IMG/VR virus record: IMGVR_UViG_3300035698_019560
Location: 1-30,983 of that record
Length of the DNA: 30,983 bases
Direction: 5' to 3' (one strand)
Source: a virus
Shown: piece by piece, positions 1 through 30,983 of the stretch
Layout of the letters: each line of letters opens with the position of its first letter
How positions within the stretch are numbered: position 1 is the stretch's first letter
Notes under the pieces: generated by a model
The model's database searches: none
Seen by the model: only the letters and a program-made list of their open reading frames with translations
What the model was told of the DNA's origin: nothing
Made by a program: the position numbers and the translations under genes

Positions 1-398
1 GAAGCCAACCACGGTTTTTCCTTGACGGCAAAAGATTTGGGAATCCGAGGACAGCCGTTGCTCCAGTAGTCAAGAAGGTCTGATCGGGTCATTTCGTTGG
101 AAGCTGGTTTTTCACAAAGGTCTTTGTACTGTGGGTGTTTTCCGCGCTGATAGACTTCGCGGAGATGCCAATGGATTTTGATACTGATCCATACCTTCAA
201 GGATTGCTTTTCTGGGTCGTGGTGGCAGTGGTTATCGTAGATGAGTACGCAAAGGGCGAATTGGGCGTGGTCTCTGGTTTCTTGGATGGGTCGTTTGTAG
301 CGTTGAGCGTAGTGACGTGCGGCCTTTTCTGCGATGCTCAAGAGGTTGTGAAAGAGATGTTCTTTTTCTTCGGGATTTAGGTCTTGTGGGTCTTTCAT
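1..398 (-). CDS. Sigma-70 region 2-like protein, partial (runs off the left edge)
   Basis: Reading the minus strand from the ATG at 398 gives an open frame of 132 codons to the window edge with no stop. An AGGAAGG ribosome binding site lies about 6 nt upstream of the ATG. Residues about 15-88 resemble sigma-70 region 2: a helix with AEKAARHYAQRY, an acidic RPIQETRDHAQFAL segment (compare the p-eDl-Qeg-igL motif of sigma factors), a HHDPEKQ turn, and VWISIKIHWHLREVYQRGK (compare F-tYa--wI---i---r). This is the core- and -10-binding part of sigma factors. The protein may be a phage sigma factor or a sigma-like regulator. The C-terminal part, including any region 4, lies outside the window. The resemblance is by eye; the reading frame itself is secure. 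Confidence 0.72.
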   Translation of the reverse strand, partial: MKDPQDLNPEEKEHLFHNLLSIAEKAARHYAQRYKRPIQETRDHAQFALCVLIYDNHCHHDPEKQSLKVWISIKIHWHLREVYQRGKHPQYKDLCEKPASNEMTRSDLLDYWSNGCPRIPKSFAVKEKPWLA

Positions 399-443
399 TG
401 AAAACCTTCCTTTTGGCGTTGGTCAGTTAATTGCTACGGTGTT

Positions 444-1196
444 TTAGCTGATACTCTGGTCTTCAATTCCGTTTTGGTTCATGGCGTTTTCGCCATCTTT
501 CTTACCTTGTTCGTAGCCAGCCATATTGAAAGAGGATTTGTTCGTGAGATGGTTTGCCGGTTTGGCGTTCTTGTCTTTAATCCAATTGTCTACTTTGTTC
601 AACTTGTTGTCGAGAACTATCAAGGCGCGGGAGTTGATAACATCTTGTTCTTGGCGTTTCTTTTCCTCTTGAAAATGATTACGAATTGAGGATAGAAAAC
701 CCATGATCCAGCTGTTGCGGAATTTGGGCTCAACCTTCGTGTTGTTGATAGCAGCTAAATAGTATTGGCGATTGAGTGCACGGATGGACATTTTCTCAAT
801 CGTTTGAATCAATGTCACTAAAGCATATTCAGTCACTTCAGTATTGGATTTGTGACCAACTAGCCAAATGGAATTGTTCCCTTTTTCTACCAGGAATCGG
901 CAGGAGTAGGCTTGGGTGATGATATAGGCGAGTTGTTCGAGCCATTGGCAGCGACGTCGTTTGAAGGAAATTCCCCATTTGGCCCAATTGATTCGGTACT
1001 CAAGAATGTTTTCTTCCAAGGATATTCCCGGTTTGACGTCATCCATCGAGAGTTCATATTTGATGAGCATCTCTTGGACTTTGGTAGTGAATGTGTTTGC
1101 CTCTTCAAGACTGCCAATTTTTTCAGCGGATTTGGCGTGTGCATGGAGTTTTTGGATCAGATTCAGGATTTTGTTTCTGTCGTGTTTGTCGGGCAT
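444..1196 (-). CDS. DUF2786 domain protein
   Basis: This is a 250-residue protein if the ATG at 1196 is used. That ATG has an AAAGGAA ribosome binding site 5-6 nt upstream, while an in-frame ATG nine codons earlier has none. Residues about 8-52 (KILNLIQKLHAHAKS, EEANTFTTKVQEMLIKY) match the DUF2786 pattern of two helices with a conserved E-A-a---k-qeLm-kY core. The middle part (IWLVGHKSNTEVTEYAL, then SWIMGFLSSIRNHF) resembles the region that usually follows this domain in phage proteins. Function is unknown; such proteins are common in phage early regions. The gene is second in the leftward block, 27 bp after the winged-helix-like gene, whose stop codon lies inside the leader element of this gene. 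Confidence 0.85.
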   Translation of the reverse strand: MPDKHDRNKILNLIQKLHAHAKSAEKIGSLEEANTFTTKVQEMLIKYELSMDDVKPGISLEENILEYRINWAKWGISFKRRRCQWLEQLAYIITQAYSCRFLVEKGNNSIWLVGHKSNTEVTEYALVTLIQTIEKMSIRALNRQYYLAAINNTKVEPKFRNSWIMGFLSSIRNHFQEEKKRQEQDVINSRALIVLDNKLNKVDNWIKDKNAKPANHLTNKSSFNMAGYEQGKKDGENAMNQNGIEDQSIS

Positions 1197-1210
1197 CTTT
1201 AGTTCCTTTC

Positions 1211-1230
1211 GGTTTGGCCTCACTCAGCCT
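1211..1230 (-). promoter_or_regulatory. Leader element, copy A (shared hairpin before the ribosome binding site)
   Basis: On the minus strand this stretch fits AAAAGGCYRAGTGAGGCCAA, with 18 of 20 positions identical to copy B at 2821-2840. In both places it ends a few bases before the ribosome binding site of a leftward gene. GGCY and GGCC can pair around the RAGTGA loop; copy A needs a G-U pair where copy B has G-C. It contains the stop codon of the preceding gene. A translational operator is one explanation; shared ancestry of the two leaders is another. Confidence 0.45.
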
Positions 1231-1514
1231 TTTTCCGTACTTATTACAAAAGAATTTTTCTGATGGTTTAACCAAAGGGCTTCCCAACCAGGGAGCAATC
1301 CATATTTCCCGCCATTCAGTTGGGTGACCACGCCATCATCGTGCTCCAGCAGGGACAGAGCCCAGGCCACTTCGATTCGGGGGATATTGGTGAGAAAAAC
1401 GATGTCATCAACCCATCCGCATTCGTAGGGCAAATAATGTAAGGTTCGGAGTACGGTGGCTTTAGTATAAGAGTCAATCGTGATGATGGGAACGTTTTCT
1501 TGAAGAGCGTTCAT
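1224..1514 (-). CDS. Winged-helix-like small protein (possible DNA-binding regulator)
   Basis: This 96-residue protein starts at an ATG with an AAAAGGAAA ribosome binding site upstream. Residues about 17-80 have the spacing of a winged helix-turn-helix: a first helix (TKATVLRTLHYLP), a helix-turn-helix-like part (WVDDIVFLTNIPRIEVAWALSLLEHDDG), then a short beta wing (VVTQLNGGKYGLLPG). This is inferred from pattern only, with no specific family recognised. If correct it would be a small transcriptional regulator or replication accessory factor, fitting its place in a block with a sigma-like gene. Its stop codon lies inside leader element copy A before the DUF2786 gene. Confidence 0.7.
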   Translation of the reverse strand: MNALQENVPIITIDSYTKATVLRTLHYLPYECGWVDDIVFLTNIPRIEVAWALSLLEHDDGVVTQLNGGKYGLLPGWEALWLNHQKNSFVISTEKG

Positions 1515-1529
1515 GATTGAATTTCCTTT

Positions 1530-1763
1530 TTATGGGAGGACGTGAACAACAACACGTTCAATGCCACGGTATTCGGTTTTGGCTTTCTTCATCGCTTCAC
1601 GGCGCACGTCAGAGATATGTCCTTTTCCCTCGTGCTTGACCAGGAACCAACCGGAACAAACACAGAGTACGCAAAGTTCAAGAGTCCAATGGCCTTCCCC
1701 TTTGGGTTTTTTTCCGTGAACGTTTTCGTAGGGTTTTGTGTACATTTCTTTCTTGATTTTCAT
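1530..1763 (-). CDS. Small unknown protein with TKPYE-HGKKP motif
   Basis: This 77-residue basic protein is not recognised as a named family. Residues 9-22 (TKPYENVHGKKPKG) are followed by GHWTLELCVLCVCSGWF and a helical, charged C-terminal half (SDVRREAMKKAKTEY). Three Cys or Trp-rich turns are seen but no clear metal site. The 41-residue protein at 2040-2165 carries the same motif, TKPYEDTHGKTP, and the underlying DNA is also similar, so the two appear to be duplicates with diverged C-termini. An AAAAGG ribosome binding site lies about 11 nt before the ATG, which is rather far. It sits 15 bp downstream of the next gene in the leftward block. Confidence 0.65.
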   Translation of the reverse strand: MKIKKEMYTKPYENVHGKKPKGEGHWTLELCVLCVCSGWFLVKHEGKGHISDVRREAMKKAKTEYRGIERVVVHVLP

Positions 1764-1778
1764 GGAGTGAAAAACCTT

Positions 1779-2027
1779 TTAGTTTGCGGACACTTGTTTC
1801 AAGATGGCTTGGTAAATGAGTATTTTCAATTTGCGTTGTGCGAGACAAAGCGCGAAGTTTGAGAGAGAAATCCAGTGTTGGGCGTTCTCAATTTCTTCTT
1901 CAGTCGCTCTATCATGATATTCAATGGATTCCCAATAACCAATCTGGTCAACATGATAATTGATGATGGTTTGACAGTCTTTGGCTTTTTGGATTTTTTC
2001 TTTGCTCAAGTGGATGGGTATTTTCAT
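1779..2027 (-). CDS. Hypothetical helical protein
   Basis: This 82-residue protein begins MKIPIHLSKEKIQKAKD and starts at an ATG with an AAAGGA ribosome binding site at good distance. It appears almost entirely helical, with charged heptad-like stretches (SKEKIQKAKDCQ, ATEEEIENAQHWISLSNFAL) and a hydrophobic C-terminal helix (LKILIYQAILKQV). There is no signal peptide and no recognised domain. It lies in the tightly packed leftward block and is probably co-transcribed with its neighbours from the promoter at 2873-2902. Function is unknown. Confidence 0.65.
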   Translation of the reverse strand: MKIPIHLSKEKIQKAKDCQTIINYHVDQIGYWESIEYHDRATEEEIENAQHWISLSNFALCLAQRKLKILIYQAILKQVSAN

Positions 2028-2039
2028 TGTGGAAATCCT

Positions 2040-2165
2040 TTATTTGGATTTGGGGAGAATGGAAATGGTAATGGAGACAGCAGTAGTTTGTTTCCACGGG
2101 GTTTTCCCGTGAGTGTCTTCGTAGGGTTTCGTGTCGGTGAGAATTTCGATGTCTTGAATCTTCAT
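2040..2165 (-). CDS. Small protein, truncated paralogue of the 1530-1763 product
   Basis: This 41-codon frame runs from an ATG at 2165, with AAAGGAAA 7-8 nt upstream, to a TAA at 2040-2042. The product starts MKIQDIEILTDTKPYEDTH and ends in a beta-like stretch (TAVSITISILPKSK). Its TKPYEDTHGKTP motif matches TKPYENVHGKKP in the product of 1530-1763. The good ribosome binding site, the fit in the gap between neighbours and the conserved motif support it as a real gene. Function is unknown; the shared motif may bind a common partner. Confidence 0.6.
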   Translation of the reverse strand: MKIQDIEILTDTKPYEDTHGKTPWKQTTAVSITISILPKSK

Positions 2166-2190
2166 GGTAGGTTTCCTTTCGGTCGATTAC

Positions 2191-2805
2191 TTACTTGGTA
2201 GCGTTCAGTGTTGCGTGGTCGCGCAGCATAGCCAGCAGTATGGCCCGATAGGCTTTCCAAAATGTCAGCGCGTGTGGGTCCATCGCCGCAATATGTTCAT
2301 CGGTGAATGACTCCCAGTCGTCTGCGGTATGGAGTTGGCATCCGATTTTTATGTGGTTGTCCAATACCAATACAAACCACCTCAACCCAAGCACTTGAAT
2401 GGGCGTGTGTGTTATCGGGATTCCTTCACCGTATGTTGCACCGTAGAAATTGACATTGGTGAGGTTGGCACCGTGGAAATTGGCATTGGTGAGGTCGGTA
2501 CCGCGGAGGTCGGTACCGCGGAGGTCGGTACCGCGGAGGTCGGTACCGCGGAAATTGGCATTGGTGAGGTCGGTACCGCGGAGGTCGGTACCGCGGAGGT
2601 CGGCACCGCGGAGGTTGGCACCGTGGAAATTGGCATTGGTGAGGTCGGTACCGCGGAGGTCGGTACCGCGGAGGTCGGTACCGCGGAGGTCGGTACCGCG
2701 GAGGTCGGTACCGCGGAGGTCAATTTCACTAGGGTGGTCCGTTCGCCATGTGTTCCAGCTGTTCACATTGCTGTGTAGTAGCGTAATCAGATCAGCTTTG
2801 TTCAT
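2191..2805 (-). CDS. Pentapeptide-repeat protein
   Basis: This 204-residue protein has residues about 28-127 built of five-residue repeats (DLRGT, NFHGA, NLRGA, DLTNA), the A/D-N/D-L-x-x pattern that folds into a right-handed square beta-helix. The N-terminus (MNKADLITLLHSN, WRTDHP) is a short helical cap seen in phage members. The C-terminal part (IQVLGLRWFVLVLDNHIKIGCQLH, then FWKAYRAILLAMLRDH) is a conserved non-repeat domain that follows the repeats in such proteins. Family members include DNA-mimicking gyrase inhibitors, but most have no known role. The start has AAGGAG upstream. It is the first gene of the leftward block, behind the promoter at 2873-2902 and leader copy B. Confidence 0.88.
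   Translation of the reverse strand: MNKADLITLLHSNVNSWNTWRTDHPSEIDLRGTDLRGTDLRGTDLRGTDLRGTDLTNANFHGANLRGADLRGTDLRGTDLTNANFRGTDLRGTDLRGTDLRGTDLTNANFHGANLTNVNFYGATYGEGIPITHTPIQVLGLRWFVLVLDNHIKIGCQLHTADDWESFTDEHIAAMDPHALTFWKAYRAILLAMLRDHATLNATK
2461..2720. repeat. 15-bp tandem repeat array encoding pentapeptides
   Basis: The unit GAGGTCGGTACCGCG repeats with very few changes, interrupted by variant units such as GAAATTGGCATTGGT. I count 11 GGTACC hexamers. Codon-level identity is much higher than protein structure requires, which suggests recent expansion or slippage or gene-conversion-type spread. Copy number may vary between isolates or be collapsed in assembly. All length differences will be multiples of 15 bp, so the frame is kept. 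Confidence 0.9.
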
Positions 2806-2820
2806 TTTCTTTCTCCTTGG

Positions 2821-2840
2821 TAGTTGGCCTCACTTGGCCT
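2821..2840 (-). promoter_or_regulatory. Leader element, copy B
   Basis: This is the second copy of the element described at 1211-1230, here between the leftward promoter and the pentapeptide-repeat gene. On the minus strand GGCC, AAGTGA, GGCC can form a 4-bp hairpin just before the AAGGAG ribosome binding site. Because it lies downstream of the predicted transcription start it would be part of the mRNA. Confidence 0.45.
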
Positions 2841-2841
2841 T

Positions 2842-2871
2842 TTGACTCACTCGATTCAACTAAACTATAAT
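2842..2871 (+). promoter_or_regulatory. Rightward sigma-70 type promoter (TTGACT, 18 bp, TATAAT)
   Basis: TTGACT at 2842-2847 and TATAAT at 2866-2871 are separated by 18 bp, one mismatch from the bacterial consensus. Expected transcription start is near 2878, which would serve the small ORF at 2957 and the terminase genes. It overlaps the leftward promoter, the two -10 elements being one base apart, so both cannot be occupied by polymerase at once. Confidence 0.55.
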
Positions 2872-2872
2872 T

Positions 2873-2902
2873 AGTATAACGTATTCTTTTTCCAAAAGTA
2901 AA
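2873..2902 (-). promoter_or_regulatory. Leftward promoter (TTTACT, 18 bp, TATACT)
   Basis: On the minus strand TTTACT (2902-2897) and TATACT (2878-2873) are 18 bp apart. The expected start near 2866 gives a leader of about 60 nt containing leader copy B before the pentapeptide-repeat gene. The same TTTACT -35 with a nearby GAA or GGA is present in the candidate promoters at 3035 and 12212. Confidence 0.55.
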
Positions 2903-2956
2903 GTCTTTTCTCAACTTATTTTCAAAGAATTTTCAAGGCTAAATCCCTAATAGAAT

Positions 2957-3079
2957 ATGGGTAAAATGGGAATTGAAGGGGAATGGGGAGAAAATAGTTT
3001 GGTGCTAATTCAATTTGAAGGGAAGGAAATGCGCTTTACTTTGAAGGAAATGTTATATACAATCTATGATTGTATATAG
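2957..3079 (+). CDS. Possible 40-residue protein ahead of the small terminase
   Basis: An open frame of 40 codons runs from ATG 2957 to TAG 3079. The product has a plausible folded core (ENSLVLIQFEGKEMRFTLKEM), so it looks coding. There is no good ribosome binding site at the first ATG; the ATG at 2966 is an alternative. It lies directly downstream of the near-consensus rightward promoter and its stop falls within the palindrome at 3054-3078. Against it are its short length and weak start signal. Function is unknown. Confidence 0.4.
   Translation: MGKMGIEGEWGENSLVLIQFEGKEMRFTLKEMLYTIYDCI
3035..3063 (+). promoter_or_regulatory. Second rightward promoter candidate (TTTACT, 17 bp, TACAAT)
   Basis: TTTACT at 3035-3040 and TACAAT at 3058-3063 are 17 bp apart, giving an expected start near 3070. 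It shares TTTACTTTGAA with the promoter at 12212. Its -10 lies inside the palindrome at 3054-3078. It also lies inside the possible 40-residue ORF, so it could be a coincidence of coding sequence. Confidence 0.4.
3054..3078. promoter_or_regulatory. Perfect 11+11 bp palindrome over the -10 (operator candidate)
   Basis: TATATACAATC and GATTGTATATA are exact reverse complements around a TAT centre. Such AT-rich dyads are typical binding sites for dimeric phage repressors, and this one would cover the -10 and start site of the promoter at 3035-3063 and lies just before the terminase operon. In RNA it would form an AU-rich hairpin. No bound protein can be inferred from sequence. Confidence 0.5.
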
Positions 3080-3099
3080 AGAATAGGGAAATAGTTGCT

Positions 3100-3630
3100 T
3101 TGAACAATCTGGTGAATGCCCGACAACGAAAAAGATTCCTTCTAGCGAACAAACAACCACGTCCACCGAAGTTGCGAAAACGAACTCGGCCACATCGAAG
3201 GAAGACAGCGGTATTGAATGCCATCCCTGGAACCTTTGGAATCTTGACGGCGTTGGCAGCTAAGTTAAAATGTACCAGGGGAGCGATTGAGCGGAGTTTG
3301 GGTTTGCCTGATTGGGTGAACGTAAAGGAAGCCTTCAGACAAGAAGCTTTGGCAGCGAAAGAGATGTGCGCTTTCAATCTGTTTGTTTTGGCAAACTATT
3401 CTCTTAATCCGGTAGTCAGCTTGAACGCCAATAAGATAATCTTAGAAAAACTCCATCCCGATTTTCAGCCCAAGACCAAGCTTCAAATTGAGGGGGAAAT
3501 TAATTCCAATCATCGGCACGTTCATGCAGTCTTGAATTTTCCAGCCAACTTCGCGGAACTACCGGTTGAAGAGCGGTTGAGGATTCTTGAATTGGCAGAC
3601 CAGAGGGAAAGCCTAGTTGAACCAGCTTGA
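3100..3630 (+). CDS. terS: Terminase small subunit (predicted)
   Basis: The reading frame is open from 3070. I prefer the TTG at 3100 because AGGGAA lies 9 nt upstream; a TTG at 3070 lies inside the palindrome and has no usable ribosome binding site. The product (176 residues) starts with a very basic region (QRKRFLLANKQ, KLRKRTRPHRRK). A helix-turn-helix-like part follows (FGILTALAAKLKCTRGAIERSLGLP), then DWVNVKEAFRQEALAAKEMCAFNLFVLANYS and a Leu/Glu-rich end. This matches small terminases, which recognise the phage DNA and hand it to the large subunit: HTH, a helical oligomerisation part and a line such as D-------E------E--L. Its end overlaps the large terminase start by 14 nt, which supports the call. 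Confidence 0.75.
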   Translation: MNNLVNARQRKRFLLANKQPRPPKLRKRTRPHRRKTAVLNAIPGTFGILTALAAKLKCTRGAIERSLGLPDWVNVKEAFRQEALAAKEMCAFNLFVLANYSLNPVVSLNANKIILEKLHPDFQPKTKLQIEGEINSNHRHVHAVLNFPANFAELPVEERLRILELADQRESLVEPA

Positions 3631-5056
3631 AACAGAGACGATAACGAAGGATGACTTGGACCGGCTCACGTGTCAAGAGTCTTTCTTTGCTTTTGTTCAA
3701 CGATTTTGGCCTGTTATCGTGCCGGAGGAACCTGTTTGGAATTGGCATATCAAGACGATTTGCGATGAGATGCAAACGTTGGCGGAACGGGTCTTCAAGA
3801 ATCTTCCAAAAGAATACGATTTGGTCATCAACGTCCCACCTGGTTCCACAAAGTCTACAACCTGCTCAATTATGTTCCCGGCTTGGACCTGGACTCGAAT
3901 GACCACGGTGCGTTCAATTTGTGGTTCGTACTCCTATCCACTGCAACTTGAATTATCAAGACGAAGCCGTGACGTTATTCAATCGGAAAAGTATCAGCGT
4001 CTTTGGCCGCATATCAAGATGCGGGAAGACCAGAACACAAAGGGCCATTTCGTCAACATTGATGAAGGCTATCGTTTTTCAACTTCCACTGGTTCAACCG
4101 TGACGGGATTCCATGGTCATTTCTTGATAATAGATGATCCGTTGAATCCCGATGAAGCAGTGTCTGAAGCGGATTTGAAGAAAGCCAATAACTGGTTTGC
4201 AAGAACGCTATCCACGCGAAAGGTGGATAAGCGAATTACGCCTACTATCCTCATTATGCAGCGTCTTCATGAGGAAGACCCAAGTGCGATTTCACTAGGG
4301 GGAAAGACGCCAACGCGGCATATCAATTTGCCTGCGGAGATAGATGAGCGGAATCGGGATGAGGTGCGTCCACGGATACTCCGCAGACGTTATGTGGATG
4401 GATTGCTTGATCCAGTCCGTATGGATAGACCGTCTTTGGATGAAGCCAAGGATAAATTGTTGGAGTATGGCTACGCTGGCCAATTCCTTCAGAGACCGGT
4501 CCCTTTGTCCGGTGGACTATTCAAAATGGATAGGGTGGCCATCGAGCAGCCTTCTGCGCCATTCCTACAGCGGTGCAGGTTCTGGGACAAAGCGGGAACA
4601 AAGGATGGTGGTGCGTATACGGTGGGATTGCTATTGGGGGAGGATGTGAATCATCGGTTTTGGTTTTTGGATGTGGTAAGGGAACAGGTGGATAGCGGAG
4701 TCCGGGAAAACCTTATCAAAGCCACGGCGCAAATGGATGGTCGTGACGTGATAGTGGGCGTTGAACAAGAACCAGGAAGTGGGGGTAAGGAATCCGCTGA
4801 GAATACGGTGCGGAATCTTCGTGGCTACCGAATTGAAGTAGTTCGGCCTACAGGAGATAAAACCACGCGTGCTACACCATTTAGTAGTCAAGTTAATATT
4901 GGTAACGTGTCGATGATTCCAGCGGATTGGAACAAGGTTTTGTTGAATGAATATGTTTATTTCCCTAGGAGCAAATACAAAGATCAAGTGGACGCTGGGT
5001 CCGGTGCTCACACCGTGCTTTGCTTCCCAGGTGGAAGGATTGGAGTAATCAAATGA
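3617..5056 (+). CDS. terL: Terminase large subunit
   Basis: This 479-residue protein is the packaging motor ATPase and nuclease. Walker A is PPGSTKST (74-81), with the preceding YDLVINV strand. Walker B is HFLIIDDPL (168-176) with Asp173 and Asp174. The C-terminal RNase H-like nuclease shows RFWDKA (Asp324), VIVGVEQEPG (Glu383) and KDQVDAG (Asp456, Asp459). Length and motif order are normal for a phage terminase with both domains intact. The start is a TTG at 3617, with AGAGGGAAA 6 nt upstream and inside the small-subunit gene. The stop overlaps the portal ATG (ATGA). It acts at the portal vertex of the prohead. Confidence 0.95.
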   Translation: MNQLETETITKDDLDRLTCQESFFAFVQRFWPVIVPEEPVWNWHIKTICDEMQTLAERVFKNLPKEYDLVINVPPGSTKSTTCSIMFPAWTWTRMTTVRSICGSYSYPLQLELSRRSRDVIQSEKYQRLWPHIKMREDQNTKGHFVNIDEGYRFSTSTGSTVTGFHGHFLIIDDPLNPDEAVSEADLKKANNWFARTLSTRKVDKRITPTILIMQRLHEEDPSAISLGGKTPTRHINLPAEIDERNRDEVRPRILRRRYVDGLLDPVRMDRPSLDEAKDKLLEYGYAGQFLQRPVPLSGGLFKMDRVAIEQPSAPFLQRCRFWDKAGTKDGGAYTVGLLLGEDVNHRFWFLDVVREQVDSGVRENLIKATAQMDGRDVIVGVEQEPGSGGKESAENTVRNLRGYRIEVVRPTGDKTTRATPFSSQVNIGNVSMIPADWNKVLLNEYVYFPRSKYKDQVDAGSGAHTVLCFPGGRIGVIK

Positions 5057-6534
5057 AAAGAGTGAGCAAGACGGAAGTACTGCGGAATGCGATGAGCGTG
5101 GAGATGGCTGAGAAGAAATCGGCAATTCGAGATTTGATCACAAACGCCAGCTTGATGCGAAGCCAGCTGCTTGAGAAGTTGGTGGATGAGCGACGGGATA
5201 TTGACAATGAGTGTGGGTATCCCAAGGAGTTGTCTACCGCGCATTACAAGTTGATGTTTGATCGAGAAGGAATTGCTACACGGGTGGTGGGTATTTTTCC
5301 TGAGGAATCGTGGTCCACTGATCCAGCGGTCATGGAAAATGAAGACCCAAAGGAAACGGAATTTGAATTGGCGTGGAAGAGGTTGGAAGAAAAGCGGCAG
5401 TTGTTTTCTTATATGGCCAAGATTGACTTCATCAGTGGTATTGGGCGATATGGTGTCCTTCTGTTGGGGATAGATGATGGGCTTGAACTCGGAAAGCCGG
5501 TAGATGGCGTGGGCGACACTGGGGAAAAGACCGGAACGGCTGAGCATAAACTGATTTATGTTCGTGTTTTTGATGAGAGTCAAGTCAATATCAAGGAGAC
5601 GGAGAAAGACATCACCAGTCCGCGGTTTGGGAAACCGGTGTTGTATTCGATTGCTTTTGATGCCATAGCGATGAGCCGAAGTGACACGGGAGAAATAACA
5701 GCGACATCGGGACAAGAGACCTTGGTTCATTGGACTCGGATTGTTCATGTTGCGGACAATCGGTTGAGTAGTGAAATTTACGGTGTCCCACGGATGCAGA
5801 TTTTGTTTAATCGGCTCTGGGATTTGCGGAAGGTGGCTGGCGGAAGTGGGGAGATGTTTTGGAAAGGTGGTTTTCCTGGTTTCTCGTTTGAGATGGACTC
5901 GAATGCCAGACCGTTGACCACGGATGACGTGACGGATTTGCGTGCTGAGGTGGCCGCATATGCGAATGCTCTTCAACGCTATCTCACGCTGCAAGGCGTC
6001 CAAGCCAAGTCTTTGAGTCCGCAGGTAGCTGACCCCAAATCCCATATCGACATTCAAATCACCATCATCTGTATTGCGTTGGGTATTCCGAAACGAATTT
6101 TTGAGGGAAGTGAGCAGGCCAAACTTGCTTCCTCCCAGGATTCCAAGAATTGGAACAGGCGAGTAGCACGACGCCAGAACAAATATGTGAGTCCGTGTTT
6201 GGTTCGGCCTGTGGTAGAACGTCTGATTGCCTTCGGAGCACTCCCAGAGCCAACAGAGGGCTTCCGAATCGAGTGGCCTGACCTAGATGCGCCTTCTGAG
6301 GCTGATAAGGCTGATGTGTTGGCTAAGTTGGTGGAAGCCTTTGCCAAATATGTGGGCGGGAACGTCGAACAACTCATCCCACCGGAAATCTTTCTCACGA
6401 TGTTCGCGGATTTGACTACGGAGCAAGTGAAAGAGATTATGAAGGCTGCTTTGGCACGGGAAAAAGAATTGGAAGTGGATGAAGCTCAATTAGAAGTAGA
6501 ATTGAACCAGGAAGATGAATTGGAGGAAGAATAA
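5053..6534 (+). CDS. Portal protein (DUF1073-like)
   Basis: This 493-residue protein starts at the ATG that overlaps the terL stop, with GGAG 7 nt upstream. The frame extends further up, but only inside terL. Conserved portal-type segments are RVVGIFPEESW near the N-terminus, DFISGIGRYGVLLLGIDDG, HWTRIVHVADNRLSSEIYGVP, LWDLRKVAGGSGEMFWKGG, and a stem/crown helix (ALGIPKRIFEGSEQAKLASSQDSKNW). This matches the DUF1073 type of portal. The C-terminus is very acidic (about 30 residues rich in Glu). The portal forms the dodecameric ring through which DNA enters and leaves. Terminase upstream and MuF downstream fit the usual order. Confidence 0.9.
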   Translation: MKRVSKTEVLRNAMSVEMAEKKSAIRDLITNASLMRSQLLEKLVDERRDIDNECGYPKELSTAHYKLMFDREGIATRVVGIFPEESWSTDPAVMENEDPKETEFELAWKRLEEKRQLFSYMAKIDFISGIGRYGVLLLGIDDGLELGKPVDGVGDTGEKTGTAEHKLIYVRVFDESQVNIKETEKDITSPRFGKPVLYSIAFDAIAMSRSDTGEITATSGQETLVHWTRIVHVADNRLSSEIYGVPRMQILFNRLWDLRKVAGGSGEMFWKGGFPGFSFEMDSNARPLTTDDVTDLRAEVAAYANALQRYLTLQGVQAKSLSPQVADPKSHIDIQITIICIALGIPKRIFEGSEQAKLASSQDSKNWNRRVARRQNKYVSPCLVRPVVERLIAFGALPEPTEGFRIEWPDLDAPSEADKADVLAKLVEAFAKYVGGNVEQLIPPEIFLTMFADLTTEQVKEIMKAALAREKELEVDEAQLEVELNQEDELEEE

Positions 6535-6537
6535 AAA

Positions 6538-6604
6538 AGCGGCAGCTGGACAAAGCAGGTAAGGAAAGCTGCTCTTTCGGAAGCGAACCTAGTCCACTGC
6601 CGCT
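6538..6604 (+). ncRNA. Structured intergenic RNA candidate after the portal gene
   Basis: An outer stem pairs AGCGGCAG (6538-6545) with CTGCCGCT (6597-6604). It is extended across a small internal loop by GGAC (6548-6551) with GTCC (6592-6595). Inside, AGGT (6557-6560) can pair with ACCT (6587-6590), and GAAAG (6564-6568) with CTTTC (6574-6578). AGCAG (6554-6558) can alternatively pair with CTGCT (6569-6573), allowing a pseudoknot or switch. There is no T run after the stem, so it is not an ordinary terminator. It fills most of the 112-nt gap before the next gene. I do not recognise a known riboswitch or ribozyme core. Processing site, mRNA stabiliser, cis-regulator or packaging signal are all possible. 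Confidence 0.5.
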
Positions 6605-6649
6605 CGCGTTAGTTATATCGTATTTGCGGCGGATAACTGGAGGAAGATG

Positions 6650-7966
6650 ATGAAACTGAGTGATGGTATATGGAAGAATGAGCCGTGCGTGATTGTGGGC
6701 GGTGGTCCGTCTTTGAAGGGCTTTAATTGGAGCCAACTTGAAGATTATCACACCATCGCTATCAATCGAGCATACGAACGGTTTGACCCTTCCATTATCA
6801 TCGCAGCTGACCATCGTTTCTATCGGGATATTTGGCGGCGCATCTTTGGTTTGGAGGTCAAGAAGCGGTTTGAAACCTTGGATTGTCCTAAGGTGGTTGG
6901 CGCGGCATTGAAGCGGTTCGATGGAGTTTATGACCGGCACGGGATGTTGACTTATTTCATGGCGGCAGAACCTAGGTTAGATGACTTTGCAGGGAAATTG
7001 ACGGAATCGCTGGAAGACGGATTGATGCGGAGCACTTCCACGGCTGTACCAGCCTTGAATTTAGCTTTGAATTTAGGAGCCAACCCAATCTATATGCTGG
7101 GATTTGATATGCGTCCTGATGGGAAAGGTAATACACATTTTCATGATGGTTACGGTAAATCAACTTCACGCACATTTGCCTCTCAGCGTTGCGGTTTGGA
7201 ATTGGTAGCTGCCCAGGCATGTACACGGGCACAAATAATCAATTGTTCTCTGAGTTCTGCGCTCCGGTGTTTTGAGTTCGGGAGTCTTCCTGAAGCAAGC
7301 AAGAATTGGGGCAGACATTCGGAATACGGACATGAGGAGGAACGCATGCAAGTTGAAGTAGTGGTTCCAAGTTTGAATCGACCCAAAGAATTGGAGCGGT
7401 TGAGGGAGAGCATACCAAAGGGGGTTTTGTTTTCGCCTTCTGTTGAAAAGGAACCCAGAGCACTCACTACCGCAGTGAACCAGTTGGTGAACAATAGCAC
7501 GGGTGATATAGTGGTCGTGTTAGCGGACCACGTGGTACTGGAAAACGGATGCGTTGAGAATATGGTGGAAAGTTTTCAGATGCTTTTCCCGAGTCTGGAC
7601 GGAATGATTGGGCTGAATATCTCGAACATGCCATCGCTTCAAGGCGTGCGGGAGTATTGCTTTTTCGCGTTGGGGAAGGAGTTCCTAAACCGTTTCCCAC
7701 TAGGCCGAATATTCTGTCCTGATTATTACCACTTTTATGGGGACACGGAACTGGGCGAATATGCGGTGAAGGAGAATGTCTTTTTCTTTGACGAATACGC
7801 AAAGGTTTTCACCCATCATCCAAATGCTGGAAACGCCAAACGGGATGCCACCAACAAGACGTCTCGGATACTCACTCATGTAGACGATTCGATGAGGAAA
7901 AAACGCCAAGAATTGGGCTGGCTTTGGGGCAAATCGTTTGACCTAGTGGAAGGGAGATACGGATGA
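6650..7966 (+). CDS. DUF115 (MptE-like) domain fused to a glycosyltransferase-like domain
   Basis: The first part (about residues 1-230) is DUF115-like: a Rossmann-type start VIVGGGPSL (15-23) and GANPIYMLGFDM (144-155). The second part (from Met234) begins VEVVVPSLNRPKELERLRESIP. It has STGDIVVVLADHVVLENGCV, like the GT-A fold of family 2 glycosyltransferases; the usual DxD is reduced to ADH (Asp294). The start is chosen at the second of two adjacent ATGs because GGAGG lies 6 nt away. AGGAGG stands 5 nt before Met234, so the second domain may also be made alone. DUF115 proteins are seen in flagellin glycosylation loci and phages. Here the substrate could be a virion or cell-surface sugar acceptor, which is inference only. 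The product would be cytoplasmic. Its stop overlaps the next gene. Confidence 0.8.
   Translation: MKLSDGIWKNEPCVIVGGGPSLKGFNWSQLEDYHTIAINRAYERFDPSIIIAADHRFYRDIWRRIFGLEVKKRFETLDCPKVVGAALKRFDGVYDRHGMLTYFMAAEPRLDDFAGKLTESLEDGLMRSTSTAVPALNLALNLGANPIYMLGFDMRPDGKGNTHFHDGYGKSTSRTFASQRCGLELVAAQACTRAQIINCSLSSALRCFEFGSLPEASKNWGRHSEYGHEEERMQVEVVVPSLNRPKELERLRESIPKGVLFSPSVEKEPRALTTAVNQLVNNSTGDIVVVLADHVVLENGCVENMVESFQMLFPSLDGMIGLNISNMPSLQGVREYCFFALGKEFLNRFPLGRIFCPDYYHFYGDTELGEYAVKENVFFFDEYAKVFTHHPNAGNAKRDATNKTSRILTHVDDSMRKKRQELGWLWGKSFDLVEGRYG
7335..7348 (+). promoter_or_regulatory. Internal ribosome binding site before Met234 of the DUF115-GT gene
   Basis: AGGAGG (7335-7340), 5 nt spacer and ATG (7346-7348) lie in frame inside the fusion gene exactly at the domain border. 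This is the strongest Shine-Dalgarno match I see in this part of the window. It could make a separate 205-residue glycosyltransferase-like product, or be the relic of two genes that fused. Confidence 0.6.
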
Positions 7967-8544
7967 AACCATACATTATAGTGTCTGGGTATACCATCAG
8001 AACACCGTATGAAGATGAGATTGAAGACCTACGTTTATCTTTGGAGCAATTCGGTATTGAGCATTGCTTCTATCCATACGTTTGTTCGGGGGACTGGACC
8101 AAGAATACGATGCGCAAAGCGGAAATCGTATCCGATGCGCTGGAGGAATATCCTGACCAGGATATTGTTTGGATTGATGCGGATGCTATTGTATGCAGTG
8201 AATTGAGTTTCTTCGATGAGATTCAAGATAAGGACTTTGATATTTGTGTTCATTACCTCAATGGGAAGGAACTGCTCAGTGGTACGGTGTACTTCCGAAA
8301 CAATCAGGTGGTGCTACGCTTGGTGGAGGATTGGTTTCTGTTAACAGCCTGTAGGAAGGAGTGGGATCAGAAATTGCTCCAACAGCTGCTTCGAGAAGAC
8401 CCAACTATCAAAGTGCTTCCCTTGCCAGAAGAGTATGTAAAGATTCGGCCCAAGAAGAAACCTATTGAAGCGGTCAAAGGCGTCATCGTTCATAAGCAAT
8501 TGAGCCGGGAACAACGAGCAGAAATTGAAAAGAGAAATCAATGA
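7963..8544 (+). CDS. GT-A fold glycosyltransferase with DxD motif
   Basis: This 193-residue protein has a short-chain nucleotide-diphospho-sugar transferase pattern. An N-terminal strand (YIIVSGYTIRTPYEDEI) is followed by DIVWIDADAIVCSEL, containing a hydrophobic strand and a DAD motif (Asp72, Asp74), the metal- and sugar-nucleotide-binding DxD. Then comes KELLSGTVYFRNN, resembling the acceptor-side loop of family 77/DUF273-type enzymes, and a C-terminal His (IVHKQLS). It would transfer a sugar from a nucleotide sugar; donor and acceptor are unknown. It overlaps the previous stop (ATGA), has GGAAGGGAG upstream, and overlaps the MuF gene, so all three are probably co-translated. Confidence 0.78.
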   Translation: MKPYIIVSGYTIRTPYEDEIEDLRLSLEQFGIEHCFYPYVCSGDWTKNTMRKAEIVSDALEEYPDQDIVWIDADAIVCSELSFFDEIQDKDFDICVHYLNGKELLSGTVYFRNNQVVLRLVEDWFLLTACRKEWDQKLLQQLLREDPTIKVLPLPEEYVKIRPKKKPIEAVKGVIVHKQLSREQRAEIEKRNQ

Positions 8545-9665
8545 AACGGATGCTTGATCCAACTCGTACAACCACGCTCCGCAAGCAGTATATGATTGAA
8601 ATGCGACGTCGGTTTTTTGAATTTCGGAAGGCGGTGGTGGAGATGGTGTTGAAGGATGATGTCTTTGGCTTGGCGGTTGTAAAGCCAATAGACTTCAGTG
8701 CGTTGGCGAATCCAGGAAAGAAGGCGTTTGCGTTCAAGACGGACTCCCAAAAAGTCCAGGCCTTTCGAGGATGGGTTGATGAACGGGTTGACGTGGGGAT
8801 TCTTGAAAAGACAGCAACGGGAAAGCCTTGGCAAGGTAAGTATCTTGATTCTGCATACCGCAAAGGAAGTACGCGTGCCTACATTGATACCAAATCTGAG
8901 GTGATGTCGGATTCGGTGGAAGGTTACCAAGGTGGACGGAAACAGTTCCTGGAATCCGCTTTCATACAGCCGGAACGGGTTTCCAAGATGGAGTTCTTGT
9001 ACACGCGGTCCTATGAGGAGTTGAAAGGCATCACGGCAGCGATGTCTCAGCAGATGAGCCGGATTCTTGCTGACGGGATAGCCCATGGGGCGAGTCCCAG
9101 AGCGTTGGCGCGTCAATTGAGTAGTTCTATCTCTGGGATTGAGAAGACTCGTGCTCGCACGTTGGCGAGAACGGAAATTATAGCAGCCCATTCGGAAGGC
9201 CAACTTGATTCCTTTGAGGATTTGGGTGTTGAAGAAGTGGGCGTGATGGCGGAATGGTCCGCGGCTGGGGACGATAGGGTATGCGACGTTTGCGCTGCGA
9301 TAGATGGCGAAGTCATGACCGTGAAAGAGGCACGCGGCCTGATTCCTCGGCATCCAAATTGTCGTTGTGCTTGGATACCTGCGAATGTGGGGGAGAGCAA
9401 GAAAAAATTCTGGAGTGGGTTGGAGAAAACCAAGACCAGGGATGCTTCGTTGATGGCTGGCCTTCCGAAGAAAACCAAAGCTGGCAAGAAGGTTCCTCAA
9501 ACGATTGAAGAGGCAAAACGCCGTAGCACTTGGAAGGGGAAAGAAACGGTCTTTGAAGATGCTGGAAAGAAACCAGTGCCGAAGCCCAAGAAGAAACCAA
9601 AGTCTGTTATTCCAAAACCCAGACTGAAATCGAAATCAAAGAAAGATGGAATTTCCAAACAATAA
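8541..9665 (+). CDS. MuF/SPP1 gp7-type minor head protein
   Basis: This 374-residue protein contains the phage Mu F-like head morphogenesis domain at about residues 155-280. It shows ISGIEKTRARTLARTEIIAAHSE, then EWSAAGDDRVCDVCAAIDG with CxxC (248, 251), and IPRHPNCRCAWIP (271-279), the hallmark HPNCRC end. Such proteins sit inside the head near the portal, act in assembly and may be ejected with DNA. The C-terminus is a Lys/Pro-rich tail. The ATG overlaps the previous stop. The stop (TAA, 9663-9665) is followed by an open frame in the same phase that continues through the papain-like domain, and MuF proteins often carry such C-terminal effector domains. The next ATG has no ribosome binding site. 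Confidence 0.88.
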   Translation: MKRMLDPTRTTTLRKQYMIEMRRRFFEFRKAVVEMVLKDDVFGLAVVKPIDFSALANPGKKAFAFKTDSQKVQAFRGWVDERVDVGILEKTATGKPWQGKYLDSAYRKGSTRAYIDTKSEVMSDSVEGYQGGRKQFLESAFIQPERVSKMEFLYTRSYEELKGITAAMSQQMSRILADGIAHGASPRALARQLSSSISGIEKTRARTLARTEIIAAHSEGQLDSFEDLGVEEVGVMAEWSAAGDDRVCDVCAAIDGEVMTVKEARGLIPRHPNCRCAWIPANVGESKKKFWSGLEKTKTRDASLMAGLPKKTKAGKKVPQTIEEAKRRSTWKGKETVFEDAGKKPVPKPKKKPKSVIPKPRLKSKSKKDGISKQ

Positions 9666-9686
9666 GCGAACCCCAAATCTGAACCA

Positions 9687-10394
9687 ATGCCTCAGACGAA
9701 TCCCGTTGTTGAGTTTGATGATGAGATGAGGCAAATCAGCCATAGTATGCCAGAAAAGAAATACACTGAGGCATTAGAAGACAAATTGAATGCCAAAGCA
9801 GGTGTAAAGGGAAATCATCCCGGTGTGCTTCAAAGGGGACAACTACAAGCTGATCCTGACGCTAAAGAAATTCTGGAAAAAGGAAGGTTTAGCAAGACGG
9901 TACACAAGAACAAAGACAAAAAGATGACGCTCAAGGAAGGTTCCTCAGGCCAATGCCATGACAATACTGCTCGTTTGTATGATCAAGGAGAAATTGATGA
10001 TATTGTTTTTGGTTATTGTCAACATATAGATGGAACGTGGCGACAGCATACTTGGGGAATGAAGAATGGAAAAATTGTTGAAACTACGCTTGAGAATTAT
10101 GAGCGTGCCTATCGCTATTATGGGACCAAATTGTCAAAGAACGCAGCTGATGATTTTTCGGCTTTTGTAGCAAAACTTAGGAATGAGCCGGGTTTGATGA
10201 GAAACGGGAATCATGCCCGATTTGTAGCAACAAGACGGACAGACGATTTCCTTGAGAAGTATATAGCGAAAGGGGGATGTTCAAGAAAATCTATTTCCAA
10301 AGGGGAAAGTGGCACTGCAAAAGAAATACAAGGAAGCGCTGGAACTCAAAGCCAAATTGGATGCGGTTGGTCGAGAATATTTGGACTTGGATAA
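9687..10394 (+). CDS. Papain-like Cys-His-Glu domain protein, in frame with MuF after its stop
   Basis: The frame is open from the codon after the MuF TAA, the first ATG being at 9687. No ribosome binding site precedes this ATG. Residues about 82-146 (numbered from 9687) read as a papain/transglutaminase-like core: SSGQCHDNTARLY with Cys90, GTWRQHTWGMKNGKIVETT with His121 and Glu132. The spacing Cys, about 30 residues, His, about 11 residues, Glu fits a catalytic triad. Possible activities are protease, amidase, transglutaminase or deamidase; I cannot tell which. The last about 30 codons (from near 10276) look non-coding in composition, while frame +1 there reads as good helical protein. This suggests a +1 frame break in the GGGGG at 10272-10276. 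It may be a MuF C-terminal effector split by a stop and a frameshift, or a translated separate gene. Confidence 0.65.
   Translation: MPQTNPVVEFDDEMRQISHSMPEKKYTEALEDKLNAKAGVKGNHPGVLQRGQLQADPDAKEILEKGRFSKTVHKNKDKKMTLKEGSSGQCHDNTARLYDQGEIDDIVFGYCQHIDGTWRQHTWGMKNGKIVETTLENYERAYRYYGTKLSKNAADDFSAFVAKLRNEPGLMRNGNHARFVATRRTDDFLEKYIAKGGCSRKSISKGESGTAKEIQGSAGTQSQIGCGWSRIFGLG
10272..10276 (+). other. Apparent +1 frame break in a G5 run
   Basis: Before this point coding is in the phase of the papain-like domain; after it the coding-like phase is shifted by one base. Removing one G would join the two into one reading frame. The alternative frame has a stop at 10264-10266, so the change must lie after that. 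Assembly or sequencing error in a homopolymer, a real indel, or programmed frameshifting could each explain it. Confidence 0.5.
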
Positions 10395-10575
10395 GTTTCT
10401 TGATAAGGCGTCAAAGAAATTGTCTTCCATGAAACCAAAGCCTACTCCGAAACCGAAGCCAAAAGCGAAGCCCAAACCTAAACCAGATGTGCAAAAGGGA
10501 ATAGGGTTCAACTCAAAGAAAAAAGTAGTGGATGGTCCTACGCAATATGAATTGGAGCTCATCAATCCGAAATGA
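10309..10575 (+). CDS. Coiled-coil and Lys-Pro-rich tail, likely +1 continuation of the papain-like protein
   Basis: This frame is open from 10267 to its stop at 10573-10575. The first usable start is GTG at 10309, but the AGGGGA before it is only about 2 nt away. The product runs as a charged helix (QKKYKEALELKAKLDAVGRE, then LDLDKFLDKASKKLSS), then a repeated KPKP stretch (KPKPTPKPKPKAKPKPKP), ending with QYELELINPK. The coding look starts upstream, near 10276 (DVQENLFPKGK), so I favour it being the C-terminal part of the preceding gene after a frame change. The MuF protein ends with a similar Lys/Pro-rich tail. Its TGA overlaps the ATG at 10572. Confidence 0.5.
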   Translation: MALQKKYKEALELKAKLDAVGREYLDLDKFLDKASKKLSSMKPKPTPKPKPKAKPKPKPDVQKGIGFNSKKKVVDGPTQYELELINPK

Positions 10576-10589
10576 AAAGGAGAAAGCCA

Positions 10590-11147
10590 ATGGCTGAGCG
10601 GAAATCCAGACCCAAAGGCAAAATCATGAAAATCGAAAGCCGGAAAAAGAAACAGTTTACGATTGCGCGTGCGCGGGATGTGCTTCCTGAAGGACTCATC
10701 GAGGAAACGGCAAACGAACAGGAGTTGCTCCACTTGGTTCAACAAGCAGAGGAAGTGGAACAAGAGAATCGAGTTCAAGAGGGGTTGACGGGAACGCGAT
10801 TGGTTGCTTTGGAGCAAACGAAGATGGCTTTTATGAAGGCTTGTGTGGAGTATGAGAGAGAAGGCGTTTTGATGGTGCCTATGGCTCAGATGCTCCAGCA
10901 TCCGAAATTCAAGCGTACTCCGGTACTCCAGCAATTTCTTCAAGTGGTGCGGCATTATCACCAAGTGGGCGAAGAATTGAAGCAAGTGGGAATGGGAATC
11001 GATGCGATGGGTGGTGAGCCGGTTTTCCTTCCCCCATCTACGGAATCGGAGAACGCAGCCGTTGCAGCCAAATCCCACCACCGTCCGTTCGCCGAAACAC
11101 CACCAGAAGAGGATTTCGAGGGGGATAGTGGGTATAGGGTTGGGTAA
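10590..11147 (+). CDS. Hypothetical head-module protein
   Basis: This 185-residue protein starts at the ATG at 10590, with AAAGGAG 7 nt upstream; an ATG at 10572 in the same frame overlaps the previous stop but lacks a site. The N-terminus is basic (ERKSRPKGKIMKIESRKKK). The middle is helical and acidic (EQELLHLVQQAEEVEQEN), and KMAFMKACVEYEREGVLMVPMAQMLQHP follows. The C-terminus is low-complexity and acidic. It has no signal peptide or transmembrane segment and no domain I recognise. The position between minor head protein and protease suggests a head assembly role, but this is only context. Confidence 0.7.
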   Translation: MAERKSRPKGKIMKIESRKKKQFTIARARDVLPEGLIEETANEQELLHLVQQAEEVEQENRVQEGLTGTRLVALEQTKMAFMKACVEYEREGVLMVPMAQMLQHPKFKRTPVLQQFLQVVRHYHQVGEELKQVGMGIDAMGGEPVFLPPSTESENAAVAAKSHHRPFAETPPEEDFEGDSGYRVG

Positions 11148-11173
11148 AACAGAATAACAGTGGAGAAGGCCAT

Positions 11174-11323
11174 ATGCTAAACTTTCGATTCGGAACGATA
11201 CGGTTGAGATTGTACTGGGTGAAATACGGTTTTTGCGGGTTTGAACGAACGGGTCACGGGTTCTATCGCGGAATTTGCGTATGGTTTATGGGATGCCACG
11301 TGTCCATTGATTGGTTGGGTTGA
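11174..11323 (+). CDS. Small basic, aromatic-rich protein
   Basis: A 49-codon frame runs from ATG 11174, with GGAG 8 nt upstream, to TGA 11321-11323. It fills the gap between two larger genes. The product begins MLNFRFGTIRLRLYWVKYG and contains GFCGFERTGHGFYRGICVWFMGC. It is rich in Arg, Phe, Tyr, Trp and Gly, with three Cys. This is not a classical membrane segment. The ribosome binding site and lack of overlap favour a real gene. Function is unknown. Confidence 0.55.
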   Translation: MLNFRFGTIRLRLYWVKYGFCGFERTGHGFYRGICVWFMGCHVSIDWLG

Positions 11324-11340
11324 AAACGGAGGAAGAGACG

Positions 11341-11952
11341 ATGAGACGATTTGTTGGTTTGATTTTGGTTGTCGGGTTGGTGTTGGGAATGAGTGGCTGC
11401 GCAACGTTCGGATTTCGTGCAAAATCCAAAGCGGAAATCGCTACTCAAGCGGTGGTGGTGAAGAAGAATGGCGTGGAAACGATGGAGCCAATTCAGAAAT
11501 ACGTTTTCGATCAGCGCCGAATGGGAAATAATGGCATCGTGGAAGCTGAACAAACATATCAAGAACAAGATGCGTTGAAGACTTCGGTGTTGGCGGCAGA
11601 AGCGGTGATGTCGGCGCATGCGGCCGCAGGAATTCCGCTTTCTGAAAGCACCGCCACGGCACTCACGGAGATGGTAACGCAAGCTGCTTCCCGAGACGGC
11701 CAAAGCCTTCCCAAGGAGCAAAATTTTACGATGACTTGGGCTGCTGATGCGAATGCTTTGAAAGAAGCAATTAAAGGGGACCAAGACACAACGTTGGCGC
11801 TGATGAATACGTTGAAAGAATTGGGTGTGTTAGCGGTTCCCGGTTTGACGGCACCGGCACCTTCCGTGGTTGGGAATTCCGGTCTTCAAGGCGTGTTGGT
11901 TGATTTGGTAGGTGAGTTGGTGCGTGAAGCTATGGTGAATAGGGGGAAATGA
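11341..11952 (+). CDS. Phage-encoded lipoprotein
   Basis: This 203-residue protein starts at ATG 11341, with GGAGG about 8 nt upstream; the frame continues upstream but without a site. The N-terminus is a type II signal peptide: MRRF, hydrophobic LILVVGLVLGM, and lipobox MSGC with Cys20 as the lipidated residue, followed by Ala-Thr. The mature part has no recognised domain. It contains an Ala/Glu-rich helical section (LKTSVLAAEAVMSAHAAAGIPLS), a central alpha region and a hydrophobic C-terminal helix (LQGVLVDLVGELVREAM). Phage lipoproteins in Gram-negative hosts include superinfection-exclusion proteins and outer-membrane spanin subunits, but those are usually smaller. The place inside the head operon is odd. 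The stop overlaps a start at 11949. Confidence 0.78.
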   Translation: MRRFVGLILVVGLVLGMSGCATFGFRAKSKAEIATQAVVVKKNGVETMEPIQKYVFDQRRMGNNGIVEAEQTYQEQDALKTSVLAAEAVMSAHAAAGIPLSESTATALTEMVTQAASRDGQSLPKEQNFTMTWAADANALKEAIKGDQDTTLALMNTLKELGVLAVPGLTAPAPSVVGNSGLQGVLVDLVGELVREAMVNRGK

Positions 11953-11954
11953 TT

Positions 11955-12206
11955 ATGGCTGGAGGAAGACCAGGAAGACCAGGAAGACCAGGAAAGCCAC
12001 CTAAACCAGGGAAGGGGAGTTTGGGAAGCCAGAAATCTAAACAGAAGCAGCGGAACGAATGTCAGTGGGTGGAAGGTCTGTTGGTTTCAGCGCAGAATCG
12101 GGATTGGTTCGGAACTATTACAATTGAAATCAAGCGTGGTATGATCGATTTGGTACGCTCGGAACAAACGATGAAACCACCGGAAAATCCCGATGATGAC
12201 GATTGA
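11955..12206 (+). CDS. Small basic protein with GRPGRPGRPG N-terminus
   Basis: This 83-residue protein starts at ATG 11955, with GGGGG 8 nt upstream; the ATG at 11949, overlapping the lipoprotein stop, is only 2 nt from it. The N-terminus is coded by three and a half copies of a 9-bp repeat (GGAAGACCA, 11964-11999), giving GRPGRPGRPGKPPKPGKG. The rest contains ECQWVEGLLVSAQNRDWFGTITIEIKRGMIDLV, a compact beta-rich core, and an acidic end (ENPDDDD). I recognise no function. It is the last gene before the promoter at 12212. Confidence 0.7.
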   Translation: MAGGRPGRPGRPGKPPKPGKGSLGSQKSKQKQRNECQWVEGLLVSAQNRDWFGTITIEIKRGMIDLVRSEQTMKPPENPDDDD

Positions 12207-12211
12207 ACTCC

Positions 12212-12240
12212 TTTACTTTTGAAGGGGTTTCGGATATACT
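12212..12240 (+). promoter_or_regulatory. Promoter of the capsid operon (TTTACT, 17 bp, TATACT)
   Basis: TTTACT (12212-12217) and TATACT (12235-12240) are 17 bp apart in a 127-bp non-coding gap. The predicted start near 12247 lies right at a hairpin. Extra transcription of the protease, decoration and capsid genes from here would fit their high copy need. It shares TTTACTTTTGAA with the other two TTTACT promoters. Confidence 0.6.
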
Positions 12241-12247
12241 TTGATTC

Positions 12248-12311
12248 AAGGTTGTAGGAACCTTTCGGGAAAAGGGCCACACCGCTGAGAAATTGGCGTT
12301 GTGGTCCTTTT
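12248..12311 (+). promoter_or_regulatory. Hairpin leader of the protease/capsid mRNA
   Basis: AAGGTT (12248-12253) pairs with AACCTT (12259-12264) at the predicted 5' end. A second, 12-bp stem pairs 12270-12281 with 12300-12311, with one G-U, around an 18-nt loop that holds CGC/GCG. The second stem ends in TTTT, so it could be an attenuator or terminator, or a stabilising leader. It ends about 10 nt before the ribosome binding site of the protease gene. Confidence 0.5.
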
Positions 12312-12333
12312 CGTATTTAGTGGAGAAAAACGG

Positions 12334-13848
12334 ATGACGCAAAAACAAAAGTTGGTTACCAACGCAAAACCCAAAGCCAACATTATTCAACCCGATCAAT
12401 TGACTCAATTCACCTTCAATCTCAAGGCATCTGCACGTATGCGTCAGGACCAGATGGAAGGTAAAGACTTCCTTGTTGTTCCGTGCGTGATGTTGACGGA
12501 AGGTGTGCACGCTGGTTCAAACGGTCCTTTGTTCTATCCTTCGGCAGAACTATCCAAGACACCGGAGGTTTGGAACCACAAACCCGTCGTGGTCTATCAT
12601 CCCACGCTTAATGGCACCAGCGTTTCGGCTTGTGACCCTGAGATTCTCACCAGTCAGAAAATTGGGCTGTTGATGAATACGAAATGGGACTCCAGAGGGA
12701 AACGGCTCAAGACGGAATGTTGGTTGGAAGAAGAAAAATCTAATGCGGTTGATGACCGTGTATTGAACGCACTTGATGATGGAACCATGATGGAGGTTTC
12801 CACGGGGCTGTTCTCCGATTATGAGATGGAGGAAGGAGAATGGGATGGAAAACCATTCACGGCAATTGCACGGAATTATCGTCCAGACCATTTGGCGGTT
12901 TTGCCTGATCAAAAGGGTGCGTGCTCGATTGAAGATGGTGCCGGTCTTTTGCGTAATGCCACGGAGGAAGTGGACGGGCATGAGTCCTTGTTGGCGAAAT
13001 CCCTTATGGTGACGTTCAATGAATTGAGCCATTCGGAGATTTGGCAGATGTTGGGTAATATTATTCGGCCCAATGATGAAGACGCATGGGTGACGGAAGT
13101 CTATGATGACTACTTCATCTTTGAAACTCAAGGGAAAACTTGGTATCAAAAATACGGTATCAAGGATGAGGTGGCGATGGTGGAGGGAATGCGGCAGGAA
13201 GCAGAGAAACAGACTCTGTATAAGTTGTCGGATGGTACAGTGATTGGATACAAAACTGAAGGAAAGGAATTGCATACAATGGATATTGAAGCTGTTGTGA
13301 ACGGTCTTATCAGCAATGCTCAGACGCCTTGGTCTGAGGATGATCGGGAGATGCTGATGGGTCTGGGTGAGGAAAAGTTGGGCGCCATCGCAACCAACGC
13401 AGAGCCCAAGCCTGAGCCCAAGCCTAAGGAACCGGAAAAGCAAGCAGTGGAGAACGCTGCGAAGGAAGGTGTGGTAGGATTGGAGCCCAGCCTCACGATA
13501 GTCAACGCTGTTCCCGAACAACCGCAAACGATGAATCAATACATTGCCAATGCTCCTTCGGAAATGCAAGACGTGTTGCGCCATGGTGTTGCGGCCCATG
13601 AACGCGAAAAAGCGGGATTGGTTCAGCAAATCTCTGCGAATTCTCGCAACATGTTTACTCCTGAGCAGCTTCAAGCCAAGGGTATAAATGAGCTTACTGC
13701 ATTGGCAGCGCTGGCAACGGAATCTGCACCGGCACAGACGCTTTCACAGCCGGTGTTTGCGGGAATGGCGGAGACGATTTCGTTGAATTTGGCAACAGTG
13801 GAAGAGCCACTTGTAGTCCCTTCGCTTAATTTTGGCAAAGACGAATAA
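12334..13848 (+). CDS. Prohead protease/scaffold fusion (DUF2213-like)
   Basis: This 504-residue protein starts at ATG 12334, with GGAG about 8 nt upstream. Residues 40-205 fit the DUF2213-like prohead protease. They include TEGVHAGSNGPLFYPS, NHKPVVVYHP (His82, His89), IGLLMNTKWDSRGKRLKTECWLEE, DDGTMMEVSTGLFSD (Ser156) and YRPDHLAVLPDQKGACSIEDG. A middle region (WVTEVYDDYFIFETQGKTWYQKY) accompanies this type. From residue about 365 a PKPEPKPKEPEK linker leads to a scaffold-like C-terminal part ending before SLNFGKDE. The enzyme would cleave capsid and scaffold proteins during head maturation. The exact catalytic pair cannot be set with certainty. The decoration and capsid genes follow directly. 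Confidence 0.82.
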   Translation: MTQKQKLVTNAKPKANIIQPDQLTQFTFNLKASARMRQDQMEGKDFLVVPCVMLTEGVHAGSNGPLFYPSAELSKTPEVWNHKPVVVYHPTLNGTSVSACDPEILTSQKIGLLMNTKWDSRGKRLKTECWLEEEKSNAVDDRVLNALDDGTMMEVSTGLFSDYEMEEGEWDGKPFTAIARNYRPDHLAVLPDQKGACSIEDGAGLLRNATEEVDGHESLLAKSLMVTFNELSHSEIWQMLGNIIRPNDEDAWVTEVYDDYFIFETQGKTWYQKYGIKDEVAMVEGMRQEAEKQTLYKLSDGTVIGYKTEGKELHTMDIEAVVNGLISNAQTPWSEDDREMLMGLGEEKLGAIATNAEPKPEPKPKEPEKQAVENAAKEGVVGLEPSLTIVNAVPEQPQTMNQYIANAPSEMQDVLRHGVAAHEREKAGLVQQISANSRNMFTPEQLQAKGINELTALAALATESAPAQTLSQPVFAGMAETISLNLATVEEPLVVPSLNFGKDE

Positions 13849-13900
13849 ACCAGGAATTCTGAGGGTTTGATGCTCTCAACAAGAGAAAGGAAACAGCGAT

Positions 13901-14347
13901 ATGTCGAGCGAAAACCAAGCCCATCTGATTGGGGATTTTCGGCGTGAGGAAGCCCTTGCTGCCGCTGCAATCACTCCTGGTCATTTGATTGAAGAAACTT
14001 CCGCAGGGAAGTTTCAGGTTCATGCCACTGAGGGTGGTTATGCTGAGCGATTGGTTGCGGAAGCAGATATTCTTCAAGGTAACACGCTCACAACAGCCTA
14101 TGCCGCAGCGGCTCTGGTCAGTGCAAATGTAGAACAACCAGGCAACGAATGCCAGATGTTCCTGAAGGCTGCTGAAAACGTGGCCAAGGGTGCCAAACTG
14201 ATTTCCGCTGGTGATGGAACGCTCATCGCCAACGGTAGTGAGGCTTCGGGAACCACCGTCAGACAAATCGTGGCTATTGCGCGTGAGGCAAAAAATCTTA
14301 GTGCGTCTGGTGCTGTGGCGACGTTGATGCGCGTCCGGCTTGTGTAG
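13901..14347 (+). CDS. Capsid decoration/stabilisation protein (DUF2190-like)
   Basis: This 148-residue protein starts at ATG 13901, with AAAGGAAA upstream. Short, Ala-rich and largely beta, it has EEALAAAAITPGHLIEETSAGKFQV, YAERLVAEADILQGNTLT, FLKAAENVAKGAKLISAGDG and a hydrophobic end (AVATLMRVRLV). The pattern of an opening G-lie-t---g-----at---, then A--N--kGa-l-s--dG, fits capsid decoration or head-fibre-base proteins encoded between protease and major capsid. It would bind the outer capsid surface. Assignment is by pattern and context. Confidence 0.75.
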   Translation: MSSENQAHLIGDFRREEALAAAAITPGHLIEETSAGKFQVHATEGGYAERLVAEADILQGNTLTTAYAAAALVSANVEQPGNECQMFLKAAENVAKGAKLISAGDGTLIANGSEASGTTVRQIVAIAREAKNLSASGAVATLMRVRLV

Positions 14348-14364
14348 TTCTTGGTCGAGTGAAT

Positions 14365-14382
14365 AGGGGCGAAGAAGCCCCT
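14365..14382 (+). other. Stem-loop between decoration and capsid genes
   Basis: AGGGGC (14365-14370) and GCCCCT (14377-14382) pair perfectly around GAAGAA. No T run follows. It sits just upstream of the capsid ribosome binding site, where such stems can set relative expression or protect the downstream mRNA. Confidence 0.55.
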
Positions 14383-14405
14383 CAATGGAAGAAAGGAAAA
14401 TTGAG

Positions 14406-15476
14406 ATGGATTGTATTTTCAACGGCCAAGCCAACGGAAACGTAGCCAGTGTTCTGATGGCCAACGGCATGAGTGCGAACGCACTGCGTCCATGGATTGG
14501 GGATGATGGCCGACATTACATCACCACGATGGGCGCCAACGGCAAACCTAAGGCTGTGCCTACGGCAAACGCCACCGCAACTCTTCGGAAAGACGATTGG
14601 AAGTTGCTGGACACAGCTGTACGCAAGGCGGCAAAACCCCGTTTGAAAGCGGTGGCCGATTTGCGCGGAGCAGGATTGTCTCTGGGCATTCCCAATGGGA
14701 TGAGCAAGACGGTCCTTGAATCCGAAACTCAAAGCGACATTTCGGATGCCATCGTGAGTATGGATGGTCTTCGCCAATCCGTAGGTGATCGGCCTTTGTT
14801 TGAACTCGGCAGCATTCCGCTCCCGATCATTCACAAGGGATTCGATTTCAGTCTGCGTCAGGTGATGGTTTCGCGCAACGGTGGTTCTCCTCTGGATACC
14901 ACTACGGCGGAACTGGCTGGGCGGAATGTTGCTGAGACGGCGGAGAAGCTGCTCCTTGGCACCTACGGAACGTATGTGTTTGGCGGTGGTACTCTTTATG
15001 GGTACACAAACTACACGCACCGTCTGACCAAGACGATGACGGCTCCCACGGCATCTGGTTGGACGGCTGCATCAGCTGTCAGCGAAGTCTTGGCGATGCG
15101 TCATCAAGCCCAGGTAGCCAACCACTTTGGTCCGTACATGCTGTACTGCTCCAATGCGTGGGACACCTACTTGGATGATGATTATTCCAGTTCCAAGGGT
15201 GACAATACGCTCCGTGACCGTCTCAAGGCCATTGACGGTATTCAGGATTGTCGTACCCTTGACTACCTGGACACAGCGGGAACTAGTTTCGTGATGCTCC
15301 TGGTCCAGATGACAACTGACGTTGTGCGGGAAGTCATCGGAATGGATATCACGACGGTTCAGTGGGAAACCCGTGGTGGAATGCAGCTCAACTTCAAGGT
15401 GATGGCGATTATGGTTCCTCAACTCCGTGCTGATCAAAGCAACAATACGGGGATTGTTCACGGCACCACGGCGTAG
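14406..15476 (+). CDS. Major capsid protein (HK97 fold, encapsulin-like)
   Basis: This 356-residue protein starts at ATG 14406, with AAAGGAAAA about 6 nt upstream; an ATG at 14385 has no site. Sequences typical of encapsulin-like HK97-fold capsids are DRPLFELGSIPLPIIHKGFDFSLRQ, DTTTAELAGRNVAETAEKLLLGTYG (E-loop/spine region), GTLYGYTNYTHRLT, LAMRHQAQVANHFGPYMLYC, and GMDITTVQWETRGGMQLNFKVMAIMVPQLR near the end. It forms the shell of the head. No separate scaffold gene is seen, agreeing with the C-terminal part of the protease serving as scaffold. Followed by the strong hairpin at 15506-15537. Confidence 0.87.
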   Translation: MDCIFNGQANGNVASVLMANGMSANALRPWIGDDGRHYITTMGANGKPKAVPTANATATLRKDDWKLLDTAVRKAAKPRLKAVADLRGAGLSLGIPNGMSKTVLESETQSDISDAIVSMDGLRQSVGDRPLFELGSIPLPIIHKGFDFSLRQVMVSRNGGSPLDTTTAELAGRNVAETAEKLLLGTYGTYVFGGGTLYGYTNYTHRLTKTMTAPTASGWTAASAVSEVLAMRHQAQVANHFGPYMLYCSNAWDTYLDDDYSSSKGDNTLRDRLKAIDGIQDCRTLDYLDTAGTSFVMLLVQMTTDVVREVIGMDITTVQWETRGGMQLNFKVMAIMVPQLRADQSNNTGIVHGTTA

Positions 15477-15490
15477 AATAATGTTTTCTT

Positions 15491-15537
15491 CTCCCCAAGG
15501 TGGTGGGGGAGTCCTTGTGTCGGGTCAAGGACTCCCC
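15491..15537 (+). other. Two mutually exclusive hairpins after the capsid gene
   Basis: GGGGAGTCCTTG (15506-15517) pairs perfectly with CAAGGACTCCCC (15526-15537) around TGTCGGGT. The earlier CTCCCC (15491-15496) can also pair with GGGGAG (15506-15511), opening the first. No T run follows the main stem (TACTTTGG). The pair could work as a regulatory switch, a processing or retroregulation site, or a weak terminator that lowers expression of downstream genes relative to capsid. Confidence 0.6.
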
Positions 15538-15585
15538 TACTTTGGCTGGAAAATTGAACCAAACAAACAGGAAGGAAATAGAAAA

Positions 15586-16050
15586 ATGTATTTCAAATTG
15601 AATCCGAAAGCCGGAAGTCACGCAGAAACGCTGGCCGATGGAAGAATCCGAATCTACAAGACTGAAGACAATGAGATTATTGATTCGGAATTGAATCTGG
15701 TGGTGGCCTTTCCAAACAAGTTCACGGAAGTCGAAATCCCTGAAGTAGTTCGGCCCAAGAAAAAGGCAGCTCCCAAGAAACAGACCAAAGAAAAGCCTAC
15801 TTCTGCCAAAAAGAAGGCCACCACTCAGGTTGTGTCCACGGAAGAAATGAAAGATGATGACGTGGTGTCTCCGTTGGGGAAGGATATGACTCATCGTTTT
15901 CCACAGGCAGTGGAAAATGAATTTCAGGTCTTCCAGGATGGCGGAGCGTTTTACATAGTGGAGATGGATGATCCAGACACTCCCCTTCACGACACGCCTT
16001 TGAAACGCAATGATGTCCAACCGTTCATTGAGAATTATTTGAAGGGATAG
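15586..16050 (+). CDS. Hypothetical protein downstream of capsid
   Basis: This 154-residue protein starts at ATG 15586, with GGAAGGAAA upstream; the open frame extends upstream across the hairpin but without a site. The N-terminus (MYFKLNPKAGSHAETLADG, RIYKTEDNEIIDSELNL) looks beta-rich and is followed by a long Lys/Pro/Ala-rich linker (about residues 57-82). The C-terminal half is acidic with QVFQDGGAFYIVEMDDPDTP. Proteins of this layout, two small domains joined by a basic linker, follow the capsid gene in other phages, but I cannot name a function. Confidence 0.7.
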   Translation: MYFKLNPKAGSHAETLADGRIRIYKTEDNEIIDSELNLVVAFPNKFTEVEIPEVVRPKKKAAPKKQTKEKPTSAKKKATTQVVSTEEMKDDDVVSPLGKDMTHRFPQAVENEFQVFQDGGAFYIVEMDDPDTPLHDTPLKRNDVQPFIENYLKG

Positions 16051-16053
16051 TCC

Positions 16054-16704
16054 ATGAAGAATTGGACGCCCAAAGCCATCTGGAATAGCAAACCGTGTTA
16101 CATTATCGGTGGTGGCCCTTCTCTGGAAAGTTTCCCCTGGGAAGTTTTGCGAGAGAGAAAAACCATTGGGTGTAATGCGGCGTGTTATCTTGGTGCGGCT
16201 GTGGCGTCTGTTCTCGTTTTTGGAGATGCCAAATTTCTTCCACAACATCGGCGTGGCGTGGAAGAATATGAGCGCCAGGGTGGTTGGGTTGTTTCTTCCG
16301 CGGCAGCCTTCCGTGATAAACGGCCACCCTGGCTCAAATTTATTCCTCGGCAGTTGAAGGGCCTGGGCATGACGGCTTTGGGGTGGAATGGGAACACGGG
16401 TTCTCTTGCCATCAACTTGGCGTGTTTGTTTGGTGCAAATCCTATCTATTTGTTGGGATTTGATATGCAGCCGTCAGGAGGACAGGGGAATTTCCACAAG
16501 GCTTACGGCACGGGAAATCTCCGTGATGCGTCATATACTCGTTTCAAAAAAGGAATGGTTGATATCAATAAGGATTTGGGTAAACTCTTTCCCGATCAAC
16601 GGGTGATTAATCTGGAAGACGATACCAGTACATTGGTTGTTTTCCCGAAGGAAAGTTTGAGGGGTCATTTCAATCTAGGAAGGGAAATTCATGATGAGAA
16701 ATAA
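16054..16704 (+). CDS. DUF115 (MptE-like) family protein
   Basis: This 216-residue protein is a second copy of the DUF115 family in the window. YIIGGGPSLESFPWE (16-30) and GANPIYLLGFDM (128-139) align with VIVGGGPSL and GANPIYMLGFDM of the fusion gene at 6650-7966. The central part (RKTIGCNAACYLG, VASVLVFGDAKFL) is the expected Rossmann-like core. There is no glycosyltransferase domain here. Members occur in flagellin glycosylation loci and as a pterin pyrophosphokinase in archaea; neither activity can be assigned here. Start has AAGGGA upstream, 3 bp after the previous stop. Overlaps the next gene by 14 nt. Confidence 0.78.
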   Translation: MKNWTPKAIWNSKPCYIIGGGPSLESFPWEVLRERKTIGCNAACYLGAAVASVLVFGDAKFLPQHRRGVEEYERQGGWVVSSAAAFRDKRPPWLKFIPRQLKGLGMTALGWNGNTGSLAINLACLFGANPIYLLGFDMQPSGGQGNFHKAYGTGNLRDASYTRFKKGMVDINKDLGKLFPDQRVINLEDDTSTLVVFPKESLRGHFNLGREIHDEK

Positions 16705-17113
16705 CAAGTTCAAGGTGGTTGGAATTCTTTTGATTGTAGGCATTGGTGCGGCATTGTTTTTCTTGCCGTCTTTCCCTCAAGAAGAACGGGTGTGGAATTT
16801 CCTCAATTCGCCCATCGGGATTTCCACAGTGCTGTTCGCGTTGTCCTCTATCATGGGCAAAATCTTCCTGTGGAAACCGCAGTGGAAGAAATATGTGGAT
16901 GAGTACAAACCGCTGCTTCTTTCCACTATTAAACGCGTGGAAAAAGAAATTCCTGACGATATGCCAGAAGCCGGTCCCGCTCGATTGGATAGGGCCTTGC
17001 GGTATATTCTTCGCGTGAATGCACAACTCAATCCTGAAGCCTTGAAACAGGCTGTTACCATCGTCCACGCAGAAGCGGAAACGAATCAGAATCTGAAAAC
17101 CAAAAGGAAATAG
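16691..17113 (+). CDS. Small membrane protein (holin-like architecture)
   Basis: This 140-residue protein has two predicted membrane segments: about 8-27 (VVGILLIVGIGAALFFLPS) and about 42-59 (IGISTVLFALSSIMGKIFL). An amphipathic cytoplasmic-type tail follows (WKKYVDEYKPLLLSTIKRVEKEIPD, LNPEALKQAVTIVHAEAE). Length, two hairpin membrane spans and charged helical tail resemble holins of the LLH or similar types, but no lysis enzyme is adjacent. It could equally be a structural or exclusion membrane protein. The start at 16691 is in the preceding gene, with AGGAAGGG upstream; ATG 16694 is an alternative. Confidence 0.65.
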   Translation: MMRNNKFKVVGILLIVGIGAALFFLPSFPQEERVWNFLNSPIGISTVLFALSSIMGKIFLWKPQWKKYVDEYKPLLLSTIKRVEKEIPDDMPEAGPARLDRALRYILRVNAQLNPEALKQAVTIVHAEAETNQNLKTKRK

Positions 17114-17117
17114 CACA

Positions 17118-17522
17118 ATGGCCCGTACCACGGATGATTTGGTTGGTGGCGTTGTTGAAGTTGATGTTTCTATCACTTTGACTCCTTTCATTACTATTGC
17201 CAATGAATTGGTGACGGAATTGTGTTTAGATTCCGAGTATACCGATGCTCGTTTGGCTTTGATCGAAACGTGGTTGGCGGCCCATTTTTATTTGATGAGA
17301 GACCAGGCTGTGGATGCTGAAAAAGCTGGAAGTGTGTCGGTGAAATACCAATACAAAATTGGTATGATGCTGCACCAAACCAAACAAGGCCAAACGGCTT
17401 TGGTATTGGATACAGCTGGAGATCTTGCGGCGTTGAGCAAACAGTTAGAAGAGGGTGAAGTATCAGGCGTGTCCATAGGTTGGTTGGGGGAAGATTATGA
17501 TACGGAAGAAGAGGGTGATTGA
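17118..17522 (+). CDS. Head-tail connector/adaptor protein (gp6-like)
   Basis: This 134-residue protein has the helical connector pattern of HK97 gp6-type adaptors: TPFITIANELVTELC, YTDARLALIETWLAAHFYLMRDQA, GSVSVKYQYKIGMMLHQTKQGQTAL and LVLDTAGDLAALSKQ. Such proteins form the ring below the portal. Start has AAAGGAAAT upstream; the stop overlaps the following ATG (TGATG). Followed by head-closure and gp10-like proteins in the expected order, with one small membrane protein in between. Confidence 0.75.
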   Translation: MARTTDDLVGGVVEVDVSITLTPFITIANELVTELCLDSEYTDARLALIETWLAAHFYLMRDQAVDAEKAGSVSVKYQYKIGMMLHQTKQGQTALVLDTAGDLAALSKQLEEGEVSGVSIGWLGEDYDTEEEGD

Positions 17523-17869
17523 TGGAACAGCTTGACGAAACGCTTTCCATGGAAAACGGCATGGTCTTGACTCCCCACGAGCACAAACTAGCAGCGGTGA
17601 TAGTTGAAGCAGTCTCTTCCAAATTCAAAGAAGAGGGACACCAATGCGTTATGACACCGGAAAAACTCAAAGAGTTGCAGGAAAAAGTACCCTTCCACGT
17701 TGACGAAGAGCAGCATTATAATCAGTATAAACGCGTGACTCGATTGATGGATATGGTAGATGAGGCTTCGGGTCTTGCGCGCAAGGTTTTGGTGCTGGCG
17801 GTGGTGGGTGGTTTGTTAGGGGCTTTGGTTGTTGGAATGGTTCTCAAAATCAGGACGTTCACCTTGTAA
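17522..17869 (+). CDS. Small protein with C-terminal membrane segment
   Basis: This 115-residue protein starts at ATG 17522, overlapping the previous stop, with GAGGG upstream. The first about 85 residues are soluble and charged (TPHEHKLAAVIVEAVSSKFKEEG, TPEKLKELQEKVP, YNQYKRVTRLMDMVDEASG). A single hydrophobic helix follows (KVLVLAVVGGLLGALVVGMVLKI), and the protein ends six residues later. This single-span, tail-anchored layout is unusual among neck genes. With the two-span protein at 16691 it might form an exclusion or lysis pair, but nothing in the sequence proves that. Stop overlaps the next start (TAATG). Confidence 0.65.
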   Translation: MEQLDETLSMENGMVLTPHEHKLAAVIVEAVSSKFKEEGHQCVMTPEKLKELQEKVPFHVDEEQHYNQYKRVTRLMDMVDEASGLARKVLVLAVVGGLLGALVVGMVLKIRTFTL

Positions 17870-18231
17870 TGGTAGCTGCTACGGATAATCTTTCTACGGC
17901 CAAGCGTTTTATGAAGCAGTTGGCTGTACGGTGGCCTGTAACAGGCACTGATACCTATGGCCAACCTTCCTATGGTTCGCCTGAGGAAATCGATTGTAGG
18001 TGGGAAGACGTGGTGGAGGAATTCCTCAACGAGAACGGAGATAAAGAATTATCCCGGTCCAAGCTGATTGTTGATCGAGATATGAACTATGGTGATAAGT
18101 TGATGTTGGGTGAATTAGACTCAACGGTGGAGGATGATCCAGACGATAATGACGATGTTTGGATGGTGCGCTCCCGCTCCAAGATTCCCAATGGGCGAGG
18201 AAACAAATTCTTACGTGGGGTGCTCCTATGA
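17869..18231 (+). CDS. Head-closure (stopper) protein
   Basis: This 120-residue protein has features of head-closure proteins: FMKQLAVRWPVTGTDTYGQPSYGSPEEIDCRWED (beta-rich with conserved W-P-D-yG-P and C-W), ELSRSKLIVDRDMNYGDKLMLGELD and a C-terminal strand (VWMVRSRSKIPN). Such a protein closes the neck below the connector. Start and stop are both overlapped by neighbours (TAATG and ATGA), which suggests translational coupling. Assignment relies on position and pattern. Confidence 0.68.
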   Translation: MVAATDNLSTAKRFMKQLAVRWPVTGTDTYGQPSYGSPEEIDCRWEDVVEEFLNENGDKELSRSKLIVDRDMNYGDKLMLGELDSTVEDDPDDNDDVWMVRSRSKIPNGRGNKFLRGVLL

Positions 18232-18587
18232 TAATTACCAAAGTCATAGGTGCAGAAGAAATTAAAAACCGTTTGAAATTGGCCGAAAAAAAGACCGGTG
18301 TTCATGTGCGTCGTAATTTGATTCGTGCGGGATTGTTCCTTCAACGAGAGAGTCAAAAGGTGGTCCCGATTGATACCGCCAATCTCAAAAGTTCAGCCGG
18401 AACAAGAGCGTTTGGTTACGGACATCATACTGAAGTAGTGGTCTTTTACACGGCGGAGTATGCAGTGTATGTCCACGAACGAATAGACCTTCACCATGGT
18501 GAAGGGAAGATGGCAAAATTCTTGGAAACGCCCATGCGGTTTTTTCGTAAAGAAATCTTGGCGACTATAGCAGGGAAAAGAGGATGA
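18228..18587 (+). CDS. HK97 gp10-like neck/tail-completion protein
   Basis: This 119-residue protein starts at ATG 18228, overlapping the previous stop; the frame is open upstream but inside the previous gene. The gp10 family pattern is clear: an N-terminal helix, RRNLIRAGLFLQRESQKVVPIDTANLKSSAGTRAFG with VPIDT-LKSS, then EVVVFYTAEYAVYVHERI and MAKFLETPMRFFRKEI. It belongs at the head-tail interface between closure protein and tail terminator. Strong by family pattern. Confidence 0.82.
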   Translation: MIITKVIGAEEIKNRLKLAEKKTGVHVRRNLIRAGLFLQRESQKVVPIDTANLKSSAGTRAFGYGHHTEVVVFYTAEYAVYVHERIDLHHGEGKMAKFLETPMRFFRKEILATIAGKRG

Positions 18588-19018
18588 ACGATTCTCCAGC
18601 AGAGATTATCCAGGCTCATTTGGTTGCTGAAGACGTCTTGAATACGCCTGGTGATGATGATGTTGTTTGGCCTGGTTATATTGGAGCGTTGTCGGATGGT
18701 GAAGTGCCGGATAATGCTGTTGGCGTTTTTGATTCGGCTCCTGTTAAAGACGGGAGATTAATGACAGGGACTACAATTCTTCATCATGGAATTCAAGTGC
18801 TACTCCGCGCCAAGGATTACAATGCGGGGTTCATGAAAGCCAGTGCAATTTTTGATGAGTTGGAAAGCGTAGATGGCGATGAGGTAATAATAGACAGCAT
18901 CACATATACGTTGAATAACGTGAGCCCAACTTCAGGGATTGTCTCCTTGGGGATGGAAAAAGAGAATACAAAACGGCGATGGATGTTCAGTTTGAATTTC
19001 CAAGTCACAATTCAATAG
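18584..19018 (+). CDS. Tail terminator protein
   Basis: This 144-residue protein overlaps the previous stop (ATGA). Residues about 60-143 show the phage minor capsid/tail terminator pattern: HGIQVLLRAKDYNAGFMKASAIFDELESVDGDEV, TYTLNNVSPTSGIVSLGMEKENTKRRWMFSLNFQV, ending in the beta strand that closes the fold. It caps the tail tube on the head side and stops tube growth. Followed by the tube gene. Confidence 0.78.
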   Translation: MNDSPAEIIQAHLVAEDVLNTPGDDDVVWPGYIGALSDGEVPDNAVGVFDSAPVKDGRLMTGTTILHHGIQVLLRAKDYNAGFMKASAIFDELESVDGDEVIIDSITYTLNNVSPTSGIVSLGMEKENTKRRWMFSLNFQVTIQ

Positions 19019-19033
19019 GAAAGGAATAGAATC

Positions 19034-19456
19034 ATGGCAAGAATGGATGATGGTTTTGCAACACTGATCTCCTTCGCTGAAGACTCCGATGTTCAGATGT
19101 GGGAGAAAGAAATTACGCCTCCTGGTGTTGAGGGTGGTGGCGAAAATGACACGACCACGATGCAGAACACGAACTGGCGAACCAAGGCACCGAAGAAACT
19201 CAAGTCGCTGACTGAATCTTCGTTGACGGTGGCGTATGATCCAGCGGTGTTTGATGAAATCGTGGCGATGGTCAACACCAATCAGCAAATCACGATTACG
19301 TTCCCGGATGACTCCACATTAGTGTTCTGGGGTTGGATTGATGGATTCACACCTAATCCGATAGTGGAAGGTGAGCAGCCCACGGCCCTAGTCAAAATCA
19401 TTCCGTCCAATCAGAATGCTTCTCTTGTGGAAACTGCACCTGTACACGCTGCGTAG
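19034..19456 (+). CDS. Tail tube (major tail) protein
   Basis: This 140-residue protein starts at an ATG with AGGAAAGGAA upstream. It is beta-rich: GFATLISFAEDSDVQMWEKEITPPGVEGGG, NWRTKAPKKLKSLTESSLTVAYDP, VNTNQQITITFPDDSTLVFWGWIDGFTPNP, TALVKIIPSN. The -TPPG-ggg- start and the late beta strands fit tail tube proteins of siphoviruses. It is not followed by a sheath gene, consistent with a non-contractile tail. Followed by chaperones and tape measure, as usual. Confidence 0.8.
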   Translation: MARMDDGFATLISFAEDSDVQMWEKEITPPGVEGGGENDTTTMQNTNWRTKAPKKLKSLTESSLTVAYDPAVFDEIVAMVNTNQQITITFPDDSTLVFWGWIDGFTPNPIVEGEQPTALVKIIPSNQNASLVETAPVHAA

Positions 19457-19509
19457 AATATAGGCGTTGAAAGAATCCAAATTTCTTTGGCTGGAAAGGA
19501 AACAGAAAA

Positions 19510-19812
19510 ATGAGTGACGAAATCAGAATCACATTACAGCGCCAGGAAGTGTCGGTGGTATTGGAAGATGAAAACGGCATGGAAAAGCTGTGGAAGTTGC
19601 GCGAATTGAATGGCAAGGAACGTAACAAGTATCTCAACCAAATGACTGCGCGGATGAAAATGGGTCACAACGGGAAGGTGGTTGGAATCAAGTCATTTGA
19701 CGGATTTCAGGCTGATCTTTTGTCCCGCTGTCTTTTGGATGAGAATAATGATAAGGTGTCGGCGGATGCCATTGAGGAAATACCGGCATCTGGTCAATCT
19801 CTCCTTTTTTGA
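19510..19812 (+). CDS. Tail assembly chaperone G, zero frame
   Basis: This 100-residue protein starts at an ATG with AAAGGAAA upstream. It is G-like: EIRITLQRQEVSVVLEDENG, KLWKLRELNGKERNKYLNQMTARMKM, ADLLSRCLLDENN, EEIPASGQSLLF. It keeps the tape measure soluble and recruits tube subunits in tail assembly. The frame stops at TGA 19810-19812, directly after CTCCTTTTTT. In the +1 phase the text continues naturally as FFEKAQEMSGLDLDDDDEED, to a stop at 19877. So the full G protein seems to need a frame change in the T6 run. Confidence 0.8.
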   Translation: MSDEIRITLQRQEVSVVLEDENGMEKLWKLRELNGKERNKYLNQMTARMKMGHNGKVVGIKSFDGFQADLLSRCLLDENNDKVSADAIEEIPASGQSLLF

Positions 19813-19879
19813 GAAAGCCCAGGAGATGTCGGGGCTGGACCTAGATGATGATGATGAGGAAGACGAAAAAAACGATTGA
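19802..19879 (+). CDS. Continuation of chaperone G in the +1 frame (after T6)
   Basis: Read in this phase the codons from 19805 give FFEKAQEMSGLDLDDDDEED, then EKND and a TGA at 19877-19879. The Asp/Glu-rich end and LF-E-kA--lSGL pattern fit the C-terminus of G-type chaperones, so it belongs to the 19510 gene. It contains the canonical slippery A AAA AAC (19867-19873), in the phase used here. Either one T of six is an insertion or a +1/-2 shift happens at the T run. Confidence 0.6.
   Translation, partial: SFFEKAQEMSGLDLDDDDEEDEKND
19805..19810 (+). other. T6 run at the first chaperone frame break
   Basis: CTC CTT TTT TGA in the zero frame; with one T fewer it reads CTC CTT TTT GAG AAA and continues. 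A +1 or -2 shift, a true indel or a homopolymer error would each produce this. Confidence 0.5.
19867..19873 (+). other. Canonical -1 slippery heptamer A AAA AAC
   Basis: The heptamer lies in the exact X XXY YYZ phase of the G continuation frame (GAA AAA AAC). It falls within the only 19-nt window in which the T frame (open after the stop at 19855-19857) overlaps the G frame (stop at 19877-19879). A -1 shift here joins G to T, as in lambda G/GT. A GGTGA/TCACC stem (19882-19886 with 19915-19919) is a weak candidate stimulator. Confidence 0.8.
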
Positions 19880-20229
19880 CGGGTGAGGAGTTGCAGTGGT
19901 ATCGTTTGGCTTTTCACCTGAAGATGACAATTGAAGAAGTCCAACAGAAGACATCCTCCACGGGATTCTTGAAGTGGATATGGTTTCTGGATTGGAAAGA
20001 CACAGAAGAATTTAATCGATCAGATTCTTATTTGGCGCAAATTGCTGCGACGATAGAACAGGGTCAGGTCAAGAATCCTTCTCGTATCACGCTCCAATCT
20101 AAGATACTAGATTTCACGATTGAAAAAGGCAAGAAGAAATCTTCAGTGGATTTAGAATTGTTGTTTGAAACAACAGTTCAAAACAGTAAAAATTTTTGGT
20201 TGGGTCTGACTGGCGCAACTAGAAAATAA
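19876..20229 (+). CDS. Tail assembly chaperone T part (expressed by -1 frameshift)
   Basis: This 117-codon frame has a TTG at 19876 overlapping the G stop (TTGA), without a clear ribosome binding site. It is open in the -1 phase from the preceding stop. Read from the slippery site it makes a G-T fusion with TGEELQWYRLAFHLKMTIEEVQQKTSSTGFLKWIWFLDW, WKDTEEFNRSDSYLAQIAATIE, and a basic end. Members of this type follow the helical, acidic G part and bind the tube protein. It ends just before the tape measure gene. Confidence 0.75.
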   Translation: MTGEELQWYRLAFHLKMTIEEVQQKTSSTGFLKWIWFLDWKDTEEFNRSDSYLAQIAATIEQGQVKNPSRITLQSKILDFTIEKGKKKSSVDLELLFETTVQNSKNFWLGLTGATRK

Positions 20230-20245
20230 TAGGAGTGGTACGCTC

Positions 20246-22864
20246 ATGTTCGGGATGAACCTTGGAACACTTTCGGTTCGGCTTACGGCCAATGCTACAA
20301 AGTTTTCCAAGGTTATTCGTCATTCTCAGAGAATGATTGATGCAACGGTCAAGAAGGCCAAGCAGATGGGACGGCAGCTGAATCGTTCTGTCACCCTTCC
20401 TTTGACGATGATTGCTGGTGCCTCTGTTGCGGCGTTTGGTTCGTTTGATGATTCCATGACCAAGTCACTTGCCATTATGGGCAACGTAAATTCGCAAATG
20501 CGCACCACGATGGAAGATACAGCCAAGAGTATTTCACGGAATTCTATCACCGCTCCGAAAGACTTAGCTGAAGCTTATTTCTTCCTGGCGTCTGCTGGTC
20601 TTTCGGCAAAGCAAGCCGTTGGCTCACTCGCCACAGTAGAAAAATTTGCTGTGGCGGGTGCATTTAATATGTCCCAGGCTACGGACTTGCTCACTGATGC
20701 ACAATCTGCGTTGGGTCTTGCCACGAAGGATTCCGTGAAGCACATGGAAAATATGACCAGGCTTTCTGATGTTTTGGTCAAGGCTAATACTTTGGCGAAT
20801 GCGAGCGTGGAACAATTTTCTCGTGCGTTGACCACAAAGGCTGGTGCGGCACTTCGTCTGTTGAACAAAGACGTTGAAGAAGGTGTGGCCGTTCTTGCGG
20901 CATTTGCAGATCAAGGCGTCAAAGATGCACAAGCAGGAGAAAAACTTCATATTGTTCTTCGTGATCTTCAACGGGCAACGATGAAGGAAACCAAGGCATG
21001 GGAACGTATGGGATTGAGCGTGTACGATGTCAATGGCAAAATGCATTCCATGGCGAATATTATCGGGCAATTGGAGCGGAAATTTGCTACAATGTCCGAT
21101 CAAGAAAAAAAGGCTGCAGCAGAGATGTTGGGCTTTCAAGACCGTTCTTTTTCTGCTCTTCAGGTGTTGTTAGGAACATCTCAAAAGATAGCTGATTATG
21201 AAGTTGCGTTGCGTCGTGCTGGAGATACCACGAAAGAGGTATCAGAAAAGCAACTTCAGTCCTTCAATAGTCAGATGAAAATTCTTTTGAACAACGTCAA
21301 GTTGGCTGGTATTTCTTTGGGGGGGGTCTTTGCGCCTTATGTAAATAAAGCAGGGAAGGCGGTAATGAAATTGGCTATCTGGTTTGAGCGTCTTTCTGAT
21401 TCGCAAAAAAAGTGGCTCACAATAGGAATGACGGTGGCAGCTGCGATGGGTCCTGCGTTGGTTGCGTTTGGATTTCTGGCGCAAGGAATCGGAGCGGTAA
21501 TAAAGTCTTTTTCCACGTTGGGATTTGTGGGGACTGCTTGGGTGGTTGCAGCTGGACTTATTGTGACTGCGGTTTTGTTAGTGGCGGATGCCTTTTTCAA
21601 GGCTGATACAGGTTTCTTGAAATTCGTCAAATCGATGAAAGTAGGTAAGTTGACGATTGAGGAAAGCATGTCTGTGACTTCGGCGTTCGTGCTTCAGGCG
21701 TGGGACACGGCCATTCATAATATCAAACTTACTTGGGAAGATTTGAAGGTGTCTGTCCTTTACATCGGTGGGGCGATTTATCGTGGGATGCTTCGTATGA
21801 GCAAAAAAGCATCCGATGCTTTCTGGGATACGGTAAAGGATATGGCGGATGTGATTCCTGGTTTGAGTCTTCTGGCTAAGAAATTGGAGAAAGTAGGGGA
21901 ACGGTCTGGGGAAGTCTATGAAGCCGCTATCAGTCAAAGTCTGGCCAAGTCAAAGCAACGGTGGAGAGATTATAACACAACGGTGGATGATCTGAACAAA
22001 GAGAACGCCAAAAAAGTAGAAGCATGGGAACTTCAACGGGGGAAGGTTCTTGCCGACAGTTTGAACAAATCCAAAAAGGATGTTCAGTCATTCGGAGATG
22101 CGGTTGAAGGCTGGTTCAAAAATACTGCGAAAGCAGCAACGGATGCGTTCAAAGATACTCCACTTGGTTCTGGTTATATTGCACCGGATTTGTCTAGTTT
22201 GGAATCGGCAGCGAAAACCCTGATCAGTGAGATGCGTTCACCATTGGAGATTTTTCAAGATCAATTCGCCAAGCTGGATGATATGTGGAACCTAGGAATG
22301 CTTGACGAGAAAACATATCATCGGGCTGCGGCTGCGTACAAGAGGGAATTGAGAGATGCGTTGGACTCCGGTCCAGTCGATGAGTTCAATAATTCTCTCG
22401 AAAAGCAAGCCAGCCTCATGGACAAACTGAAGGGCAAGGCTTCTTCCGGTAAACTTGCGTTTATGGCCTTGGGTGGGAAAAAGGGAGGCATTTCGGCCAA
22501 GCATGATTCTGCAAATGCGCTGGCCCTTCCCGGTGGTTCAAGTAGGATAGGTGGCTGGCCGCAGAAGATGGAACGTGTGATGAATCGCGTTTCCCGGTCT
22601 GCGAATGGTACGAACCCGAGAGAAATGGCATTGTTGCGTGGTAGGTTGGCTGGTACGGGGAGTACGCCTGGTTTCTTGGGTAAGGCTTACCAAGAAGGCA
22701 TCCGAAGCGATTCTCGTGGGAATCCGCGTGTTGTTGGCAAGGCGCATATGGACCGTGGAGTGGGCACAAATATCTATCGTCCACAGAACTGGGAAGAGAT
22801 AGTTGGGTTTTTGAAGCAGATTTCAATTAACACAGGCCAAGGCACACCTGCGGTGGTAACATAA
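20246..22864 (+). CDS. Tail tape measure protein
   Basis: This 872-residue protein starts at an ATG with AGGAG about 10 nt upstream. It has the TP901-type N-terminal half: LGTLSVRLTANATKFSKVIRHSQRM, FGSFDDSMTKSLAIMGN, SRNSITAPKDLAEAYFFLASAGLSAKQAV, EKFAVAGAFNMSQATDLLTDAQ. Two hydrophobic stretches (about 389-450) follow: WLTIGMTVAAAMGPALVAFGFLAQG and TAWVVAAGLIVTAVLLVADAFF. A coiled region (about 560-620) and a Gly/Ser-rich end complete it. The protein spans the tail lumen and fixes tail length; 872 residues imply about 130 nm. It contains a G8 run at 21319-21326, but the frame is intact there. I see no peptidase or lysozyme domain in the C-terminal half. Confidence 0.93.
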   Translation: MFGMNLGTLSVRLTANATKFSKVIRHSQRMIDATVKKAKQMGRQLNRSVTLPLTMIAGASVAAFGSFDDSMTKSLAIMGNVNSQMRTTMEDTAKSISRNSITAPKDLAEAYFFLASAGLSAKQAVGSLATVEKFAVAGAFNMSQATDLLTDAQSALGLATKDSVKHMENMTRLSDVLVKANTLANASVEQFSRALTTKAGAALRLLNKDVEEGVAVLAAFADQGVKDAQAGEKLHIVLRDLQRATMKETKAWERMGLSVYDVNGKMHSMANIIGQLERKFATMSDQEKKAAAEMLGFQDRSFSALQVLLGTSQKIADYEVALRRAGDTTKEVSEKQLQSFNSQMKILLNNVKLAGISLGGVFAPYVNKAGKAVMKLAIWFERLSDSQKKWLTIGMTVAAAMGPALVAFGFLAQGIGAVIKSFSTLGFVGTAWVVAAGLIVTAVLLVADAFFKADTGFLKFVKSMKVGKLTIEESMSVTSAFVLQAWDTAIHNIKLTWEDLKVSVLYIGGAIYRGMLRMSKKASDAFWDTVKDMADVIPGLSLLAKKLEKVGERSGEVYEAAISQSLAKSKQRWRDYNTTVDDLNKENAKKVEAWELQRGKVLADSLNKSKKDVQSFGDAVEGWFKNTAKAATDAFKDTPLGSGYIAPDLSSLESAAKTLISEMRSPLEIFQDQFAKLDDMWNLGMLDEKTYHRAAAAYKRELRDALDSGPVDEFNNSLEKQASLMDKLKGKASSGKLAFMALGGKKGGISAKHDSANALALPGGSSRIGGWPQKMERVMNRVSRSANGTNPREMALLRGRLAGTGSTPGFLGKAYQEGIRSDSRGNPRVVGKAHMDRGVGTNIYRPQNWEEIVGFLKQISINTGQGTPAVVT

Positions 22865-22866
22865 TT

Positions 22867-23691
22867 ATGACGGCAACTATCAGAAGAGAGACATACAGTT
22901 ATGGCGACATGGAAGCATCGGAGCGTCAGGGAGCGTTGGCTCAACTCACGCGTTCAATGCTCGTGGAAAATATTGACGCCACGAACCAAGATGCCGTAAC
23001 AGAAATTTTGACGGCTCTGGATAATGCCGGATATACGGCGTGGAGTTCTTTCACTCCAGCCACTTCGGCGCTGAGCAATTTAGTGTGCATCAATCGTAAG
23101 ATTCGGCTCATGTACAACGAAGGTGATCCAACCAAAGCAATTGTGACTTTGGAGTACGCTTCTCGCGCAGATTCTGATGTGGATTACTTGATTACTGGAT
23201 CTGGTTCTCTTCGTCAAATTACCACGGCAAAAGATTATTATGGACAACCTCTTTCTGTGTCCTATACTTTTCCTGATGACTATATTTACAACACGGCTCT
23301 TCAAGGCGAGACAGATGTTCAAGGCGCGCAATTAAATGCACTTTACCCCAATCACGTGCTTCGTGGAGTCCGGTATTTACAAACAACGTTTCCTCATATT
23401 CTTGCGCAAAAATATGAGGGATTTGTGAATCAAATAACGTGGTTGGGATGCCTTCCTGGTCAAGCCCTTTGTACAGACATTCAGTATGATCCATGGAATT
23501 GGTCTACTAGCCCAAAGACGTGGAAATTCGTGTTTGAGTTTTTGCTTGATGCAACGGGTCATCAGGAAACTATCGTGTACGAAGATGCAAATACGGGGAA
23601 ACCACCAGCAGACTTGGTTTCTGGCGTTGGGTATAAGACTCCTGTTTGGTTTCCCAGTATCGATTTCAATGAAATTTTTCCGAGTCCATAA
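22867..23691 (+). CDS. Tail-tip protein, conserved phage type
   Basis: This 274-residue protein starts 2 bp after the tape measure stop; its ribosome binding site is weak. N-terminal beta-rich section: LEYASRADSDVDYLITGSG, YYGQPLSVSYTFPDDYIYNT. Middle: GVRYLQTTFPHILAQKYEGFVNQITWLGCLPGQALCTD, then NWSTSPKTWKFVFEFLLD and ETIVYEDANTGKPPADLV, ending with FPSIDFNEIF. The layout recalls baseplate hub or distal-tail proteins encoded directly after tape measure genes, but I cannot match it to a named Dit or Tal family. Confidence 0.7.
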   Translation: MTATIRRETYSYGDMEASERQGALAQLTRSMLVENIDATNQDAVTEILTALDNAGYTAWSSFTPATSALSNLVCINRKIRLMYNEGDPTKAIVTLEYASRADSDVDYLITGSGSLRQITTAKDYYGQPLSVSYTFPDDYIYNTALQGETDVQGAQLNALYPNHVLRGVRYLQTTFPHILAQKYEGFVNQITWLGCLPGQALCTDIQYDPWNWSTSPKTWKFVFEFLLDATGHQETIVYEDANTGKPPADLVSGVGYKTPVWFPSIDFNEIFPSP

Positions 23692-23702
23692 GGGGAAGTA
23701 GA

Positions 23703-24188
23703 ATGGCTTTCAAAGGACTGAAAAAAATACGAAGAGGTGAAACACTTTCGGCTTCTTTCATCAATGCTATTTTGGCGCGTATTCTTCGATCAATTATTGG
23801 TGGTAATGGAATTCGAGTAGACCACCTTCCCGGAAGAATCGTAATTTCTAACACACGTCCAAATCAAGCACGCGCATCGAGTGGGAGTTCTGGAGGAAGT
23901 ATAAGCGGATTTTCGTGGTATACTGCCGATGAGTATGATAATCTTCCTGTTTTGGGGAATGATCCTGCTTTTGCATATACGACTGCCGATGACAATTATT
24001 GGGCGTGGAATTATGCTAGTAGCAAATGGGTCTTTTTTGGTCTTCCTCGCACACCTGGAGCTTGGAATTCTCCTGACACACCTATAATTGGAACGTATCT
24101 TGGTCAACCGTGGTACTTTGATTCGGAAAATGACAAAGCCTATCCCATGTGTAAGTTCACAGAAGCTGATGGAATAGATTTTTCATAA
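23703..24188 (+). CDS. Hypothetical virion protein
   Basis: This 161-residue protein starts at an ATG with AGGGGAAG upstream. It begins FKGLKKIRRGETLSASFINAILARILRSIIGGNGIRVDHLPG, followed by a Ser/Gly-rich linker (SSGSSGGS) and an aromatic-rich C-terminal half (WYTADEYDNLP, WAWNYASSKWVFFG, YLGQPWYFDSENDKAYP). The first part is like short N-terminal adaptor segments of tail-tip or fibre-associated proteins; the second could be a carbohydrate-binding beta fold. No family recognised. Confidence 0.6.
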   Translation: MAFKGLKKIRRGETLSASFINAILARILRSIIGGNGIRVDHLPGRIVISNTRPNQARASSGSSGGSISGFSWYTADEYDNLPVLGNDPAFAYTTADDNYWAWNYASSKWVFFGLPRTPGAWNSPDTPIIGTYLGQPWYFDSENDKAYPMCKFTEADGIDFS

Positions 24189-25654
24189 TGGCTATTTCAC
24201 CTGTCGCAATATTTCCGTGGAAGCAAGTCGAACCAGGGAGCAATGCGCCCACCGGGTCTTTTTTTGCTTCAAATTTGTACACGCAATTGGCTTCGGAAAT
24301 TACACGACGTTATGTGTACATGGAGCGAGAAAAACCATTTTTTTCCCATTTGGGCACAGGTGTGAGCAATCAACCTTTCTATGATAGTTATTCTTTTAAT
24401 ACTTTGGTGGGGCAGGATGAAGGATGGTATCCAGGCATTCCAATGCGCCGAAAAGGTTTTGCAATCAATATCATCAGGAGCGTTCTCACTAGTCTGCGAA
24501 CGCATCTTTTGGCGTGTTTGGCAGACATGGAAATTGAACTCAAACATGGCACTATGAATCCTGGTGTGAAATGGCGAAGATATTGGAGTGATGTCGTTGC
24601 TGATGATTGGGATTATGTATTAAGTCCCAATGATACGGAAATTGATTCTTTGGTAAATCCTCCTATTTTATACGGTCTTGTAACACCGCCAACACTTGCC
24701 ATTACTCCGAAATATGCAACATATACTGGTCCAACAACCATAGCGGAAGTCACCACCAATCCACAGGATTGGCAACAAGTGATTTGTGATATGCGCGATA
24801 TGCTTGATGCGATGACGGAAACATCTACCACTGAGCTTTGGTGTTGGTTTGTGGATGATACGGCTTGGCAATGTGATGGAAGATGTGCTCCATACGATGT
24901 GAATCCAGTGGATGGTGAATTTGAAGCAGCGGGCTGGGCATATTATCCATTGCCTAGTTATTATCCTTGGATTTGGCGTGTTTTGCCTTCCGGTGTTACG
25001 GGTGCTAATTCACGATATGGAGATGTAGATGGACCTACGCATCCTCTAGTGATCCATGCTGCAGATAATTACCATGCTTCCACTACGAATAATATTGAAC
25101 GCGAAGCAACGCTCAAGGTGTATCGAATAGAACCTACAAACATAGACAGAGATGAATATTCTGGTGTTTATTCTGCATCGGACAGTGCTTGGGAGAATCC
25201 TAAAGATACAGTCACTCTTACGCAAAAGGAAGGTGGCGAGCATTTTACACAAGAAACTTTTCTTGCTGCGGTTGACATAGCATGGAATGCGGAACAATCA
25301 CTTTTGGGTTTTGTGATAAATGATGGGTCTGAAATACTTGATATTGTTACCACGATAGACACCACCCCCTTAACTGGATTTGGTTGTGTTTCAACGGAAT
25401 TGACTTTGGAACATGACGCCACAGAAACAAAAGGACCAGGGTGCAATTCTTCAGTTCACGTTACTGTTAACCATCCAACGTATTATAATGTGGGAACTCC
25501 CAGTTCTTGTCGGGTTGCGCATGTAGGAGATCCAGATAGAAGTATCACGGTCACTGTAGGTGTATACAACAAAGGAACAGGCCAGTTGGTTCAAGGTTGT
25601 GGAGATAATCCGTTCACTTTTACGCGCCAACAAAAGCCATATACAATATCGTAA
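24188..25654 (+). CDS. Hypothetical large tail protein, Trp/Tyr/Cys-rich
   Basis: This 488-residue protein overlaps the preceding stop (TAATG). It is rich in Trp, Tyr and Thr, with several Cys toward the end. A helical insert follows the start (INIIRSVLTSLRTHLLACLADMEIELKHG). The centre holds WYPGIPMRRKGFAI, TNPQDWQQVICDMRDMLDAM, WCWFVDDTAWQCDGRCAPYDV and WAYYPLPSYYPWIWRVLPSG. The last third is beta-like with VTLTQKEGGEHFTQETF and GPGCNSSVHVTVNHPTYY. No domain is recognised. The place in the tail-tip cluster suggests a virion component. Confidence 0.6.
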   Translation: MAISPVAIFPWKQVEPGSNAPTGSFFASNLYTQLASEITRRYVYMEREKPFFSHLGTGVSNQPFYDSYSFNTLVGQDEGWYPGIPMRRKGFAINIIRSVLTSLRTHLLACLADMEIELKHGTMNPGVKWRRYWSDVVADDWDYVLSPNDTEIDSLVNPPILYGLVTPPTLAITPKYATYTGPTTIAEVTTNPQDWQQVICDMRDMLDAMTETSTTELWCWFVDDTAWQCDGRCAPYDVNPVDGEFEAAGWAYYPLPSYYPWIWRVLPSGVTGANSRYGDVDGPTHPLVIHAADNYHASTTNNIEREATLKVYRIEPTNIDRDEYSGVYSASDSAWENPKDTVTLTQKEGGEHFTQETFLAAVDIAWNAEQSLLGFVINDGSEILDIVTTIDTTPLTGFGCVSTELTLEHDATETKGPGCNSSVHVTVNHPTYYNVGTPSSCRVAHVGDPDRSITVTVGVYNKGTGQLVQGCGDNPFTFTRQQKPYTIS

Positions 25655-25666
25655 CAGAGATTCAAA

Positions 25667-26200
25667 ATGTCAATTTCGGTCACACAGATTCGACGGATTG
25701 AAGCTAAGTGCTTTGAGTTTACCGTGAACCCGAGCACCTACTATGACATTTGGCTTCAAGGCAAGAAAATTGCTTCGCATCGAGCAACAACAGACACAAC
25801 CTTCATTTATGATGGTTGGATCGATTCCTATGAACCCCCACCGCTTGAATTCGTGGATTACGAAAATACACCGGACAGTTATGATTTTCCGCCATATGGG
25901 GTTTTTCAATGGTGGGGGAACACGGCGGTGGACTATTATTCCGTACAACAATATGTTGGTGCGTCTTGGGATGAACTGACTCAAATACCTGAGTCTGGGA
26001 GAGGTTATTATCAATATCCAACGGAAGCACAAACGGATGATTCGACGCCGCAGTTTCGAGTGATATCTTATGATTCGGAAGGTTATGCAGGAGAACCGTT
26101 GTTATTTAGCATCACCGTAGTGGCGCATCCGGTACCTCCGGTGGTTGATGTTACTTATGATCCAGTGGATGAAGAAATTGACATTACTGAGCGAACCTGA
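25667..26200 (+). CDS. Hypothetical tail-module protein
   Basis: This 177-residue protein starts at ATG 25667; only a weak AGAGA is near. The product is beta-rich: VTQIRRIEAKCFEFTVNPSTYYDIWLQGKKIASHRATTD, FVDYENTPDSYDFPP, WDELTQIPESGRGYYQYPTEAQTDD, FRVISYDSEGYAGEPLLFSITVVAHPVPPVVDVTYDP. The section QFRVISYDSEGYAGEPL resembles fibronectin type III-like strands common in tail proteins. Its stop overlaps the next start. Function is unknown. Confidence 0.6.
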   Translation: MSISVTQIRRIEAKCFEFTVNPSTYYDIWLQGKKIASHRATTDTTFIYDGWIDSYEPPPLEFVDYENTPDSYDFPPYGVFQWWGNTAVDYYSVQQYVGASWDELTQIPESGRGYYQYPTEAQTDDSTPQFRVISYDSEGYAGEPLLFSITVVAHPVPPVVDVTYDPVDEEIDITERT

Positions 26201-28404
26201 TGGCAAATGAAAACATAAATTCCGATGCGATTTTGCTGGTCCACACAGGTGCCCAAAGTGCTGGCGCGACGCAAGCTGATCCAGCGGCAAGTCTTGGTGG
26301 CCATCGAGCAGCAAACGCCACTGGGGAATATTCGTGGTTAGTAGACTTGAGCGGAACGTATGAGCAACTCACTACCATTCGGATTGATCGTTTGATTTGT
26401 GCATCGTCTCCTTTGAATACGCTCACCATCACAGCAGAGTCCGTGGACAGTTTATCGTTTGAAGATGGCGATGCGGTGACGATTGCGAATGGTGAAACAA
26501 AACTCCTTGAAGGTTCTGATCCAGATTGGGGAGTAGTGGTTACACGAGTAGGCACTTTGGACTTGATTGGTGAACTCAAATTTGATGCAATTCCTGGAAT
26601 CAATACTGCGTTTGGAATGGAAAATGTAACAAACGCAAAACGGGTTTCAGGGGAAGACTACTATCAAGCCATAGGTGTAGTAGACCAAACGGAATCCTCC
26701 ATATTGGTTGTGGCTCAAGTGGTTCCTTTGGCGGATGGGCACGAGGTAAGCAGCGTGTCTCAACTGAGTGGTTCGGGAGCAGGTTCGATTCAGGGAGCAG
26801 CGGATTGTTTTGTCGATTGGCCTGAGTCCGGTTGGTGCAATGTTCGTATTTCCAACGGAGCCAATCGAGAGATTGTTTATTACACCAGTCGCACGGATGA
26901 TACGCTAATTGTGCCGACTGCTGGACGTGGAAGATTGGGCACGAGTGCTGTGGCTGGGTCTGCGGCGGATTGGCTTTATGCCGTTCCAGGAATTTGCATG
27001 GCTGGGGAAGTTCCTGATTCAGAAAACGTCATCCAAACGATTGCGGACGTGTATACAGCGCCCATAGGTCTTTCTTGGTCTGCTCCTGTTCAAGACATCG
27101 ACACTCCCGCATCGATGGACACGACGGAAGGCTGGGCAGGTCTTTGGATTCACCGAGAAATTCCGGCAGCTGCTACGGTTTCGCCCTTGGTTGAAAATGA
27201 AGTCTTGGTATACTACTCCTACAACGCAACAACCTGGTATCGGAGTGCACGGGGAGATTATCGGATTCAAGATACTACGGTGGAAGGATATGAGTTGCAT
27301 GTGGGGGAAGATGAGGAACCTGATTTGACGGGTTCTCCAGATGCTGCGAATGCGAGTTTACCTTTTTCGTTTGCGCTGGCGTTGCCGAGTAGCGATGAGA
27401 CAGATTATCGTTCCACCGTGTTGTATCGGAACGCTTTTAATCTTGTGAGTCAAAATGTTTATTCGCGTAGACGAATTGTGGATTCTATCGGTAGTGAGGT
27501 CACGCAAAATCCTACAGCGCCCACGTTTGATGCAGTTGTTGGTCCTGGTGGTATTGTGAAAGTGAGTGGGTCTTATGATCCAGGGGAAGATGCTACTGCG
27601 GCAGACACGTTCCGTATCTATTTCAAACAAGGCGCTGATCCAGTTCCAGGCGTTGATACTCCGATAGAAGTCACTATGACGGCTGATCCAATTTTTGGTT
27701 CCCCATCTTTCCGATTAGATTATGATTCACCGCAATTTGGATACAATGTAAACGTCCATACATTGGTCACGGCATATAGGACTTCTGATAGTGCCGAAAG
27801 CGAAAACACGACTGCGGTTGAGGTCACGACTAGTACGATGGAACCAACGATTCCAGCGCAACGAAGATACCATCTTGGTGTGGTTTCTCGACAGGCCATA
27901 AGTCCACCTACGGTTGATGAGACTACGGTGTATGATACTCCACTGAATGTTTACGCTCGGCACTATCCTGGTTACACGGAATTTTATTCCGACACCACTT
28001 TGATTTGGCGATTGAGATATGATAGCAATGCGGGAGCATTTTCAAACGTAGGATTATGGACTACGTTGGCTTTTCAACAAACGTTGATTTCTGGTTCTGC
28101 TTTGGGGACTCCGGTAGATGTGGTCAGCGCAAACGAAATATACTTGGCCGCAGACGGAGTGCGCCGTTTGAAGATAAATATAAGCACAGGAATATTGAAT
28201 TGTGCGGCCGTGAGTCAATTGGAAACACATCTGGTGACGGACAGGGATGAAGCCCCAATTTGCGAACGTGAATGGAATACGCTTTTGCAAGTTTGGGACA
28301 TCGCAACTTGGCAATATGTGACGGTGGGAAGTTTGGACAGCGATGGACGTTTGTCTTTGGTTATCCCCATTCGGCAACGCGCCACAGTAGGAGAATTTGA
28401 GTGA
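26200..28404 (+). CDS. Large tail-tip/receptor-module protein
   Basis: This 734-residue protein overlaps the previous stop (TGATG). The N-terminus has LLVHTGAQSAGATQADPAASLGGHRA, then beta-rich repeats such as NTLTITAESVDSLSFEDGDAVTIANGETKLLEG. The middle includes WCNVRISNGANREIVYYTSRTDDT, GRGRLGTSAVAGSAADWLYAVPGI, and an Ig/fibronectin-like stretch (NPTAPTFDAVVGPGGIVKVSGSYDPGEDATAADTFRIYFKQG). The C-terminus includes WRLRYDSNAGAFSNVG and ends PIRQRATVGEFE. I cannot place it in a named tip family; a host-contact or hub role is plausible by position and size. It is followed by the fibre gene, overlapped (TGATG). Confidence 0.65.
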   Translation: MANENINSDAILLVHTGAQSAGATQADPAASLGGHRAANATGEYSWLVDLSGTYEQLTTIRIDRLICASSPLNTLTITAESVDSLSFEDGDAVTIANGETKLLEGSDPDWGVVVTRVGTLDLIGELKFDAIPGINTAFGMENVTNAKRVSGEDYYQAIGVVDQTESSILVVAQVVPLADGHEVSSVSQLSGSGAGSIQGAADCFVDWPESGWCNVRISNGANREIVYYTSRTDDTLIVPTAGRGRLGTSAVAGSAADWLYAVPGICMAGEVPDSENVIQTIADVYTAPIGLSWSAPVQDIDTPASMDTTEGWAGLWIHREIPAAATVSPLVENEVLVYYSYNATTWYRSARGDYRIQDTTVEGYELHVGEDEEPDLTGSPDAANASLPFSFALALPSSDETDYRSTVLYRNAFNLVSQNVYSRRRIVDSIGSEVTQNPTAPTFDAVVGPGGIVKVSGSYDPGEDATAADTFRIYFKQGADPVPGVDTPIEVTMTADPIFGSPSFRLDYDSPQFGYNVNVHTLVTAYRTSDSAESENTTAVEVTTSTMEPTIPAQRRYHLGVVSRQAISPPTVDETTVYDTPLNVYARHYPGYTEFYSDTTLIWRLRYDSNAGAFSNVGLWTTLAFQQTLISGSALGTPVDVVSANEIYLAADGVRRLKINISTGILNCAAVSQLETHLVTDRDEAPICEREWNTLLQVWDIATWQYVTVGSLDSDGRLSLVIPIRQRATVGEFE

Positions 28405-30983
28405 TGAAAAAAATACTGGTTTTTTTGATGCTTTTGAGCACGGTTGCGGTGGCGCAACTTCCTCCCAATTCCTGGGAAGACACCATCTTCCAAGATGACC
28501 ATACGGCTGCATTTGGAGACGATGAAGATTTCGCTTGGGTTTATAATACGGGTGATGCCCGTTTTGAATTACGGGATTCCGCTTCCAATGTGCTTCTTCA
28601 CATGACAGATGGCGGTAGCACGGTTTCTATCACGGTCAATGGGTCTATTACAGCCACTACTCTTTCGGGCACGTTCTCACCAACCCTAGTGGATTTGCCA
28701 GATGGTAATGGGACAATACTTTTTGGTGTGGATGATGATGTCCAAGTAGGTTACGATGAGACTACGGATGATCGACTGGAATGGGATAACGGAACTGATT
28801 TATTGATGTGGCTTGAAGACATGGGGGATACCACAGGGAAACTGGGGGTCAATGGGTCTATTACAGCCACAAGTCTTATCACAACCCAGAACATTGGCGT
28901 GTCCACTGATACAGATTTGGTACAGCTCTCGAATGATACAGTAGATGTAAATGGTGATTTGATTGTGTCGGGGACTATCTCAGGAACTATTGCTGGCACC
29001 ATCACTCCGGCTGTTTTGGATTTAGGTGATGGTAATGGAACGATTCTTTTTGGGGCAGATGATGACATTCAGGCAGGATACGATGAAGCAGGGCAAGACC
29101 GGCTGGAATGGGATAATGGAACGAATCTGCTGGGCTGGCTGAAAGATGAAGGTACTACGGGAACGATTGGTGTAACGGAAGGTTTCTTGGGTCCTCAGAT
29201 TGGGCCAGATGGTGATGCAGATTTGGTCAGTTTTTCGGCTGGTGTGGTTACTATCGCTGGAGCAATAAATGTGACGGGAAACGTGATTGGTGGAGGATTG
29301 GTCACAGCTCAGAATATTGGCGTGGTAGCTGACTATAATGTACTTGAGCTTGCGGCCAATACAGTGACGGTGACGGGAGCCACGGTTGCGACATTGAATG
29401 TGGGCGTGGCTGGAACGGCTTATGGTGCGATACAGGCGATGGGCGATGGTGATGTTGTTGGCGGACGTCTATGGCTTGATAATGCTGCGAATGAAAGCGG
29501 AACAGCGGCCAATTATCAGATGGTGGCTGATGATGATGTTTTGCTTTTGGGACCGGATACGGATACGGATGCTTTTCAATTTGAGGCGGATGGGGATTTC
29601 CTTGCGGCTGGGGACATCGTATCGGCAACGCAAATGACCACTCCGCAAATTGGTCCAAGCGGAGACGATGATTTGATTGCATTGGCGAGTGGGACTGCGA
29701 CAATAAATGGTACGGCTGCGGTCACGACGCAAATCAACGTTCCGCAAATCGGTCCAAGTGGTGATAATGATTTGCTGGTGTTGGCGAGTGCGGCATTAAC
29801 GGTGAATGGTACTGTGACGGGAACCAAATTGTTAGTTCCGACAGCCGGTTACGTTGGCACGACAGCAGACGATGATTTGATGCAATTGGGTTCCAATATT
29901 GTGGTGGTGACTGGGGCTTTGCAAACTTCGTCCACCGTCCTAGGACAAGGCGGACTGCTTGGACCTTCTTGTGGTCCGGCTGACGATACTGATTTGATTG
30001 ATCTGGTAAATGGAACAGCCACAGTAAACGGGGAATTGATTACAACAGGTGACGTTGACGTGCAAGACGGAAACGTCAAAAACTCCACCGGACATTTGAG
30101 AGTGCAGGCAGCAGCGGCATCAAGCCTTTATCTGGACGGCGGGGTGCAAGCCATATGGCGCGATGCAGGCGACAGCTATGCAGCCCGCGCGTACCTGGAC
30201 TATGACGATGGGGACTTTTTCGCCACAGGAGACCTTGAAACAATCGCCGACAAACCGGGAGTGATTTTCCGGGATATTAGTTCCGGTGCGTATGATTATC
30301 GCTTTGGTGCAGATACTCACAAATTGTATCTCAGTGTAGATATGGATGATGACAATGCACGAGATGCAAGTGAGAATTTTGATGATGACATTATCATTGA
30401 ATATAGCACTGGTACAAATACCATTCTCATCGATAACCAAGCCTATTACGCAGCGGAACTCGTGGGTGGCGGAGACCAGGCGCTGTTGGGAATTGACAGC
30501 CTAGATAATACGCAACTGCGTTGTGATACTGGTGACGCAATTACACTCTACGAAGAGGCTGCGATGATCGCCAGCTTTTCGCAAACAACCGGGATTGTCC
30601 ATTACGCAAATCTGACCGCAGTGGATGTAATTGTTGGCGGTGGTGATGTGACGTCCCCGAACGACCTGACCCTGAATCCAGGTGACGACTTGGTGCTGGC
30701 GTCCGGGGATAATTTTGGTCTTGGCACAGGGGCACCTGACAACATACTTCATGTCTATGCAGGTTCTGCCGGTGCGGTGTCGGCCTACACTTACACGGAC
30801 ATGACGATTGAGGACGACGACCATGCGGGTTTGCAGTTTTTGTGTCCGAGTGATAAGGCTGTCTATATCATGTTTGGTGACCCAACGGAAGAATATGCGG
30901 GTTACATCAAATATGACCATACACTCAACTACCTGATGTGGAGAACTAATGGGGCGACGGCTGCTACGCTAAGTTCTGGTGGA
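28404..30983 (+). CDS. Tail fibre-like repeat protein with Sec signal peptide, partial (runs off the right edge)
   Basis: The frame opens at ATG 28404, overlapping the previous stop, and remains open for 860 codons to the window end. The N-terminus MKKILVFLMLLSTVAVAQ is a textbook signal peptide (n-region KK, hydrophobic core, AVA cleavage site). Then follow beta-rich repeats: GNGTILFG, QVGYDE, RLEWDNGT, VNGSITATSL. A 109-residue unit is repeated (28704 and 29031). Further on QIGPSGDDDLIALASG and QIGPSGDNDLLVLASA repeat. The last 60 residues (MTIEDDDHAGLQFLCPSD, VYIMFGDPTEEYAGYIKYDH, NYLMWRTNGATAATL) resemble the region just before the self-cleaving intramolecular chaperone (peptidase S74) of tail fibres, which would lie outside the window. 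It is probably the receptor-binding fibre; the signal peptide is unexpected. Confidence 0.8.
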   Translation, partial: MKKILVFLMLLSTVAVAQLPPNSWEDTIFQDDHTAAFGDDEDFAWVYNTGDARFELRDSASNVLLHMTDGGSTVSITVNGSITATTLSGTFSPTLVDLPDGNGTILFGVDDDVQVGYDETTDDRLEWDNGTDLLMWLEDMGDTTGKLGVNGSITATSLITTQNIGVSTDTDLVQLSNDTVDVNGDLIVSGTISGTIAGTITPAVLDLGDGNGTILFGADDDIQAGYDEAGQDRLEWDNGTNLLGWLKDEGTTGTIGVTEGFLGPQIGPDGDADLVSFSAGVVTIAGAINVTGNVIGGGLVTAQNIGVVADYNVLELAANTVTVTGATVATLNVGVAGTAYGAIQAMGDGDVVGGRLWLDNAANESGTAANYQMVADDDVLLLGPDTDTDAFQFEADGDFLAAGDIVSATQMTTPQIGPSGDDDLIALASGTATINGTAAVTTQINVPQIGPSGDNDLLVLASAALTVNGTVTGTKLLVPTAGYVGTTADDDLMQLGSNIVVVTGALQTSSTVLGQGGLLGPSCGPADDTDLIDLVNGTATVNGELITTGDVDVQDGNVKNSTGHLRVQAAAASSLYLDGGVQAIWRDAGDSYAARAYLDYDDGDFFATGDLETIADKPGVIFRDISSGAYDYRFGADTHKLYLSVDMDDDNARDASENFDDDIIIEYSTGTNTILIDNQAYYAAELVGGGDQALLGIDSLDNTQLRCDTGDAITLYEEAAMIASFSQTTGIVHYANLTAVDVIVGGGDVTSPNDLTLNPGDDLVLASGDNFGLGTGAPDNILHVYAGSAGAVSAYTYTDMTIEDDDHAGLQFLCPSDKAVYIMFGDPTEEYAGYIKYDHTLNYLMWRTNGATAATLSSGG
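28704..29357 (+). repeat. 109-residue repeat unit in the fibre gene
   Basis: GGTAATG begins at 28704 and again at 29031, 327 bp (109 codons) apart. Both copies read GNGTILFG, DDD-Q-GYDE, DRLEWDNGT-LL, WL-D-G, then the texts diverge, each later reaching QNIGV. It points to internal duplication of a fibre shaft segment. Confidence 0.7.

Follow-up and report, generated by a model that had tools for sequence, protein, structure and literature searches.

Two frame changes or one? A lambda-type G/GT tail-chaperone gene with a probable stray T in the record of an uncultivated virus

The question raised by this locus is whether the tail assembly chaperone gene of an uncultivated virus is read with two successive changes of frame or with a single one. 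The window, that is, the whole stretch of DNA analysed, is the IMG/VR virus record IMGVR_UViG_3300035698_019560 (30,983 bases, 47% G+C). An ATG at position 19510, preceded by the SD-like sequence AAAGGAAA, opens a frame (frame 0) of 100 amino acids that ends with ...PASGQSLLF and is closed by a TGA at 19810-19812; the run of six T residues at 19805-19810 (T6) is read in this frame as CTT TTT TGA. In the +1 frame, the same run is read as TTT TTT GAG AAA GCC CAG... (FFEKAQEMSGLDLDDDDEEDEKND), and this frame proceeds for 22 codons past T6 to the slippery heptamer A AAA AAC before reaching its own TGA at 19877-19879. A slip of -1 at the heptamer leads back into frame 0, whose open stretch up to the TAA at 20227-20229 is T; T is thus placed in the -1 frame relative to the C-terminal frame of G and, owing to the extra base, in frame 0 relative to the recorded G N-terminus. 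The initial annotation had correctly described a G that stops after 100 codons at T6, and had left the cause of the break between a homopolymer artefact and recoding. The comparison with relatives reported here makes it very probable that a single programmed -1 shift operates in this gene and that the extra T residue is an error or a mutation. The features on which the argument rests are as follows:

19034-19456, + strand: tail tube protein (Pfam Phage_TTP_12, below cut-off; anchor of 80 fetched loci, in which identity is 53-78%)
19510-19812, + strand: G, tail assembly chaperone, zero-frame product as recorded (100 amino acids; TGA directly after T6)
19805-19810, + strand: T6 run, break of the G frame (relatives are single-framed here; 7 read CTT TTT GA, with T5)
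19811-19879, + strand: normal C-terminal tail of G, EKAQEMSGLDLDDDDEEDEKND, with stop TGA at 19877-19879 (+1 frame, displaced by the extra T; aligns with the in-frame C-terminus of relatives)
19867-19873, + strand: A AAA AAC slippery heptamer, -1 frameshift site (9 bases upstream of the long-G stop; same class and same place in nearly all relatives)
19882-19918, + strand: stem-loop, likely -1 stimulator (arms 19882-19893 and 19907-19918; minimum free energy structure and 59-sequence comparison)
19873-20229, + strand: T, domain of GT made only by frameshifting (reached through the -1 shift; tail protein of PHROG 337, E 1.9e-6)
20246-22864, + strand: tail tape measure protein (PHROG 1533, E 5.1e-59)

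The G-T pair lies downstream of the tail tube gene and directly upstream of the tape measure gene, i.e., in the lambda-type order, and no sequence similarity was found for G in Pfam or PHROGs. As regards the rest of the window, the genes at 6647-7966 and 16054-16704 sit within the head module, amid portal, Mu F-like and capsid/tail genes, and show weak similarity to MptE-like 6-hydroxymethylpterin diphosphokinase, glycosyltransferase and (PHROG) alpha-2,3-sialyltransferase. A pentapeptide-repeat gene (2194-2805, - strand; Pfam Pentapeptide, 1.5e-36) is located at the edge of the morphogenesis module, and about 2.5 kb past the last tail gene (28405-30983) are devoid of long + strand ORFs, the minus-strand ORFs being short; three of the latter were scanned and gave no match above the Pfam cut-off.

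Neither G alone nor the tape measure alone, used as single-sequence queries, recovered relatives in viral contigs, and a blastn search of the G-T region against named phages gave no match. Loci were fetched through the major capsid protein (53), through a degenerate site pattern (5 more) and through alignment of the tail tube protein (80 viral-contig loci and one archaeal MAG locus). After the removal of duplicates, 69 distinct relatives with a detectable T were retained, from viral contigs and the one archaeal MAG. The scan of cellular genome contigs yielded a single locus, L140, the sole cellular-genome match of the tail module, which belongs to a MAG labelled 'archaeon'. Since, in addition, the best named matches of the tape measure protein include haloarchaeal tailed viruses (HJTV-4, 2e-40), the host of this clade may be archaeal. 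In three of the loci (L019:13578-14490, L020:5477-6389 and L021:7131-7979), the tail tube gene is present as two tandem diverged copies.

The organization of G in these relatives is quite homogeneous. In 68 of the 70 regions, the window counted among them, a single G frame leads without interruption into the -1 site, over at least 85 codons or as far as the contig reaches; the exceptions are the window itself and L033. In the latter (5269-5656), G is broken elsewhere, near codon 65, with a further stop shortly afterwards, the A AAA AAC and T that follow being normal; these breaks are probably assembly errors or the mark of a decayed copy. At the place of T6 the frame breaks in none of the 69 distinct relatives, so that the conservation expected of a programmed +1 site is not found. 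The motif at this place, recognisable in 56 distinct relatives, mostly encodes Leu-Phe, and seven of them have CTT TTT (T5) followed directly by GA, including the nearest ones, L057 (60% identity in G) and L059 (59%). Moreover, a scan of the viral contigs with the pattern CTTTTT N{0,1} GARAARGCNCARGAR, which accepts either T5 or T6, matched five contigs, all of T5 length, four of which carry the match in a G gene. The extra T is therefore not a conserved site; with the nearest relatives about 60% identical in G, the comparison does not fix the base count of the phage itself. Close relatives with five T residues and a single G frame, named beforehand by the initial annotation as the refutation of its own proposal, have in this way come to light.

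The G of the window shares at most 60% identity with that of its relatives across the full 100 amino acids (tblastn). The 22-codon tail beyond T6 can be matched, better than by chance, to the G C-terminus of both L057 and L059 (59%, E 0.002), and six of the seven base differences from L057 in its first ten codons fall at third positions. Since the differences are mostly of this kind, the stretch after T6 must have been under selection as a coding region that shares the frame of G. Judged from this alignment, the 22 codons are the usual G C-terminus of the family, as had been proposed for the +1 phase on the basis of the window, and the extra T accordingly disrupts a conserved frame.

As for the second site, the heptamer is A AAA AAC in 54 and G GGA AAC in 11 of the 70 regions (window included). 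T, for which identity with relatives reaches 58%, occupies the -1 frame of G wherever both were detected in a relative, L033 excepted; an independent start of T was considered and rejected, the first TTG (19876) having no SD. A stem-loop begins 8 bases past the heptamer. In an ungapped comparison of 59 sequences, its register pairs far better than any register slid by 1-4 columns, and the pairing was reached in 0 of 1000 shuffles of synonymous codons within columns, a control that keeps the amino acids but not the relatedness of the sequences. The fold downstream of the -1 site computed on the window alone is not significant by itself (z -0.7), and the support for the stem-loop therefore comes entirely from the comparison across relatives. 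The stem-loop is of the type GGTGAGGAG.../...TCTCACC (window 19882-19918 and 59 relatives); another register, closer in (GGCGAG/CTCGCC), is apparently in use in some subclades, and the exact stem should accordingly be regarded as a predicted one. On these comparative grounds, a real and ordinary -1 site is well supported by the conserved heptamer and the stem-loop, the latter being a likely -1 stimulator. The assignment of G and T to a tail-chaperone pair with the usual lambda-type -1 site is supported by the conserved heptamer class and by the stem-loop.

How, then, should the break at T6 be explained? A tempting idea, one of the two raised in the initial annotation, is that of a tandem programmed recoding, in which a +1 (or -2) shift at U UUU UGA would give long G and a subsequent -1 shift at A AAA AAC would give GT, with three product levels (short G, long G and GT). 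It draws some strength from the fact that the +1 frame goes on as the conserved G tail, and from the chemistry of the site: U UUU UGA would be a plausible +1 site, with perfect re-pairing of tRNA-Phe beside a stop codon, and the slow A-site codon is there (UUU followed by UGA, with UUU as the +1 codon). Any T inserted within CTT TTT GA, however, would yield the same UUU-UGA arrangement. Shifts of +1 and -2 are, moreover, each used singly in tail and other phage genes (Listeria phages, Mu and probably HSTV-2; PMC5009743). Against this stand the absence of the break from all 69 relatives and the lack of any +1 stimulator: no SD-like purine tract was found in the 20 bases upstream of T6 (GCATCTGGTCAATCTCTCC), and the structure downstream of it is not significant (z -1.4, 16 of 200 shuffles being as stable). 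GT would also require both rare events, and its level would be the product of two efficiencies. A second recoding event at T6 is, in our opinion, very improbable, and the corresponding claim finds no support here. No tandem +1/-1 tail-chaperone gene was found in the literature searched; if T6 were real and used, this would be the first one known to us. Even less credit, close to none, can be given to a transcriptional slippage at T6 by which some of the mRNA would regain the frame. A homopolymer run does sit at the break, but programmed cases as a rule require at least eight identical bases in a row, or a combination of two runs (PMC3711429), other T6 and T7 runs of the window lie inside open genes, and T6 is not conserved in the relatives. 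Readthrough of the TGA that closes G was also considered and rejected, frame 0 containing four successive TGA codons at 19843-19854.

The choice is then between an error in the record and a genuine change in the virus. T retains its ORF though nothing else would translate it, which is in favour of both. In a study carried out with GeneTack, frame breaks found in a single member with intact homologues form the class put down to sequencing errors or recent indels (PMC3711429). In metagenome contigs, homopolymer errors were reported to affect about 0.3-1.0% of the genes with Illumina data and 2.1-2.8% with 454 data (PMC3277595); at these rates, the chance of at least one homopolymer break in 28 genes is 9-55%, so that a single broken gene is no surprise in a contig of this kind. 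A generally low quality of the contig was rejected, since no other + strand frame break was found in the window by comparison with relatives, the four pair matches being all antisense shadows; nor is homopolymer noise general in it, because the frames stay open across 17 further homopolymer runs (6-8 bases) that lie within called genes. These same two observations make room for a true recent mutation, namely one T gained by replication slippage at T5 in the sampled phage or in a decaying prophage, with long G and GT abolished and no recoding at all. The position at the 3' end, which for a singleton frameshift somewhat favours an indel over a sequencing error (PMC3711429), points in the same direction, and L033 tells us that broken G genes do occur in these collections. 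Nevertheless, lambda tail assembly needs a balanced G:GT ratio (Xu et al. 2013, as cited in PMC5009743), and a fixed T6 should therefore be lethal. The remainder of the morphogenesis module appears intact. The mutation would, furthermore, have to be the assembly consensus. On balance, we consider a genuine recent mutation rather unlikely, though clearly less so than any recoding at T6, and a homopolymer error of the assembled contig probable. Of the two causes envisaged in the initial annotation, the artefact is thus retained as the best reading; a genuine recent indel is less likely.

On this reading, we are dealing with a G/GT chaperone gene of the ordinary lambda type, from an uncultivated siphovirus-like clade, with one stray T in the record. 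Only one programmed shift, of -1 at A AAA AAC, would take part in its expression, and the downstream stem-loop probably aids this shift: ribosomes would make mostly G, of about 122 amino acids and ending with ...EKND, while a minority would slip by -1 and produce GT, whose T domain might link the tape measure to the tail-tube subunits. These functions are assigned by analogy with lambda, where G binds the tape measure and T recruits the tube subunits (PMC5009743). The claim of tandem recoding, however tempting, is thereby set aside as unsupported, and a clean lambda-type -1 module, made up of a heptamer and a conserved stem-loop, is documented in uncultivated tailed viruses that form a broad clade. 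More generally, an indel in a homopolymer run of a metagenomic contig can be mistaken for recoding, and in most such cases a single comparison with relatives is enough to decide.

Shifts of +1 or -2 can occur in phage structural genes, as in Listeria PSA, where the capsid and tail shaft genes use +1, and in Mu, which uses -2 (PMC5009743); in these phages, however, the shift is single and a functional signal, whereas the first break of the window is confined to one record and lacks stimulators. With the tail chaperones of the haloarchaeal tailed viruses Hardycor1 and HSTV-2, the window shares the gene order and the logic of a -1 heptamer (G GGA AAT in Hardycor1, PMC7911831; the HSTV-2 shift is probably +1, PMC5009743), but the searches made brought out no relationship of its G and T to theirs. 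A further parallel is lambda G/GT itself, where, according to the work of Xu, Hendrix and Duda (2004, 2013) as cited in PMC7911831 and PMC5009743, two overlapping ORFs likewise lie between the tail tube and the tape measure. In both cases, an X XXY YYZ heptamer is located near the end of G, and T has no convincing start codon; in the window it is set in the -1 frame relative to the C-terminal frame of G. The lambda heptamer is G GGA AAG, whereas that of the window is A AAA AAC, and the C-terminus of G is, in the record of the window, shifted out of frame by one extra T.
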